This document shows, in pieces, positions 1-64,000 of a stretch of 64,000 bases of DNA. Under the pieces are notes generated by a model that was not told the origin of the DNA, did no database searches, and saw nothing but the letters and a program-made list of their open reading frames with translations. Position 1 is the first letter of the stretch. Each line of letters opens with the position of its first letter. Position numbers and translations under genes: made by a program. Source of the DNA: Pseudalkalibacillus salsuginis (GTDB lineage: Bacteria; Bacillota; Bacilli; Bacillales; Fictibacillaceae); NCBI RefSeq assembly GCF_021646685.1, contig NZ_JAKJHW010000004.1, positions 124,001 through 188,000 of the forward strand. The letters run 5' to 3'.

Positions 1-2
1 AA

Positions 3-59
3 CATGATATGGTGAGAATCATTACTGAAAAAGCAGTTCGACTAGAAGGGAAGGAATGA
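3..59 (+). CDS. plsX: PlsX C-terminal fragment (phosphate acyltransferase), partial
   Basis: The window opens in frame with the last 18 codons of a gene, ending HDMVRIITEKAVRLEGKE and a TGA stop at 57-59, three bases before fabD. In Bacillaceae the gene directly upstream of fabD is plsX, which makes acyl-phosphate from acyl-ACP for phospholipid synthesis. The identification rests mainly on position; the visible tail is too short to prove the family. The tight spacing suggests co-transcription with fabD and fabG. Confidence 0.55.
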   Translation, partial: HDMVRIITEKAVRLEGKE

Positions 60-62
60 CGA

Positions 63-1004
63 ATGGGGAAAATTGCATTTATTTTTCCAGGACAAGGTTC
101 CCAGCAGGTTGGGATGGGACAAGAATTTGTGGAACAAAACGTCCAATCTGCTGAGGTGTTTAAGCAAGCAGACGAACGGTTAGGATACCCTCTTTCTTCC
201 ATCATCGCAGAAGGTCCGGAAGAAACCCTTACAAGGACAGAGAACACCCAGCCTGCATTGTTGACCACGAGTATTGCAATCCTGAAAGCTTTGGAGCAAT
301 ATGATATCCGGCCAGATTTTACAGCAGGACATAGCCTAGGTGAATATACCGCATTGGTCGCATCCAAAGCACTGACCTTTGAAGATGCAGTCTATGCAGT
401 TCGTAGACGCGGCATGTTCATGGAAGAAGCAGTTCCAGCTGGTAAAGGGGCAATGGCTGCGATACTCGGAATGGATGCGGAACAGCTGGATTCGATTACC
501 GACCGCATAACTGCTGAAGGAGATTCGGTTCAATTAGCAAATCTTAATTGCCCGGGACAGATTGTCATATCTGGTTCCAAGGGAGGTGTAGATAAAGCAT
601 CAGAGGCAGCAAAGGAAGAAGGGGCGAAAAGAATCATCCCGCTTCAGGTGAGTGGACCTTTCCACTCCGAATTGATGAAGCCTGCTGCAGAAAAGATGGC
701 TGATGTATTGGATGAATTGACGATTACTAATGCAGAAATCCCTGTGGTGGCGAATGTCACTGCTAAGCCGGTTACTGGAGCAGATGAAATCCGTTCTAAA
801 TTGATTGAGCAAATCTATTCCCCGGTTCGTTGGGAAGAGACGGTTCGATACTTGCTGGATGAAGGGGTCGATACTTTTGTTGAAATTGGCCCAGGTAAAG
901 TGTTATCTGGTCTCGTGAAAAAAGTCCACAGACGGGCGACGACAGTTGCGATTTCCGATCCAGAATCATTAGAAGCTGCTGTAAAGAAACTAAAGGAGGT
1001 ATGA
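63..1004 (+). CDS. fabD: Malonyl-CoA:ACP transacylase FabD
   Basis: Transfers malonyl from CoA to acyl carrier protein, supplying the extender unit for type II fatty-acid synthesis in the cytoplasm. The 313-residue protein has the N-terminal GQGSQ motif (about 10-14), the nucleophile elbow GHSLGEY with Ser91, and the catalytic His201 in GPFHSELM, at the same positions as in characterised FabD enzymes. The length is normal for the family. It follows the plsX stop by three bases and is followed by fabG, which fits the fapR-plsX-fabD-fabG operon of Bacillus. The ATG at 63 is the only start that gives the conserved [11 protein letters not shown]-terminus. Confidence 0.97.
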
Positions 1005-1008
1005 TTTG

Positions 1009-1749
1009 ATGTTTAATGGTAAAACTGCCTTAGTAACTGGGGCCTCTAGAGGAATCGGCCGCGCAATCGCAATCGAGCTGGCCAAACAGGGAGCTTCAGT
1101 TGCAGTGAACTATTCTGGAAGTGAAGAGAAAGCCAGGCAAGTGGTAGAAGAGATTCAAGAAAACGGTGGTAAAGCCTTCGCTATCCAATCCGATGTTTCA
1201 AGCGTGGATTCTGTAACGGCGATGATCAAAGAAGTGATCACGACTTATGGTTCTCTTGATATCCTTGTCAACAACGCTGGAATAACACGAGACAACCTTC
1301 TGATGCGGATGAAAGAAGAGGAATGGGACACCGTCATCAACACAAACTTGAAAGGTGTATTTAACTGTACAAAAGCCGTTGCACGTCAAATGATGAAACA
1401 ACGTGCAGGAAGAATCATCAACATCGCTTCAATTGTTGGTGTTTCCGGTAACCCGGGACAAGCTAACTATGTTGCAGCAAAAGCAGGCGTGATCGGTCTT
1501 ACAAAAACCACCGCAAAAGAGCTTTCCAGCCGTGGAATCACAGTCAACGCTGTTGCACCAGGGTTTATTGAAACCGACATGACTGATGCCCTTGAAGGAA
1601 GCGTAAAAGATGAAATGCTAAAGCAAATCCCATTGGCACGCCTCGGAAGACCAGAAGACATCGCAGCAGCGGTCAAGTTCTTGGCTGGTGATGAGAGCAG
1701 TTATATTACTGGGCAGACTATCCACGTCGATGGCGGCATGGTAATGTAA
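1009..1749 (+). CDS. fabG: 3-oxoacyl-ACP reductase FabG
   Basis: NADPH-dependent reduction of beta-ketoacyl-ACP in fatty-acid elongation. It is a short-chain dehydrogenase with the nucleotide-binding GASRGIG motif (about 11-17), NNAG (88-91) and the Ser141/Tyr154/Lys158 catalytic set. The frame opens with TTG at 1006, but ATG at 1009 is preferred: the perfect Shine-Dalgarno at 992-1000 is 8 bases upstream, and the resulting 246 residues match the B. subtilis enzyme in length and N-terminus. acpP would normally follow at once; here 530 bp of repeat-rich sequence intervenes, and no clear terminator was seen directly after fabG. Confidence 0.97.
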
Positions 1750-1763
1750 TAATATGATATGAT

Positions 1764-1942
1764 GCTTAAAATGCATCCAAATGATAAACGTCGAATTTCA
1801 TCGTTACTCGGTTTTACCGGTCCTCATGTATTGGTAACATACATTCCGGTCCTCAAAACCTTCGTGCCTTGAACTTCTCGTTTCTGATTCGTCTGCATTT
1901 TAAGCTTCTAATTATATGCATCCAAATGATAAACGTCGAATT
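1764..1942. repeat. Dispersed folded repeat, family A copy 1 (arm-core-inverted arm-arm)
   Basis: This intergenic element has a near twin at 45946-46121. A left arm (from 1764, containing atgcatccaaatgataaacg) is followed by a core with ggttttaccggtcctca and ccggtcctcaaaacc. Then comes an inverted arm (about 1878-1905, with tgcattttaagc complementary to gcttaaaatgca at 1764-1775). The left arm then repeats directly at 1916-1942, 27 bases identical to 1771-1797. The inverted arm can therefore pair with either copy of the left arm. No ORF of interest lies inside. Mobility is not shown; no transposase is nearby. Confidence 0.75.
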
Positions 1943-2013
1943 GGTAGAGAATAATATAGGTGTTAAGTGTACAATCAAGGCTCAGCCTACGCCAAGACTT
2001 GATTGTGCCTAAG

Positions 2014-2190
2014 TGAAATTCACGACACTCCTGCGGGAAGAGCGAGTCAGGCGAGACCCCGCAGTGACCTAAAAGTTAAGGATCTTCGACTAAAAATAAC
2101 CACGTCCTGTGGTGAACGTCGAAGCCAGCACATCCTGTGCAAGTGAGGAGGCTTGCGGATTTTCCCGCGGAAAGGGAGGGTGAATCCCGC
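2014..2190 (+). repeat. Dispersed folded repeat, family B copy 1
   Basis: Closely similar to 58981-59153 in the same orientation. Shared blocks include cgacactcctgcggga near the left end, aaggatcttcgacta, gtcgaagccagcacatcctg and cccgcggaaaggg near the right end. Short internal hairpins are visible (ccacgtcctgtgg, gcacatcctgtgc), and cttcgac pairs with gtcgaag. The ends ctgcggga and tcccgcgg are near-complementary. A separate 9-bp hairpin (1971-1979 with 1998-2006) lies just upstream. Similar short repeats are, from memory, common between genes in Bacillaceae. Together with the family A element this fills the fabG-acpP gap. Confidence 0.7.
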
Positions 2191-2228
2191 AAAACTCGAT
2201 AATTTTACATCATCTTGTATTTCTAAGA

Positions 2229-2257
2229 TTTACTCCTTTAAGGACATCTCGTATAAT
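2229..2257 (+). promoter_or_regulatory. Candidate sigma-A promoter of acpP
   Basis: A perfect -10 TATAAT at 2252-2257 is preceded by TTTACT (4/6 to TTGACA) at 2229-2234 with a 17-bp spacer. It lies 22 bp upstream of the acpP start, just after the repeat-filled gap, and would make acpP independent of plsX-fabD-fabG. Confidence 0.65.
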
Positions 2258-2279
2258 ATTTGAGAGGAGGTGAACGGAC

Positions 2280-2513
2280 ATGGCAGACATTCAAGAGCGT
2301 ATTACTAAAATCATCGTTGACCGTTTAGGGGTTGATGAGGAAGAAGTCAAGATTGAATCTTCATTTAAAGAGGATCTGGGAGCGGATTCTTTAGACGTCG
2401 TAGAACTTGTTATGGAGCTTGAAGATGAGTTCGACATGGAGATTTCTGACGAAGATGCTGAAAAAATTGCTACTGTTGGCGATGTAGTTGATTACATAAA
2501 CAGCCATCAATAG
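2280..2513 (+). CDS. acpP: Acyl carrier protein
   Basis: Small acidic carrier of growing acyl chains in fatty-acid synthesis. The 77-residue protein has the DSLD signature, and Ser37 is the attachment site for 4'-phosphopantetheine. A strong ribosome site (gaggaggtgaa) precedes the ATG. In B. subtilis acpA closes the fab operon directly after fabG. Here it has its own promoter upstream and an intrinsic terminator at 2524-2557, so it appears to be a single-gene transcription unit, perhaps with some read-through from fabG. Confidence 0.98.
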
Positions 2514-2523
2514 TATTTTTGTA

Positions 2524-2557
2524 AGTCCCGCGTCGACACTTGATTGCGGGACTTTAT
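2524..2557 (+). terminator. Intrinsic terminator after acpP
   Basis: Stem agtcccgc (2524-2531) pairs with gcgggact (2546-2553), followed by a T-rich run. It lies directly after the acpP stop and separates acpP from rnc. Confidence 0.85.
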
Positions 2558-2606
2558 TTTAATAGAATTGATTATGTAATGCGAGACAAGGATTATGGAG
2601 GTCACA

Positions 2607-3365
2607 ATGTCCAACCGTACATCATCAAAGAGATATTCACGAACAAAACGCAGACCTTTTACAAAGGAAGAGCTTACTATTCGCTTCAAACCATTCCAGG
2701 AAAAGATAGATATACAATTTGAAAATGAAAGATTGCTCTTTCAGGCATTCACTCATTCTTCGTATGTGAATGAACATCGTAAACGCCCGAGTGATGATAA
2801 CGAACGTCTGGAATTTCTGGGAGATGCAGTCTTAGAACTGACGATTTCACAATATTTATATAAAAAGTATCACAATATGTCCGAAGGTGAATTGACGAAA
2901 ATGCGTGCAGCAATCGTATGTGAACCATCCCTGGTGACATTTGCGCTTCAATTGAATTTCGGAGATCTTGTATTACTGGGTAAAGGTGAAGAGAATACAG
3001 GTGGGCGAACGCGTCCCGCGCTATTAGCGGATGTTTTTGAGGCTTTCATAGGAGCTCTGTATCTAGATCAAGGATTAGATGTTGTAGAACAGTTCTTATG
3101 CAAGTTTGTATACCCGAAAATCAATGAAGGAGCTTTTTCGCATGTAATGGATTTCAAGAGCCAGCTTCAGGAATTCATTCAAAGGGAAAATCATGGTACA
3201 CTCGTTTACCGGATCGTTCAGGAAACTGGTCCTGCACATAATCGGGAGTTTACTTCTGAAGTGTATCTAAGCAGTGAACGTCTGGGAATCGGACATGGCC
3301 GTTCTAAGAAGGAGGCAGAACAGCATGCTGCCCGTGAAGCACTTCAATATCTGAATAGAAAATAA
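2607..3365 (+). CDS. rnc: Ribonuclease III
   Basis: Double-strand-specific endoribonuclease that processes rRNA precursors and small cytoplasmic RNA. The signature [13 protein letters not shown] spans about residues 66-78, with Asp73, and the second acidic pair (Asp142, Glu145) is in [14 protein letters not shown]; a double-stranded-RNA-binding domain fills about 180-250. An in-frame ATG exists at 2595, but the ribosome site ggaggt (2597-2602) lies downstream of it, so ATG 2607 is chosen (252 residues, close to the 249 of B. subtilis). The usual rnc-smc junction is interrupted here by a gene on the opposite strand. Confidence 0.96.
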
Positions 3366-3367
3366 AG

Positions 3368-3438
3368 AAGGTTGATCCATTTCAGAACGGCTCCCTATGG
3401 CCAATCGGGGAGACTGGTTCCAAGCTTGGATCAACCTT
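3368..3438. terminator. Large hairpin between convergent rnc and the small minus-strand gene
   Basis: A perfect 12-bp stem (aaggttgatcca at 3368-3379 with tggatcaacctt at 3427-3438) encloses a loop that can fold again (gaac..ggttc and ctccc..gggag). The T-rich tail is better on the minus strand (ctttattttct after the stem), so it probably ends transcription of the gene at 3464-3688. On the + strand it could also stop rnc transcripts, though the tail there is poor. Confidence 0.7.
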
Positions 3439-3463
3439 ACTCATTCCAGTTCGTTAAACACAT

Positions 3464-3688
3464 TCATTTTTTACGTAATTCACTTAATTCCTGGATGATT
3501 CCCTCTGTTTCATTGACGCTGAAATGCTCTTTTTTCATTACGTAATCATAAAGATCCTTCAAGTCCTCGTACTGCTCTAAATCGAAGTCCTCTGGACGCA
3601 TGACTCCAGTATTTACTACTTGCAGCTGTTTTTGCATCTGTTCTACCATATAAGCTACATTTTCTTCACTTTTTACTTCGAGATTCAC
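3464..3688 (-). CDS. Small UPF0435 / DUF1128 family protein (YfkK-like)
   Basis: A 74-residue acidic, helical protein of unknown function. The pattern NVxYMVEQMQKQL, VNTGVMRPEDF, YEDLKDLYDYVMKKEHFS and a C-terminal ELSELRKK matches the UPF0435 family as remembered, of which B. subtilis YfkK is a member. It starts with GTG at 3688, preceded on the minus strand by a good ribosome site (gaaaggatg). It is the only confident minus-strand gene in the window and lies between rnc and smc, which are adjacent in B. subtilis. No function can be given. Confidence 0.72.
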   Translation of the reverse strand: MNLEVKSEENVAYMVEQMQKQLQVVNTGVMRPEDFDLEQYEDLKDLYDYVMKKEHFSVNETEGIIQELSELRKK

Positions 3689-3788
3689 CGAATCATCCTT
3701 TCTTCCATCCGTTCTTCAATGACATTGTAGCATGAATCGACAATAGATGCGGAATTTTATCGCAGTTCTTCTGCACATTCCATCTTTA

Positions 3789-3797
3789 TGATAAAAT
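3789..3797 (+). promoter_or_regulatory. Candidate extended -10 promoter of smc
   Basis: TGATAAAAT at 3789-3797 fits an extended -10 (TG-N-TAAAAT). The -35 region 17 bp upstream (ttctgc) is poor. A promoter is needed here because the upstream neighbour is on the other strand. Confidence 0.42.
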
Positions 3798-3876
3798 AAA
3801 CAAGTATGTATTCAAATGCAGAGGATTCAACACCCAAGCATATTGCGAAGATGAATTTAATGAAGGGGGAATCTTA

Positions 3877-6800
3877 ATGTTCCTCAAAAGGTTGGATGTC
3901 GTCGGTTTCAAATCATTTGCTGAGCGCATTGGTATCGAATTCGTACCAGGCGTGACCGCCGTGGTCGGTCCGAACGGCAGCGGTAAGAGCAACATTTCAG
4001 ATGCAGTCCGATGGGTTCTGGGAGAACAATCTGCAAAGTCATTACGCGGAGCTAAGATGGAAGATATCATTTTTGCCGGCAGTGACACACGTAAATCATT
4101 GAATGTTGCGGAAGTTACATTGACTTTAGATAATGAAGATCAGCATATACCCATTGAATATAATGAAATTAGTATCACTAGAAGGGTCTACCGTTCTGGG
4201 GAAAGTGAATATCTCATCAATAAACAGCAATGCCGTCTAAAAGATATCATCGATTTGTTCATGGATTCAGGACTTGGAAAGGAAGCCTATTCAATCATAG
4301 GACAAGGAAAGGTTGAAGAGATCCTGAGCAGCAAGCCTGAAGATCGAAGGAAAATATTTGAAGAAGCTGCAGGTGTTTTGAAATATAAGACACGTAAAAT
4401 AAAAGCGGAACAAAAGCTCCGTGAGACAGAGGAGAACTTGAACCGTGTAGAGGATATTCTGCATGAGCTTGAGGGACAAGTTGAACCATTGAAGATACAG
4501 GCTTCCGTCGCTCGTGATTACTTGGATAAAAAAAGTGAGCTTGAAGTGATCGAGTCTGCACTATTGGTCTATGAAATAGAAGATCTACATACAAGATGGG
4601 AAGCTAAGTCCAAAGAAATCGAACAATTGAGAGTTGAAGAAATCAAACTTAAAGACCAGGTTCAACATAAAGAACAGGAGATCGGGGTCATCAGAGATGA
4701 ACTGGCTGCATTGGACGAGTCGATCGATGAACTTCAAGACGTCCTCCTTAATGTAAGTGAGGAGCTTGAAAAGCATGAGGGCAAGCGTGAAGTCATGCGG
4801 GAGCGAAAAAAGAATTATCATCAAAATAAAGAACAGCTTACACTCAAAATCGCTCAGCAAAAAGGAAAAAAGAAATCTATTGAAGAAACTTTACAAATTG
4901 AACGCAATCAGTTGGAGCAATACCAGGGTAAGCTGAAGAGTCTTCAAAACAAACTGAAGGGTCACGAACAACAACTTGAACTGGTCGATAAGAATATCGA
5001 GGAAGAGCTTGAACAGCTGAAAAGCGAATATTTCGATTGTCTTAATGAACAGACATCGATCAAAAACGAAATCCGTTATTTAACTGAACAGCTTGAGCAG
5101 CAAACTTCAAAATCATCCAGGCTCCATGAGCGTCATAGACAGTATATGGAAGAGCGTGACCGAATTGCAATACAAAAAGAAGACCTGACTGAAAAGTTGA
5201 AGGATGTCCAAACAGAGCTTGAAATACAAGTCGATGCTTTCATGAAATTGAAAACAGAAATTGAAAAGGATGAAAAAACGCTTAGTGACAAAGAATCTAA
5301 ATTGTATAAAGCGTATCAATTCATCCAACAGTTCCGTTCGAAAAAAGAAATGATCGAGGAAATGCAAGAGGATTACAGTGGTTTTTTCCAGGGTGTCCGG
5401 GAAATCTTGAAAGAACGAGGTAAACGTCTGTCCGGGATTGAAGGTGCAGTGGCTGAACTGATCACTGTATCGAAAAAAGAAGAGACAGCGATCGAAACGG
5501 CACTCGGTGCAGCCACTCAGAGCATTGTCGTCCATACAGAGGAAGACGCAAGGACAGCGATCGGCTTTTTAAAGAAAAAGCGGCTTGGGCGAGCGACTTT
5601 TTTACCGATGTCAGTCATGAAGAGCCGGAAGCTTCCCCGCCGGGAGGAAGGGAGTGTATCCAATCATCCTTCTTATATCGGTATTGCTTCAGATCTGGCT
5701 GCTTATGAAGATAAACATCGGAAGGTCATTGAAAACCTGTTAGGGAACGTTGTGATTGCGGAAAACCTTGAAGGTGCCAATGCTTTAGCTAAAATTCTAA
5801 ACCACCGCTACCGGATCGTGACTTTGGATGGGGATATCGTCAATCCAGGTGGATCGATGTCCGGAGGTAGCTTGAAGCAGAAGAACACCTCTCTATTATC
5901 GCGACAACGTGAACTAGATTCGATTTCAGAAAAGCTCAGTACCATGGAGGAGCAGACAAACCAGCTTGAAAAGGATGTCAAGCAAGGGAAACAGAGCTTA
6001 ATCGGCCAGAAAGAGAAGCTTGAAATCCTTCGTGAAGATGGGGAAAGCAAGCGATTGGAAGAACAACAATTGAAAGGAGAGCTCAGGGAAATCGAGCTCC
6101 AGGATAAAAACATCAATGAACATTTATCGTTATACGATCGTGAGAAAGGGACTTATGATTCTGAAAAGGAAACGATGGAAGAAAGAGTCGCTTCTCTCAA
6201 GAGTTCATTGGAAGAATCCGAAACAATGGCGTCTGAACTTGAAAAAGAAGTTGAACGTTTGTCGAGCCAAAAGAAAAACCAGCAGACCACAAAGGATGAT
6301 TTGAAAGAAGAGATCACCTCATTGAAGGTGAGCCTTGCACAATCGGAAGAGCAATTCTCCAACTCGAATAGTACCGTCCAACGTATGCAAAATGAATTAG
6401 ATGAAACGATGAAGATCATGAATGAGGCGGAAGAAGAATTCTGGCTGCTTGAAGAGGCAGTGAACACGAGTTCTTCTGATGAAGAAGCTTTAGATAGGAA
6501 AATCATCCAGCACCGTAAAGATAAAGATGCGACAGTCCAATTGATCGGTGATCGCCGAAAGGAACGGAGCTTGCGGCAAGAAAGAGTCGAAGACCAGGAG
6601 CTTAAGCTTAAAGAACTGAAGCGTCTTCACCACCAAATGTCAGATGGGATCCATCAGGAAGAACTTAGGCTGAATCGTATGGATGTCGAGCTTGAAAACC
6701 GTTTGAACCATTTGAATGAGGAATATCAGCTTTCATACGAAAGAGCGAAAGAAAAATACAGCTTGGAAATGGAAACTGATGAGGCTCGGACGAAAGTGAA

Positions 6801-7443
6801 ACTCATTAAACGTGCCATCGATGAACTTGGAACGGTCAATCTTGGTGCCATCGAAGAGTATGAACGTGTATCAGAACGCTACAACTTTTTGGTTGAACAG
6901 CGGGATGACTTGAATGCGGCGAAAGCGACCCTTTATGGGATCATAAACGAAATGGATGAAGAAATGACGAAAAGGTTCAAGAAGTCGTTTTTTGAAATCA
7001 AGGACCATTTCCGTGAAATATTCCGGGAACTATTCGGAGGGGGAAGAGCGGACCTTGAATTGACGGATCCGGATGATTTATTGAATACAGGAGTCAATAT
7101 CCTCGCTCAGCCCCCAGGTAAGAAACTGCAGCATCTCGCTTTGCTATCTGGTGGAGAGCGGGCATTGACGGCAATTGCGTTATTATTTGGCATTTTAAAA
7201 GTTCGACCTGTCCCATTCTGTATTTTAGACGAGGTTGAAGCAGCACTGGATGAAGCTAATGTAAGCCGTTTTGCTAGGTTTTTGCGTGCATTCAGCAAAC
7301 AGACGCAATTTATCGTCGTAACCCACCGGAAAGGTACGATGGAAGAAGCGGATGTTTTATATGGGGTGACGATGCAGGAATCTGGAGTATCGAATCTTGT
7401 ATCCGTCAAATTGGAAGAGACGAAGGAACTAGTAACGACATAG
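3877..7443 (+). CDS. smc: Chromosome segregation ATPase SMC
   Basis: Condensin subunit that compacts and segregates the nucleoid together with ScpA and ScpB. The 1188-residue protein has the full SMC architecture: head Walker A GPNGSGKSN at 31-39, a long coiled coil, a hinge in the middle (about 510-680, with GGSMSGGS near its end), a return coiled coil, the ABC signature LLSGGERALTAIAL starting near 1089, and Walker B CILDEVEAALDEAN with Asp1118/Glu1119. The length nearly equals the B. subtilis protein. ATG 3877 follows gaaggggga. ftsY follows after 16 bp, as in B. subtilis. Confidence 0.98.
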   Translation: MFLKRLDVVGFKSFAERIGIEFVPGVTAVVGPNGSGKSNISDAVRWVLGEQSAKSLRGAKMEDIIFAGSDTRKSLNVAEVTLTLDNEDQHIPIEYNEISITRRVYRSGESEYLINKQQCRLKDIIDLFMDSGLGKEAYSIIGQGKVEEILSSKPEDRRKIFEEAAGVLKYKTRKIKAEQKLRETEENLNRVEDILHELEGQVEPLKIQASVARDYLDKKSELEVIESALLVYEIEDLHTRWEAKSKEIEQLRVEEIKLKDQVQHKEQEIGVIRDELAALDESIDELQDVLLNVSEELEKHEGKREVMRERKKNYHQNKEQLTLKIAQQKGKKKSIEETLQIERNQLEQYQGKLKSLQNKLKGHEQQLELVDKNIEEELEQLKSEYFDCLNEQTSIKNEIRYLTEQLEQQTSKSSRLHERHRQYMEERDRIAIQKEDLTEKLKDVQTELEIQVDAFMKLKTEIEKDEKTLSDKESKLYKAYQFIQQFRSKKEMIEEMQEDYSGFFQGVREILKERGKRLSGIEGAVAELITVSKKEETAIETALGAATQSIVVHTEEDARTAIGFLKKKRLGRATFLPMSVMKSRKLPRREEGSVSNHPSYIGIASDLAAYEDKHRKVIENLLGNVVIAENLEGANALAKILNHRYRIVTLDGDIVNPGGSMSGGSLKQKNTSLLSRQRELDSISEKLSTMEEQTNQLEKDVKQGKQSLIGQKEKLEILREDGESKRLEEQQLKGELREIELQDKNINEHLSLYDREKGTYDSEKETMEERVASLKSSLEESETMASELEKEVERLSSQKKNQQTTKDDLKEEITSLKVSLAQSEEQFSNSNSTVQRMQNELDETMKIMNEAEEEFWLLEEAVNTSSSDEEALDRKIIQHRKDKDATVQLIGDRRKERSLRQERVEDQELKLKELKRLHHQMSDGIHQEELRLNRMDVELENRLNHLNEEYQLSYERAKEKYSLEMETDEARTKVKLIKRAIDELGTVNLGAIEEYERVSERYNFLVEQRDDLNAAKATLYGIINEMDEEMTKRFKKSFFEIKDHFREIFRELFGGGRADLELTDPDDLLNTGVNILAQPPGKKLQHLALLSGGERALTAIALLFGILKVRPVPFCILDEVEAALDEANVSRFARFLRAFSKQTQFIVVTHRKGTMEEADVLYGVTMQESGVSNLVSVKLEETKELVTT

Positions 7444-7459
7444 TAATGAGGTGGAGCGA

Positions 7460-8467
7460 ATGAGTTTTTTTAAACGATTGAAAAATAAATTGACGACCCA
7501 AAGCGATACGGTTACTGAAAAGTTCAAAGATGGCCTGACAAAAACAAGAGCCTCATTTTCAACCCGTATCAATGACCTTGTAAAAAATTATCGTAAAGTA
7601 GATGAAGAATTCTTTGAGGAATTAGAGGAAATCTTGATAGAGGCAGACGTCGGTGTATCGACCGTGATGGACCTGATCGATGAGCTGAAGGACGAGGCAA
7701 GGACCCAGAACATCAAAGAAACCGAGGAGCTGCAAGGCGTCATTTCAGAAAAACTTGCGGAACTCCTTGATAAAGGCGATGATGATACCAAGCTAAACAT
7801 CCAGGAGGATGAACTGACAGTTATCTTGTTCGTTGGCGTCAATGGTGTAGGGAAGACGACTTCCATCGGTAAGCTTGCACATAAGCTTAAACAGGAAGGC
7901 AAATCTGTTTTGATGGCAGCGGGCGACACATTCCGTGCAGGGGCGATCGATCAGCTGCAAGTATGGGGTAACCGTGTCGGGGTCGACGTCATCAAGCATA
8001 GTGAAGGAGCAGATCCTGCAGCTGTCGTGTTTGATGCAGTGAAATCAGCGAAGACACGGGGTGTAGACGTACTGTTATGTGATACAGCTGGAAGACTTCA
8101 AAACAAAGTCAACTTGATGAATGAGCTTGAAAAGATCAAAAGAGTGATTGGGAGAGAACTTCCAGGAGCTCCGCACGAGGTCTTGCTTGTGGTAGATGCC
8201 ACAACTGGCCAGAACGCCATGAATCAGGCGAAAACGTTCAGCCAGGCGACAGACGTGAGTGGCATCGTGTTGACAAAGCTTGACGGAACCGCGAAAGGTG
8301 GCATCGTACTGGCAATCCGCCACGAGCTGGAAATTCCGGTCAAGCTCGTCGGTTTAGGGGAAAAAGTAGAGGACCTCTATGAATTCGATGCCGATCAATT
8401 CGTCTATGGACTCTTCTCAAACATCCTGCCAAATGTAGAGGAAGAAGAATCGGTAGATCGTTATTGA
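7460..8467 (+). CDS. ftsY: Signal recognition particle receptor FtsY
   Basis: GTPase receptor at the membrane that docks the SRP-ribosome complex to the Sec channel. The 335 residues begin [11 protein letters not shown], an amphipathic basic N-terminus. They then show the N domain and the G domain with GVNGVGKTT (126-134), DTAGRLQ (208-214) and TKLDG (272-276). A GTG at 7451 is in frame, but the ribosome site gaggtggag overlaps it, and ATG 7460 gives the conserved start. Its partner Ffh is encoded 0.7 kb downstream. Confidence 0.97.
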
Positions 8468-8468
8468 G

Positions 8469-8501
8469 AAGGGACGATCCTGACAGGGGTCTCCCTTTAT
8501 T
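8469..8501 (+). terminator. Probable terminator after ftsY
   Basis: aaggga (8469-8474) pairs with tccctt (8492-8497), with additional inner pairing, followed by tatttat. It lies directly after the ftsY stop and immediately before a 21-bp tandem array. Confidence 0.55.
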
Positions 8502-8516
8502 TATGCCTAACAGACG

Positions 8517-8650
8517 TTTACCAATACCTTTCAAGCGTTTACCGATAAATTATTGTGTGTTACCAATATTTTCACACCTATTACCAACATTTTTTTAAGC
8601 AATACCAATATTTTTGATGCTTTTACCGATATTTGTTGTAAAATTACACC
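8517..8650. repeat. Tandem array with an exact 21-bp period (array 1)
   Basis: Degenerate units sharing a core taccaatattttt start at 8519, 8540, 8561, 8582, 8603 and 8624, every 21 bases without slippage. A weaker seventh (tacacc) starts at 8645, and a trace lies near 8498. The invariant part is tacc(a/g)a, followed by a T-rich tract and a variable end. The 304-bp ftsY-ylxM gap holds the terminator, this array and the ylxM promoter, and nothing else was recognised. Twenty-one bases are two DNA helical turns, so each unit faces the same side. Confidence 0.85.
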
Positions 8651-8709
8651 CTCACCACTTGAGAAAAATGGCTGCAATCCTAGTTGAAAACTAATGTTAA
8701 GAAAAAAAC

Positions 8710-8738
8710 TTGACAAAGGTTTTTGTGGGGTGTAGTAT
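8710..8738 (+). promoter_or_regulatory. Candidate sigma-A promoter of ylxM-ffh
   Basis: A perfect -35 TTGACA (8710-8715) is followed by a 17-bp spacer and TAGTAT (8733-8738, 4/6 to TATAAT); an alternative -10 TATGAT lies at a longer spacing. It is 43 bp upstream of the ylxM start and downstream of the 21-bp array. Confidence 0.6.
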
Positions 8739-8780
8739 GATTAATCGTAAAGGCATTTCGCTTAACAAGGGGTGGAGAAA

Positions 8781-9110
8781 GTGCTTGAGAAAACGACACG
8801 AATCAATCTATTGTTTGATTTTTATCATGCGCTTCTAACTCCGAAACAGCGGAATTATATGGCGCTTTATTATCTCGATGATCTTTCCCTTGGAGAGATT
8901 GCCGAGCAGTATGAAGTTAGCCGCCAAGCAGTATACGACAACATCAAACGAACAGAATCAATGCTCGAAGAATACGAAGCAAAGCTTGAACTTCTCGGAA
9001 AGTATCAGACGAGGCAGCAGCTTTTGGCGAAATTGTGTCAACAGGTTGCTGAAGAAAAGAATCAGAAAGAGTTGCTCGATACGATCGATCGTATCGAGAA
9101 ATTGGATTAG
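8781..9110 (+). CDS. ylxM: YlxM family SRP-associated helix-turn-helix protein
   Basis: A 109-residue protein of the YlxM/p13 family, encoded beside ffh in Firmicutes and, in streptococci, shown to modulate the signal recognition particle. It has a sigma-70 region-4-like helix-turn-helix ([21 protein letters not shown], about 33-53) and a C-terminal helical tail. Start GTG 8781 is chosen over GTG 8772: the ribosome site aaggggtgg lies at the right distance, and the protein then begins [15 protein letters not shown], like its relatives. It ends 13 bp before ffh. Confidence 0.9.
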
Positions 9111-9123
9111 GAGGCGGCATTCT

Positions 9124-10476
9124 ATGGCATTTGAAGGTTTAGCCGACCGACTTCAACAAACACTTCAAAAGGTTCGCGGAAAAGGCAAAGTTACCGAAGC
9201 GGACGTTAAAGTCATGATGCGAGAGGTTCGACTGGCGTTACTAGAAGCTGACGTCAACTTCAAGGTCGTAAAGCGATTCGTTGCAAAGGTCAAAGAAAGA
9301 GCGATCGGACAAGAGGTGCTTGAAAGTCTGACACCGGGCCAACAAGTCGTCAAGGTCGTTAACGAGGAACTGACAGCGCTGATGGGTGGGGAGCAGAGCA
9401 AAATTGCTGTTGCCAACAAACCGCCGACAGTCGTCATGATGGTAGGACTTCAAGGGGCTGGTAAGACGACGTCAACTGGTAAACTGGCCAACCACTTGAG
9501 AAAGAAGAATAACCGGCAACCGTTGCTCGTTGCAGCCGACGTTTATAGACCTGCCGCGATCAATCAGTTGCAGACACTAGGAAAACAACTAAGTATGCCT
9601 GTATTCGATCTCGGTACAGATGTAAGTCCTGTTGAAATCGCCAAGCAAGGAATTGCAAAAGCGAAAGAAGAGCATCACGATTATGTGATCATCGATACGG
9701 CAGGTAGATTGCATATTGACGAAGGATTGATGGGTGAGCTTGCTCAAATCAAAGAAATTGCAAAACCCGATGAAATCCTGTTAGTCGTCGATGCGATGAC
9801 CGGTCAAGACGCAGTCAATGTTGCTGAAAGTTTCCATGAACAGCTGGGGCTCACCGGTGTCGTCCTGACAAAGCTGGACGGAGATACACGTGGTGGAGCT
9901 GCGTTGTCAATCAAATCAGTGACCGATACGCCTATCAAGTTCGTCGGTATGGGTGAGAAGCTGGATGCGCTGGAGCCTTTCCATCCGGAACGTATGGCTT
10001 CAAGGATCTTAGGAATGGGAGATGTCCTTTCCCTTATTGAAAAAGCCCAGACGAACGTAGATGAGAAAAAGGCGAAAGAGCTTGAAGAAAAGATGCGGAC
10101 GATGAGCTTCACGTTCGATGATTTTCTGGAGCAGCTTACACAGGTAAGAAGCATGGGTCCGCTAGATGAACTATTGGGCATGTTACCAGGTGCAGGCCAG
10201 ATGAAGCAGCTGAAGAACGTAAAAGTCGACGAAAAACAGCTAAATCATGTTGAGGCGATCATCCAATCAATGACAAAGGGTGAAAAGCTCCATCCTGAAA
10301 CGATCAACGCAAGTCGAAAGAAACGTATCGCAAAAGGAAGCGGCCGTTCCGTTCAAGAAGTCAACAGGCTCTTGAAACAGTTCGAGGACATGAAAAAGAT
10401 GATGAAACAAATGTCCAATATGCAAAAAGGCAAGAAAAAAGGTGGAATGGGCAACATGAAATTCCCATTCATGTAA
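9124..10476 (+). CDS. ffh: Signal recognition particle protein Ffh
   Basis: GTPase that binds signal sequences and SRP RNA and targets nascent membrane proteins. It is 450 residues long, with an N domain, a G domain holding GLQGAGKTT (108-116), a later DTAGRLH and TKLDGDTRGG, and a methionine-rich M domain near the C-terminus (MKKMMKQMSNMQKGKKKGGM). The frame is open well upstream through ylxM, but the aggaggcgg site before ATG 9124 and the conserved MAFEGLADRL start settle the position. It is followed by rpsP. Confidence 0.98.
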   Translation: MAFEGLADRLQQTLQKVRGKGKVTEADVKVMMREVRLALLEADVNFKVVKRFVAKVKERAIGQEVLESLTPGQQVVKVVNEELTALMGGEQSKIAVANKPPTVVMMVGLQGAGKTTSTGKLANHLRKKNNRQPLLVAADVYRPAAINQLQTLGKQLSMPVFDLGTDVSPVEIAKQGIAKAKEEHHDYVIIDTAGRLHIDEGLMGELAQIKEIAKPDEILLVVDAMTGQDAVNVAESFHEQLGLTGVVLTKLDGDTRGGAALSIKSVTDTPIKFVGMGEKLDALEPFHPERMASRILGMGDVLSLIEKAQTNVDEKKAKELEEKMRTMSFTFDDFLEQLTQVRSMGPLDELLGMLPGAGQMKQLKNVKVDEKQLNHVEAIIQSMTKGEKLHPETINASRKKRIAKGSGRSVQEVNRLLKQFEDMKKMMKQMSNMQKGKKKGGMGNMKFPFM

Positions 10477-10494
10477 TTCAGGATTTGACCGGTA

Positions 10495-10523
10495 CACATT
10501 ACCGTGATAATAAACAACTCACA
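10495..10523 (+). promoter_or_regulatory. Candidate promoter of rpsP
   Basis: TTGACC (10495-10500), a 17-bp spacer and TGA-TAATAA (extended -10, hexamer 10518-10523); GATAAT two bases upstream is an alternative -10. No terminator was seen between ffh and rpsP, so this may be an internal promoter. Confidence 0.4.
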
Positions 10524-10546
10524 AAATTTTAGGAGGAATTATAGAT

Positions 10547-10819
10547 ATGGCAGTAAAAATTCGTTTAAAGCGTATGGGAGCAAAAAAGTCTCCATTTTAT
10601 CGTTTGGTAGTAGCAGATTCTCGTTCACCTCGTGATGGACGTTTCATCGAGGAAATTGGGTACTACAATCCAATCGTTCAACCAGTTGATATTAAAATCG
10701 ACGAAGAGAAAGCACTTGACTGGATGTTGAAAGGTGCAAAGCCTTCTGACACAGTACGTAACCTTTTCTCTGACGCTGGACTTATGGAAAAGCTTCACAA
10801 TGCAAAAAATCAAAAATAA
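10547..10819 (+). CDS. rpsP: Ribosomal protein bS16
   Basis: Small-subunit protein of 90 residues with the conserved start [20 protein letters not shown] followed by [21 protein letters not shown]. It binds 16S rRNA early in 30S assembly. A strong ribosome site (aggaggaat) precedes it. It lies in the usual order ffh-rpsP-khpA-rimM-trmD-rplS. Confidence 0.98.
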
Positions 10820-10835
10820 GTAGGGTGGGACTGAT

Positions 10836-11063
10836 ATGGAAGAGTTAATCGAAACGATTGTTAAGGCTCTTGTCGATCACCCAGACGATGTACGCATAGA
10901 GGAAGTTGAAACGAGCAGCATGGTCACCTATCAGCTCAGTGTCAACAGTGAAGACATGGGTAAGGTGATCGGAAAACAAGGCCGGATCGCTAAAGCGATC
11001 CGAACAGTGATCAATGCTGCCGGTACCAATGAAAGTAAGAAGATAAACTTAGAGATTGTTTGA
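10836..11063 (+). CDS. khpA: KH-domain RNA-binding protein KhpA (YlqC)
   Basis: A 75-residue single KH domain with the GxxG-type loop in GKVIGKQGRIAKAIRTVI (about 47-64). In Gram-positive bacteria KhpA acts with KhpB in post-transcriptional control linked to cell elongation. It follows rpsP after 16 bp. A terminator stands 7 bp after its stop, so here the transcript appears to stop before rimM. Confidence 0.93.
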   Translation: MEELIETIVKALVDHPDDVRIEEVETSSMVTYQLSVNSEDMGKVIGKQGRIAKAIRTVINAAGTNESKKINLEIV

Positions 11064-11070
11064 TTTTGTG

Positions 11071-11098
11071 AGAGGTGGGGGGAACCCCGCCTCTTCTT
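11071..11098 (+). terminator. Intrinsic terminator after khpA
   Basis: agaggtgggg (11071-11080) pairs with ccccgcctct (11085-11094, one G-T pair) around a GGAA tetraloop. The following tail (tcttaa) is short. Confidence 0.72.
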
Positions 11099-11104
11099 AA
11101 TAGG

Positions 11105-11199
11105 AAGTTCAAACTTTGACGGATGATAAACAGCGGATTTCCGACGTGCAGCAAGTGCTAGTACTTCCGTTTTCACTGGACGTGGTGCTTTTTGACCAT
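11105..11199. repeat. Folded intergenic repeat, family C copy 1
   Basis: The element runs from gttcaaactttgac (11107-11120) to gctttttgacc (11187-11197), which are roughly inverse. Its centre contains the near-palindrome aagtgctagtactt. Its ends resemble those of 58895-58956. It sits in the khpA-rimM gap after the terminator; the rest of that gap (to 11290) shows nothing recognisable apart from the rimM ribosome site. Confidence 0.5.
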
Positions 11200-11305
11200 C
11201 TTATAAAACATCAATTCAAAATACTATGTTAGAAGTTCTTAAGAATATCTTCCTTGTGAATGTTCCATGATAGGAGAAACAAAACATTAATCGGGGGAAA
11301 GACAG

Positions 11306-11827
11306 ATGAGCGAATGGTTTAATGTAGGGAAGATTGTCAATACACATGGAATCAGAGGCGAGGTGAGAGTCATCACCCGTTCGGATTTTTCTGATGAGCG
11401 TTACCAGGAAGGCTCGAAACTGTACTTATTCCATCCAGGGAAAAACGAGCCGATTCCGTTGGTTGTTCGCTCCCACCGGAAACATAAACAATTCGATCTT
11501 GTCGCCTTTGAAGGATACCCGGCCATTAATGACGTACAGCCTTTGCGAGATGGCATCCTGAAGGTTTCGAAACAACAGCTGGAGGATCTTCCGGAAGGGG
11601 AATATTATTATTACGAAATCATCGGCTGTGAGGTCAAAACGACTGATGGGAAAATCCTTGGAAGGGTTACAGACATTTTATCTCCAGGGGCGAATGATGT
11701 TTGGGCAGTATACTCTGATGAAATGAAGAAAGAGTTTTTGATTCCGTATATCGAACCTGTGGTAAAAGAAGTCGATGTGGTGGAAAAACAAATCTTGATT
11801 GAACCAATGGAAGGGCTATTAGAATGA
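11306..11827 (+). CDS. rimM: Ribosome maturation factor RimM
   Basis: Assembly factor for the 30S head that binds uS19. At 173 residues it has the N-terminal RimM barrel ([18 protein letters not shown] at about 5-22) and the PRC-barrel half ([13 protein letters not shown], about 100 onward, through DVWAVYSD). It overlaps trmD by four bases (ATGA), the usual translational coupling. A ribosome site (cgggggaaa) precedes ATG 11306. Confidence 0.96.
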
Positions 11828-12567
11828 AAATCGATATATTAACCCTTTTTCCCGAAATGTTTGAGGGAGTCTTGAATAGTTCCATATTGAAAAAAGCACA
11901 GGAAAAAGAAGCTGTAACCTATACGGTTATAGATTTCAGGGAGTTTACAACCAACAAACATCGGAAAGTGGACGACTATCCTTACGGTGGCGGTGCTGGA
12001 ATGGTATTGGCACCACAACCTTTATTCGATGCGGTTGAAAGTATGAAAGACGGCCAGGAAAAGGAGCCTAGAATCATTTTGATGTGCCCGCAAGGCGAAC
12101 CTTTGACACAGAAAAAGGCTGAAGAACTTGCTGAGGAGGACCATCTGATTTTCGTTTGTGGTCATTATGAGGGCTATGATGAGCGAATCAGAGAGCATCT
12201 CGCTACAGATGAAATTTCAATCGGTGACTATGTCCTTACAGGGGGGGAGCTGGCAGCTATGGTAGTCATAGACAGTGTCACAAGACTTTTACCAGAAGTG
12301 CTTGGTAATGAAGCGTCCTCTAAACTGGACTCATATTCTTCAGGTCTGCTTGAGCACCCGCATTATACCCGCCCTGCCGACTTCAGAGGGATGAAAGTGC
12401 CTGATGTCCTTCTTTCAGGAGATCATGCAAAAATTCAAAAATGGCGTGATCGCGAATCTTTGAAAAGGACGTTCTTAAGGCGTCCAGATCTGATTGATGA
12501 GGGCTCCTTATCTGATGAAGACCGTAAGTTCCTGGAAGAATTAAAAAACAACACGAATGCCGAATAA
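11824..12567 (+). CDS. trmD: tRNA (guanine37-N1)-methyltransferase TrmD
   Basis: Methylates G37 next to the anticodon and prevents frameshifting. The 247-residue SPOUT (trefoil knot) enzyme shows [10 protein letters not shown] (about 53-62), the knot segments [10 protein letters not shown] and [17 protein letters not shown], and the C-terminal [10 protein letters not shown] and [10 protein letters not shown]. It is coupled to rimM by a 4-bp overlap. The next gene, rplS, has its own candidate promoter. Confidence 0.98.
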
Positions 12568-12582
12568 AGTAGCTTCAAGATA

Positions 12583-12611
12583 TTGCGTCGTGGCAACGTT
12601 TATGCTAAGAT
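12583..12611 (+). promoter_or_regulatory. Candidate promoter and leader of rplS
   Basis: TTGCGT (12583-12588), a 17-bp spacer and an extended -10 TGC-TAAGAT (hexamer 12606-12611). A second extended -10 (TGT-TATGAT) lies about 40 bp downstream. About 85 bases of leader precede rplS; L19 leaders in Firmicutes are known to be autoregulatory, but no fold was computed here. Confidence 0.55.
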
Positions 12612-12700
12612 ATTCTTTGTGGCTTGTGCCAGATTACGATGTTCCGCTGTTATGATGTAAAAGCATAGACAAGAACATTTGTAAGGAAGGAGGAAATACC

Positions 12701-13048
12701 ATGCAACAACTACTTAATGATATTACGAAAGAGCAGTTGAAAACAGATTTGCCAGAATTCCGTGCAGGAGATACTGTCCGTGTTGACGTTAAAGTTGTCG
12801 AAGGAACACGCGAACGTATCCAGGTATTCGAAGGTGTTGTCATCAAACGTCGTGGATCTGGAATCAGCGAAACATTTACCGTGCGTAAAATTTCTTATGG
12901 TGTTGGAGTGGAACGTGCTTTCCCAGTACACTCTCCAAAAATCGCGAAAATCAAAGTTGTACGTCAAGGTAAAGTACGTCGTGCTAAGCTTTACTATCTA
13001 CGTGCACTACGTGGAAAGGCAGCACGTATCAAAGAGATTCGCAGATAA
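12701..13048 (+). CDS. rplS: Ribosomal protein bL19
   Basis: Large-subunit protein at the 30S-50S interface. At 115 residues it has the typical [20 protein letters not shown] and the basic C-terminus [21 protein letters not shown] very strong ribosome site (aaggaggaaa) precedes it. The gene is flanked by its own candidate promoter and a strong terminator. Confidence 0.98.
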
Positions 13049-13067
13049 TAACTCGCACTTGTGCAGA

Positions 13068-13095
13068 AAGGAGCTTGGAAACAAGCTCCTTTTTT
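13068..13095 (+). terminator. Intrinsic terminator after rplS
   Basis: aaggagctt (13068-13076) pairs with aagctcctt (13083-13091), followed by a run of T. Confidence 0.9.
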
Positions 13096-13129
13096 ACGTA
13101 GATTAGATGATTCTGCAGACCATTTCGAA

Positions 13130-13135
13130 TATAAT
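13130..13135 (+). promoter_or_regulatory. Candidate -10 of the lepB-rbgA promoter
   Basis: A perfect TATAAT lies 44 bp before lepB and after the rplS terminator. No convincing -35 is present at 16-18 bp. Confidence 0.45.
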
Positions 13136-13178
13136 ATAGATAAAAATAAATGGTAAATCGTAAAACTGGGGTGGAGAA

Positions 13179-13730
13179 ATGGTAAAGAGAAAGAATGAAT
13201 CTTGGGAATGGCTGAAGGCTCTTGTTATTGCATTGGTGATTGCAGCAGGGATACGTTATTTCTTGTTTGCTCCAATCGTTGTAGATGGAGAGTCGATGAT
13301 GCCTACACTTCATAATGGAGACCGTATGATCGTCAATAAATTCAGTTATGAGGTAGGAGAACCTGATCGTTTTGATATTGTAGTATTTCATGCACCTGAA
13401 GGGAAAGATTATATAAAAAGGATCATCGGTTTACCCGGGGATAAAATCGAGTATAAAGATGACACACTATATGTTAATGATAAAGAAATTCCTGAGCCAT
13501 ACTTGAATGAATACAAACAATCACTATCAGGAGGCAATTTGACCTATAATTTTGATTTAAGTGATGAAATAGGCTCTCAGACAGTCCCTGAAAACCATGT
13601 ATTCGTGCTTGGGGATAATAGGCAACATAGTAAAGACAGCCGGAATATCGGTTCAGTTCCTATGGATGAAATCATCGGAAAAGCGAACGTCATCTTTTGG
13701 CCGGTTGCACATTTTGAAGTATTAAAGTAG
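13179..13730 (+). CDS. lepB: Type I signal peptidase
   Basis: Membrane serine protease that removes signal peptides from exported proteins. At 183 residues it has one N-terminal membrane segment (about 12-30), nucleophile Ser39 in GESMMPTL, general base Lys80 in YIKRIIGLPGD, and box GDNRQHSKDSR near the C-terminus. This single-anchor form is the Bacillus SipS type; B. subtilis carries several such genes, though not normally at this place. RbgA follows within 10 bp. Confidence 0.95.
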   Translation: MVKRKNESWEWLKALVIALVIAAGIRYFLFAPIVVDGESMMPTLHNGDRMIVNKFSYEVGEPDRFDIVVFHAPEGKDYIKRIIGLPGDKIEYKDDTLYVNDKEIPEPYLNEYKQSLSGGNLTYNFDLSDEIGSQTVPENHVFVLGDNRQHSKDSRNIGSVPMDEIIGKANVIFWPVAHFEVLK

Positions 13731-13739
13731 GTGAAACAA

Positions 13740-14594
13740 ATGCAAATCCAATGGTTCCCAGGACATATGGCGAAAGCAAGAAGGGAGATTACAGAGAAAC
13801 TTAAAATGATCGATGTCGTCTTCGAACTTGTGGATGCCCGTATCCCATTATCTTCACGGAATCCGATGATTGATGAGATTGTTGACCATAAGCCGCGGTT
13901 GATCCTATTGAATAAAACCGATATGGCGGATCGAGTGATCACAAAGGAATGGGAAGAGTATTTTGGGGAACGTGATTTGAAAACGGCCACTGTCAATTCC
14001 AAAACCGGGCAAGGGCTCGAGAAAATTCCAGATATGGCAAGAGAACTTGTGAAGGCTAAGCTTGAGAAGATGATTGAAAAGGGAGTGAAGCCTCGGGCTG
14101 TCCGTGCATTGATTCTTGGAATCCCGAATGTCGGAAAATCGACGCTGATCAATCGTCTTGCCAACAAGAAAATCGCGAAGACAGGAGATCGACCTGGAAT
14201 TACACAAAGGCAACAATGGATCAAAGTCGGTAAAGAACTGGAATTACTTGATACGCCAGGTATATTATGGCCAAAGTTTGAGGATCAGACTACAGGCTAT
14301 CGATTAGCCGTGACAGGAGCAATAAAAGATGAAATCCTTGATTTTGGGGATATCGCTTTTTTTGCGATTCAATATTTGAAAGAAGCGTATCCAGAGAAAC
14401 TGATGGAGCGTTATAAATTGACGGATACCACAGCTCCGCCACTTCAAGTATTTGAAGAAATCGGGAAAAAGAGAGGCTGCCTCATCAAAGGTGGGGAAGT
14501 CGACTATGAAAAGGCTGCTGAACTCATCCTGAGGGATATCCGATCCGAAAAGCTCGGACCGGTTTCTTTTGAAAGGCCGGCAGACTACGAATAG
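13740..14594 (+). CDS. rbgA: Ribosome biogenesis GTPase RbgA (YlqF)
   Basis: Circularly permuted GTPase needed for late 50S assembly (recruitment of uL16 and neighbours). Motif order is permuted: G4 NKTD (58-61) precedes G1 GIPNVGKST (127-135) and G3 DTPG (171-174), and the N-terminus [16 protein letters not shown] is characteristic. ATG 13740 is preferred to GTG 13731, which abuts the lepB stop, because gtaggtg then sits at ribosome-site distance. The C-terminal RNA-binding domain is complete (284 residues). Confidence 0.97.
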
Positions 14595-14603
14595 GTACTG
14601 GGT

Positions 14604-14626
14604 CAGGGGGGATTTTGCCCCCTTTT
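14604..14626 (+). terminator. Short terminator after rbgA
   Basis: aggggg and gccccct form a short GC stem around gatttt, followed by TTTTG. It lies directly after rbgA. Confidence 0.6.
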
Positions 14627-14677
14627 GATAGTTGTACATAAGCATGGCCAAAGAAATACGACATAAAGGAGTTCCCG

Positions 14678-15457
14678 ATGAAAGAGAAATCAATCAAGGA
14701 GATTCGTGTCTTAATAGAAAAGCATAGTGGAAAGCTTGACCAAAAGTTTATCCTTCAATTGAAGGATGATCCGAGAAAAGGCGTCCAAAAGCTCTATTCA
14801 CAATGGTGCAAAAGGGTTGAAAAAGAACAGAAGCGTTTACATACATACAAGCAGATGTCTTCATATGAGAATAAATGTTACACAGATGGATATCGGTTGA
14901 TTGCAGGGATTGATGAGGTAGGACGTGGACCGCTAGCCGGTCCTGTTGTCGCCAGCGCAGTCATTTTGGACAGAAACGTCAAGATCATAGGTTTAGACGA
15001 CTCGAAAAAGCTGTCAGTACAAGTAAGGGAAGAACTATACGAAAAAATCATCGAGAACGCTGTTGCAATCGGTATAGGCTCTGTGCCAGCAAAGGAAATT
15101 GACCGGATCAACATATATGAAGCAAGCAGGGTGGCGATGATGAAAGCGATCGAAGATTTACCGATATATCCTGATTATTTACTGATCGATGCGATGAGCC
15201 TCCCTACTGACCTGCCACAAGAAAAAATCATCAAAGGGGACGCACAAAGCAATTCGATAGCTGCAGCCTCCATAGTCGCAAAGGTGACGCGAGACCGCAT
15301 GATGCTGGAACTTGACCGTAAGTACCCTCAATATTTCTTTCATTCGAATGTCGGCTATGCGACTGCAGATCATCTGGACGCGTTGAAGGAATATGGTATT
15401 ACACCAGAACATAGAAAGTCATTTGCCCCTGTTTCACAGTTACTTCCTAACAATTGA
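14678..15457 (+). CDS. rnhB: Ribonuclease HII
   Basis: Removes ribonucleotides and RNA primers from DNA. Catalytic carboxylates are Asp79/Glu80 in AGIDEVGRGPLAGPVV and Asp171 in LLIDAMSLP, and DDSKKLS lies at about 108-113. The 70-residue helical extension before the catalytic core is normal for the Bacillus enzyme (255 residues in B. subtilis, 259 here). Confidence 0.97.
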   Translation: MKEKSIKEIRVLIEKHSGKLDQKFILQLKDDPRKGVQKLYSQWCKRVEKEQKRLHTYKQMSSYENKCYTDGYRLIAGIDEVGRGPLAGPVVASAVILDRNVKIIGLDDSKKLSVQVREELYEKIIENAVAIGIGSVPAKEIDRINIYEASRVAMMKAIEDLPIYPDYLLIDAMSLPTDLPQEKIIKGDAQSNSIAAASIVAKVTRDRMMLELDRKYPQYFFHSNVGYATADHLDALKEYGITPEHRKSFAPVSQLLPNN

Positions 15458-15510
15458 GATCCAGATGACGATATAAGGAAGGAACAGATTGTAATAGAGG
15501 GTGTGTTTGA

Positions 15511-17046
15511 ATGAAGGCAATGCCGATCGACTCCATCATGCGCAATATCAATCGGTTGAACCCTGCTGTTGAGTTGAAGCCAGGGCAGATATTTTCTGGA
15601 AGATTATTGGCCTTGTATCCGAATGATTTGGCACAAGTCCAACTTGCTGGGCAGAAAATTAACGCCCAGCTGTTGGCTGGCTTGAGCCTTTATGAAAACT
15701 ATTGGTTTAAGGTAAAGCCGAATACAAAGAGTGGACTTCCAGTCTTGGAAGTGTTGGAGAAAAGCAATGATTATCATTTGCCGAGACAGGTTTTCGGCAG
15801 CCGCAAAAATTCGCCGGAATTGCAACATCTTATTACACATCTTTCGAAAGAGCAGCTTCCGATTACAAAAGAATTGATCGGCCAATCTGGAAAATGGTTG
15901 TCCCAGGTTGATTCAATCGAAAAAGGTATACAAGCTTTAAAAACGATGCTCATTAAAAACCTTCCTATTTCGGAACCGATTTTTAGGGCTCTTTATCATG
16001 TTCAGGATCGTAGCTCTTTAACGACAGAACTACTGTCTCTGAAACAATCCCTGGGCACATTGGGTTCTCATAACGTCGCGAACTCGGTAGACAGGGCGAT
16101 AAATCGTGTTTTAGACATGACAAACCGTAATGCAGCTCTGGATATCGTCAAAGAAATGGTGCAAGTGTATTCTCTGCCGACAACCCGGAAAGAGATAAAG
16201 CTTCAGGTTGAGCATATCCTAAGGGCATTGTCTATTAAAATACCTGATATATCCGTATTGGAGAACCGGTTCCAAAATACAAACTTTCCGATTTCAGATA
16301 AAGCGCTCCTGAAGGAATTGAAGGTGAATATGTCACCTGTAAAAGCTGAACTTTTCTTCCAACAGAAATTAAACTCATTACATCAAACGCAAATGAACTG
16401 GATCAGCGAACAATTGAACTTAAAAATGGTACAAAAACCACAGCTCAATGTTATTGAAATCCTCCGTGGACTAGGCTTAACCTTTGAACAGGACCTAGTA
16501 CATGGGCAGCTGGCTGATATGAGAAGCCAACCTCAACTGAAAGCAGCATTGCTTGAACTTTTGGCTTCCGATCTCCCTGCAGGCATGAAGGAAATGGCAG
16601 AGGGATTGATCCATCGTCTTACAGGCCAGCAACTTTTACATATGAATGAAAATCAGTCCCTCACTTCCTTGTTTTATCAATTTCCCGTTCATTTCAAAGA
16701 ATGGAAGAGTGATATCATGATGCGTTGGGATCTGAAACGAAATCGTATGGGAGAGATTGACGAAGATTTCAGTCGTATTTTATTTTATCTTGACCTTCAA
16801 TTTCTTAAAGAGACAGTCGTGGATATGAATGTGCAGAATAGGGTCGTTTCTCTCAAAATCATAAATGGTAAGGAATCTGTAAAACAATTCATACCAGACT
16901 TGAAAACTGAATTGAAAACACAGCTTGGAAAGATTGGTTACAGATTATCCACTGTCAAGATAGAGAAGCCTTCCGATCAATCCAGCCAGTTGTTGAAAAT
17001 CGAAGCGACAGACATATCGTTCAGAGGAGTGGATCTATCCATATGA
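15511..17046 (+). CDS. ylqG: YlqG-like protein with a FliK-like C-terminus
   Basis: A 511-residue protein at the position of B. subtilis ylqG, whose function is not established. The N-terminus (about 15-90) looks like a small beta domain (PGQIFSGRLLALYPNDLAQV). The centre is helical and leucine-rich. About residues 425-500 (FYLDLQFLKETVVDMNVQ through SLKIINGKESVKQFIPDL to GYRLSTVKIEK) resemble the secreted-substrate-specificity domain of FliK hook-length proteins. The stop overlaps ylqH by four bases, and YlqH resembles the FlhB tail that FliK contacts. The functional link is inference. Confidence 0.82.
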   Translation: MKAMPIDSIMRNINRLNPAVELKPGQIFSGRLLALYPNDLAQVQLAGQKINAQLLAGLSLYENYWFKVKPNTKSGLPVLEVLEKSNDYHLPRQVFGSRKNSPELQHLITHLSKEQLPITKELIGQSGKWLSQVDSIEKGIQALKTMLIKNLPISEPIFRALYHVQDRSSLTTELLSLKQSLGTLGSHNVANSVDRAINRVLDMTNRNAALDIVKEMVQVYSLPTTRKEIKLQVEHILRALSIKIPDISVLENRFQNTNFPISDKALLKELKVNMSPVKAELFFQQKLNSLHQTQMNWISEQLNLKMVQKPQLNVIEILRGLGLTFEQDLVHGQLADMRSQPQLKAALLELLASDLPAGMKEMAEGLIHRLTGQQLLHMNENQSLTSLFYQFPVHFKEWKSDIMMRWDLKRNRMGEIDEDFSRILFYLDLQFLKETVVDMNVQNRVVSLKIINGKESVKQFIPDLKTELKTQLGKIGYRLSTVKIEKPSDQSSQLLKIEATDISFRGVDLSI

Positions 17047-17321
17047 CGGATAATCAACGCAAATCAGCCGTTGCCCTTAAATATGATCAAGCTGCTGCCA
17101 GTTCACCAAAAGTCATAGCGAAAGGGATGGGGGCGACAGCTGAAGAGATAATAGAATCGGCAAGACAGAATCAAGTGCAGATCCAAGAAGATGCTTCCCT
17201 GGTCCAGTTACTATCTAAGCTCGAGATCAATCAGGAAATACCTCCGGACTTGTATCAGGCGGTAGCTGAGGTTTTTGCTTTCATTTATCAGCTAGATCAA
17301 GCATCCGAACCGAAAGGCTGA
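17043..17321 (+). CDS. ylqH: YlqH, stand-alone homologue of the FlhB/YscU C-terminal switch domain
   Basis: A 92-residue soluble protein that corresponds to the cytoplasmic tail of FlhB. Compare ALKYDQAAASSPKVIAKG here with ALKYDENEHDAPVVIAKG in the flhB gene of this window; the end (LYQAVAEVFAFIYQLDQ) matches the FlhB end. The NPTH self-cleavage loop lies upstream of the homologous part and is missing, so the protein resembles the already-cleaved fragment. It is translationally coupled to ylqG. It is short but complete, and not a broken flhB, since orthologues occupy this place in other bacilli. Confidence 0.88.
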   Translation: MTDNQRKSAVALKYDQAAASSPKVIAKGMGATAEEIIESARQNQVQIQEDASLVQLLSKLEINQEIPPDLYQAVAEVFAFIYQLDQASEPKG

Positions 17322-17384
17322 ATATTGAACTCATAATAACGTACAAATCACCACATACTATGGAAAAAGTATGAGGTGATTTTT

Positions 17385-17543
17385 GTGAAAAAGAATAAAT
17401 TGGAAGTACCTGGATGCGATCAAGCTGTACAACAGTTCAGAGAAGAATTTGCTGAAGAGTTCGGTGTATTCCGCCCAGCAGCTGAGCGTGAAAGTATCAC
17501 AAAGAAAATAGTAGATGAAACAGAAAAAAAGGAAGATTGTTAA
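17385..17543 (+). CDS. Small alpha/beta-type SASP-like protein
   Basis: A 52-residue ORF starting GTG behind gaggtgat: MKKNKLEVPGCDQAVQQFRE, then EFAEEFGVFRPAAERESITK, then KIVDETEKKEDC. The LxVPG..QAxxQF block and the EFAEEFGV stretch match the N-terminal part and the GPR spore-protease site of alpha/beta-type small acid-soluble spore proteins, which coat spore DNA. ITKKIVDE matches the second conserved block. It is shorter and more acidic than major SASPs and has two cysteines, which is unusual. No sporulation promoter was identified. The family assignment is by eye. Confidence 0.72.
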   Translation: MKKNKLEVPGCDQAVQQFREEFAEEFGVFRPAAERESITKKIVDETEKKEDC

Positions 17544-17574
17544 CGAAATATGCGAAATGCTGTAACATATAAAT

Positions 17575-17606
17575 GGCACTTATGTGGAAAAACACAAAGT
17601 GCCTTT
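17575..17606 (+). terminator. Probable terminator after the SASP-like gene
   Basis: ggcactt (17575-17581) pairs with aagtgcc (17597-17603), extended inward by tgtg/caca; the T tail is short. A second 21-bp tandem array follows directly. Confidence 0.5.
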
Positions 17607-17611
17607 GCCAT

Positions 17612-17755
17612 GTGAACTTTATAAGCGGATATAGAATTATATAAGCCTGAATTCAAATTTTATGAACATAGATTGAAATTTTATAAGCTGATTTTCAAAA
17701 ATATATGTAATTTTCCTGATATTGCGAGCCAAAATATTGAAATTCGCCAGAAATC
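17612..17755. repeat. Tandem array with a 20-21 bp period (array 2)
   Basis: AT-rich units with cores ataagc (17621), ataagc (17641), atgaac (17662), ataagc (17683), atatgt (about 17703) and gcgagc (about 17724), each followed by a (g/c)anttnaaatt tract. Steps are 20, 21, 21, about 20 and 21. The sequence differs from the 8519-8650 array but the geometry and the setting are the same: terminator before, promoter after. It fills the roughly 300-bp gap before sucC. Confidence 0.75.
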
Positions 17756-17766
17756 AGTCACAACGG

Positions 17767-17795
17767 TGGACATGAGGTCGGTTTATTTATACAAT
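17767..17795 (+). promoter_or_regulatory. Sigma-A-type promoter of sucCD
   Basis: TGGACA (17767-17772, 5/6) and TACAAT (17790-17795, 5/6) with a 17-bp spacer, 46 bp upstream of sucC. It is one of the better promoter matches in the window. Confidence 0.7.
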
Positions 17796-17840
17796 AAAAA
17801 CGGTGTTGCATAGATTAGACACATGATAGGAGGATGGAGA

Positions 17841-19001
17841 ATGAATATCCACGAGTATCAAGGAAAAGAACTCTTGAGAAAGTACGGGGTATCAGTTCCA
17901 AATGGTAAGGTTGCATATACGATCAAAGAAGCAGTAGATGCAGCAAAAGAACTCGGTACTGGAATCAATGTAGTTAAAGCTCAAATTCACGCTGGTGGAC
18001 GTGGGAAAGCCGGTGGTGTTAAGGTTGCTAAAAATCTTGATGAAGTACGTACATATGCTGAAGAGATTTTAGGCAAAACACTCGTTACCCATCAAACAGG
18101 CCCTGAAGGTAAAGAAGTAAAGCGTTTACTTGTTGAAGAGGGCTGTGACATCAAGCAAGAATACTATGTAGGATTAGTATTGGACCGTGCGACTTCTCGG
18201 GTCGTTATGATGGCTTCAGAAGAAGGCGGTACAGAAATTGAAGAAGTAGCGGAAAAGACACCTGAAAAAATCTTTAAAGAAGTAATCGATCCTATAGTAG
18301 GTCTCAGCCCTTATCAGGCTCGCCGCTTAGCTTTCAATATCAACATTCCAAAAGAGCTTGTGAACAAAGCTGTCAAGTTCATGATGGGCTTATACACTGT
18401 TTTTGTCGAGAAGGACTGCTCCATTGCGGAAATCAATCCTCTCGTTACAACAGGAGATGGGAATGTAATGGCTCTTGATGCGAAATTGAACTTCGATTCA
18501 AACGCCCTATTCCGAAATAAAGATATTCTTGAATTGCGTGACCTTGATGAAGAAGACACGAAGGAAATCGAAGCTTCCAAGTATGACCTCAGCTATATTT
18601 CCCTAGACGGAAATATCGGTTGTATGGTCAACGGAGCAGGACTTGCGATGTCTACAATGGATATCATCAAATATTACGGCGGAGACCCCGCGAACTTCCT
18701 TGATGTTGGGGGCGGTGCAACAGCAGATAAGGTAACTGAAGCCTTCAAAATCATCTTGTCTGATCAAAATGTTAAAGGGATATTCGTTAACATCTTCGGT
18801 GGGATCATGAAATGTGATGTCATCGCTGAAGGTGTAATTGAAGCAACGAAACAAGTAGGTCTGGAACTTCCTTTGGTAGTACGTTTGGAAGGAACGAATG
18901 TTGACCTTGGGAAGAAACTTTTGAATGAATCCGGCTTGAATATCACTGCAGCGGAATCTATGGCTGACGGTGCAGAAAAAATCGTTTCACTAGTGAAGTA
19001 G
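17841..19001 (+). CDS. sucC: Succinyl-CoA synthetase beta subunit
   Basis: ADP-forming succinate-CoA ligase, TCA cycle. The beta subunit has an ATP-grasp domain ([34 protein letters not shown]) and the CoA-ligase half with FLDVGGGA and [10 protein letters not shown]. An in-frame ATG at 17823 precedes the ribosome site ataggaggatgg; ATG 17841 gives 386 residues and the conserved N-terminus. It is followed by sucD after 18 bp. Confidence 0.98.
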
Positions 19002-19019
19002 GAAGGTGGGGAAAACTCG

Positions 19020-19928
19020 ATGAGCGTTTATGTTAATAAAGATACGAAAGTAATCGTACAAGGGATCACTGGTTCGACAGCCCTTTTCCATACAAAACAA
19101 ATGCTAGAGTACGGTACTAAAATCGTAGGTGGCGTGACACCTGGTAAAGGCGGAACTGAAGTTGAAGGTGTCCCTGTATTCAACACAGTTGAAGATGCAG
19201 TAAAAGAAACTGGAGCTACGGCTTCTGTCATTTATGTGCCTGCACCATTCGCTGCTGATGCGATTCTTGAAGCGGTAGATGCAGAGCTTGATCTTGCAAT
19301 CTGTATTACAGAACATATTCCTGTATTGGACATGGTGAAAGTCAAGCGTTATATGGAAGGGAAGAAGACACGCTTGGTAGGGCCAAACTGTCCAGGTGTC
19401 ATCACTCCCGATGAGTGTAAGATTGGAATCATGCCAGGCTACATCCACACGAAAGGCCATGTCGGGGTTGTTTCTCGATCTGGAACATTGACTTATGAAG
19501 CTGTTCATCAGCTTTCACAAGCAGGTATCGGCCAATCTACAGCAGTAGGAATCGGTGGGGATCCGGTCAATGGTACAGACTTCATCGATGTTCTTAAAGC
19601 TTTTAACGAAGATGAGGATACTTACGCAGTGATTATGATCGGTGAGATCGGCGGTACTGCTGAAGAAGAAGCTGCAGAATGGGTTAAGGCAAACATGACA
19701 AAACCTGTAGTTGGCTTCATCGGTGGCCAGACTGCACCTCCCGGGAAGCGGATGGGACATGCTGGTGCTATCATTTCCGGTGGTAAAGGAACTGCGGAAG
19801 AAAAAATCAAGACGATGAATGCCTGTGGAATCAAGGTAGCTGAAACGCCATCAGTTATGGGAGAAACATTGATTTCCGTGTTGAAGGAAGAAAACTTGTT
19901 AGATCGCTGTACAACAGCAAACAAATAA
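19020..19928 (+). CDS. sucD: Succinyl-CoA synthetase alpha subunit
   Basis: Partner of SucC; carries the phosphohistidine intermediate and binds CoA. At 302 residues it has the CoA-binding fold ([26 protein letters not shown]), GPNCPGVI at 121-128, and active His247 in KRMGHAGAI. It forms an operon with sucC, and a hairpin terminator follows. Confidence 0.98.
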
Positions 19929-19948
19929 ATCATCTATGGGGCTGGTCC

Positions 19949-20013
19949 GGAGGATTGGTGTCAGACTCCTGAAGACGGGGAGTCTGGCCGTATGGGCTGG
20001 CTCCTCTTTTATT
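19949..20013 (+). terminator. Terminator after sucD
   Basis: cagactcc (19962-19969) pairs exactly with ggagtctg (19979-19986). An outer gagga (19950-19954) can pair with tcctc (20002-20006), followed by TTTTATTT. Confidence 0.7.
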
Positions 20014-20087
20014 TACATACATAAAAAAGGTACCTGTCATTTTTAATGATGATTTGTCATTACTTGGTTCACTTCAGTCCTCCTGCG

Positions 20088-20225
20088 GCAGCAACACATT
20101 GATTTAGTTCGAAGTGTTTACCCACGCAGAACCGAACTTTGATTGGTTCGAGCCTCCTCGTCGGACTTCCAGTGACCTTCGCGGCTGTACAGGGCGATTC
20201 CGCTTTTAGGAGTGAATTTTGTAAA
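20088..20225 (-). repeat. Possible decayed family B repeat in the sucD-dprA gap
   Basis: The 447-bp gap after sucD holds the terminator and then GC-richer sequence. Fragments (gagcctcctc, gcgattccgc, ttttaggagtgaatttt) recall family B elements read on the opposite strand. Internal ttcgaa/ggttcga segments can pair. The match is partial, and no gene was seen here. Confidence 0.3.
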
Positions 20226-20375
20226 AATAAACAAGTATAACAAAGCTAAAAAATAAAGGTGAATTGGATAGACATATCGAACATTTCGTGAAGAAGAATT
20301 TTCTTGGATTGTTCACAACCCATATGTAGTTTCAGCTATATACATGCCAGTTTAATAAAAGAGGAGATCGAATCA

Positions 20376-21263
20376 TTGTTAGATAGCAGGAAGAAGCGTC
20401 TTTTATTTTTATCTCGGTGTCATGGTTTAGGGAATAAAACGTTGTCTAGAATGATAGAAGAAGACAGCACGCTTGAAAAAGTGTTTCAAATGAGTAATCA
20501 TCAATTAAAGAAAAAGTATCAACTTTCTGAAGTGACTGTACATCAAATGAAAGACAGGATGAAGCAAGAACGTATTCTGGATCAATTCGAAAAATATATC
20601 AATGAAAAGATTCATGTCATCACACTATTCGACTCTGAATATCCTGCCTTATTACGGGAAATATTCGATCCCCCACTGGTGCTCTATTTAAAAGGCGACA
20701 AGACCCTTTCAATCAGGGACAGGATATTGAGTGTAGTCGGAACGAGGGACGCCTCAACAAACGGGCGACGGAGTCTAGAAAAGATCATCACTCCTTTAAT
20801 TGAAGGTGGATGGACCATTGTCAGTGGATTGGCGTACGGGATTGATATCGCAGCCCACCGACAGGCGATAGCATCTGGCGGCAGCACGATTGCAGTTCTA
20901 GGGAGTGGGTTTCATCATATTTATCCACGTGAACATACGGATATTGCCTGTAATATCGCTTCAAATCACCTGTTAGTATCAGAATATCCACCTGACCGTA
21001 AGCCGGCAAAATGGCAATTTCCGATGCGAAATAGGATTATAAGCGGTCTTTCAAGGGGAACATTGATTATAGAAGCTCGCGAAAAGAGTGGATCTTTGAT
21101 CACGGGAGATCAAGCTCTGCAACAGGGGAGAGAAGTTTTCGCAGTTCCTGGATCCATTTTAGAACCTCGCACAGGGGGGACCCATTACCTGATACAGCAA
21201 GGGGCAAAGCTCACGACGAGTGCTGAAGATATACTGGAGGAGTTGTGTGACTTTAAATCTTAG
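20376..21263 (+). CDS. dprA: DNA-processing protein DprA
   Basis: Loads RecA on incoming single-stranded DNA during transformation. The Rossmann-like core shows VVGTRDAS (GTR in place of the more common GSR), VSGLAYGIDIAAHRQAI, GSTIAVLGSGFHHIYPREH, RNRIISGLSRG and EAREKSGSLIT. The open frame extends up to 20304, but a TTG at 20376 with gaggag 9 bases upstream gives a 295-residue protein beginning MLDSRKKRLLFLSRC, in line with family lengths. The start is less certain than the rest. Confidence 0.92.
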   Translation: MLDSRKKRLLFLSRCHGLGNKTLSRMIEEDSTLEKVFQMSNHQLKKKYQLSEVTVHQMKDRMKQERILDQFEKYINEKIHVITLFDSEYPALLREIFDPPLVLYLKGDKTLSIRDRILSVVGTRDASTNGRRSLEKIITPLIEGGWTIVSGLAYGIDIAAHRQAIASGGSTIAVLGSGFHHIYPREHTDIACNIASNHLLVSEYPPDRKPAKWQFPMRNRIISGLSRGTLIIEAREKSGSLITGDQALQQGREVFAVPGSILEPRTGGTHYLIQQGAKLTTSAEDILEELCDFKS

Positions 21264-21265
21264 GT

Positions 21266-21295
21266 TTGACAAACCATACTTCTATATACAATAAT
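21266..21295 (+). promoter_or_regulatory. Candidate promoter of topA
   Basis: A perfect -35 TTGACA (21266-21271) is followed at 18 bp by AATAAT (21290-21295, 5/6), or at 15 bp by TACAAT. It lies directly after the dprA stop. Confidence 0.55.
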
Positions 21296-21339
21296 AGGGA
21301 AGATTTTAAATTTAGAAAAAGGGGGAGACAGATAGGCTT

Positions 21340-23409
21340 ATGGCTGATTACTTAGTAATAGTAGAATCTCCCGCCAAGGCAAAAACGATTGAAAAATACC
21401 TAGGCAAAAAATATATCGTAAAAGCTTCAATGGGACATTTACGTGATTTACCGAAAAGCCAAATGGGTGTTGATGTAAAGAACGATTTTGAACCTAGATA
21501 CATTACGATCAGAGGGAAAGGTCCTGTTCTGAAAGATTTGAAAGCTGCAGCGAAGAAAGTGAAAAAGATTTACCTTGCAGCTGACCCTGATCGTGAAGGA
21601 GAAGCGATTGCTTGGCATTTGGCACATAGTCTTGAAATAGACGATCAATCCGATTGCAGGGTTGTGTTCAATGAAATTACAAAGCAAGCTATAAAAGATT
21701 CGTTCAAGAGACCACGTAAGATCAATATGGATCTTGTGGATGCTCAACAAGCGAGACGGATTTTGGATCGACTGGTCGGTTACAATATCAGTCCTTTACT
21801 ATGGAAGAAAGTGAAAAAAGGACTCAGTGCTGGTCGTGTCCAAACCGTCGCTTTACGCTTGATCGTTGAACGGGAGAAAGAAATCCAGAATTTCAAACCT
21901 GAAGAATATTGGAAAATCAAAGCGATCTTCAATAAGAATGGAGAGCAATTTGAAGCCTCCTTCTTTGAACTGAATGGAGAAAAAGTTGAATTATCGAATG
22001 AAGAAACAGTAAAAGATGTATTGAAACACATTAAAGGTGATTCATTCGATATTACTTCTGTGCAAAAGAAAGAGCGAAAGAGAAATCCTGCTGTACCATT
22101 TACAACCTCGTCACTACAACAGGAAGCGGCAAGAAAGCTGAATTTCCGTGCTAGGAAGACGATGATGATGGCTCAGCAGCTTTACGAAGGTATTGATATC
22201 GGAAAAGAAGGTACAGCCGGTCTGATCACGTACATGAGAACCGATTCTACACGTGTAGCAGATGTTGCAAAAAATGAAGCAAAAGATTACATTACTGAGC
22301 AATATGGCTCAAAATTCACGAGCAATCGTACAAGCGGCAAAAAATCCAACAATGCACAGGATGCTCACGAGGCTGTAAGACCGACGTCGACCATGCGGGA
22401 TCCGAAAACAGTGAAACCCTATTTGAGCCGTGACCAATATCGCCTATACAAATTGATCTGGGAACGGTTCGTTGCAAGCCAAATGGCTCCAGCAATCATG
22501 GACACGATCGCTGTAAACCTGGATAACAATGGCGTCCGTTTCCGTGCTAACGGTTCAAAAGTAAAATTTCCTGGATTCATGAAAGTTTATGTCGAGGGTA
22601 ATGATGATAATAAGAATGATGAAGATAAAATCCTCCCCGACCTAAAAGAAGGGGACGCAGTCAAAACAGAAGAGATTGAGCCAAGCCAGCATTTCACTCA
22701 ACCACCACCTAGATATTCCGAGGCAAGGCTGGTCAAAACGATGGAAGAGCTTGGAATCGGCCGGCCATCGACTTATGCTCCGACACTTGATACCATCCAG
22801 CGTCGAGGCTATGTTGCATTGGATGCACGAAAATTCGTACCGACGGAGCTTGGTGAAATTGTTTTGGAGCTGATTCTTGAATTCTTCCCAGAAATCATTA
22901 ATGTTGAGTTTACCGCAGAGATGGAAACGAATCTTGACCATATTGAAGAAGGTACGGAAGAATGGAAGAAGATCATAGATGCCTTCTATAAGGAATTTGA
23001 AAAGAAATTGAAGGTTGCCGAGGAAGAAATGAAAGAAGTGGAGATCCAGGATGAGCCAGCCGGCGAGAAGTGTGAGAAGTGCGGCAGTGAAATGGTCTTT
23101 AAAATGGGTCGATACGGAAAATTCATGGCATGCTCAAATTTTCCTGACTGTAGGAATACAAAACCGATCGTTAAAGATATTGGTGTGAAATGTCCAAAAT
23201 GCAATGAAGGGAACATCGTGGAGCGTAAGAGCAAGAAGCGCCGAATCTTCTACGGCTGTGATCGATTCCCTAAATGTGATTTCGTTTCTTGGGATAAGCC
23301 GATCAGCCGTCCGTGTCCAAAGTGCGAAAGCATGCTCGTTGAAAAGAAATCGAAGAAAAGCACAACAATTCAATGTACGAATTGCGACTACAAAGAGAAA
23401 CAAAATTAG
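21340..23409 (+). CDS. topA: DNA topoisomerase I
   Basis: Relaxes negative supercoils. The 689-residue type IA enzyme has an N-terminal TOPRIM domain ([31 protein letters not shown]), catalytic Tyr298 in [12 protein letters not shown], and three C-terminal four-cysteine zinc modules (CEKC..C..C, CPKC..C..C, CPKC..C..C at about 585-685). The gggggaga ribosome site is about 12 bases from ATG 21340, slightly long, but no closer start fits. It keeps the dprA-topA-trmFO-xerC order of bacilli. Confidence 0.98.
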
Positions 23410-23421
23410 GGTGATGTGAAA

Positions 23422-24729
23422 GTGGATTTACAAGCAGTTAATGTCGTGGGAGCAGGATTAGCAGGAAGTGAAGCTGCATGGCAGTTGGCGAAACGCGGGA
23501 TTAAAGTCAATCTATATGAAATGAGGCCCAAAAGGCAGACACCAGCCCACCATACGGATAAGTTCGCAGAATTGGTCTGCAGCAATTCCTTGCGTTCAAA
23601 CGCATTGACGAATGCAGTCGGCGTTCTGAAGGAAGAAATGAGATATCTGGACTCCGTCATCATCCAAAGTGCTGATGATTGTTCTGTTCCTGCAGGTGGA
23701 GCCCTTGCAGTCGATCGTCATGAGTTTGCAGCGAAGGTGACAGAGCGGGTTAAAGGTCATCCGAACGTAACGGTTTATGAAGAAGAGATCCGTGACATTC
23801 CAGAAGGACCAACAATCATTGCTACAGGTCCGCTGACATCTGAAGATCTATCCAAGGCATTATTGTCATTGACGGGTGAAGAATATCTTTATTTCTATGA
23901 TGCAGCAGCCCCGATCATCGAAGTGGACAGTATCGATCGGGACAAAGTATACTTGAAGTCACGGTATGACAAAGGCGAAGCGGCTTATCTCAATTGTCCG
24001 ATGACAGAAGAAGAATTCGATTGTTTTTATGAAGCACTTATTTCAGCAGAGACAGTCCCTTTGAAAGAATTTGAGAAAGAAATTTTCTTTGAAGGTTGTA
24101 TGCCCGTCGAGGTCATGGCAAAAAGAGGGAAGAAGACATTGCTCTTCGGACCGATGAAGCCGGTCGGGTTGGAGGATCCGAAGACCGGGAAGCAACCTTA
24201 TGCGGTCGTTCAATTGAGACAGGACAATAAGTCGGGCACCCTTTATAATATAGTAGGTTTCCAGACCCATATGAAATGGGGGCCGCAAAAAGATGTCATT
24301 CGGTTGATCCCTGGTTTAGAAAATGCTGAAATCGTACGTTACGGTGTCATGCATCGAAATACGTTCATCAATTCACCAAACCTGCTCAAGCCGACATATC
24401 AATACAAAGGTCGGGAGGATCTGTTCTTTGCTGGTCAAATGACTGGTGTAGAAGGATATGTAGAAAGTGCAGCATCAGGATTGATTGCTGGAATCAATGC
24501 GGCTCGATTTATCCAAGATCAGGAACTGATGATCTTTCCACTGGAAACAGCCTTAGGCGGTATGGCAGAATACATTACAACTGCAAATCCGGATAATTTC
24601 CAACCGATCAATGCAAATTTCGGACTCTTTCCTCCGCTTGAGAAGCGAATCAAGAATAAGAAGGAACGATACGAAAAAATTGCTGACCGTGCATTGGAAA
24701 CAATTCAGAATTTTTTAACAAAAGTGTGA
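23422..24729 (+). CDS. trmFO: tRNA uracil-54 C5-methyltransferase TrmFO
   Basis: Folate- and FAD-dependent enzyme that makes ribothymidine 54 in tRNA. At 435 residues it has the FAD-binding [11 protein letters not shown] (about 10-20), Cys53 in [11 protein letters not shown] and Cys226 in FFEGCMP, the two cysteines at the same numbers as in B. subtilis. GTG 23422 is chosen over GTG 23416 because gggtgat then sits at the normal distance. Confidence 0.96.
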
Positions 24730-24736
24730 ATATATA

Positions 24737-24765
24737 TTGTCAAGGCCTCTAAGTTGTGGTACGAT
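24737..24765 (+). promoter_or_regulatory. Candidate promoter of the xerC-hslVU-codY operon
   Basis: TTGTCA (24737-24742), a 17-bp spacer and extended -10 TGG-TACGAT (hexamer 24760-24765). The same stretch holds a hairpin (ggcctctaa with ttaggggtc, 24744-24774) that could end trmFO transcripts. Confidence 0.5.
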
Positions 24766-24824
24766 TTAGGGGTCTTTATGCTAATTGTTTCACTATTCAG
24801 AAAATAACAGGAAGTTGATGTTGT

Positions 24825-25712
24825 ATGCAAGAAGACATCTGTCTCTTTATTGAGTATCTGCAAATTGAAAAGAACTGTTCGCAGCACACGGTCCTCAACT
24901 ACCAACTTGACATCGACGATTTTGTCGGATTCATGAAGCAGCAAGGCTTGCACCAATTTGCTGCTGTTTCTTATGTGCATGTCCGCCACTACTTGACGGT
25001 ATTGCATGAAAAGCGATATGCCAGGAAAACTGTAGCAAGAAAAGTCTCAACTTTAAGAAGCTTCTACCGTTTTTTGATCAGAGAAGATCGCTTAGAACAG
25101 AATCCTTTCAAAACAGCAAGTTTACCTAAACAAACCAGGCGACTCCCCAAATTCTTTTATGAAGAAGAACTTGAGGAGTTGTTTGAAGTTTCGAACTTGA
25201 ACACACCGTTGGGACAAAGGAATCAAACATTGCTCGAACTCCTTTACGGAACGGGAATTCGAGTCAGTGAATGTTGTGAGCTTTCTTTGAAAGACATCGA
25301 TTTCACCATTGAGACGATCCTTGTAAGGGGGAAAGGCCGGAAGGAAAGGTATGTCCCGATCGGAAGCTTTGCAGTAGAAGCCATTAAACGCTATTTGCAA
25401 TCTGGCAGGAAGACATTGATGAAAACAAAAGAGCACGATAAAGTTTTCGTGAATTATAAAGGAGATCCCTTAACGGATGAGGGTGTAAGGAAAGTTTTGA
25501 AGAAGCTGATTGAATCGACGTCTCTGACGGTGAACATCACACCCCACATGATGAGACATACGTTTGCAACCCATCTATTGAATGAGGGTGCTGATCTGAG
25601 AGCTGTACAGGAACTGTTGGGCCATTCGCAACTGTCGACAACCCAAATCTATACACATGTTACAAAAGATAGATTACAGCAGCTGTATCGCAACTTTCAT
25701 CCAAGAGCTTAA
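24825..25712 (+). CDS. xerC: Tyrosine recombinase XerC (CodV)
   Basis: Resolves chromosome dimers at dif with XerD. At 295 residues it has the SAM-like N-terminal domain and the catalytic set Arg146, Lys170, His241, Arg244, His267 and Tyr276 (HMMRHTFATHLL, LLGHSQLSTTQIYTHV). It is the first gene of a four-gene cod operon with hslV, hslU and codY, as in B. subtilis. Confidence 0.96.
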   Translation: MQEDICLFIEYLQIEKNCSQHTVLNYQLDIDDFVGFMKQQGLHQFAAVSYVHVRHYLTVLHEKRYARKTVARKVSTLRSFYRFLIREDRLEQNPFKTASLPKQTRRLPKFFYEEELEELFEVSNLNTPLGQRNQTLLELLYGTGIRVSECCELSLKDIDFTIETILVRGKGRKERYVPIGSFAVEAIKRYLQSGRKTLMKTKEHDKVFVNYKGDPLTDEGVRKVLKKLIESTSLTVNITPHMMRHTFATHLLNEGADLRAVQELLGHSQLSTTQIYTHVTKDRLQQLYRNFHPRA

Positions 25713-25742
25713 CGAGAGTCAAATGAAGGGAGGGGGGCGATT

Positions 25743-26285
25743 ATGGATACGTTCCATGCTACAACAATTTTTGCTGTCCATCATAAAGGCAAATGCGCAA
25801 TGGCAGGAGACGGGCAAGTAACTTTCGGAAATGCTGTAGTGATGAAACATACAGCAAGGAAGGTCCGTAAACTTTACGATGGCAAAGTTCTTGCAGGATT
25901 TGCGGGTTCTGTCGCAGATGCATTCACGTTATTTGAAAAATTCGAAGCAAAACTTGAAGAATTCAACGGAAACCTACAGCGTTCTGCTGTGGAACTTGCT
26001 AAAGAATGGCGTGGTGATAAAATGCTGCGCAAATTGGAGGCGATGCTGATCGTTATGAATAAAGAGACACTGTTGCTCGTTTCTGGCACCGGGGAAGTTA
26101 TCGAACCTGATGATGGAATATTAGCGATCGGGTCAGGTGGGAATTATGCTTTGGCCGCAGGCAGAGCTTTGAAAAGGTATGGTGAACATCTAACTGCTGC
26201 CGATATTGCAAAAAGTGCTTTGGAAACCGCTGCAGAAATTTGTGTTTACACAAATGACCATATTCTTGTTGAACAATTAACTTGA
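25743..26285 (+). CDS. hslV: ATP-dependent protease peptidase subunit HslV (CodW/ClpQ)
   Basis: Proteolytic chamber of the HslUV protease. At 180 residues it has the conserved [30 protein letters not shown] and [14 protein letters not shown]. The N-terminus reads [12 protein letters not shown]: the TTI that aligns with the mature N-terminus of E. coli HslV is preserved, but the serine at residue 2 that is the nucleophile in B. subtilis CodW (MSSFHATT) is aspartate here. How it is processed is open. A ribosome site gggaggggggcg precedes the only plausible start. Confidence 0.96.
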
Positions 26286-26304
26286 AACGGGGGAGTTTGG
26301 CACG

Positions 26305-27702
26305 ATGAAAATGGATTATACACCAAGACAGATTGTTGAACGACTTGATCAGTTTATTGTTGGTCAGCAGAGTGCGAAGAAAGCGGTTGCAATTGCACTT
26401 CGTAACAGGTATCGCAGGAGCTTGATCGATGAATCGATTCGAGATGAAGTCGTTCCCAAAAACATATTGATGATCGGTCCTACAGGAGTCGGGAAAACTG
26501 AAATTGCAAGAAGGCTGGCAAAAGTAGTCGGGGCACCATTCATAAAAGTCGAGGCGACTAAATTCACTGAAGTCGGATACGTCGGGCGCGATGTAGAATC
26601 CATGGTGCGTGACCTGGTTGAAACATCCATCCGTATCGTTAAAGAGGAAAAGGTGGCTTCAGTCAAAGAAGTGGCTGAACAGAATGCAAATAAGAGACTT
26701 GTGGAATTACTTGTCCCTTCAAAGAAAACTGAACAAAATACTTATAAAAATCCACTTGAAATGTTATTCGGGAACCAACAACAGCAAGACACGGATGACA
26801 ATGCTGATCATGAAAAGGATCAAATCGCTTCGAAAAGGAAGCAGATCGCTCATCAACTTGCTCTTGGTGAATTGGAAGGTCACTTTGTCACCGTCGAAGT
26901 AGAGGAGCAGAACCAAAATATGATGGATTTGTTCCAAGGATCGGGTATGGAACAAATGGGGATGAATATGCAGGATATGCTCGGTAATCTGATGCCTAAG
27001 AAAAAGAAGAAACGGAAGCTTACCGTAAAGGAAGCAAGGAAAGTATTGACCCATGAGGAAGCCCAGAAACTGATCGATATGGACGAAGTTGGTCAAGAAG
27101 CTGTTACAAGAGCCGAACAAACGGGTATGATTTTTATAGATGAGATTGATAAGATTGCAGGGAAAGGGAATCAATCTGCTGACGTCTCCCGTGAAGGGGT
27201 TCAAAGGGACATTTTACCGATTGTAGAAGGATCGACCGTTGTTACGAAATATGGGCCCGTAAAGACAGATCATGTGTTGTTCGTAGCAGCTGGTGCGTTT
27301 CATATTGCAAAACCTTCCGATTTGATACCAGAGCTTCAAGGCAGGTTCCCGATCAGGGTCGAGCTCTCGAGTCTTACTATTGATGATTTTGTCTCGATAC
27401 TTGTGGATCCTGACAATGCTTTGACAAAACAATATAAAGCTCTTTTGCAAACGGAAGGTATAAACATAGAATTTTCTGACGATGCTATTCGTAGAATTGC
27501 GACTATCGCAACTGATGTGAATCAAAATACTGACAATATCGGAGCAAGAAGACTTCATACGATTCTGGAAAGATTGCTGGAAGATTTATCTTTTGAAGCC
27601 CCAGATATTAATCTTGAGACGATTACAATTACTCCGGATTATGTCGATGAAAAACTAGGAGCTATTGCAAAGGATCGGGATTTGAGTCAGTATATCTTAT
27701 AA
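26305..27702 (+). CDS. hslU: HslU ATPase subunit (CodX/ClpY)
   Basis: AAA+ unfoldase that feeds HslV. At 465 residues it has Walker [10 protein letters not shown] (58-66), the I domain inserted between (about 110-240, with a charged KKKKKR stretch), Walker [11 protein letters not shown] and a C-terminal sensor domain. The protein may begin at ATG 26305 or at the second Met (26311). It lies between hslV and codY. Confidence 0.97.
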
Positions 27703-27721
27703 TACTTAGGAGGAGTTACAA

Positions 27722-28501
27722 ATGAATTTATTAGAAAAAACCAGGAAAATCAACGCATTACTTCAAGAGTCTGGTGGCAAACCAGTTAATTTTAAAGAAA
27801 TGGCAGGGACACTGTGTGATGTGATCGAGGCCAATATCTTCGTCGTCAGCCGACGTGGAAAGTTACTTGGGTTCTCACTTGTACAGGAAATTGAGAATGA
27901 AAGAATGAAAAAGATGCTTGTTGATCGACAGTTCCCTACTGAATATACGAAGAACCTTTTCAACATCACTGATACTTCTTCCAACCTGGATATCAACAGC
28001 GATTATACCGCTTTCCCTGTGGAGAACAAAGATCTATTCGGTAAAGGCCTTACAACAATCGTGCCTATCGTAGGGGCTGGTGAACGTTTAGGTACGCTGA
28101 TTCTTTCAAGATTGAATGAATCCTTCGAAGATGACGATCTGATCCTTGCTGAATATGGCGCAACAGTTGTAGGTACAGAGATCCTCCGTGAAAAATCGGA
28201 AGAAATCGAAGAGGAGGCTCGTAACAAAGCTGTTGTACAGATGGCGATCAGTTCATTGTCATATAGTGAATTGGAGGCGATCGAGCATATTTTCGAAGAA
28301 TTGGATGGAAATGAAGGGCTTCTAGTTGCGAGTAAAATTGCTGACCGTGTGGGAATCACCCGTTCTGTAATTGTAAACGCACTCCGGAAGCTGGAAAGCG
28401 CTGGGGTGATCGAGTCGCGTTCACTTGGGATGAAGGGTACTTATATCAAAGTGTTGAATGATAAGTTCTTACATGAGCTTTCTAAATTAAAAGCGATCTA
28501 A
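27722..28501 (+). CDS. codY: GTP- and branched-chain-amino-acid-sensing repressor CodY
   Basis: Global regulator of nutrient-limited genes. At 259 residues, the same as B. subtilis, it has an N-terminal GAF domain for isoleucine/valine and a C-terminal winged helix-turn-helix ([20 protein letters not shown], about 204-223, then [12 protein letters not shown]). In B. subtilis CodY also represses the fla/che promoter, which here begins 0.7 kb downstream; no clear CodY box was seen in 29000-29183. A strong terminator follows. Confidence 0.99.
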
Positions 28502-28509
28502 TGAGGAGA

Positions 28510-28537
28510 AGGACTGACATCGAGTCAGTCCTTTTTT
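28510..28537 (+). terminator. Intrinsic terminator after codY
   Basis: aggactgac (28510-28518) and gtcagtcct (28524-28532) form a perfect 9-bp stem followed by six T. It separates the cod operon from fla/che. Confidence 0.92.
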
Positions 28538-28684
28538 AGTGGCGGATTTGTTCCCAAACAAAGGCACTTAGGAAAGCGTCTTACATGGGAACTACTACCC
28601 TAAAAATAGACAGTTTTTAAAAAGGTGAATGAACCCGATATTGAACCGGGATCATCTCTTCCAATGTCCATTAGTAACCAGGTG

Positions 28685-28790
28685 TTATGAGACCCTGAAA
28701 ATGGGGAAAACGAATTTTGAAGGACTTATGACCGCTTTATGAGACCCTGAAAATGGAGAAAACAGATTTTGAAAGCACTCATGAGTGAAA
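28685..28790. repeat. Tandem array with a 41-42 bp period (array 3)
   Basis: The 20-mer ttatgagaccctgaaaatgg occurs at 28685 and 28737, each followed by (g/a)gaaaac and a attttgaa tract. Further ttatgacc (28726) and tcatgag (28779) starts give steps of 41, 11 and 42. The unit equals two 21-bp half-units. The rest of the 680-bp codY-flgB gap holds the terminator, dyad sites, a promoter and otherwise nothing recognised. Confidence 0.6.
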
Positions 28791-28934
28791 AGGTCTCTGG
28801 TGTCTGCAGAATGAGCTTGAATAGAACATTGGTCATCGTTGATGGTTCTCTTTCATAAGATTGGATTTCTTATTTCCATAATGCAATACAATCTTTATAT
28901 CAAATCGTTTTTTGTTTGGTTTAAGCGGCATATG

Positions 28935-29086
28935 CGAAAAATGTCGAATATTTATGAATAAAAAGAAGGGTTTTTTCAAGAACTTGCGGAAATAAGGTAA
29001 TACAGGAGTTGAATGTGGAATATATGATTCTAAAGTCCTATTTTATTATTAGGGCTTTATATCGAAAAATATCGAAATATCGGAAA
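28935..29086 (+). promoter_or_regulatory. Repeated cgaaaaat(a/g)tcgaa sites upstream of fla/che
   Basis: cgaaaaatgtcgaa (28935-28948) and cgaaaaatatcgaa (29063-29076) differ at one base. The second is followed in 10-bp phase by another atcggaaat. The second site ends 15 bp before the candidate -35, a usual place for an activator or repressor. No regulator can be named from the sequence. Confidence 0.4.
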
Positions 29087-29090
29087 TACA

Positions 29091-29119
29091 TAGACAGTTG
29101 ACAGGTAAAACTATAAAAT
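29091..29119 (+). promoter_or_regulatory. Candidate sigma-A promoter of the fla/che operon
   Basis: TAGACA (29091-29096, 5/6), a 17-bp spacer and TAAAAT (29114-29119, 5/6), 64 bp upstream of flgB. A perfect TTGACA at 29098 lacks a -10 at the right distance. No sigma-D promoter was recognised. Confidence 0.5.
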
Positions 29120-29183
29120 ACTCCTTGAAAGCATGTTAGAAATTGTTGGATATTAAGGAAATTTTACTATAAGGAGGGTAGAT

Positions 29184-29570
29184 ATGCTAAATTCGGGAAC
29201 AATTCAACATCTTGAGAATGCATTGAATTATCGTACAGCAAATCATGAAGCGATTGCCAACAATATTTCAAATGCTGATACACCCAACTATAAAGCGAAA
29301 TCGGTTGAATTCAGAGAAACCTTAAATAGCTCATTAAAGGCTTATCGGACGGATCAGAAGCATATTCCTTTCTCTACAGAAGCTCCCAATAACCCATCCT
29401 TTCTTACTAGAACCAATACCCATACATCGTATTCCCACAATGGAAACAATGTAGATGTCGATAAGGAAATGTCGAAGCTTGCAGAAAATCAGTTATATTA
29501 TCAAGCATTGATTCAGAGAATGAATGGGAAATTCAATTCCATTAATACGGTGATCAAAGGGGGGAGGTAA
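29184..29570 (+). CDS. flgB: Flagellar rod protein FlgB
   Basis: Proximal rod subunit exported by the flagellar type III apparatus. At 128 residues it has the N-terminal rod/hook signature NNISNADTPNYKAKSVEF (about 26-43) and the helical C-terminus that packs in the rod. First gene of the fla/che operon, with a strong aaggaggg ribosome site. A 4-bp gap leads to flgC. Confidence 0.96.
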   Translation: MLNSGTIQHLENALNYRTANHEAIANNISNADTPNYKAKSVEFRETLNSSLKAYRTDQKHIPFSTEAPNNPSFLTRTNTHTSYSHNGNNVDVDKEMSKLAENQLYYQALIQRMNGKFNSINTVIKGGR

Positions 29571-29574
29571 ATAA

Positions 29575-30021
29575 ATGGGTTTATTCAATTCGTTGAATAT
29601 TTCAGGTTCTGCATTGACAGCCCAACGGCTCAGAATGGATGTTGCATCCTCAAATATGGCTAATGCGGAAACGACGAGGTCACAGATGGTGGATGGACAA
29701 TGGCAACCCTACCGACGAAAAATGGTCGTCCTCCAGCCTCAAGGAACGGAGTTCAAAGCGATGCTCGCTCATGCACAAACAAGCGACAAGTTCAGCGGTG
29801 TCAGAGCAAGTGCTGTCGTAGAAGATGATCAGCCTTTTAAGTTGGCTTATCAACCAGACCATCCAGATGCAGATGCTCAAGGATATGTTCGTCTGCCCAA
29901 TGTCGATCCTTTGAAGGAAATGGTTGATCTGATGAGTGCAACACGTTCCTATGAAGCGAATGTGACGGTAATGAACGCAGCGAAAGGTATGTATATGAAA
30001 GCGTTAGAAATCGGAAGATAA
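29575..30021 (+). CDS. flgC: Flagellar rod protein FlgC
   Basis: Proximal rod subunit of 148 residues. It begins with SLNISGSALTAQRLRMDVASS and NMANAETTR and ends with the D0 helix (MVDLMSATRSYEANVTVMNA, AKGMYMKALEIGR). It lies tightly between flgB and fliE in standard order. Confidence 0.96.
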   Translation: MGLFNSLNISGSALTAQRLRMDVASSNMANAETTRSQMVDGQWQPYRRKMVVLQPQGTEFKAMLAHAQTSDKFSGVRASAVVEDDQPFKLAYQPDHPDADAQGYVRLPNVDPLKEMVDLMSATRSYEANVTVMNAAKGMYMKALEIGR

Positions 30022-30035
30022 AGGGTGTGATGTAA

Positions 30036-30326
30036 TTGGAACCAGTGTTGAATAACAAGATCACTTCTATACCCGTCGTGTCCAAAGCTACACCTGATCA
30101 AGCGCGGGAGAAGCTGGCTGTATCATTTAAAGACATGTTACATAAAGTCAATGAGGCACAGATCAAATCTGACATTGAAACAGAAAAGCTCATTACGGGT
30201 AAGACAGACAACTTACATAATGTAATGATAACTGCAGAAAAGGCAAGCATTACTCTCAATACAGCTGTAGAAGTACGCAACAAAGCTATCGAAGCATACC
30301 AGGAAATCATGAGAATGCAAGTTTAG
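30036..30326 (+). CDS. fliE: Flagellar hook-basal body protein FliE
   Basis: Adaptor between the MS ring/export gate and the rod. At 96 residues it has the conserved SFKDMLHKVNEAQ and the C-terminal ITLNTAVEVRNKAIEAYQEI MRMQV stretch. It starts with TTG at 30036 behind aagggtgtgatg. A 105-bp gap with a strong intrinsic terminator separates it from fliF. Confidence 0.94.
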   Translation: MEPVLNNKITSIPVVSKATPDQAREKLAVSFKDMLHKVNEAQIKSDIETEKLITGKTDNLHNVMITAEKASITLNTAVEVRNKAIEAYQEIMRMQV

Positions 30327-30360
30327 TAGCCTTTTATAGTAATTACATATACGCACATAG

Positions 30361-30408
30361 TTTTCGATGGGTCCAAAAAGTTTTTGACCATCGAAAATCA
30401 ATTTTTTT
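30361..30408 (+). terminator. Strong intrinsic terminator inside the fla/che operon (fliE-fliF)
   Basis: ttttcgatgg (30361-30370) pairs perfectly with ccatcgaaaa (30388-30397), and the stem continues inward (tccaaaaa with tttttga). A run of seven T follows at 30402-30408. fliF starts 24 bp later with no obvious promoter between. It would act as a partial terminator or attenuator for all downstream motility genes. Confidence 0.8.
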
Positions 30409-30431
30409 ACGAATGACCACCGGGGGATAAA

Positions 30432-32009
30432 ATGAACGAAAAGATCTCGTCATATAAAAATCAAATGCAGCAGTATTGGCAAGAACGTACTAAGAAACAA
30501 AAAACGTTGATCCTAGGTTCTTTTATCGGTTTGTTAACCTTCATCATAATATTAACCATCATTGTTTCTCATAAAAATTACGTTCCTCTATATTCGGGCC
30601 TGTCTCCAGAAGAAACTGGACAGATAAAAGGTAGCCTTGATACCAAAGGAATCACTTATGAAATAGCAAACAACGGAACAGTCATCAATGTTCCAGAGGA
30701 TAGGGTGGATACCTTAAAGGTTGAACTTGCAACCGAAGGCATACCTGAAAGTGGTGCTATCGATTATAAATTCTTTGGGGAAAACAATGGTTTTGGGATG
30801 ACGGATAAGGAATTCGGAGTTCTTGAAAGAGCAGCGATGCAAACCGAACTGCAAAATTTGATAGGTAGCATTGAAGGAGTCAAAAATTCTAAAGTAATGA
30901 TTAATCTACCTAAAGAGAATGTTTGGGTAACAGATGCAGAGGAAACAGCTTCCGCATCAATCGTCCTTGATTTGAAACCTGGGTATACGTTGAAACAAAA
31001 GCAAGTCAATTCGTTGTATCACCTTGTCTCAAAAAGTGTTCCGTCATTACCTATTGATAATATCGTCATTATGGATCAATATTTTAATTATTTTGATATA
31101 AGTACTGAACAAGAATCTACGACACTATCTGCTTATGAGCAGCAAAAATCAATTAAAGATGACATCGAAAAAGATTTACAACGTAATCTTCAGAGGATGT
31201 TAGGTACGATGATGGGGCCGGAAAAAGTGGTCGTTTCTGTGACGACTGATATCGATTTCACAAAGGAAAAACGGCAGGAAGAACTTGTGGAGCCTGTCGA
31301 TCAAGACAAAATGGAAGGCATCCAGATGAGTGTCGAACGGATTCGTGAAACTTATACCGGATATGGTACGCCCCCAGGTGGGGTAACAGGTACCGGGGAA
31401 ACGGATATCCCTACCTACCAAGGTGAAGACGGACAAACTGGGGATTATCAAAGAGTAGAAGAGAGGATCAATAACGAAGTAAATCGGATTCATAAAGAGG
31501 TTGAAGAAGCTCCATTTACAATCAGGGATATCGGAATCCAGGTAATGGTCGAGCCGCCTGACCCGGAAAATGTGAACTCCTTACCTGCTGAGCGGCTCAA
31601 TGATATTGAACAAGTATTGAGCAGCGTTGTCCGAACTACAATATCGAAGGATCAAATGAATGAAATAACTGATGAGGAAATCGGCCGGAAGATTTTTGTT
31701 TCTGCTCAACCACTTAATGGGAAGGTTGAAATGCCTGTCCAAGAAACGACATTTCCAATCTGGATCTATATTGTAGGCGGTATCCTTTTGATCTTGATCA
31801 TCATCCTTCTCGTCTTGTTGTTGAGAAATAGAAAAGCACAAACAGAAGATGACGATAGTACAGAGGTTGACTATCATATCGAAGACGTTCCTGAATTGAA
31901 ACCTCAACAAACGGAAGAAACAACTCGCAAGCAACAACTAGAACGATTGGCAAAAGACAAGCCGGATGAATTCGCGAAATTACTTCGTTCATGGTTGTCA
32001 GATGATTAG
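30432..32009 (+). CDS. fliF: Flagellar MS-ring protein FliF
   Basis: Forms the membrane ring that houses the export gate and carries the C ring. At 525 residues it has membrane segments at about 25-46 and 438-462, ring-building motifs between (VPLYSGLSPEETGQI, the FGMTDKEFGVLERAAMQTEL stretch), a proline/glycine-rich loop (about 310-340), and a C-terminal FliG-binding tail ending in EFAKLLRSWLSDD. Confidence 0.97.
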   Translation: MNEKISSYKNQMQQYWQERTKKQKTLILGSFIGLLTFIIILTIIVSHKNYVPLYSGLSPEETGQIKGSLDTKGITYEIANNGTVINVPEDRVDTLKVELATEGIPESGAIDYKFFGENNGFGMTDKEFGVLERAAMQTELQNLIGSIEGVKNSKVMINLPKENVWVTDAEETASASIVLDLKPGYTLKQKQVNSLYHLVSKSVPSLPIDNIVIMDQYFNYFDISTEQESTTLSAYEQQKSIKDDIEKDLQRNLQRMLGTMMGPEKVVVSVTTDIDFTKEKRQEELVEPVDQDKMEGIQMSVERIRETYTGYGTPPGGVTGTGETDIPTYQGEDGQTGDYQRVEERINNEVNRIHKEVEEAPFTIRDIGIQVMVEPPDPENVNSLPAERLNDIEQVLSSVVRTTISKDQMNEITDEEIGRKIFVSAQPLNGKVEMPVQETTFPIWIYIVGGILLILIIILLVLLLRNRKAQTEDDDSTEVDYHIEDVPELKPQQTEETTRKQQLERLAKDKPDEFAKLLRSWLSDD

Positions 32010-32020
32010 GAGTGGTACGA

Positions 32021-33034
32021 GTGGCTAGAGGGCTACAAAAACTTTCCGGTAGAGAAAAAGCAGCTGTTCTGTTGATTTCCTTAGGGCCGGATGTTTCCGC
32101 GCAAATATATAAGCATCTTAGTGAAGAAGAGATCGAACGATTGACCCTGGAAATTTCGAATGTCAGAAAGGTAGAGGCTTCTATCAAGGAGGACATCATC
32201 GAAGAGTTCCATCAAATTGCGCTGGCACAAGAATATATCACTCAAGGTGGTATAGGCTACGCGAAAACAGTTCTTGAGAAAGCTCTAGGGTCGAGTGAAG
32301 CATCGACTATCATCAACCGATTGACTTCGACGCTTCAAGTGAGGCCATTTGATTTTGCAAGGAAAGCTGATCCGGGTCAAATCTTGAATTTCATCCAGAA
32401 CGAGCATCCGCAGACGATTGCGTTGATTCTATCCTATCTGGAGTCAACCCAATCTGCCCAGATTTTATCGGAACTTCCACAAGAAGTGCAGGCTGATGTT
32501 GCTAAGAGAATTGCGCTCATGGATCGGACTTCTCCGGAAGTCATTACCGAAGTTGAACAAATTCTTGAGCAAAAACTTTCAACGACAGTGACACAAGACT
32601 TTACACAGGCTGGAGGGATAGAAGCAGTCGTGGAAGTCTTGAACGGTGTAGACAGAAGTACCGAAAGAACGATACTGGATGCACTCGAAGTTCAAGATCC
32701 TGAGTTGGCAGAGGAAATCAAAAAGAGAATGTTTGTGTTCGAGGATATTGTTACGTTGGATAACCGTTCGATTCAGCGGGTTATCCGTGAAATTCCAAAT
32801 GAGGATCTCTTACTTTCATTAAAAGCTGCAAGTGAAGAAGTCAAGGAAATCGTTTATCAAAATATGTCTAATCGAATGGTGGATAATTTCAAGGAAGAGA
32901 TGGAGTACATGGGGCCTGTAAGGCTTCGCGATGTGGAAGAGGCGCAATCCAGAATTGTTTCGATCATCCGCAGACTAGAGGAAGCTGGAGAAGTCGTAAT
33001 CGCACGTGGCGGAGGAGACGATATCATTGTCTAA
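32021..33034 (+). CDS. fliG: Flagellar motor switch protein FliG
   Basis: Rotor protein that receives torque from the stator. At 337 residues it has three armadillo-type domains, EHPQTIALILSYL in the middle domain, and the charged torque helix near the end (KEEMEYMGPVRLRDVEEAQS). GTG 32021 is preferred to GTG 32012 because taggagtgg then sits at ribosome-site distance and MARGLQKLSG matches relatives. It overlaps fliH by 8 bp. Confidence 0.97.
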   Translation: MARGLQKLSGREKAAVLLISLGPDVSAQIYKHLSEEEIERLTLEISNVRKVEASIKEDIIEEFHQIALAQEYITQGGIGYAKTVLEKALGSSEASTIINRLTSTLQVRPFDFARKADPGQILNFIQNEHPQTIALILSYLESTQSAQILSELPQEVQADVAKRIALMDRTSPEVITEVEQILEQKLSTTVTQDFTQAGGIEAVVEVLNGVDRSTERTILDALEVQDPELAEEIKKRMFVFEDIVTLDNRSIQRVIREIPNEDLLLSLKAASEEVKEIVYQNMSNRMVDNFKEEMEYMGPVRLRDVEEAQSRIVSIIRRLEEAGEVVIARGGGDDIIV

Positions 33035-33833
33035 AGTCATAAAGTTTTCACCTCTTTTAAATCAAATTGATCATCAACCAGTTGAGATCAAAAGGCTGAA
33101 TTCATTTCAACTTCCAGAACCTGTATACGTGGATAACAGCCAAAGTGAAACAAAACAATTTGCAGCACAGCAGAAAGCCCAGAAAATCCTGGCTGAGGCT
33201 GAACGACAAGCTGCTGAACTTTTGGAGCGTGCAGAAAAAGAGGTAGCTGCCAAGGATAAAGAATTAAGAAGTAAAGAAGCCGCGATTGACATGCAAATAG
33301 AAGAAGCTAGAAACATTGCAGCTTCAGAGGGATATGAAGAAGGTTACCAAAAAGGGATGGCACAGGCTGAACTTGATTATAAAAATGCATTGGATCAGGC
33401 GAAGGAAATCCTGTCAATGGCACAAGCTTCTTACGAACATAAAGTGAAAGAGGCAGAACCCGAAATTATTCAATTGAGTGTAGAAATTGCTGGGAAAATC
33501 GTCGCTGAAAAACTTGAGTATGAAGAGAAGTGGACACATTACATAAGTGAAACGTTGAAACAGGTGAAAGGCGAAGCTGATATCAAATTATTCGTGTCGC
33601 CAAAGTACTATGAGTTGACATCAACGTATGCTCAAGAACTTTCTGTGCATTTGAATTCAGAGATCTTGGTCTACCCTGAAGTTTCTATGAAGGATCACCT
33701 ATGTTTGATTGAAACGAAATATGGACAGATCGATGCATCGGTTGACAGTCAAATGAGTGAGATCAAGAAAAAACTATTGGAACTTGTAGGTGAGGAACAT
33801 GGACATCAAGTCGATGCTGGCTGCCGTAAATAA
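33027..33833 (+). CDS. fliH: Flagellar export regulator FliH
   Basis: Stator-like partner of the export ATPase FliI, related to F/V-ATPase peripheral stalks. At 268 residues it starts SKVIKFSPLLNQ, has a long alanine/glutamate-rich coiled coil (about 55-130, with GYEEGYQKGMAQAE), and ends with a V-ATPase E-like domain (LSVEIAGKIVAEKLEYEEKW). TTG 33027 fits the ggaggag site 9 bases upstream. The end overlaps fliI. Confidence 0.9.
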   Translation: MSKVIKFSPLLNQIDHQPVEIKRLNSFQLPEPVYVDNSQSETKQFAAQQKAQKILAEAERQAAELLERAEKEVAAKDKELRSKEAAIDMQIEEARNIAASEGYEEGYQKGMAQAELDYKNALDQAKEILSMAQASYEHKVKEAEPEIIQLSVEIAGKIVAEKLEYEEKWTHYISETLKQVKGEADIKLFVSPKYYELTSTYAQELSVHLNSEILVYPEVSMKDHLCLIETKYGQIDASVDSQMSEIKKKLLELVGEEHGHQVDAGCRK

Positions 33834-35115
33834 AATCGATCCATATAAACGCTTTGGGAAGGTCAATCGGGTGATTGGGATCATGATCGAATCGAAAGGC
33901 CCGAGAGCTTCCATTGGAGATGTCTGTTATATCCATACAGGCGAGGCGATTAAAAGAACAATACCTGCTGAGGTTGTCGGTTTCAGAGAAGAACATGTCC
34001 TATTGATGCCCTTTACATCAATTCAGGAAATCTCACCAGGAAGTTTAGTGGAAGGGACAGGGAAACCTCTCCAGATCAAAGCGGGTGAAGCATTAATTGG
34101 AAAAGTGTTGGACGGTTTAGGCAGACCTTTGGGTGGGGAGGATCTGCCAAATGGGTTGAAACCCTGCTTGACAGATACGACACCGCCTAATCCTATGGAA
34201 AGGCCACGGATCAACGAAAACATCAGCTGTGGTGTAAGAGCGATAGATAGTTTCTTGACAATCGGTAAGGGGCAGAGGATCGGGATCTTCGCTGGGAGCG
34301 GTGTTGGAAAGAGTACACTTTTAGGAATGGTAGCGAGACGATCCAGCGCTGATATCAACATTATCGCTCTTATTGGAGAACGCGGCCGTGAAGTCCGGGA
34401 ATTCGTAGAACTTGAATTGGGTGAGGAAGGATTGCGTAAAACAATCGTAGTAGCTGCCACATCAGACCAACCAGCATTGTTGCGAATAAAAGGTGCGCTT
34501 ACTGCAACAACCCTGGCAGAATATTTCCGTAATCAAGGGAAAAACGTAATGTTGATGATGGATTCTGTCACACGGGTTGCTATGGCTCAGCGGGAGGTAG
34601 GATTGGCTGTTGGTGAGCCTCCCGCAACGAAAGGCTATACGCCATCTGTTTTTGCATTATTGCCAAAGCTGTTGGAAAGATCAGGTACCTATGTGGATGG
34701 AAGTATCACGGCCTTCTATACGGTTCTGGTCGATGGAGATGATATGAATGAACCAATTGCTGACGCTGTCAGAGGAATTTTAGATGGTCATATTGTTTTG
34801 GATCGTGAACTGGCGAACAAAGGACATTTCCCGTCAATCAACGTGCTGAAGAGCATAAGCCGGATTATGAACAACATTGCCGATCCCATTCATATGAAAG
34901 CAGCTTCAAAAGCAAGAGACTTATTGGCCTCTTATGCAGAATCTGAAGATCTGATTTCGATCGGAGCCTATAAAAAAGGAAATTCGAAAAAAGTAGATGA
35001 AGCGATCCATTACTATCCAAAAATAATGGCATTCCTTCGCCAGGAAACAAACGAAGATGTCAATGCTTCACAATCAGTTGAAGAGCTTTTAAGACTTTTC
35101 CAAGAGGAGAGGTAA
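33799..35115 (+). CDS. fliI: Flagellar export ATPase FliI
   Basis: Hexameric ATPase that prepares substrates for flagellar export. At 438 residues it has P-loop GIFAGSGVGKST (162-173), GERGREVREF and MMMDSVTRVAMAQREVGLA. ATG 33799, behind taggtgagg, lies 35 bp inside the end of fliH, a longer overlap than its neighbours have; ATG 33811 is a shorter alternative. Confidence 0.97.
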   Translation: MDIKSMLAAVNKIDPYKRFGKVNRVIGIMIESKGPRASIGDVCYIHTGEAIKRTIPAEVVGFREEHVLLMPFTSIQEISPGSLVEGTGKPLQIKAGEALIGKVLDGLGRPLGGEDLPNGLKPCLTDTTPPNPMERPRINENISCGVRAIDSFLTIGKGQRIGIFAGSGVGKSTLLGMVARRSSADINIIALIGERGREVREFVELELGEEGLRKTIVVAATSDQPALLRIKGALTATTLAEYFRNQGKNVMLMMDSVTRVAMAQREVGLAVGEPPATKGYTPSVFALLPKLLERSGTYVDGSITAFYTVLVDGDDMNEPIADAVRGILDGHIVLDRELANKGHFPSINVLKSISRIMNNIADPIHMKAASKARDLLASYAESEDLISIGAYKKGNSKKVDEAIHYYPKIMAFLRQETNEDVNASQSVEELLRLFQEER

Positions 35116-35118
35116 ACG

Positions 35119-35565
35119 ATGGCGTATCAGTTCAGAATGGAACAAGTATTGGAATACAAACAACAAGTGAAAGACCGGACCCAGAAGGAATACATAGAAA
35201 AACAAGGAAGATTTGAAGAAATTGGATATGAACTATATGAAGCTCTCAAAAAGAAGGAAACACTTCAAGCCCAACAGTCCCAACGCATGATGGACGGGGA
35301 TAAGGTCATTACCCTGCAGCATTACAATCAGTACATCGATCAACTGGACTTCCAGGTCGAGTCTTTACAGCAAAGATTAAAGCATGCAAGGGAAAATATG
35401 CAGACTGCTCATGAGAGACTTTTATCCGAAACGATCGACGTAAAAAAATATGAGAAATTGAAAGAAAGACAATTTAGTAGATACCAATACGACAGTAAGA
35501 TCGAAGAAATGAAAGCAACAGACGAGCTTGCAGTATTGAGATATACTTCAAACGAAATCAGGTGA
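35119..35565 (+). CDS. fliJ: Flagellar export chaperone FliJ
   Basis: A 148-residue, nearly all-helical coiled-coil protein that sits like a gamma subunit in the FliI ring. MAYQFRMEQVLEYKQQVKD is the family N-terminus, and the glutamine/glutamate-rich heptads run to the end. Similarity in this family is low, so position between fliI and ylxF supports the call. Confidence 0.9.
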   Translation: MAYQFRMEQVLEYKQQVKDRTQKEYIEKQGRFEEIGYELYEALKKKETLQAQQSQRMMDGDKVITLQHYNQYIDQLDFQVESLQQRLKHARENMQTAHERLLSETIDVKKYEKLKERQFSRYQYDSKIEEMKATDELAVLRYTSNEIR

Positions 35566-35571
35566 GGACAT

Positions 35572-36129
35572 TTGGAGAAAAAATCGAATAAATTTTTATG
35601 GTTCCTGCTCGTCGTTGTCATTCCTTTATTATTCACGGTTTCATTATCTGTCATCATTTTTTCTCTGATGGGTGTAAATGTGATCGAGAAAGGAAAAAGT
35701 TACGCAACAAACCTCCCAGTTGTATCAGAATGGGTAGTGGAAGAAGAGGATTCATCAAAGTCCAATGATGAGCTGATCCAATCGATGGAGAATCAAATCA
35801 ATACTTTGCAGAACCAAGTGGAAGAGGCGGAAAAGGCAGTATTGCAAAAAGAAGATGTGATCAAAGAACAGCAATCCGATATTGTACTCCTGAAAGATCA
35901 ATTACAGAAAAAAGAAGATGAACAAACGCAACAAGATGAGTCGATGACCAAACTAGCTGATGTTTATACAGCGATGTCACCAGGGAATGCCGCTAAGATT
36001 CTCGAGAGCATGGAACAAAGCGAAGCAGCTATGATCATTACCAGCCTTGATTCTGACACACAAGCCAACCTATTGGCAGAAATGAATCCTGAAATAGCAG
36101 CTGAACTAACCAAACTTCTGACAAATTAA
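35572..36129 (+). CDS. ylxF: YlxF, membrane-anchored MotE/MgtE-N-like protein
   Basis: A 185-residue protein with an N-terminal membrane anchor (about 8-33), a coiled coil (about 65-120) and a C-terminal MgtE-N-like helical domain (ADVYTAMSPGNAAKILESME, then ITSLDSDTQANLLAEMNPE). Its role in Bacillus motility is not settled; related proteins in other bacteria help stabilise stators. It begins with TTG at 35572, six bases after fliJ. Confidence 0.88.
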   Translation: MEKKSNKFLWFLLVVVIPLLFTVSLSVIIFSLMGVNVIEKGKSYATNLPVVSEWVVEEEDSSKSNDELIQSMENQINTLQNQVEEAEKAVLQKEDVIKEQQSDIVLLKDQLQKKEDEQTQQDESMTKLADVYTAMSPGNAAKILESMEQSEAAMIITSLDSDTQANLLAEMNPEIAAELTKLLTN

Positions 36130-36160
36130 TCTAGTCGGAAATTAGAAAGGGGGTGAGAAG

Positions 36161-37399
36161 ATGACAGTTGTAGCCAACATGATGATGAACACACAAATCC
36201 TGCAAGGCTATAAAATGGGGCAAACAAATCATAAGGAAGCTGAAAATGCTGCTTTCAGCAAAGTGATTGTGAAGGCATTAGAGGTGGATCTAGAAAAAGG
36301 GGACGATTTATTGACGGGTGCTCAGCTACTCAATCGACTTGAAGAATTTCGTGCTGAAGTGAATGAGCAAAACGGGACCGATTTGAGTTTAGAACAATTA
36401 ATCGAACAGCTCCATCAAAATATATCCCAACCTTTTGAGAAGAGCTTTCTGAAGACGATGCCGATACTTGATCCATTGCACACTAATACTGGTCAGCATG
36501 TTGCCGTAGCGATTGAACAAGGATCCAAAACAGCTAGTGATGACGCTCCTGTTGTTAAGCTTTTTAAGCAAAGTGATCTGCAGCTTTTAAACGGAAACGC
36601 TAGACAGGATGGCTTGTTGCAAACGTTTGTAAAGTTCCTGATGAAAAATGATACCGGCAACCCTTTACCCCAGGTTAATAAATTGAATCAAATGTTGAAA
36701 GAATTACAAGGGAAACTGGATTCACAACCGATAGATAGCCAGACCGTGACGGCTGATGGAGAGTCCTTAAAAAAGGGAAGAGCAAATCAGGTTATCCTTT
36801 TCAATATGAAAAATCAGCCTGTAACAGATGGGACGGTCAGTACAGATATGAATGTCACCCAATCTAAGGGTGAAGCGGCCAATACATCCGGCCATTTTAA
36901 CGTTAACAGTCCAAGTGCGATGACTAAAGTGGAGCAATTCATCTTACATGCACCACAGGAACATACATCTACTTCACATTTTGCCAATGAATTAGGGAAA
37001 ATTATCAACCGCGGAAGGATCTTGACGCTTCCGAATGGCAGTACACAACTCTCGATCAAACTTTTTCCAGAAAACCTTGGGTCACTGGATATACAGATCG
37101 TTCAACGGAATGGTGAAATTGCCGCAAAGATCATTGCGTCTACCGCTCAAGCAAAAGAATTGATCGAGTCTAATCTGCATCAATTGAGACATTCATTACA
37201 AGGACAGAACCTCAATATCGATAAAATTGAAATCGCCAGCCATACACCAGATTGGATGAATGATAAACAAGAGCGTGAAAAAAATCAACAATTTTCCAGC
37301 GGGCAACACAATCAAGAACATGATCAACAAGATGAACATGAAAATCAAACTACCTTCGATCAATTTTTGAAGGAGATGGGAATCGATGAGGAGGTGTGA
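36161..37399 (+). CDS. fliK: Flagellar hook-length control protein FliK
   Basis: Secreted ruler that measures the hook and switches export specificity by touching the FlhB tail. At 412 residues it has a variable glutamine/asparagine-rich N-terminus and a conserved C-terminal domain (LTLPNGSTQLSIKLFPENLG, then LDIQIVQRNGEIAAKI, about 285-365), then a glutamine/histidine/glutamate-rich tail. It is followed by flgD after 6 bp. Confidence 0.92.
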   Translation: MTVVANMMMNTQILQGYKMGQTNHKEAENAAFSKVIVKALEVDLEKGDDLLTGAQLLNRLEEFRAEVNEQNGTDLSLEQLIEQLHQNISQPFEKSFLKTMPILDPLHTNTGQHVAVAIEQGSKTASDDAPVVKLFKQSDLQLLNGNARQDGLLQTFVKFLMKNDTGNPLPQVNKLNQMLKELQGKLDSQPIDSQTVTADGESLKKGRANQVILFNMKNQPVTDGTVSTDMNVTQSKGEAANTSGHFNVNSPSAMTKVEQFILHAPQEHTSTSHFANELGKIINRGRILTLPNGSTQLSIKLFPENLGSLDIQIVQRNGEIAAKIIASTAQAKELIESNLHQLRHSLQGQNLNIDKIEIASHTPDWMNDKQEREKNQQFSSGQHNQEHDQQDEHENQTTFDQFLKEMGIDEEV

Positions 37400-37405
37400 A
37401 CCAGG

Positions 37406-37846
37406 ATGGAAGCTAAAATCGACCAAAGTCTGATGCTGCCGGATCGTGCTCAACTGAGGGAAACCGGAAACACGAACCTAGGTAAGGATGACTTTTTGAA
37501 AATTTTGATTGCCCAATTAGCGAACCAGGATCCCTTGAATCCGATGGAGGATCGCGAATTCATTTCACAGATGGCCTCATTCTCAAGCCTTGAACAAATG
37601 GTCAACATGAACGAATCGTTACAGAGCTGGGTTTCGCATCAGAATAATGGGCAACTGCTCCAATACAGTCAATTGATCGGTAAAGAAATCACATGGGTCG
37701 AGAAATCTGCGAAAGATCGCGAACCTGTTGAAACGACCAAAACAGGTGAAGTTGCCAAAGTGCATTTCGAAAAGGGTGAAACCAAAATCGAACTGACGGA
37801 TGGAACTAGGGTACACCCAAGTCAGATCATCACATTATCAGCTTAA
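37406..37846 (+). CDS. flgD: Hook cap/scaffold protein FlgD
   Basis: Directs polymerisation of hook subunits. At 146 residues, the short Bacillus form, it has LGKDDFLKILIAQLANQDPL followed by NPMEDREFISQMASFSSLEQ. The C-terminal half is a small beta segment. A ribosome site gaggaggtg precedes ATG 37406. Confidence 0.95.
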   Translation: MEAKIDQSLMLPDRAQLRETGNTNLGKDDFLKILIAQLANQDPLNPMEDREFISQMASFSSLEQMVNMNESLQSWVSHQNNGQLLQYSQLIGKEITWVEKSAKDREPVETTKTGEVAKVHFEKGETKIELTDGTRVHPSQIITLSA

Positions 37847-37872
37847 GAAATTTCAAAGGAAGAGGTGATCAA

Positions 37873-38244
37873 ATGCAGAGAGTTTATCAACCACCGATCA
37901 CTTCAGTCATATCACCACGGAACAAAGTGATCAATAAGAAGGAGCAAGCTGCGACCAACTTTCAGGAACTTCTTCATGACCAGGTAAAAGGTTTGAAAAT
38001 TTCCAAGCACGCCCATACCAGATTGGCAGAAAGGGCTATCCGTATCGAAGAGACTACCTGGGATCGAATTTACCAGAAAGTATCCGAAGCGAAACATAAA
38101 GGGATCAAAGATTCACTCGTATTGGTAGGAGAAGCGGCACTGGTCGTGAACACAACGAATAACACTGTCATCACCGCTATGAACAGGCAGGAAGCTTCAG
38201 ACCATATTTTCACGAACATCAATGGCGCGATTGTCATGAATTAA
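37873..38244 (+). CDS. Conserved flagellar operon protein (TIGR02530 family)
   Basis: A 123-residue protein of the family named only for its place in flagellar operons. It has FQELLHDQVKGLKISKHAHT, RLAERAIRI, then ALVVNTTNNTVITAMNRQEA. B. subtilis lacks an equivalent between flgD and flgE, while many other bacilli and clostridia have it. The function is unknown; its position suggests a link to hook assembly. Confidence 0.85.
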   Translation: MQRVYQPPITSVISPRNKVINKKEQAATNFQELLHDQVKGLKISKHAHTRLAERAIRIEETTWDRIYQKVSEAKHKGIKDSLVLVGEAALVVNTTNNTVITAMNRQEASDHIFTNINGAIVMN

Positions 38245-38252
38245 AGGTAATT

Positions 38253-38289
38253 AAATTTTCCGGTTACCATTACCGGCCAATTTCTTTTA
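38253..38289 (+). terminator. Weak terminator-like hairpin before flgE
   Basis: aaatt..ccggt pairs with accgg..aattt (38253-38283), followed by CTTTTA. The remaining 100 bp to flgE contains further small hairpins (gagc/gctc; tgctgc/gcagca at about 38335-38356) that may form a leader. Confidence 0.4.
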
Positions 38290-38387
38290 CTTATATCATT
38301 AACAAGTTGGAGCTGGACCGACTGGAGGCTCTTATGCTGCTGACCGATAGATGCAGCACACCTAAAAAAATGAGAGGGGTTTTATAA

Positions 38388-39188
38388 ATGTTACGTTCAA
38401 TGTACTCAGGAATTAGTGGAATGAAAAACTTCCAAGCGAAGTTGGATGTATTAGGGAACAATATCGCAAACGTGAATACATACGGATTCAAGAAGGGGAG
38501 AACAACATTCAAGGATCTTGTATCACAGCAAATTTCAGGGGCGAGTGCACCAACACAAGAACGTGGAGGTGTCAATCCAAAACAGATTGGACTAGGCGCG
38601 CAGCTTTCAACCATCGATACGATCGATACACAAGGGAGTTTGCAAACAACTGGACGGCCACTGGATTTAGCGCTTTCCGGGGATGGCTTTTTCGTAGTTT
38701 CAGATGGCCCGAACAATTACTTTACAAGAGCGGGGAACTTTTACTTGGACCAAGAAGGGACATTAGTCAATGCGGATGGACTGAAACTATTGGACACTGC
38801 TGGAGATGAAATAGACATCCCTACGGATGCCGAGAGTTTCAGTATCGGTAATGATGGTAGTGTTACTTATATCCAAAACGGAGTATTGAATGCGAATCCA
38901 CAGCAAATCGGTATCGCTAAATTCGCGAATAACGGAGGACTTGAAAAAGTTGGATCCAACCTTTATCAACAAACAACGAACTCTGGCGCTGTTGATATCA
39001 ATGCTTTGGCAGGACCAGGAACACAGGGCGCGGGTGAAATTGTTGCCGGAGCTTTAGAGATGTCCAATGTAGACCTTTCTGAAGAATTTACCGAAATGAT
39101 CGTTGCACAGCGGGGATTCCAGGCGAACACTCGGATCATTACGACTTCAGATGAAATCCTTCAAGAGCTTGTCAATTTAAAGAGATAA
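38388..39188 (+). CDS. flgE: Flagellar hook protein FlgE (short, FlgG-like form)
   Basis: Subunit of the hook. At 266 residues, the compact Bacillus form, it has MLRSMYSGISGMKNFQAKLD and NNIANVNTYGFKKGRTTF at the N-terminus, and the D0 helix at the C-terminus (VDLSEEFTEMIVAQRGFQAN, TRIITTSDEILQELVNLKR). Annotation pipelines may name it FlgG because of length. A ribosome site gaggggt precedes ATG 38388. Confidence 0.94.
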   Translation: MLRSMYSGISGMKNFQAKLDVLGNNIANVNTYGFKKGRTTFKDLVSQQISGASAPTQERGGVNPKQIGLGAQLSTIDTIDTQGSLQTTGRPLDLALSGDGFFVVSDGPNNYFTRAGNFYLDQEGTLVNADGLKLLDTAGDEIDIPTDAESFSIGNDGSVTYIQNGVLNANPQQIGIAKFANNGGLEKVGSNLYQQTTNSGAVDINALAGPGTQGAGEIVAGALEMSNVDLSEEFTEMIVAQRGFQANTRIITTSDEILQELVNLKR

Positions 39189-39229
39189 AGTGAGGTGACA
39201 GGGACTAGTCTTCATTAGTCCCCTCCAAA

Positions 39230-39448
39230 ATGATCGAACTCACCAAATTGAATGGTCAGAAGTTTACACTCAATGCCATCTATATTGAGCAGGTACAGGC
39301 GTTTCCTGATACAACGATCACACTTACGAATGGCAGAAAGTTTGTAGTCAAAGAAGGAGTATGGGAAGTGAAAGAGGCAGTCAACGAGTTTTATAAGGGG
39401 ATTTCGATTATAGGTCTACCAAGGCAGAAGGAGGATGAGTCACTTTGA
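39230..39448 (+). CDS. swrD: Swarming protein SwrD (FlbD family)
   Basis: A 72-residue protein of the FlbD family: MIELTKLNGQKFTLNAIYIE, QVQAFPDTTITLTNGRKFVV. B. subtilis SwrD (YlzI) raises flagellar power and is needed for swarming; it lies at the same place, between flgE and fliL. The stop overlaps the fliL start by four bases. Confidence 0.93.
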   Translation: MIELTKLNGQKFTLNAIYIEQVQAFPDTTITLTNGRKFVVKEGVWEVKEAVNEFYKGISIIGLPRQKEDESL

Positions 39449-39879
39449 AAAATAACCTTGTCAAAACCATGCTTGTTATGATTACGGCGATAACGATAGT
39501 AGCAGTGGCTGGCGTAGTACTATACATGAATTTAATCTCTAAAGATGATGTCAAAGCTTCAGGTGAACTATCCGCCTCAGAATTGGTAGAGCTATCGGTT
39601 GATACAGATCAAATCATGACCAATTTGGAGGATAAAGGATTCGCGAAAATGACATTTCGGATCCAGGTTGATAATTCAAAAGCAAAACAAGAACTGGAAA
39701 AAAGAATGTTCCAAGTCAAGAATTCGATCATCTATCAGCTTTCTGGTACGAAATCACAGGAACTCCAAGGACCTGAAGGAATTGAAAACTTAGAGTCAAG
39801 CTTACAAAAAACAATCAATGAGTTTCTTGACAGCGGTGAGGTCGTCCAGGTATTCACAACGGAAAAAGTTGTTCAATAA
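39445..39879 (+). CDS. fliL: Flagellar basal body-associated protein FliL
   Basis: Single-pass membrane protein (segment about 5-30) that surrounds the stator units. At 144 residues it has a periplasmic-side SPFH-like domain. It starts with TTG at 39445 overlapping swrD, behind aggaggatg. Confidence 0.93.
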   Translation: MKNNLVKTMLVMITAITIVAVAGVVLYMNLISKDDVKASGELSASELVELSVDTDQIMTNLEDKGFAKMTFRIQVDNSKAKQELEKRMFQVKNSIIYQLSGTKSQELQGPEGIENLESSLQKTINEFLDSGEVVQVFTTEKVVQ

Positions 39880-39915
39880 AAGCTTAGAATTTACAGCAGA
39901 AAAGAGGTGAGCCTC

Positions 39916-40911
39916 TTGGCCGATGTACTCTCCCAAAATGAAATAGATGCGTTATTATCCGCGATCTCCACTGGAGAAATGGATGCTGAGGAACTTAAAA
40001 AAGAAGAAGCTGAAAAGAAAGTAAGAGTATACGATTTCAAAAGAGCATTAAGGTTTTCTAAAGATCAAGTGAGAAGCCTGACCCGAATCCACGAAAATTA
40101 TGCTCGATTACTGACAACCTATTTTTCTGCGCAGCTTCGTACATATGTCCAAATTTCCGTAGCTTCAGTCGATCAGGTCCCATATGAAGAATTCATCCGA
40201 TCTGTACCGAAAATGACCATCCTTAATTTGTTTGAAGCGCCACCATTGGATGGACGTCTACTGATTGAAGTCAATCCGAACATAGCGTATGCAATGCTCG
40301 ATCGTGTCTTAGGCGGGCAAGGTAAAGGGATGAACAAGGTTGACAGTTTGACAGAAATCGAAACACGGATCATGAACCAGCTGTTCGATAGAGCTTTAGA
40401 TTCCTTTGGGGAAGCATGGGGATCGATTATAGATGTAGAACCTGAAATGCTGGATTTTGAGGTGAACCCTCAATTCCTTCAAATGGTATCCCCTAATGAA
40501 ACGGTTGTCGTCATTTCTTTGACGACAACGATCGGTGAAACAAGTGGGATGATCAACATCTGTCTGCCGCACGTTGTTTTAGAACCAATCATACCGAAAC
40601 TGTCTGTTCATCATTGGATGCAAAAGAAGCAGCGTGAAAGACTTCCTGAAGAGATAGAAAAACTCGAAAGCCGGGTGAAGACAGCCATGCTGCCGATTAC
40701 TGCAGAGCTTGGCCGGTGCGATATTTCTGTCCAGGAGTTCCTTTCTTTATCGAATAATGATGTTCTAGAGCTTGATCAGAAAATTTCGCAACCGCTGACA
40801 ATCAGTGTTCAAGGTAGGAATAAATTTATCGGACAACCCGGTAAGGTAAAAAATCAGATGGCGATCCAAATTATTGATGCTTACGAGAAAGGGGACTTTA
40901 ATGATGAGTGA
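39916..40911 (+). CDS. fliM: Flagellar motor switch protein FliM
   Basis: Middle of the C ring and the target of CheY-P. The N-terminal CheY-binding peptide LSQNEIDALLSAIS (about 5-18) is present, followed by the CheC-like middle domain (YDFKRALRFSKDQVRSLTRI) and a C-terminal SpoA domain. TTG 39916 is preferred to GTG 39907, which lies within the ribosome site aaagaggtgag. 331 residues. Confidence 0.96.
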   Translation: MADVLSQNEIDALLSAISTGEMDAEELKKEEAEKKVRVYDFKRALRFSKDQVRSLTRIHENYARLLTTYFSAQLRTYVQISVASVDQVPYEEFIRSVPKMTILNLFEAPPLDGRLLIEVNPNIAYAMLDRVLGGQGKGMNKVDSLTEIETRIMNQLFDRALDSFGEAWGSIIDVEPEMLDFEVNPQFLQMVSPNETVVVISLTTTIGETSGMINICLPHVVLEPIIPKLSVHHWMQKKQRERLPEEIEKLESRVKTAMLPITAELGRCDISVQEFLSLSNNDVLELDQKISQPLTISVQGRNKFIGQPGKVKNQMAIQIIDAYEKGDFNDE

Positions 40912-42043
40912 CGGCATGCTCTCCCAGGAGGAAATTGACGCACTATTGAATGGTGGAGATGACAGTACAACAGAACCATCAAAAGAAAATTTGTTGTCTA
41001 GTATTGAAAGGGATGCGATAGGTGAAGTCGGAAATATCTCCTTTGGAAGTGCAGCAACAGCATTATCGACACTACTTAACCAAAAGGTTGAAATCACAAC
41101 GCCGAATGTATCGATCGTCGAGAGAGCGAAACTTTCAGATGAATTTCCGAAGCCTCATGTAGCTGTATTAGTAAGTTATACGGAAGGTTTCGACGGATCG
41201 AATCTGCTCGTCATCAAAACGACTGATGCACAGATAATAGCGGACCTCATGCTTGGTGGGGATGGGACAAATCCTCAAGGCGAACTGGGTGAACTGCATT
41301 TAAGTGCGGTTCAGGAAGCGATGAATCAGATGATGGGCTCAGCCTCCACCTCTATGTCTACCGTGTTTAATAAACGTGTCGATATATCTCCACCTACCAT
41401 CGATTTGATGGATGTCAATGCAAATGAAGGAACAGACCATATTCCGAACGAGGATATGCTCGTAAAAGTGTCGTTCAAACTGAAGGTTGGAGATTTGATT
41501 GATTCCAATATCATGCAGCTCGTGCCGCTTGATTTTGGTAAAGACCTAGTAGACCAACTCATGAATCCAGACACCGGTGGGGATACGGTGGTGGAGCCTG
41601 CTAATGAAGAACAAGCTCAACCTAAGCTTTCATCAACTTATCCGGAAAGCAAACAGGCTTCAGCAACTTCGTACCCACAAGAAAGTCGGCAGGACGAGTC
41701 TTCTTACACGAATCAAAGGAATGCGAATGTCCATCCAGCTGCATTTACTGACTTCACGCCACACGAATCAGTTTCGGTGGACCAACGGAACCTTAACATG
41801 CTACTGGACATTCCTTTACAAGTGACAGTGGAATTGGGAAGGACGAAACGCTCCGTCAAAGACATCCTCGAACTTTCACACGGTTCGATTATAGAATTGG
41901 ATAAACTCGCAGGTGAGCCGGTTGATATCCTCGTCAATCAGAAATTGATTGCAAAAGGTGAAGTCGTGGTCATCGATGAGAATTTCGGTGTCAGGGTCAC
42001 AGAGATTATCAGCCAAAGAGATCGATTAGAAAAAATACAATAA
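40901..42043 (+). CDS. fliY: Motor switch phosphatase FliY
   Basis: C-ring protein of Gram-positive type that also dephosphorylates CheY-P. At 380 residues it has the N-terminal CheY-binding LSQEEIDALLNGG, two CheC phosphatase motifs (ERDAIGEVGNISFGSAATAL, SAVQEAMNQMMGSASTSMS), a proline/glutamine/serine linker, and a C-terminal FliN/SpoA domain (LDIPLQVTVELGRTKRSVKD). The frame opens earlier inside fliM; ATG 40901 (or 40904) follows gaaagggg and overlaps fliM by 11 bp. Confidence 0.95.
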   Translation: MMSDGMLSQEEIDALLNGGDDSTTEPSKENLLSSIERDAIGEVGNISFGSAATALSTLLNQKVEITTPNVSIVERAKLSDEFPKPHVAVLVSYTEGFDGSNLLVIKTTDAQIIADLMLGGDGTNPQGELGELHLSAVQEAMNQMMGSASTSMSTVFNKRVDISPPTIDLMDVNANEGTDHIPNEDMLVKVSFKLKVGDLIDSNIMQLVPLDFGKDLVDQLMNPDTGGDTVVEPANEEQAQPKLSSTYPESKQASATSYPQESRQDESSYTNQRNANVHPAAFTDFTPHESVSVDQRNLNMLLDIPLQVTVELGRTKRSVKDILELSHGSIIELDKLAGEPVDILVNQKLIAKGEVVVIDENFGVRVTEIISQRDRLEKIQ

Positions 42044-42068
42044 ACAATATATCCAGGGGGAAAGTAAC

Positions 42069-42434
42069 ATGGCAAACCGTATTTTAATTGTAGATGACGC
42101 AGCATTCATGCGAATGATGATCAAAGATATCCTTACGAAAAACGGGTTCGAAGTTGTTGGAGAAGCAAGTGATGGCGCACAAGCAGTTGAGCTGTATAAA
42201 GAACACACACCAGATTTAGTGACGATGGATATTACGATGCCTGAAATGGATGGTATCACAGCCTTAAAAGAAATCCGGGGTTTAAATGCTGATGCGAAAG
42301 TTATCATGTGTTCTGCGATGGGACAACAAGCAATGGTCATAGATGCAATCCAAGCTGGAGCAAAAGATTTCATCGTAAAACCTTTCCAGGCAGATCGAGT
42401 TATAGAAGCGATCAAGAAAACACTAGAAGCATAA
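42069..42434 (+). CDS. cheY: Chemotaxis response regulator CheY
   Basis: Single-domain receiver of 121 residues: Asp9/Asp10 in ILIVDDAAFMR, phospho-acceptor Asp54 in VTMDITMPEMDG, and the conserved Lys in FIVKPF. Phosphorylated by CheA; in Bacillus CheY-P promotes smooth swimming. A ribosome site gggggaaag precedes it. Confidence 0.98.
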   Translation: MANRILIVDDAAFMRMMIKDILTKNGFEVVGEASDGAQAVELYKEHTPDLVTMDITMPEMDGITALKEIRGLNADAKVIMCSAMGQQAMVIDAIQAGAKDFIVKPFQADRVIEAIKKTLEA

Positions 42435-42447
42435 GTAGGTGTCATTT

Positions 42448-43110
42448 GTGAATTGTAAATCATCCATAATGGTCTTACTGATAGGATTCCTTTTACTGGG
42501 AGGACCGTTATACTCCTCTGCCAATACGAACAGTTTACCGGAAGGATGCGAGGGAACATCGCCTGTTTCTCATTGTTATAAAGATAGTGGTGAAGAGGTT
42601 CCGAAAGAGAAAGAAACGACAGTAAGTCCCTCCCAACCAGAACCAGGACCATCAACATTCGTGACGATGATAAAAGTACTCTTAGCACTTGCATTTGTCG
42701 TCGGGCTTATGGTACTCGTCTTGAAGCTGTTGCATAAGCGCACCCAAGTGGTACAACAAGGGAAAGGCATCCAGACTCTTGGCGGAGCGATGCTTGGGAA
42801 TCAACGGTCTTTACAACTGGTAAAGGTTGGGGACAGGGTACTGGTCGTCGGTGTCGGCGATAATGTTGAATTGATCAAAGAGATCGAAGACGAACATGAA
42901 ATCAAGGCGTTAGTATCCCACAATGGTACACAAACATACGGTTCTGACAAAATGGATGGGCTGTCCAAGTGGGTAAGTTCATTATGGGGGAATAATAATC
43001 ATTCTAATGGAACCAGCTTCAAGAATATTTTGAAGCAGCAGCTCGATGAAACGAAACAAAGTCGAAATGCGTTTATGGAGTCCTTGAAGAAGGGGCATGA
43101 CAATGATTGA
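42448..43110 (+). CDS. fliO: Flagellar export gate protein FliO (FliZ)
   Basis: Helps assemble the FliP core of the export gate. At 220 residues it has an N-terminal signal peptide (about 1-27), a linker with two cysteines (EGCEGTSPVSHCYKDSG), a membrane segment (about 70-92, KVLLALAFVVGLMVLVLKLL) and a cytoplasmic domain. The extra extracytoplasmic part is typical of the Bacillus form. GTG 42448 is chosen over GTG 42439 because taggtg then fits as ribosome site. Confidence 0.9.
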   Translation: MNCKSSIMVLLIGFLLLGGPLYSSANTNSLPEGCEGTSPVSHCYKDSGEEVPKEKETTVSPSQPEPGPSTFVTMIKVLLALAFVVGLMVLVLKLLHKRTQVVQQGKGIQTLGGAMLGNQRSLQLVKVGDRVLVVGVGDNVELIKEIEDEHEIKALVSHNGTQTYGSDKMDGLSKWVSSLWGNNNHSNGTSFKNILKQQLDETKQSRNAFMESLKKGHDND

Positions 43111-43777
43111 ACTACCAGGTATCAGTAACGAACTGTTCAGCAATGATCCAGAAAATATAGCCACTACAGTTCGATTGTTAGTCCTGTTAACTGTTCTTTC
43201 CCTTGCACCAGCGTTTCTTGTTTTGATGACTTCATTTACAAGGATCATCATTGTACTTTCATTTGTCCGTAACGGACTTGCAACCCAACAGATGCCACCC
43301 AATCAGGTATTGGTCGGACTAGCACTCTTTTTAACATTTTTCATTATGGGACCGATTTTATCCGATGTAAACGAAGAAGCCATCACTCCGTTTTTGGCAG
43401 GTGAACTATCACAGGATGAAGCCATGGATCGAGCAAGTATACCGATGAAAGAGTTCATGGCGAAACACACTCGTCAGAAAGATTTGGCATTATTTATGAA
43501 TTATACAGGGGAAGAGAGACCGGAAAGCATAGCGGATATCCCGCTTACCACATTAGTACCAGCCTTTGCCATCAGCGAGCTGAAAACAGCATTCCAGATG
43601 GGATTCATGATTTTCGTCCCGTTTCTTGTCATTGATATGATTGTCGCAAGTGTATTGATGGCGATGGGGATGATGATGCTTCCTCCAGTCATGATTTCTT
43701 TACCTTTTAAAATATTGCTTTTTATCCTTGTTGACGGTTGGTACTTGATTGTCCAATCATTATTGGAAAGTTACTAG
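43103..43777 (+). CDS. fliP: Flagellar export gate protein FliP
   Basis: Core channel subunit (with FliQ and FliR) of the flagellar type III export gate. At 224 residues it has several hydrophobic segments and the signatures MTSFTRIIIVLSFVRNGL and FVPFLVIDMIVASVLMAMGM MMLPPVMISLPFK. It overlaps the fliO end; ATG 43103 is chosen over 43097 on ribosome-site distance. Confidence 0.97.
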   Translation: MIELPGISNELFSNDPENIATTVRLLVLLTVLSLAPAFLVLMTSFTRIIIVLSFVRNGLATQQMPPNQVLVGLALFLTFFIMGPILSDVNEEAITPFLAGELSQDEAMDRASIPMKEFMAKHTRQKDLALFMNYTGEERPESIADIPLTTLVPAFAISELKTAFQMGFMIFVPFLVIDMIVASVLMAMGMMMLPPVMISLPFKILLFILVDGWYLIVQSLLESY

Positions 43778-43801
43778 ATTAGATGAGAAGGTGTTCATTC
43801 A

Positions 43802-44074
43802 ATGGACTCACAATTCGTTATTTCCCTTGCTGAAAAAGGAGTTTATACGACGTTGATCATCAGTGGGCCTTTGCTTATATTGGCTCTTGCGGTCGGACTA
43901 TTCGTCAGTATCTTTCAAGCTACAACTCAAATTCAAGAGCAGACTCTGGCATTCATTCCGAAAATTGTCGCTGTTCTTGTTTCACTGATTTTCTTCGGAC
44001 CGTGGATGTTGGCTCAAATGGTGTCCTTCACTCATGAACTCTACAGCAACATCAATAATTATATAGGTTTATAG
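43802..44074 (+). CDS. fliQ: Flagellar export gate protein FliQ
   Basis: A 90-residue protein with two membrane helices (about 15-38 and 52-72) and the family motif VSIFQATTQIQEQTLAFIPK. It lies between fliP and fliR. Confidence 0.96.
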   Translation: MDSQFVISLAEKGVYTTLIISGPLLILALAVGLFVSIFQATTQIQEQTLAFIPKIVAVLVSLIFFGPWMLAQMVSFTHELYSNINNYIGL

Positions 44075-44078
44075 ATTT

Positions 44079-44855
44079 ATGGAGGAATTTGTAAATAGCA
44101 TACCAGCCTTCTTACTAGTCCTGGTTAGAGTGACAGCATTCATGGCAACCGTCCCGATCTTTTCCTATCGAAATATACCCATCATACATAAAATCGGCTT
44201 CTCCGCGGTATTTTCTTTCTTTATCCATACCACACTGGAGGCACCGATGATCGCGTTGGATGGAGAGTATATCCTGCTATTGATGAAGGAATTGATGATT
44301 GGGTTAAGCATCGGTTTCATTGCTTCAATCCTCTTGTATGGTTTACAAGTAGCTGGTGGGTTCATCGATTTGCAGATGGGATTTGCAATCGCAAATGTAT
44401 TCGATCCGCAAACTGGGATCCAAACGCCACTCATCGGTAGGTTTTTATATATTTTCGCGATTTTATTCTTGCTTACGATTGATGCACATCATATGTTCCT
44501 GAATGGCATCTACCAAAGTTATCAATTTGCCCCGATCGACCGTTGGGCCTTCCTTTTCGGTGATGGGAATGTAGCAAGGCTAGTAGCTGATACGGTTGTA
44601 AAGATGTTCTATATCGCTTTCCAAATGGCGATTCCCGTGGTGGGATGTTTGTTCTTGGTGGATTTGGCTCTTGGAATCATTTCAAGGACTGTACCGCAAG
44701 TGAACGTGTTCATCGTTGGTCTGCCTTTGAAAATTTTGGTCAGCTTTATCCTATTAATGCTGGTCATTCCAGGCATCTTTCAACTGGTAGGTTCATTGAA
44801 TATCGAAATGCAAGAGTCCATGAGAAAAATGATGAGACTGTTAGGTGGTCAGTAA
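44079..44855 (+). CDS. fliR: Flagellar export gate protein FliR
   Basis: A 258-residue multi-pass membrane protein with the conserved GLQVAGGFIDLQMGFAIANV and FDPQTGIQTPLIGRF. It completes the FliPQR gate with FliP and FliQ. The stop overlaps the flhB ATG by one base. Confidence 0.96.
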   Translation: MEEFVNSIPAFLLVLVRVTAFMATVPIFSYRNIPIIHKIGFSAVFSFFIHTTLEAPMIALDGEYILLLMKELMIGLSIGFIASILLYGLQVAGGFIDLQMGFAIANVFDPQTGIQTPLIGRFLYIFAILFLLTIDAHHMFLNGIYQSYQFAPIDRWAFLFGDGNVARLVADTVVKMFYIAFQMAIPVVGCLFLVDLALGIISRTVPQVNVFIVGLPLKILVSFILLMLVIPGIFQLVGSLNIEMQESMRKMMRLLGGQ

Positions 44856-45937
44856 TGCCAAACTTAACGCTTGATCTACAGTATTTTTCACAAGAGAAAA
44901 CAGAGAAGGCGACTCCAAAAAAGAAGCAGGATAGTCGTAAAAAAGGACAGGTTGCCAAATCGAGTGATATCAACACTGCAATCATATTATTAATCGTTTT
45001 TCTATTCCTATGGCTGATCGCACCTTACATGCTGGATACGTTGTTGGCTATTTATCAAATGAGTTTCAGAGAGTTCATTCATTTTGATACTACAAGTGAA
45101 AACATACAACAAGTGATGTCTACCATGGCATACGAAGCATCAAAGATTGTTGCTCCGATCTTGTTGATTGCAATGGTTGCGGGTGTCGCCGCCAACTACT
45201 TGCAAGTGGGTGTTTTGTTTTCAACAGATCCGTTGAAAGCGAAATTGGAGCGGATCAATCCATTGAAAGGATTCAAGAGAATATACTCTGTAAGAGCAAT
45301 CGTTGAACTCTTGAAATCCATCTTGAAAATATCCCTTGTCGGGTTTGTCACCTTTGCCGTCTTATGGTTCCAGAGGGATGAGGTTTTACTTTTGTCCCAT
45401 GTTACTGTCGAACACGCCCTACTTACCATCGGAAAGCTGACGGTCCAAATGGGGTTGGCTGCATCTGTCCTCCTCATTTTTCTGGCGGTGTTGGACTATT
45501 TATATCAGAAATACGATTTCGAGAAGAGCATCAAAATGAGTAAACAAGATATCAAGGATGAACATAAAAAATCAGAAGGGGATCCGTTGATCAAATCCAA
45601 AATCAAGGAAAAACAACGGCAAATGGCGATGCAGCGAATGATGCAGGAAGTTCCAAAGGCAGATGTCGTCATAACGAACCCCACTCATTATGCAATCGCA
45701 TTGAAATATGATGAAAATGAACACGATGCACCAGTGGTAATTGCTAAAGGTGTGGACTTTGTCGCATTGAAAATCCGTGAGGTCGCACGGCACAATGAAA
45801 TCGAAATCGTCGAAAATCGACCACTTGCAAGAAGCCTTTATGATCGGACGGAAATCGGAGATCATGTTCCCGAAGCGTTGTTTAAAGCAGTGGCTGAGGT
45901 TTTGGCTTATGTATACCGTTTAAAGAAACTCATCTAA
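44855..45937 (+). CDS. flhB: Flagellar export switch protein FlhB
   Basis: Switches export from rod/hook to filament substrates after self-cleavage. At 360 residues it has the N-terminal EKTEKATPKKKQDSRKKGQV, four membrane segments (about 35-210), and a cytoplasmic tail with the NPTH cleavage site in VVITNPTHYAIALKYDE. The frame is open far upstream inside fliR; ATG 44855 gives the family start and the same length as B. subtilis FlhB. Confidence 0.97.
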   Translation: MPNLTLDLQYFSQEKTEKATPKKKQDSRKKGQVAKSSDINTAIILLIVFLFLWLIAPYMLDTLLAIYQMSFREFIHFDTTSENIQQVMSTMAYEASKIVAPILLIAMVAGVAANYLQVGVLFSTDPLKAKLERINPLKGFKRIYSVRAIVELLKSILKISLVGFVTFAVLWFQRDEVLLLSHVTVEHALLTIGKLTVQMGLAASVLLIFLAVLDYLYQKYDFEKSIKMSKQDIKDEHKKSEGDPLIKSKIKEKQRQMAMQRMMQEVPKADVVITNPTHYAIALKYDENEHDAPVVIAKGVDFVALKIREVARHNEIEIVENRPLARSLYDRTEIGDHVPEALFKAVAEVLAYVYRLKKLI

Positions 45938-45945
45938 TAAATGGA

Positions 45946-46121
45946 AAGTTTAAAATCACCGAATGATAAACTTTGAATTTCTGTGTTACTTGGTTTTACC
46001 GGTCCTCACGTATTATTAAATAAGCTCCGGTCCTCAAAACCATCGTGCCTGGAACTTCTTGTTTCTAATTCGTCAATTTTAAACTCATCTAAAAGATGGA
46101 ATGTTTAAAATCACCGAATGA
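45946..46121. repeat. Dispersed folded repeat, family A copy 2, inside the fla/che operon
   Basis: Same arrangement and core as 1764-1942 (ggttttaccggtcctca, ccggtcctcaaaacc, cgtgcc(t/g)gaacttct). Arms: agtttaaaat (45946-45955), its inverse attttaaact (46075-46084), and a direct copy gtttaaaatcaccgaatgat (46102-46121). The outer arm sequence differs from copy 1, but complementarity is kept. It fills the 220-bp gap between flhB and flhA, which are usually nearly adjacent. Confidence 0.75.
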
Positions 46122-46157
46122 TGTTAATGGTTTTTGAACTAGAAGGAGATTACAGCA

Positions 46158-48194
46158 ATGAAGGCAAGAGATTTGACAGTCTTATTAAGTGTAATATTGA
46201 TCATCACGATGTTGATCATCCCGCTGCCAACTTGGATGCTGGACTTCTTGATCATCACAAATATTTCACTGGCTCTTCTCATTATCCTGATTGCGATGAA
46301 TACGAATGAACCGTTGCAATTTTCAATTTTTCCATCGCTTCTATTACTGGTAACGTTATTCCGATTAGGATTGAATGTTTCGACAACCCGTTCGATTCTA
46401 AGTCAAGCGAAAGCTGGTAATGTCATCGATACGTTCGGTTCTTTCGTTGTGGCAGGCAATGTACTTGTTGGTTTCGTCGTTTTCATCATTTTGATTATCA
46501 TTCAATTCGTCGTCATCACCAAAGGTTCCGAGAGGGTTTCGGAGGTTGCAGCACGGTTTACGTTAGATGCGATGCCCGGTAAACAAATGAGTATCGATGC
46601 TGATTTGAACGCTGGCTTGATTTCTGAAAGGGAAGCGCGTGATCGAAGACAGAAGATTGAACAAGAGGCAGATTTCTATGGGGCAATGGATGGTGCCAGC
46701 AAGTTCGTAAAAGGTGATGCGATCGCAGGGATCATTATCGTCATCATCAATATGATTTTTGGAATCATCATCGGCATGGTCCAACAAGGTATGCCTTTAG
46801 CTGAAGCCTCCCAAACTTATACTCTATTGACAGTCGGCGATGGATTAGTAAGTCAGATACCTGCGTTGATCATTTCGACGGCAACGGGGATCATCGTCAC
46901 AAGAGCTGCATCAGATGGAAACTTGGGCCAAGATATTACGAAGCAATTGCTTGCGTATCCAGCCATGTTATATGTGGCAGCAGCGACGATAGCCCTGTTA
47001 GGTATCTTCACGCCTATCCAGAATATATTCACGTTACCGATTGCAATTTTACTCGCATACGGTGGATATCATCTCAGCAGGGCAGAGAAGCAGCGTCAAG
47101 TTTCTGAAGAAGAAGTGGAAGAAGAAATCCAAACGGAAGAATTCAAGAGTCCGGAAAGCGTCGTAAACCTTTTGCAGGTTGATCCAATTGAATTCGAGTT
47201 TGGTTACAGCCTGATTCCACTCGCCGATACGGGCCAAGGGGGCGACTTATTGGATCGTATTGTCATGATACGGAGACAGCTCGCACTGGAATTAGGGGTA
47301 GTTGTGCCAGTAGTGAGAATCCGTGACAATATCCAATTACAACCTAATGAATATCGGATCAAGATCAAAGGAAATGAGATTGCTAGAGGGGAGCTCTTGC
47401 TTGATCACTTTTTAGCGATGTCTCCCGGGGTGGATGATGAGGAAATCGAGGGGATTGAAACGGTTGAACCTGCCTTCAATCTTCCAGCCCTATGGATTTC
47501 TGAAGAGTTGAAAGAACGAGCAGAACTTTCCGGATACACCGTCGTCGACCCGCCTTCAGTCGTCTCGACCCACATGACGGAAATCATCAAAAAACATGCA
47601 CATGAATTATTGGGCAGACAGGAAGTCAAACAGCTAGTGGAGCATTTGAAAGAATCACACACAGCGTTAGTTGAAGATGTGACTCCCGATCCATTGACCA
47701 TAGGTGAAATCCAAAAAGTCCTGGCCAAACTTCTGAAAGAGAACATTTCAATCCGAAACTTGCCAATCATATTCGAAACATTAGCGGATTACGGTCAAAT
47801 GACGAAAGATACAGACCTTCTTACTGAATATGTACGTCAGTCGTTATCACGACAAATCTCCAAACAGTATAGTGACGATCAATCGGCCTTGAAAGTCATA
47901 ACATTATCTGGAGGGGTCGAAAAAAGAATTGCAGAATCGATCCAGCAGACAGAACATGGAAACTATCTCGCAATGGATCCTAACGACTCCCAGAAGATCT
48001 TCGACTCGATCATGGGTGAAATGAAGAAGGTGAAAGAAGTGAGTCCAATGACAGTCTTGCTATGCTCGCCTGCTGTCCGAATGTATGTCCGACAATTAAT
48101 TGAGCGCTATTTACCAGATGTCGTAGTCCTTTCTTATAATGAACTCGAACCAAATCTGGAAGTACAGAGCATCGGGGTGGTTAACGTATCATGA
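46158..48194 (+). CDS. flhA: Flagellar export apparatus protein FlhA
   Basis: Proton-coupled export motor whose cytoplasmic ring docks chaperone-substrate complexes. At 678 residues it has an N-terminal membrane half (about eight segments, 1-305) with the FHIPEP-type region (SLLLLVTLFRLGLNVSTTRS, then KGSERVSEVAARFTLDAMPG KQMSIDADLN), and a soluble C-terminal half. It overlaps flhF by four bases. Confidence 0.98.
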   Translation: MKARDLTVLLSVILIITMLIIPLPTWMLDFLIITNISLALLIILIAMNTNEPLQFSIFPSLLLLVTLFRLGLNVSTTRSILSQAKAGNVIDTFGSFVVAGNVLVGFVVFIILIIIQFVVITKGSERVSEVAARFTLDAMPGKQMSIDADLNAGLISEREARDRRQKIEQEADFYGAMDGASKFVKGDAIAGIIIVIINMIFGIIIGMVQQGMPLAEASQTYTLLTVGDGLVSQIPALIISTATGIIVTRAASDGNLGQDITKQLLAYPAMLYVAAATIALLGIFTPIQNIFTLPIAILLAYGGYHLSRAEKQRQVSEEEVEEEIQTEEFKSPESVVNLLQVDPIEFEFGYSLIPLADTGQGGDLLDRIVMIRRQLALELGVVVPVVRIRDNIQLQPNEYRIKIKGNEIARGELLLDHFLAMSPGVDDEEIEGIETVEPAFNLPALWISEELKERAELSGYTVVDPPSVVSTHMTEIIKKHAHELLGRQEVKQLVEHLKESHTALVEDVTPDPLTIGEIQKVLAKLLKENISIRNLPIIFETLADYGQMTKDTDLLTEYVRQSLSRQISKQYSDDQSALKVITLSGGVEKRIAESIQQTEHGNYLAMDPNDSQKIFDSIMGEMKKVKEVSPMTVLLCSPAVRMYVRQLIERYLPDVVVLSYNELEPNLEVQSIGVVNVS

Positions 48195-49327
48195 AAATAA
48201 AAAAATACATCGCACAAACCATGCCGGAAGCGATGAAAAAGATCAGAACCGATTTAGGCGAGGATGCAGTCATTTTAAATTCAAAAGAAATCCGAACAGG
48301 AGGCTTCCTTGGTTTTTTTACAAAACCTTCTCTTGAAGTCTTTGCTGCACTTGACCCTGATCCTGTTCTGAGTGAAAGAAACAACGACTACTATAGTCCG
48401 CGTAACAATATTCCAATACTGACAAATCATTCAATGGGACAGAAGGAAACCTTGAAACCTGCACATCAGTCAAAAACACCAATTGTTGCAGATCCGAATG
48501 TACGACAAACATCACAACCCATTCCATTTCCAGAGAAGATAACGAACATAATCAGCCATCTGGAAAATCAAGGAGTCAACAGTAAGCTGAGAGCAGACTT
48601 ATCAAAAAGATTGCTGAAAAGATGGTATAGGGAGGAATCTGAAATAGCAGCAGATGACTCGATTCAAAAGTGGGTTAGGGAAGAAATCCTTAGTTTACTA
48701 TCAAACGCAGCTTTCGGTCCTTTTGACTACGACAAAAAGTATCTAAATCTGATTGGACCGACTGGTGTAGGGAAAACAACGACTATCGCGAAAATCGCCG
48801 CTGATGCAGTGTTGAATAAGAAGAAAAAAGTCGCAATGATTACCACTGATACGTATCGGATTGCTGCTATCGACCAGCTTAAAACGTATGCGGAGATTTT
48901 GAATGTACCGTTGGAAGTTGCCTATAACCGTGAGGACTTCAAACGTGCTCAGGACAGATTTAAAGACTATGATGTCATTTTTGTAGATTCAGCCGGGCGT
49001 AACTACAAAAGGGCACAATATGTCACAGATCTCCAAGATGTCTACCAGTTCAATGATGAAATGGAAAATTACCTTGTACTCTCACTTACATCTAAATATA
49101 GTGATATGAAGCGGATTGTAGATCAATTCAAAAACATTCCGATTAAAAAATATATTTTCACAAAGAGAGATGAAACCGAAACCTTCGGAGACGTTCTTAA
49201 TCTTATTTACGAGACAGCACATGGCGTGGCATATTTGACGATTGGTCAAAATGTCCCGGACGATATCATTGAAACCACACCTGAACGGATTGTAGATCTT
49301 GTATTAGGAGATGATCAAGGTGCATGA
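48191..49327 (+). CDS. flhF: Flagellar SRP-like GTPase FlhF
   Basis: Third SRP GTPase in the cell; sets flagellar position. At 378 residues it has a basic N-terminal domain (B) and an NG domain with [10 protein letters not shown] (189-198) and VDSAGRNYKRAQ. In B. subtilis it acts with FlhG to place basal bodies in a grid pattern. It overlaps flhA and flhG. Confidence 0.96.
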   Translation: MKIKKYIAQTMPEAMKKIRTDLGEDAVILNSKEIRTGGFLGFFTKPSLEVFAALDPDPVLSERNNDYYSPRNNIPILTNHSMGQKETLKPAHQSKTPIVADPNVRQTSQPIPFPEKITNIISHLENQGVNSKLRADLSKRLLKRWYREESEIAADDSIQKWVREEILSLLSNAAFGPFDYDKKYLNLIGPTGVGKTTTIAKIAADAVLNKKKKVAMITTDTYRIAAIDQLKTYAEILNVPLEVAYNREDFKRAQDRFKDYDVIFVDSAGRNYKRAQYVTDLQDVYQFNDEMENYLVLSLTSKYSDMKRIVDQFKNIPIKKYIFTKRDETETFGDVLNLIYETAHGVAYLTIGQNVPDDIIETTPERIVDLVLGDDQGA

Positions 49328-50183
49328 TCAGGCAGAACTCCTTCGTCAAAGGCTGGAATCCGTGACAAAACCCGCAAAGGTTTGTGCCGTGGTCAGTGGG
49401 AAGGGAGGAGTTGGAAAATCGAACCTCACGATCAATCTTGCACTATCCTTGATCAAAAACGGTTCTAAAGTGTTGATCATGGATTTGGATATCGGTATGG
49501 CAAACTTAGACATTTTATTGGGTGTACACTCTCGATATAACATCGTAGATTTAGTTGAACAACGGCTTCCAATCTTGGAACTGATCGAATCAGGCCCTGG
49601 ACATGTCGATTATCTTGCCGGTGGTAATGGATTGAATAAACTGTTCGAACTGTCCAGTCCTCAATTTGGTCATTTCTGTAAGCAGATGGAAGTGGTCCAG
49701 GATCGGTATGATCATATCTTTCTTGATATGGGTGCAGGTGCTTCAAAAGACAGCTTGCAATTCATTGCCGCAGCTGATGAAGTGATGCTTGTAACGACTC
49801 CAGAACCTACCGCTATAACCGATGCTTATGCCATGCTGAAGTACATTCAGCAACAAGGACCCTCCACAGACGTATCCCTCATCGTCAATAGGGTGGAGAG
49901 TAAACGTGAAGGGGATGATATAGGAAATCGGATTGTACAGGCGGCCCGTCACTTTTTACAAAAAGAGGTCAGGTTTCTCGGGATGCTGCCAGAAGACCGA
50001 ACGGTTTTCAAAGCAGTGAAAGAACAAAAACCCTACCGTTTATATGCACCATCTTCCAATGTGGCCAAATCGGTTCAAAAGCTGGCGGACACTTACCGAG
50101 GCGGATCAATTGAAAATCATAAGACCGAAGGATTCGTACAACGATTGACCCGTTATTTTACAAGAAAGCAGGGGGCTACATGA
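49320..50183 (+). CDS. flhG: MinD-like ATPase FlhG (YlxH)
   Basis: Deviant Walker A (SGKGGVGKSN, 26-35) ATPase that controls flagellar number and place and loads C-ring parts. DLDIGMANLDILLG is the MinD-type switch. At 287 residues, its N-terminal DQAELLRQRL is the FlhF-activating motif type. GTG 49320 is preferred to ATG 49311, which abuts the ribosome site taggag. It overlaps flhF by 8 bp and cheB by 4. Confidence 0.95.
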   Translation: MHDQAELLRQRLESVTKPAKVCAVVSGKGGVGKSNLTINLALSLIKNGSKVLIMDLDIGMANLDILLGVHSRYNIVDLVEQRLPILELIESGPGHVDYLAGGNGLNKLFELSSPQFGHFCKQMEVVQDRYDHIFLDMGAGASKDSLQFIAAADEVMLVTTPEPTAITDAYAMLKYIQQQGPSTDVSLIVNRVESKREGDDIGNRIVQAARHFLQKEVRFLGMLPEDRTVFKAVKEQKPYRLYAPSSNVAKSVQKLADTYRGGSIENHKTEGFVQRLTRYFTRKQGAT

Positions 50184-51229
50184 ACCAGATAAAAGTATTG
50201 GTTGTCGACGACTCTGCTTTCATGCGGAAAGTCATCTCAGATCTGTTGTCGGGCGATCCATCAATTTTGGTTGTTGGTTCTGCTCGTAATGGAGAAGACG
50301 CTTTAAGGAAAATTCCTCAACTTACTCCTGACGTCGTGACCCTTGATGTGGATATGCCTGTTATGGATGGTTTGACCACACTGAAGAAAATCATGGAGCA
50401 CTTCGCCATTCCAGTCATCATGCTGAGCAGTGTGACAAAGGCCGGGGCTGCTCAGACAATCGAGTCCATCCAAGCAGGAGCAGTTGACTTCATACCAAAA
50501 CCTTCTGGCGCCATATCATTGGACATCCATAAAGTCCAAGAAGAACTTTTAAGAAAAGTGAAAGTCGCCAGTGAGGTGAAAATCAAGGATCATTTGGCAG
50601 AAAAAAAACCGATTGCTCGTTATACGAAAGAGCCCATGGAAAAAGGGTTGACGAAAAAGCACAAAATTATTGCAATCGGTACATCTACCGGTGGACCAAA
50701 AGCATTAGTGGAAGTCATCTCAAACCTTCCAGACTCGATCAATGTACCGGTTCTGATAGTCCAACATATGCCTGTTGGATTCACGAAATCTCTGGCCGAA
50801 CGTTTGAATAAACTATCTTCATTATCTGTAATGGAAGCAGTATCTGGTGAGCCATTGATGAACAATACGGTCTACATAGCACCAGGGGGATATCATCTAA
50901 AAGCGGTACATGGGAAGAATGGAGTAGTCATTGAATTGGATGACGACACTCCTCCAAACAGAGGACATCGTCCATCTGTAGATGAAATGTTCTATAGTCT
51001 ATCCCGCCTTAAGGACTATCAGAAAATAGCTGTCATCATGACAGGGATGGGTTCGGACGGAACGGAAGGTCTTTTAGCTCTGAAAAAGGAAGCGGATACA
51101 ATTGCGATTGCCGAATCGGAGGAATCGTGTGTCGTTTATGGTATGCCTCGATCGGCAATTGCCACGCAAAAAGTTGATGAAATCGTTCACGTCACCGAAA
51201 TATCGGAACGAATTGTGCGCTATTTATAG
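50180..51229 (+). CDS. cheB: Chemotaxis methylesterase/deamidase CheB
   Basis: Removes methyl groups from chemoreceptors. Receiver domain with Asp56 (TLDVDMPVMDG), linker, then the esterase domain with Ser169 in IGTSTGGPKAL, His196 in VQHMPVG and the Asp of MTGMGSDGTEG. 349 residues. CheR, its opponent, is not in this window. Confidence 0.97.
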   Translation: MNQIKVLVVDDSAFMRKVISDLLSGDPSILVVGSARNGEDALRKIPQLTPDVVTLDVDMPVMDGLTTLKKIMEHFAIPVIMLSSVTKAGAAQTIESIQAGAVDFIPKPSGAISLDIHKVQEELLRKVKVASEVKIKDHLAEKKPIARYTKEPMEKGLTKKHKIIAIGTSTGGPKALVEVISNLPDSINVPVLIVQHMPVGFTKSLAERLNKLSSLSVMEAVSGEPLMNNTVYIAPGGYHLKAVHGKNGVVIELDDDTPPNRGHRPSVDEMFYSLSRLKDYQKIAVIMTGMGSDGTEGLLALKKEADTIAIAESEESCVVYGMPRSAIATQKVDEIVHVTEISERIVRYL

Positions 51230-51245
51230 TAGGGAGTTGTACAAA

Positions 51246-53246
51246 ATGGATATGAATCAATATTTAGATGTGTTTGTCGAAGAAAGCCGGGAACATCTGC
51301 AGGCGATCAATGAACATATGCTCAAACTTGAGAACGATCCCGCGGAAATCTCGATCGTAAATGATATTTTCCGGTCTGCACATACCTTAAAGGGGATGTC
51401 TGCCACCATGGGGTTTGAAGATTTAGCGAGCCTTACCCACCAGATGGAAAATGTCTTAGATGCGATCCGTCAAAGAAAAGTCCAGGTTACCGATGAGGTA
51501 ATAGATGCACTCTTTGAATCGGTGGATCATCTGGAAGCCATGGTGGAATCCATCATTGCTGGAGGAGATGGGAAACGGGATGTAAAGGATATTGTTGACA
51601 AACTGAATGCCATTGAAAAAGGAAAAAAGCAAACACCCAGAACCATAGATTCTAAGAATGGCATTTCTGGGGATGGGCTTGATGAGTTCCAACGATCGAT
51701 CTTGGACCAATCGGTAGAACAAGGCCTCAATCCTTTTACTGTCAAAGTGACATTGGAAAAATCGTGTATTCTAAAAGCCGCACGGGTATATATGATTTTC
51801 AATGTGATCGAACAACTCGCTGAAGTCATCCATTCCGCCCCTGAAGTCAGTGACTTGGAGGAAGAAAAGTTTGATCATGAATTTACAGTGACTTTGATTT
51901 CAGAAAAAGAGGCAATTGAGATCAAAGAAAAAATCAGCAAGGTGTCAGAGGTAGAAGATGTTCAAGTTGAATCTTATCATACAAAATCTTCTCCTAAAGA
52001 ATCGGTAGAGGTAGCAGCAACAATGGAATTGGAAAAATCCCAAGAGAAGAAAGCGGAAAACAAAGGACAGAATGAACCCTCTGTAAAAAGTGCGCAGAAT
52101 AATAAGACGATCAGGGTCAATATCAATCGTCTAGATCATCTGATGAACTTATTTGAAGAACTTGTCGTAGACCGTGGACGGCTAGAAGCACTGGCAAGGC
52201 AATTGAACAATGGTGATCTGACGGATACGGTTGAACATATGACGAGACTGTCAAGTGACTTGCAGGACGCTCTACTTACGATGAGGATGGTTCCGATTGA
52301 TCAAGTTTTCAACCGCTTTCCAAGGATGATACGCAGCCTGGCAAAGGATCTTGGGAAGAAGATCAACCTCGAAATCAGTGGAGGAGAGACTGAGCTTGAC
52401 CGGACGGTAATCGATGAAATTGGCGATCCACTCGTCCACTTATTGCGTAATTCTGTCGACCATGGGATCGAACTTCCAGAAAGGCGAAGCCAAGCTGGTA
52501 AGACGGAAGAAGGGACGATATCACTCGTTTCTTTTCATAGTGGAAATCATATTTTCATCGAAATTGAGGATGATGGTGGAGGGATCAACCGGGAGAAAGT
52601 GATCCAAAAAGCGATTGAGAACAATATCATTGACGAAGTGTATGCGAAGACGATGGAAGATCATGAGGTCTTTCAACTTTTATTCGCTTCGGGATTCAGT
52701 ACTGCAGACACTGTTTCGGATATATCAGGCAGAGGTGTAGGACTGGATGTTGTTAAAAACAAGATTGAGTCACTCGGCGGTCAGATAACGGTAACCTCAG
52801 TACGAGGCAGGGGAACTAAATTTGCCATTGAGTTACCACTGACCTTATCGATTTTATCAGCGATGCTGATTACAACTGGTCCGGAAACATATGCCATTCC
52901 GTTATCCAATATCGTGGAAAGTATCGTCATTCCAAAAAGCGAGGTCATGAAAGCACACAACCAATTGGTGATCGACTTCAGAGGAAAAGTCGTTCCGCTT
53001 TTATCTTTGAGAGAAGTACTGGAGGTAGAGGGAGAACCGGAAGAAAAAGATACGTATTCAATCGTCGTAGTCCGTAAAGGCGATCAATATGCAGCTCTGA
53101 TCGTTGACCGTTTTATCGGCCAGCAGGAAATCGTCCTGAAGCCTTTAGGAGAATATTTATCGAATATCTTTGCAATATCCGGTGCAACAATTCTCGGTGA
53201 TGGGAAAGTTTCCTTAATACTCGATTGTAATGACTTGATCAAATAA
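51246..53246 (+). CDS. cheA: Chemotaxis histidine kinase CheA
   Basis: Receptor-coupled kinase for CheY and CheB. At 666 residues: HPt domain with His46 (RSAHTLKGMSATMGF), CheY-binding P2, dimerisation P3 (RVNINRLDHLMNLFEELVVD), ATPase P4 (HLLRNSVDHGIELPER, DDGGGINREK, GRGVGLDVVK) and CheW-like P5. The open frame runs back into cheB; ATG 51246, after agggagttg, gives the conserved MDMNQYLDVF. Confidence 0.98.
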   Translation: MDMNQYLDVFVEESREHLQAINEHMLKLENDPAEISIVNDIFRSAHTLKGMSATMGFEDLASLTHQMENVLDAIRQRKVQVTDEVIDALFESVDHLEAMVESIIAGGDGKRDVKDIVDKLNAIEKGKKQTPRTIDSKNGISGDGLDEFQRSILDQSVEQGLNPFTVKVTLEKSCILKAARVYMIFNVIEQLAEVIHSAPEVSDLEEEKFDHEFTVTLISEKEAIEIKEKISKVSEVEDVQVESYHTKSSPKESVEVAATMELEKSQEKKAENKGQNEPSVKSAQNNKTIRVNINRLDHLMNLFEELVVDRGRLEALARQLNNGDLTDTVEHMTRLSSDLQDALLTMRMVPIDQVFNRFPRMIRSLAKDLGKKINLEISGGETELDRTVIDEIGDPLVHLLRNSVDHGIELPERRSQAGKTEEGTISLVSFHSGNHIFIEIEDDGGGINREKVIQKAIENNIIDEVYAKTMEDHEVFQLLFASGFSTADTVSDISGRGVGLDVVKNKIESLGGQITVTSVRGRGTKFAIELPLTLSILSAMLITTGPETYAIPLSNIVESIVIPKSEVMKAHNQLVIDFRGKVVPLLSLREVLEVEGEPEEKDTYSIVVVRKGDQYAALIVDRFIGQQEIVLKPLGEYLSNIFAISGATILGDGKVSLILDCNDLIK

Positions 53247-53261
53247 GGGAGGAAGATTTGA

Positions 53262-53747
53262 ATGTCTGAAATGAAAACCGTAGAAACAGAAATGAAAGCG
53301 ATTGTATTTCAACTTTTGGATGAAGAATATGGGGTTGATGTCCATCAAGTCCGTTCAATTGAGCGGATCCAGGAGATTACGAGGGTTCCTAGGACCCCAT
53401 CCTTTGTTAAGGGTGTCATCAATCTACGTGGGATTGTTACACCTATCATCGATCTTAGAAGCAGATTTGATTTAGTAGAGACCACTTACACGGACGAGAC
53501 CAGGATTGTCATAGTTAATGTGAACGACTTGGAGGTAGGCATGATTGTCGATTCAGCGAATGACGTGATCGATGTACCGGCTGATTCTGTTGAGCCGCCA
53601 CCGAAAGTGGTTGGAGGTATTGAGGCGGAATATCTTGATGGAGTTGCCAAGCTTGAGAAAAGGCTGCTTATCCTGCTCAATCTAGAAAGGGTGTTGAATC
53701 CAGAAGAGATCATTACCCTCCGGCAATTCAAGGAGAAGAGTGAATGA
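53262..53747 (+). CDS. cheW: Chemotaxis coupling protein CheW
   Basis: Links receptors to CheA. The 161-residue CheW fold has FQLLDEEYGVDVHQVRSIER and VPRTPSFVKGVINLRGIVTP IIDLRSRF. It overlaps cheC by 4 bp. Confidence 0.97.
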   Translation: MSEMKTVETEMKAIVFQLLDEEYGVDVHQVRSIERIQEITRVPRTPSFVKGVINLRGIVTPIIDLRSRFDLVETTYTDETRIVIVNVNDLEVGMIVDSANDVIDVPADSVEPPPKVVGGIEAEYLDGVAKLEKRLLILLNLERVLNPEEIITLRQFKEKSE

Positions 53748-54376
53748 TCGCACCGGAAAATCTGACCGAGTATCACAAGGATATTCTTAAAGAAATAGGC
53801 AATATTGGCGCTGGAAATGCTGCCACTGCATTATCAGAGCTTGTAAACAAATCAGTGGATATGACGCTTCCAACTGTTAAGCTCGTCCCCTTCCATGAAG
53901 TCGTACAAATTGTCGGAGGGGAAGAGACGGTCGTTGCGGCAACATTTTTCCGGGTGGCAGGTGATGCACCTGGAAACATGTTTCTGATTTTCACCTTAAG
54001 AGAAGCTATTACATTATTAAGACAACTTACCGGTGATCCCAATATAGATGAAGAGAGCATCTTTCATTCAGAGATTGCTAGATCGGCTCTTCAAGAAACA
54101 GGGAATATACTTGCTGGATCTTATCTCTCATCATTTTCTGATTTCACCGGATTGAATTTATCGCCTTCTGTCCCCTTCTTGACTGTTGATATGGCTGCTG
54201 CCGTTTTGTCCTATGGATTGATGGAAATGTCCCAAGTCAGTGATTATGCAATCATAATAGATACCCAACTTAGAGAAACTGAACATTCCAGTATAGATAG
54301 CCACTTTCTTCTACTTCCGGACCCAGATTCTTTTCAAAGGATTTTCAAATCACTTGGGGTTCAGGTAAATGAATAA
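53744..54376 (+). CDS. cheC: CheY-P phosphatase CheC
   Basis: Adaptation protein of the Bacillus type. At 210 residues it has two phosphatase signatures, EIGNIGAGNAATALSELV (about 15-32) and ETGNILAGSYLSSF (about 118-131). It works with CheD, which overlaps its end by 8 bp. Confidence 0.96.
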   Translation: MIAPENLTEYHKDILKEIGNIGAGNAATALSELVNKSVDMTLPTVKLVPFHEVVQIVGGEETVVAATFFRVAGDAPGNMFLIFTLREAITLLRQLTGDPNIDEESIFHSEIARSALQETGNILAGSYLSSFSDFTGLNLSPSVPFLTVDMAAAVLSYGLMEMSQVSDYAIIIDTQLRETEHSSIDSHFLLLPDPDSFQRIFKSLGVQVNE

Positions 54377-54869
54377 AATAATGCACACCATAAATGTGAA
54401 AATTTCAGATTATCAGGTTACGAAAGCACCGATCAAGTTGAAAACGACTGGTCTTGGCTCGTGTGTCGGGGTTGTCGTTTTTGAACCGAGTAGACATGTT
54501 GCAGCAATGGCACATGTGATGCTGCCAAGTTCAGAGCTTTCGAGGGATCTGACTTTCAATTTAGCGAAGTATGCTGATACTGCACTTCCTGTAATGGTTA
54601 CAGAGCTTATTCAAAGCTTTGGTGTCCAACGACAACATTTGAAAGCTAAAATTGCTGGAGGCGCCCAGATGTTCCAATTTACCGGAAAAAGTGAAGCGTT
54701 AAGAATAGGCCCACGTAATATCGAAGCAGTCAAAGACACATTGAAATCATTGGAAATTCCCGTTATTGCTGAAGATGTAGGTGGACAGAACGGCAGGACG
54801 ATTGAATTCGATATTGAAAAGTGTCAATTGATGATACGGACGATACATAAAGGGATAACGGCCATTTAA
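54369..54869 (+). CDS. cheD: Chemoreceptor glutamine deamidase CheD
   Basis: Deamidates receptor glutamines and stimulates CheC. At 166 residues it has catalytic Cys32 in GLGSCVGVV and His49 in AMAHVMLP. ATG 54369 is used; ATG 54381 is a possible shorter start. Confidence 0.95.
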   Translation: MNKIMHTINVKISDYQVTKAPIKLKTTGLGSCVGVVVFEPSRHVAAMAHVMLPSSELSRDLTFNLAKYADTALPVMVTELIQSFGVQRQHLKAKIAGGAQMFQFTGKSEALRIGPRNIEAVKDTLKSLEIPVIAEDVGGQNGRTIEFDIEKCQLMIRTIHKGITAI

Positions 54870-54903
54870 TGACTTGGATTAATAGTTTGTGAGGAGGGAT
54901 TGG

Positions 54904-55671
54904 ATGCGAAGAGGGGCAACTTCAGAATCGAGTGTACATTGGGACAATTGGTCGAAATTTCGGGATAAAGACTCTTGCGAAGCCTTATTGGAAATGCATT
55001 TACCCTTAGTCCAATATCATGTTCAACGTATTGCAGTTGGTTTGCCTAAAAACATCAATAAAGATGAATTGAGAAGCAATGGACTTCTAGGATTATATGA
55101 CGCCTTGAAGAAGTTCGATCCGACGAGGGATCTTAAATTCGATACCTATGCTTCTTTCAGGATCAGAGGTGCAATCCTAGATGGTTTGCGCCGTGAAGAT
55201 TGGCTGCCTCGGTCTATGCGTGAAAAGACGAAAAAGATCGAGCTGACGATCGAACGTATGGAACAGGAACAGATGCGTTCAGTATCCGCGGCAGAAGTGG
55301 CTGTGGAAGTAGGGATGTCAGAAGAAGAAGTATTGACGATCATGTCCGAAAGTTTTTTGGCTAATGTTTTATCTATTGATGAAGAGAATAAAGACAGTGA
55401 TTCGAATGAGAAAGTCGGCTATACAATTGAAGATAAAAAGGTCGACACACCAGAAACCCTGATGTTGACCAATGAACTTCATAAACACTTAGCCAGTATT
55501 ATTGAGGAGTTGAATGAAAAGGAGCAGTTGGTTGTCAGTTTATTTTATTATGAAGAGCTTACATTGACTGAAATCGGCCAAGTATTGAACTTGTCTACTT
55601 CCCGTATCTCTCAAATTCATTCTAAAGCATTATACAAGCTTAAAAATGTCTTGACGAAATATACTAATTGA
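54904..55671 (+). CDS. sigD: Motility sigma factor SigD
   Basis: Sigma-28 type factor for flagellin, autolysins and other late motility genes. At 255 residues it has region 2 (LPLVQYHVQRIAVGLP, FDTYASFRIRGAILDGLR), region 3 and region 4 (LTEIGQVLNLSTSRISQIHS KALYKL). The ATG at 54904 follows gaggagggat; an upstream in-frame GTG (54889) precedes that site. It lies about 25.7 kb from the operon start, so it depends on long read-through. Confidence 0.98.
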   Translation: MRRGATSESSVHWDNWSKFRDKDSCEALLEMHLPLVQYHVQRIAVGLPKNINKDELRSNGLLGLYDALKKFDPTRDLKFDTYASFRIRGAILDGLRREDWLPRSMREKTKKIELTIERMEQEQMRSVSAAEVAVEVGMSEEEVLTIMSESFLANVLSIDEENKDSDSNEKVGYTIEDKKVDTPETLMLTNELHKHLASIIEELNEKEQLVVSLFYYEELTLTEIGQVLNLSTSRISQIHSKALYKLKNVLTKYTN

Positions 55672-55688
55672 TTCAGGGGGGAGCATGG

Positions 55689-57068
55689 GTGGACATTGAG
55701 CGATTGTCAAAATGTGTAAAACTGAAGCTGGAACAAAGTTACATGAAAGCCACTCTTGTTCCTTTGCATGCATTCGAAGAATCCGTATCGGTTGAGGATT
55801 TCCTGGACTTTCTCGAGAATAATGGAATTGTTCACGGGATCCTTGAAGAAACGATCGGAAAAATCGTAGAGGACATAGGGCATTGGATAGAGCCGGTCAT
55901 AATTGCAATGGGGTCAGAGCCAATTTCCGGGGATGACGGGTATATCAAACCCATCTCTACAAATGATGGCACCCCGATCGATAAAGACTCAGATTTCGTT
56001 GATCTTCGTTCCTTCACTCAGATTCCCTCCGTCAAGAAGGGAGACCGTATCGCTGACATCATCCATCATACAGAGGGGGTACCTGGGATGAATGTCAAAG
56101 GGGAACCAGTTCCTACTAAGCCAGGAAAGCCGATAAAACTCAAAAAATGTAAAAATGCGATCATCGATCATCCTTCTGACGGGCTCTATGCGACAGCAGA
56201 TGGACAAATCAGTTACCAGAAACGTGCTGTACACGTCCTCCCTATTTATGAAGTAAAAGGCGATTTGGATTTAAAGACAGGAAATCTTTCATTTATAGGG
56301 AACATACATATACATGGAGATGTACCATCAGGTTATACGATCTCAGCAGAAGGTGACATCCGGATCAATGGGATTGTTGAAGCATCGACATTGAAAGCTG
56401 GAGGTTCTGTTTTTATCCGTAATGGGATTGCTGGGCAAGGGAAAGCGGTCATTGAAGCTGGATCCGATCTCCATACTGGTTACATCAATCAAGGTACTGT
56501 GAAAGTTGGTGGTGACTTGCATGTCAGGCTTATCAACTACAGTGACATAGTGGTCGATGGGTCGATTTTTTGCCAAAAAGGGAAAGGAATCATCTTTGGC
56601 GGACATATAAGCGCTGGAAAAGATATTTTTGTCAACCAAACAGGAACAAACCTTATGACGAAAACCTATCTTTACCTGGGAACCCCGGGTCACATTCTTG
56701 ATCAATGCAACCATCTATCGAGACAGATTTCAATAGAAGAGGATAATTTGAAAAAGCTCAAAACCCTTCAAGAAACACTCGAATCAAAATATGAACCTAA
56801 CCGTGATGAAAAAGAAATGCTCCTCTTACTTAAAGTGAAAAATACATATGGACAAACTGAATGTTTATTGGATGGTTTGAAAAAGGAATTAGACGAATTG
56901 ACGGAAGATCTGGTACCGGATAATGACCAGGTACTTGTCGTCAATGGTGTAATTTATCCAGGTGTAGAAGTGACATTCGGTAAATACAAAAGGGTAATGC
57001 CACACGAATATAAAGCAATTGAGCTCAAATTGGCATCAAGTGAGGTTGTCATCCAATCTTTAAGATAG
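55689..57068 (+). CDS. FapA (DUF342) family protein
   Basis: A 459-residue protein of the DUF342/FapA family: N-terminal alpha/beta part, then a glycine-rich beta-helix of repeated short strands (GNIHIHGDVPSGYTISAEGD, GGSVFIRNGIAGQGKAV, GGHISAGKDIFVNQ, about 195-330) and a helical hairpin near the end. Family members occur in flagellar loci but their role is unclear. The in-frame ATG 55668 overlaps sigD; GTG 55689 behind caggggggag is preferred. B. subtilis has no gene of this type between sigD and swrB. Confidence 0.85.
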   Translation: MDIERLSKCVKLKLEQSYMKATLVPLHAFEESVSVEDFLDFLENNGIVHGILEETIGKIVEDIGHWIEPVIIAMGSEPISGDDGYIKPISTNDGTPIDKDSDFVDLRSFTQIPSVKKGDRIADIIHHTEGVPGMNVKGEPVPTKPGKPIKLKKCKNAIIDHPSDGLYATADGQISYQKRAVHVLPIYEVKGDLDLKTGNLSFIGNIHIHGDVPSGYTISAEGDIRINGIVEASTLKAGGSVFIRNGIAGQGKAVIEAGSDLHTGYINQGTVKVGGDLHVRLINYSDIVVDGSIFCQKGKGIIFGGHISAGKDIFVNQTGTNLMTKTYLYLGTPGHILDQCNHLSRQISIEEDNLKKLKTLQETLESKYEPNRDEKEMLLLLKVKNTYGQTECLLDGLKKELDELTEDLVPDNDQVLVVNGVIYPGVEVTFGKYKRVMPHEYKAIELKLASSEVVIQSLR

Positions 57069-57079
57069 GGGGATGAGTG

Positions 57080-57331
57080 ATGAGTTTAAAATTGATTGAA
57101 CTTCAGGTTGCGATACCGAGAACCCTGGATACAGGGAAAATGCAAGAGAAATTTCAACAACAGTCCCAGATCAATCAGTCTCAGGCTGCATCAACTGAAA
57201 AAGAAAAAGCCGAACGGAACCGCACTTCTGTGGAAAAGCAGGAACATATAGAAAAACAACATTTCAATGGCCGACAAGACTCTCACCCTCACCACCAACA
57301 ACAAAAGCGAGATAAGAATAATCAGGAATAA
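57080..57331 (+). CDS. Small conserved protein of unknown function between fapA-like gene and swrB
   Basis: An 83-residue hydrophilic protein. It starts MSLKLIELQVAIPRTLDTGK, then becomes a highly charged glutamine/glutamate/lysine-rich tail with a histidine cluster (SHPHHQQQKRD). ATG 57080 follows gggggatga. From memory, related short proteins with an N-terminal IELQ(V/I)A(I/L)PRT motif occur at this place in other bacilli, but no function is known. No membrane segment or signal peptide was seen. It is in the run of sigD-linked genes, so a role in motility regulation is a guess. Confidence 0.7.
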   Translation: MSLKLIELQVAIPRTLDTGKMQEKFQQQSQINQSQAASTEKEKAERNRTSVEKQEHIEKQHFNGRQDSHPHHQQQKRDKNNQE

Positions 57332-57391
57332 GAAAAGGTAAAGCATCCCTATAAAGGACGGCGTGTCGACTTTTCCGGGTAGGAGGAACGA

Positions 57392-57871
57392 ATGACAGGA
57401 TTGTTACTTGGTATAAGTTTTATCATCCACATCATCACTCTTTTATCTATTATCATTGTATGGAAACGATCAGGAGCTGCAGAGCAGGAGGATTTCAGAG
57501 CTATGAAATCGGAAATGGAAGATATCCTGATAGCATATACGGCTGAAATGAAAGAAGAGAACGAGGTCTTTTTGAAGGAACTTGCTTCTCTGCAAAAGGA
57601 AAAGCCGGTTGGAGATCGTGACAATAAGGAAAATGCTGCAACTGAAAAACCTGAGAAAAAGGGAATAACCGAACCAACTGCGGCTGAACAGAGGGAAATC
57701 TCCTATTCACCTCCTGTGAGTGAAGAAAAAGAAACATTCGGAGCTTCTGTTTCATCACAAATCCTATCGATGCAAAAACAAGGGTATTCTTTAGATGAAA
57801 TTGCCAAGAAAGTAAATAAAGGCAAAGGCGAAGTAGAACTTATGTTAAAATTTTATCGAGATGGACAATAG
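57392..57871 (+). CDS. swrB: Swarming motility protein SwrB (YlxL)
   Basis: A 159-residue protein with an N-terminal membrane anchor (about 3-25), a charged linker and a conserved C-terminal helix-turn-helix-like tail (ILSMQKQGYSLDEIAKKVNK, GKGEVELMLKFYRDG). In B. subtilis SwrB promotes assembly of the export apparatus and so activates SigD. It is the last gene of fla/che; no clear terminator was seen after it. Confidence 0.88.
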   Translation: MTGLLLGISFIIHIITLLSIIIVWKRSGAAEQEDFRAMKSEMEDILIAYTAEMKEENEVFLKELASLQKEKPVGDRDNKENAATEKPEKKGITEPTAAEQREISYSPPVSEEKETFGASVSSQILSMQKQGYSLDEIAKKVNKGKGEVELMLKFYRDGQ

Positions 57872-57875
57872 GTAC

Positions 57876-57905
57876 TTGCTAGTTCCATCAGGTTTATGTT
57901 ATATT
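57876..57905 (+). promoter_or_regulatory. Candidate promoter of rpsB
   Basis: TTGCTA (57876-57881), an 18-bp spacer and extended -10 TGT-TATATT (hexamer 57900-57905), directly after swrB. Confidence 0.6.
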
Positions 57906-57911
57906 TAATCT

Positions 57912-58084
57912 CGGTGTTTATGTAGTATATATAACACATCACACACGTTCGTGGATTCACCCACTGGTGCTGTAAGGCAGCTGAATTGTTCCGGATAACA
58001 TTACTGGCGAATTTCTGTTGATCCTCAATTCAACTGATATCCTGCAGTTGTGGTTGGTCAGAAGCGGGCGGAGGAAAAAACCAT
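57912..58084 (+). ncRNA. Possible rpsB leader RNA
   Basis: About 175 bases between the candidate promoter and the rpsB ribosome site contain several small hairpins (gctg-taagg-cagc near 57969; gttga with tcaac near 58017-58034). No ORF was seen. Autoregulatory S2 leaders are known in some Firmicutes; no fold or family model was tested here. Confidence 0.35.
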
Positions 58085-58098
58085 AGGAGGTGCCATTC

Positions 58099-58830
58099 AT
58101 GGCAGTAATTTCAATGAAACAATTGTTAGAAGCTGGTGTTCACTTCGGTCACCAAACACGCCGTTGGAACCCAAAGATGGCACGTTACATCTTCACGGAG
58201 CGTAACGGCATCTACATCATCGACCTTCAAAAGACGGTCAAGAAAGTAGAAGAAGCGTATAACTACGTACGCGACATTGCTGCTGACGGAGGAAAAATCC
58301 TTTTTGTCGGTACAAAGAAACAAGCACAGGAGTCTGTTAAAGTTGAAGCTCAACGTGCTGGACAATACTACATCAACCAACGTTGGTTGGGTGGTACATT
58401 AACAAACTTTGACACGATCCGCAAGCGTATCAGACGTTTGAAAGACCTTGAAAAGATGCAAGAAGACGGAACGTTCGATGTACTTCCTAAGAAAGAAGTC
58501 ATCCTTCTTAAAAAGGAAATGGATCGTCTTGAGAAATTCCTAGGTGGAATCAAGGACATGAACAGTCTTCCAGACGTTCTTTTCGTCATCGATCCTCGCA
58601 AAGAGCGCATTGCGATTGCAGAAGCTCGTAAGCTTAACATTCCGATCGTTGCTATCGTCGACACAAACTGTGATCCTGACGAAGTGGATGTTATCATCCC
58701 TGGTAACGACGATGCAATCCGTGCGGTGAAACTTCTTACTTCTAAAATGGCTGATGCGGTTGTAGAAGCTAACCAAGGAAGTGCTGAAGAAGCTGCATCT
58801 AATGAAGAAGAGGCAGAAATTAACGCGTAA
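58099..58830 (+). CDS. rpsB: Ribosomal protein uS2
   Basis: Small-subunit protein, last to join the 30S. At 243 residues it has [32 protein letters not shown] and the acidic C-terminus [17 protein letters not shown] 58099 follows ataggaggtg; the in-frame GTG at 58090 overlaps that site. A strong terminator and repeats follow, separating it from tsf. Confidence 0.98.
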
Positions 58831-58847
58831 ATGAATGCTCATTTAAG

Positions 58848-58884
58848 GGTGATAGAGGGGAACTGACCCTTTATCACCTTTTTT
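58848..58884 (+). terminator. Intrinsic terminator after rpsB
   Basis: ggtgata (58848-58854) pairs with tatcacc (58872-58878), followed by six T. Confidence 0.85.
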
Positions 58885-58894
58885 AAAGAGAGAA

Positions 58895-58956
58895 GTTCAA
58901 AAAGTCATCGACTAGTGAAACCGTATACTGGCGTCTAATATGTTATCTTTTTGAAC
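58895..58956. repeat. Folded intergenic repeat, family C copy 2
   Basis: Ends gttcaaaaag (58895-58904) and ctttttgaac (58947-58956) are perfect inverse repeats. The ends resemble those of 11105-11199, while the centre differs. Confidence 0.5.
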
Positions 58957-58980
58957 GTATTAAAGAAAGCTGACTTATAC

Positions 58981-59153
58981 GAAATTTACGACACTCCTGC
59001 GGGAAAAGCGATCCGAGCGAGACCCCGGAGCGACCTGCAATTTAAGGATCTTCGACTAAGAACCACCACGTCCTGAAGTGAATGTCGAAGCCAGCACATC
59101 CTGTGCAAGTGGGAAGGCTTGTGGATCGCCCGCGGAAAGGGTTGGATTTCGTA
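58981..59153 (+). repeat. Dispersed folded repeat, family B copy 2
   Basis: Collinear with 2014-2190: acgacactcctgcggga at the left, aaggatcttcgacta, gtcgaagccagcacatcctg, and cccgcggaaaggg at the right. The ends gaaatttacga and tcgtaaatgaaat are roughly inverse. With the family C element it fills the 372-bp rpsB-tsf gap; no clear tsf promoter was seen in the rest. Confidence 0.7.
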
Positions 59154-59202
59154 AATGAAATCAGTTTTTAAAGGCTACATATTCAAAAGGAGGAATTCAC
59201 TC

Positions 59203-60087
59203 ATGGCAGTAACTGCACAAATGGTAAAAGAGTTGCGCGAAAAGACTGGCGCAGGAATGATGGATTGTAAGAAAGCTCTTACAGAAAATGATGGAGATAT
59301 GGACAAAGCGATCGACTGGCTTCGTGAAAAAGGAATCTCAAAAGCAGCTAAGAAAGCTGACCGTATCGCTGCTGAAGGATTGACTCATATCGCTACAAAG
59401 GGTAATGAAGCTGTAATGGTCGAAGTCAACTCTGAAACAGACTTCGTTGCTAAAAACGATTCTTTTAAAAACTTGATCCAGGAAATTTCCACACACCTGC
59501 TTGAGGAAAAGCCTGCTTCTGTTGAAGATGCTCTTAAGCAGACGTTGACTGGACAAAGCGTTTCTCTTGAAGAATATATCAACAACGCTATTGCAAAAAT
59601 CGGTGAGAAAATTTCGCTACGTCGTTTTACGATCCTTCAAAAAGAAGACAACGACGCATTTGGTGCATACCTTCATATGGGTGGACGTATCGGAGTTCTG
59701 ACTGTAATTGGCGGAACTACTGACGAAGACCTTGCTAAGGATATCTCAATGCACATAGCGGCTGTAAATCCTCGCTATGTAAACCGTGAGCAAGTATCTG
59801 AAGAAGAAGTAGCACGTGAGAAAGAAGTTCTTACTCAGCAAGCACTTAACGAAGGGAAGCCGGAAAAAATCGTTGAAAAGATGGTCGCTGGCCGTATCAA
59901 CAAGTTCTTCGAAGAAATTTGCCTTGTAGATCAAGGTTTTGTTAAAGATCCGGATCAAAAAGTCGGAAAATATGTAGAGAGTAAAGGCGGTACCATTAAA
60001 GGATTTGTACGTTACGAAGTTGGCGAAGGTATGGAAAAGCGTGAAGAAAACTTCGCTGACGAAGTAATGTCACAAGTGAAGAAATAA
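59203..60087 (+). CDS. tsf: Elongation factor Ts
   Basis: Nucleotide-exchange factor for EF-Tu. At 294 residues it has the UBA-like N-terminus ([20 protein letters not shown]) and the TDFVAKND motif at about 81-88. ATG 59203 follows aaaggaggaatt; an upstream ATG (59155) lies at the end of a repeat and is rejected. It is normally co-transcribed with rpsB, but here a terminator and repeats intervene. Confidence 0.98.
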
Positions 60088-60160
60088 TTTCAATCGAAGG
60101 TATTCTTGGACCTTGGACAAGAATGCAAATGGAAAGGAATTATTTCGGAAACATCCACAG

Positions 60161-60195
60161 GAAAAGGGGACACTGGTGTGTTCCCTCTTTTTCAA
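60161..60195 (+). terminator. Probable terminator after tsf
   Basis: aaaagggga-cac pairs with gtg-ttccctctttt (one bulge) around tggt, ending in T-rich sequence. Confidence 0.6.
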
Positions 60196-60207
60196 GCAAC
60201 CCAATAT

Positions 60208-60213
60208 TATAAT
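60208..60213 (+). promoter_or_regulatory. Candidate -10 of the pyrH-frr promoter
   Basis: A perfect TATAAT lies 26 bp before pyrH, just after the tsf terminator; no good -35 is present. Confidence 0.4.
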
Positions 60214-60239
60214 GTAGGAAATGCTGATGGAGGGAAAAA

Positions 60240-60962
60240 ATGAGTACGCCTAAATACAACAGAGTAGTCTTAAAATTAAGCGGAGAAGCGTTATCTGGCC
60301 AGGAAGGGTATGGAATCGACCCGCATATCATCAATTCGATTGCAAAACAGGTGAAAGAACTTGTTGAAATGAATGTTGAAGTTGCTGTTGTGGTAGGCGG
60401 CGGTAACATCTGGAGAGGTAAGGCCGGCAGTGAAATGGGCATGGATCGTGCAACAGCTGATTACATGGGCATGTTAGCGACAGTCATGAATTCCCTTGCA
60501 CTGCAAGACAGCCTTGAAAATATCGACGTTGAAACAAGGGTCCAAACATCAATCGAAATGCGCCAGGTAGCCGAGCCTTATATCCGAAGAAAAGCAATCC
60601 GGCACCTTGAGAAAAAGCGTGTAGTCATTTTTGCAGCCGGGACTGGTAATCCATACTTTTCAACTGATACAACTGCAGCCCTTCGTGCGGCTGAAATCGA
60701 GGCAGAAGTCATCCTGATGGCGAAAAACAATGTTGATGGAGTATACACAGCCGATCCGAAAACTGATGAAACAGCAACCAAGTATAAGAGCCTGTCTTAT
60801 TTAGAAGTTCTAAAAGAAGGTTTAGCTGTAATGGATTCAACCGCATCTTCTTTATGTATGGACAATGATATCCCGCTTATCGTTTTCTCCATCATGGAAG
60901 AAGGAAATATTAAGCGTGTTATCGAAGGAGAAAATATAGGAACCGTTGTAAGGGGGAAATAA
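60240..60962 (+). CDS. pyrH: UMP kinase
   Basis: Phosphorylates UMP to UDP; hexameric amino-acid-kinase fold. At 240 residues it has [42 protein letters not shown] and [12 protein letters not shown]. It is followed by frr after one base. Confidence 0.98.
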
Positions 60963-60963
60963 C

Positions 60964-61521
60964 ATGTCGGGTACAATCATCAAACAAGCAGATGAAAAAA
61001 TGCAAAAAGCAGTAGCTGCCTTTCGTAGAGAACTTGCCACACTACGGGCGGGCAGAGCTAATCCATCACTTTTAGACCGTGTCTCTGTTGAATACTATGG
61101 TGCACTCACGCCTTTGAACCAAATGGCGAACATTTCAGTCCCGGAAGCACGACTTCTCGTTATCCAGCCTTATGATAAATCGATTATCGGCGAAATTGAG
61201 AAAGCAATCCAGAAGGCTGAGCTGGGTCTATCACCATCAAATGATGGGGATGTGATCCGCATTGCTATACCTGCTTTGACTGAAGAACGTCGTAAGGAAC
61301 TAGTCAAATTGGTCAAAAAGTATACAGAAGAAGGTAAAGTCGCAGTTCGTAATATCCGCCGTGATGCTAATGATGAGCTTAAGAAATTAGAAAAGGGCGG
61401 AGACATGACCGAAGACGACCTTCGTCACTACAGTGATGAAGTACAAAAGGTGACGGACCGTTTCGTTGTCGAAATCGACTCCATCGCGGCAGAAAAAGAA
61501 AAAGAAATCATGGAAGTATGA
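60964..61521 (+). CDS. frr: Ribosome recycling factor
   Basis: Splits post-termination ribosomes with EF-G. The 185 residues show the family pattern [32 protein letters not shown] and [17 protein letters not shown]. It is coupled to pyrH; a folded repeat/terminator follows. Confidence 0.98.
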
Positions 61522-61546
61522 CATAATTCAAGTCAAAATAAGATAG

Positions 61547-61674
61547 AAAAAAGGGGCTGTCCCATAAGTGTCTTCTCTTACCGTTCCGAACAACATTTTG
61601 AGAAAAAGCGTGGTATTGATACAAAATGTTGTGTTGGTGGTGTCTGGCACTATTGCTTTGGGACAGCCTTTTTT
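61547..61674. terminator. Nested hairpin element and terminator after frr
   Basis: Outer stem ggctgtccca (61555-61564) with tgggacagcc (61659-61668), ending in six T. Inner stem caacattttg (61591-61600) with caaaatgttg (61622-61631). The long enclosed loop makes it look like a small inverted-repeat element that also serves as terminator. The flanking A and T runs make the unit nearly symmetrical. Confidence 0.75.
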
Positions 61675-61699
61675 GATACATAATGGCCTATTTTTCGTC

Positions 61700-61705
61700 T
61701 ATAAT
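61700..61705 (+). promoter_or_regulatory. Candidate -10 of the uppS-cdsA-dxr promoter
   Basis: A perfect TATAAT lies 66 bp before uppS, after the hairpin element; the -35 (tacata at 17 bp) is weak. Confidence 0.45.
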
Positions 61706-61770
61706 GGAACATGACCATAAGAGGGCAATCCCTTTTGGTTGTTTGATTTATTCTCTCTGGGGGAGACTAT

Positions 61771-62538
61771 ATGTTAAATAAGCTTACGAACTTAACGAAA
61801 ACTAAAAAAGTAACGACTGAAAACTTCGAACTCGATTTATCTCGTGTACCAAGCCACATTGCGGTCATCATGGATGGTAATGGACGTTGGGCCAGAAAAC
61901 GAGGTTTGCCTAGAATCGCTGGTCATCGTGAAGGTATGAAAGTAGTCCGAAAGGTTGTTAAACGTGCAAACGAACTGGGCGTCAAAGCTTTGACCATGTA
62001 TGCTTTTTCAACAGAAAATTGGAAGCGGCCGAAACCAGAAGTGGAATTCATCATGAAACTTCCTGAACAGTTTCTTATGGCCTACCTTCCAGAGCTGATT
62101 GAAGAAAACGTACGTGTCCGGATCATGGGAGAAAAAGAAGGCATTCCTTCCTATACACTTAAAGCTGTAAATGAAGCGATGGACAGGACGAAGGATAATG
62201 ATGGACTTATCCTCAATTTCGCATTGAATTATGGGAGCCGCTATGAAATCACTTCGGGGGTTCGACAGCTTGCAAAGGAGATTGAGCAAGGAAAGATCAA
62301 ATCTGATGATGTAACTGAGGAAGTGATCGGTTCTTACATGATGTCGAAAGAAGTTGGAGATCCAGAATTGTTGATCCGGACAAGCGGTGAAATGCGGTTG
62401 AGCAATTTCATGCTTTGGCAACTAGCATATACTGAGCTCTGGTTCACCGACGTGTATTGGCCAGACTTTTCGGCATCGGATTTAGACAAAGCCATTTATG
62501 ATTTCCAAAATCGAGGCAGAAGGTTTGGTGGGGTATAA
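61771..62538 (+). CDS. uppS: Undecaprenyl diphosphate synthase
   Basis: Makes the C55 lipid carrier for peptidoglycan and teichoic acids from farnesyl diphosphate and isopentenyl diphosphate. At 255 residues it has catalytic Asp35 in VIMDGNGRWARKRG, LTMYAFSTENWKRP, and RTSGEMRLSNFMLWQ AYTELWF. A ribosome site tctgggggaga precedes ATG 61771. Confidence 0.98.
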   Translation: MLNKLTNLTKTKKVTTENFELDLSRVPSHIAVIMDGNGRWARKRGLPRIAGHREGMKVVRKVVKRANELGVKALTMYAFSTENWKRPKPEVEFIMKLPEQFLMAYLPELIEENVRVRIMGEKEGIPSYTLKAVNEAMDRTKDNDGLILNFALNYGSRYEITSGVRQLAKEIEQGKIKSDDVTEEVIGSYMMSKEVGDPELLIRTSGEMRLSNFMLWQLAYTELWFTDVYWPDFSASDLDKAIYDFQNRGRRFGGV

Positions 62539-62553
62539 CCCTAGGAGGCTTTT

Positions 62554-63351
62554 ATGAAGGAACGTATTATCACAGGAGTTATTGCAGCGCTCGTTTTCTT
62601 ACCTATCGTCTTTATTGGAGGGGTATTGTTCTATAGTGTAATGGCTTTGTTAGCTATTATCGGATTGAGAGAATTATTAAGGATGAGAGGGTTCAAGCTT
62701 CAACAGGTGCCAGGAATTATTTCTTTGTTCATGGTATTGATTCTTGTCATTCCTGATGGATTGTTGGATGTATCTTATGATCTTAACACATTAAAAATAT
62801 TCGGGATCATAATCGTCCTTTATTCGTTGTTGACGTGGACAGTCATTACGAAGAATCAATTCACATTTCAAGATGTCAGCTTTGTCTTGACGGCTACCTT
62901 ATATATAGGGGTTGGATTCCTTTATTTTAATGAAACGAGAGCGCTTGAAAATGGAATCAGGACGATTTTCTTTGTATTGTTTATCGTATGGGCGACAGAC
63001 TCTGGTGCATACTTTTTCGGTAAATCAATCGGAAAACGCAAGCTCTGGCCGGTAATCAGTCCTAATAAGACGATCGAAGGTTCATTAGGGGGATTGTTAT
63101 GCGCAGTCATTGTTGCAGTCGTATTCCAAATGGTCCTCCCAATCTATTCAACGATTATCTTAGCTGTAGTAGCAGCTGTTGTCATTGGTACCTTCGGACA
63201 AATCGGTGACCTGGTGGAGTCAGCATTCAAAAGACATTACGAAGTGAAGGATTCAGGTACATTACTACCTGGCCACGGTGGCATATTGGATCGATTCGAC
63301 AGTATCTTGTTCGTTCTGCCGATTTTACATATCGTCCAGTTATTGTCGTAG
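62554..63351 (+). CDS. cdsA: Phosphatidate cytidylyltransferase
   Basis: Makes CDP-diacylglycerol, the precursor of all phospholipids. At 265 residues it has about seven or eight membrane segments and the C-terminal signature [20 protein letters not shown]. It follows uppS by 15 bp behind aggaggctt. Confidence 0.97.
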
Positions 63352-63373
63352 TTGGTTTGGAATGGGGGAAAGT

Positions 63374-64000
63374 ATGAAATATATAAGCATTTTAGGTGCT
63401 ACTGGATCGATTGGTACACAGACATTCGAGGTCGTCAGGGCGCACCCGGAACAATTTAAGATAACATCATTTTCATTTGGAATGAACATTAAACTCGGGG
63501 TAGAATTGATTAAAGAATTCCAGCCTGACCATGTTTCTGTGGCGACAAAAGAATTAGCCGAAGAATTAAAAAGGACTATCAACCCTACTTGTCTCGTATA
63601 TTATGGGGAAGAAGGTTTATTGGAAATTGCAACCGATCCCGCTTCAGATATTCTTGTGAATGCAGTGATGGGGAGCGTCGGGCTCGAACCGACGTTAGCA
63701 GCGATTGAAGAAGGAAAGACGATCGCGATTGCGAATAAAGAAACGCTTGTTACTGCCGGTCATATCGTGATGGATCGTGCGAGAAAGAAAAATGTAGATA
63801 TCCTTCCGGTTGATAGTGAACATTCTGCTATCTATCAATGCTTGAAAGGTGAAGAGAAAAGAGAGATGTCGAGGTTGATTCTTACGGCTTCAGGGGGCAG
63901 CTTCAGGGATAGGTCCCGAGCTGACCTTCAGGGGGTGACGGTTGAAGAAGCACTCAATCATCCGAATTGGGCAATGGGGTCGAAAATCACCATCGATTCC
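63374..64000 (+). CDS. dxr: 1-deoxy-D-xylulose 5-phosphate reductoisomerase, 5' part
   Basis: Second step of the MEP isoprenoid pathway. The 209 visible codons reach the window edge without a stop: NADPH-binding [17 protein letters not shown] (about 4-20), then [11 protein letters not shown], the metal-binding [23 protein letters not shown] and [18 protein letters not shown] 63374 follows gggggaaagt. It fits the uppS-cdsA-dxr order of Bacillus. Confidence 0.97.

Follow-up and report, generated by a model that had tools for sequence, protein, structure and literature searches.

A row of six repeat units with an exact 21-bp step, followed by a short end piece, lies in the ftsY-ylxM gap of Pseudalkalibacillus salsuginis, and we confirmed that this array is genuine. 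It was analyzed within a 64,000-nucleotide stretch of contig NZ_JAKJHW010000004.1 (referred to as the window). Each unit joins a conserved motif of about 13 bp to a random spacer, and copies of the motif are dispersed over other gaps of the same genome; conservation of motif and step is seen best in a sister family of arrays, designated A. Judging from these sequence patterns, we lean toward the view that the array is a phased track of asymmetric sites for a polymerizing, putative DNA-binding protein. The protein as reader, its polymerization, and its action at gene ends are what we infer.

The array in the ftsY-ylxM gap

The gene order around the array is smc, ftsY, array, ylxM, ffh. Units beginning with TACC start at 8519, 8540, 8561, 8582, 8603, and 8624, and TACACC starts at 8645; by direct reading every step is 21, as the first-pass annotation had reported for its six units. 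Identity at lag 21 over positions 8517 to 8650 is 64/113 (0.566), compared with 0.305 (sd 0.050) in 2000 first-order Markov shuffles. The array's score was matched by 0/2000 shuffles, at lag 21 or at any of the scanned lags from 8 to 60, and thus the autocorrelation anticipated in the annotation is present. The identity at lag 42 is 0.609, and the top lag outside the multiples of 21 gives 0.409. The array is absent from the list of Tandem Repeats Finder run with a minimum score of 30.

All units lie on the plus strand. Unit 1 (8517..8537) is TTTACCAATACCTT followed by the spacer TCAAGCG, unit 2 (8538..8558) is TTTACCGATAAATT with ATTGTGT, unit 3 (8559..8579) is GTTACCAATATTTT with CACACCT, unit 4 (8580..8600) is ATTACCAACATTTT with TTTAAGC, and unit 5 (8601..8621) is AATACCAATATTTT with TGATGCT. 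Unit 6 (8622..8642), TTTACCGATATTTG, overlaps the start of the end piece, TGTAAAATTACAC, a small palindrome on the same strand (8637..8649). The sequence that had been taken for a weak seventh unit at 8645 is present, but it is actually part of this end piece.

The ftsY gene (7460..8467, plus strand) ends 49 bp upstream of unit 1 and is followed by a terminator-like stem with a T-rich tail (8476..8499, plus strand), which was identified by a consensus scan only (2 found versus 0.3 in shuffles). About 60 bp beyond the end piece, a sigma-70-type promoter-like site (8710..8738, plus strand) precedes ylxM-ffh; the corresponding scan found 2 sites versus 1.7 in shuffles and is by itself no evidence of function. 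The ylxM gene (8781..9110, plus strand) is listed as an open reading frame from 8772, and the start at 8781 is our choice. Most of the family genomes inspected show a AAAAAACTTGACA stretch between ftsY and ylxM. The array itself is non-coding, located between the two genes and crossed by no long listed open reading frame. We also considered a coding origin, in which the O reverse strand would encode a heptapeptide NIGKxxx; inspection by eye shows stop codons in this frame of the window array. Families with a 20-bp period cannot consist of repeated codons, and sister families have periods of 20 and 41 bp.

Two further repeats were observed in the window. A second phased array at 17612-17690 has TATAAGC/TATGAAC cores at 17620, 17640, 17661, and 17682 (steps of 20, 21, and 21), and a motif of genome G004, TTATGAACCYAGAT, which has a step of mostly 20, resembles these cores. 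At 28685-28790, a 52-bp repeat (TTATGAGACCCTGAAAATGG...) is present in two copies and has the second repeat size described by Subirana and Messeguer.

Unit anatomy and dispersed copies

We defined the motif of the window array, O, as TTTACCAATAWWTT plus 7 free bases and searched for it with a two-unit pattern allowing up to 3 mismatches. The array's own genome (G000) has 17 O matches at 7 places (one each on contigs C7 and C16, three on C18, and two on C19; reversed control 0). Alkalihalobacillus sp. YIM B00296 (G005), of the same genus, has 27 matches at 9 places (controls 0), and six O places are common to the two genomes. Although the pattern was found in 5/60 genomes with the own genome counted, three of these (G010, G038, and G054) have a single 3-mismatch match each, which is the control level. 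Among the matches dropped, those from Prochlorococcus and Alphaproteobacteria resemble chance or coding matches, and one from a Planctomycetota MAG (L061) is a long, near-perfect 21-bp TTTTACCGGCAGCTTGATCTG repeat, coding-like by eye, probably coding, and unrelated to O.

In the 67 distinct O units of G000 and G005, positions 1-14 hold about 18 bits of information, positions 15-21 little or none, and positions 19-21 about 0. Spacers are as different within arrays as between them: across the nine G005 O arrays, spacer identity is 0.262 within arrays (83 pairs) versus 0.275 between arrays (778 pairs), and motif identity is 0.769 within versus 0.767 between arrays. The corresponding spacer identities are 0.293 and 0.304 in the A arrays of G010 (14 arrays, 57 units) and 0.373 and 0.376 in its arrays of another motif family, B (10 arrays, 39 units). 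Therefore, the units are not recognizable as tandem duplicates, and a unit is a conserved motif attached to a random spacer.

The first-pass annotation had interpreted the array as an element upstream of the ylxM-ffh promoter. A special role at this promoter was not supported: the motif occurs in six other gaps of the own genome, and the two-unit pattern, at its sensitivity, detected no O array in any of the six other same-genus genomes. The expectation that close relatives would keep the spacing in this gap was borne out in the nearest relative, G005, which retains the ftsY-ylxM O array, but not in the other same-genus relatives; of their ftsY-ylxM gaps, three score highest at lags 48, 47, and 52, two have no lag that exceeds the shuffle line, and one is too short for scoring. 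At one of the G005 places (L048, G005:C79:13135-13232), an O array is located directly 3′ of the stop of a purF-like gene (by eye), with a co-oriented open reading frame downstream; because of these neighbors, this array is perhaps within an operon.

Other motif families with the same geometry

The ftsY-ylxM gap was compared across 30 genomes, in 26 of which it is long enough for scoring. Lag 21 or 42 is above the 95% line of shuffles in G000, G005, G010, G018, G020, and G016, and other lags are above the line in G006 (48), G003 (47), and G001 (52). The gaps of the g4 genomes G010 and G018 contain motif A (AATCACATAAAAA), as five units apiece whose spacers have diverged, and those of the g4 genomes G016 and G020 contain a B-type motif with a GGAT core; by eye, both motifs are unrelated to O. 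By eye, too, G012 and G014 have a single A unit each. Two-unit A matches were found in 16/60 genomes, all of them g4 (16 of 18 g4 genomes, with G028 and G033 lacking matches; reversed controls 0), and two-unit B matches in 15/18 g4 genomes searched (controls 0).

The own genome holds several families, among them O (step 21), AGTTGT (step 20), and further motifs in the survey described below. For AGTTGT (AGTTGTYGRGATAAT), a third family, this genome has 41 two-unit matches at step 20 but a single one at step 21, compared with 36 and 0 in G005 and 2 and 0 in G006 (controls 0); no match at step 20 or 21 was found in the other 31 genomes searched. One orthologous gap has an O array in G005 and an AGTTGT array in G000, with flanks that are 93 and 96% identical. 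Two B arrays at unlinked places of G010 (L161 and L165) have two neighboring spacers in common, one exact and one matching at 7/8 positions, a sign that an array can spread by copying to another location. A different repeat type, with 48-bp arrays (about 4.5 turns) built on the palindrome GGTGCCAGGCACC, was observed in the ftsY-ylxM gap of G006 and elsewhere in G000 (L069, L193, and L198).

We also surveyed non-coding DNA independently of any motif. The sample comprised 702 non-coding segments from 73 pieces, each of twenty kb, that came from seven genomes of family f1, excluding three G000 pieces chosen for known arrays, and a segment was counted if it had an ungapped self-repeat of at least 27/42 at one lag between 12 and 70. 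By this threshold, 59/702 segments self-repeat versus 5.8 in shuffles, where the G001 set includes two deliberately chosen pieces around the ftsY-ylxM gap (one lag-52 match). The best lag is 20-21, 40-42, or 60-63 in 38 of the 59 segments (0.5 expected), 52 in 9, 48 in 3, and some other value in 9. In 40 pieces from eight other families, 13/343 segments match against 3.0 expected, and two-turn lags account for 7 of the 13 against 0.0 expected; thus the two-turn class is not confined to family f1. The survey counts include a few matches that look coding or low-complexity by eye. By type of gap, phased arrays in six f1 genomes were found in 10/91 convergent, 28/397 tandem, and 5/138 divergent gaps; divergent gaps do not differ significantly from the others (P = 0.12).

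Conservation of motif and step

Because arrays were collected by motif, part of the motif conservation is built into the A and O comparisons and into the step census. The A family provides ten groups of orthologous arrays in g4 genomes. In 24 pairs with equal numbers of units, which lack independence because some sequences enter more than one pair, differences occur at 65/1053 sites (6%) in motif positions 2-10 and at 374/819 (46%) in spacer positions 14-20. For O, 22 units were matched between G000 and G005, leaving aside those that lack a clear partner or bear indels; the matched units differ at 3/132 sites in core positions 3-8 and at 14/154 sites in the spacer (Fisher's test, P = 0.02), which suggests a modest constraint on O between these two genomes.

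The step was recorded for consecutive motifs up to 64 bp apart. In the A family, with 11 of 13 motif positions matched, 99/102 distances are 21, 2 are 20, and 1 is 52; the looser threshold of 10 of 13 gives 104 distances of 21 plus scattered other distances. Consecutive O motifs are 21 bp apart in 48/62 cases (4 at 20, 1 at 22, and 9 at other distances), and consecutive B motifs in 53/60. In aligned A arrays, 34 gaps were counted inside the arrays, of which 5 have a length divisible by 21; misalignment at array ends spoiled this count, and we give it no weight for or against the model. Together, these comparisons suggest that motif and spacing are kept and that the letters between them drift, in line with the first-pass annotation, which had proposed that the spacing persists as the sequence changes; in orthologous A arrays, motif and step are retained and spacers change. 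Any given array, however, is dispensable, because in six g4 genomes sampled without regard to motif, the ftsY-ylxM gap has a full A array in 2, a single A unit in 2, and a B-type array in 2.

End pieces and gene ends

Most arrays have an end piece specific to their family. In most O arrays, GTGTA-N4-TACAC or a diverged form of it is found at one end, with the L030/L046 pair being without an end piece. The last unit of A arrays is mostly ATAATTT-like, several B arrays start with a ACTCGTGGATAAA-type unit, and the seven AGTTGT arrays inspected have a variant unit at the end, followed by one further core. According to simple open reading frame calls, the end-piece side is toward a gene's 3′ end at 8/10 O places and 12/14 A places; for B arrays, the right-hand neighbor faces the array with its 3′ end in 6/10 cases and the left-hand neighbor, on the side of the special unit, in 7/10. 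Convergent gaps satisfy the 3′-end criterion by default, and in tandem gaps only, the end-piece side of A arrays is toward the 3′ end in 8/10 cases, a weak excess (P = 0.11). The window array departs from this pattern, as its end-piece side is toward the putative ylxM promoter.

A candidate mechanism and its alternatives

In the model that we propose, a putative sequence-specific DNA-binding protein would occupy six asymmetric sites along the array. The core of a site would be TTTACCAATA, or 14 bp with its A/T tail, and the 7 bp between sites would be free. Protein subunits would line up along the same helix face, each in contact with the next across two helical turns, and the end piece would probably start or stop the row. 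Rather than regulating ylxM, the row may act at gene ends, as an insulator, a nucleoid anchor, or a nucleoprotein block to readthrough. A step that stays exact although the spacer letters are free fits a protein that reads the motif and touches its neighbor two turns away; phased protein contacts on one face of the helix, one of the two possibilities raised by the first-pass annotation, are thus our best explanation, with the motif and step conservation of the A family in its favor. RNA structure, coding, and pure curvature fit less well than a two-turn protein row.

The other possibility raised there, intrinsic curvature, would have phased A/T tracts bend the DNA and selection act on the bend itself, for packing or for wrapping by gyrase or HU. 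The repeat lengths of 20, 21, and 52 bp are close to whole numbers of helix turns, and a wedge model predicts more curvature for the window array than for 500/500 shuffles; the median fraction of shuffles as curved is 0.01 for the 13 other O arrays and 0.00 for 13/14 A arrays (one was too short). Yet for the 10 B arrays, which are equally phased, this median is 0.30, and one alone falls below 0.05. Because the phased B arrays are mostly not curved, curvature is no common property of the arrays, and the earlier proposal stands for the predicted curvature of the window, O, and A arrays but not for B. Moreover, every phased repeat gains curvature, and a bend alone would require neither the C at positions 5 and 6 nor a family-specific core. 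We therefore regard curvature as an unlikely explanation. Decay of a minisatellite, that is, tandem duplication followed by functionless drift, would account for the nearly perfect repeats of some other array families and for orthologous O arrays of G000 and G005 that differ by whole units (5 v 6, 3 v 5). Such decay appears quite improbable, given that spacers in O (G005), A, and B (G010) are no more similar within arrays than between them, that dispersed arrays have the motif alone in common, and that the step is exact despite randomized spacers.

We give equally little credence to the view that the array is transcribed and acts as a small RNA or sponge, even though Subirana and Messeguer, who consider such a role for the class, report that 52 nt repeats are transcribed in B. 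coagulans (PMC8161180; PMC8625621). The folds of the window array RNA give z values of -0.99 and +0.21, with no signal on either strand, and no Rfam family matches positions 8300-8900 at its gathering score (the top match, with E of 0.023 and half the gathering score, is outside the array). Hairpins were considered, since the window spacers contain the complementary pairs GTGTG/CACAC and AAGCA/TGCTT, and were dropped: complementarity of adjacent spacers in O and A arrays is at chance level compared with shuffled spacers, in a test whose G005 O count includes one pair from a wrongly picked stretch (L068), and for B arrays the value is 241 of 2000 shuffles. An RNA role also leaves the exact step of 21 (or 20) bases unexplained. 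It is very unlikely that the arrays are remnants or targets of a mobile element, with multiple transposase-binding sites and a terminal end piece, or insertion hotspots. Relatives do have different array families in one gap, both between ftsY and ylxM and where O in G005 faces AGTTGT in G000; copying does occur, as in the two G010 B arrays with common neighboring spacers; and the one-ended cap is reminiscent of transposon ends. Against this view, no second end was seen, A arrays stay at orthologous places (10 groups), and viral contigs contain 0 exact matches to the O, A, and B patterns, for which a phage source was also dropped. A plasmid source was set aside as well, with six weak plasmid matches alone (E of 0.5 or more). 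The G005 counterpart of L029, a place with an array in G000 only, looks like a collapsed array with a remnant of the end piece rather than an empty site; for the G005 place L048, the G000 assembly yields no DNA match beyond the arrays.

Relationship to known repeats

Plasmid iterons are direct repeats about two turns apart, on which a Rep protein binds along one face. In contrast, the arrays are chromosomal and dispersed over many gaps, and the window array's neighbors are ftsY and ylxM, with no replication initiator gene among the adjoining genes. REP/BIME elements are dispersed, intergenic, and tend to lie 3′ of genes, but the array units are non-palindromic and have a fixed step of 20-21 bp. 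CRISPR arrays have spacers of about 26 bp or more, identical repeats, and cas genes nearby. The window array has 7-bp spacers, diverged repeats, and smc, ftsY, ylxM, and ffh as adjoining genes, and it does not resemble a CRISPR, in agreement with the first-pass annotation.

The stoperators of mycobacteriophage L5 and its relatives are likewise asymmetric sites, each a 13-mer, and many lie in short stretches between genes; one repressor reads many sites, and site orientation follows transcription (PMC9283540). They differ from the arrays in being scattered genome-wide without phased rows and in belonging to a phage rather than a chromosome (PMC9283540); in the arrays, orientation bias is weak and the reader is putative.

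The window array is a member of a published class of Bacillus repeats. Subirana and Messeguer (2021) described 4029 tandem repeats in 176 Bacillus genomes, of which 781 are of 20-21 nt and 1886 of 51-53 nt (PMC8161180). As reported there, the 20-21 and 52 nt repeats are non-coding and species-specific, with a constant size, a variable sequence, and several families per genome, and each repeat carries a short characteristic sequence (PMC8161180). The authors searched for at least 4 repeats with at least 60% of identical length (within 1 nt), compared the 52 nt repeats between B. coagulans strains, pointed out the two helix turns, and proposed a polymerizing protein or a small RNA (PMC8161180); the window array has six units, all of 21. 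The main text of that article presents no anatomy of motif and free spacer, end piece, comparison of motif with spacer, or gene context, and the words spacer, orthologous, intergenic, upstream, terminator, and purifying are absent from it. The anatomy and conservation tests reported here go beyond that main text, and we do not claim that they are wholly unpublished.

Overall, the interpretation in the first-pass annotation is partly supported. More tentatively, we conjecture that the arrays could be polymerization tracks of previously undescribed, fast-diversifying putative DNA-binding proteins, with one specificity per motif family, a start at the end piece, and two-turn stepping. Such tracks would mark about a hundred gene ends per genome (an extrapolation from 38 in the 1.46 Mb surveyed) and form a chromosome-wide insulator or nucleoid layer, in which one motif family replaces another in corresponding gaps of sister species. 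In the literature, the 20-21 nt Bacillus repeats stand as a puzzle, of constant size and with neither a shared sequence nor an assigned function. Their anatomy, with a constrained motif of about 13 bp, a free spacer of fixed length, a step of 20 or 21, and an end piece, offers a bait for the reader protein, which, if found, would represent a new way for bacteria to organize gene boundaries.
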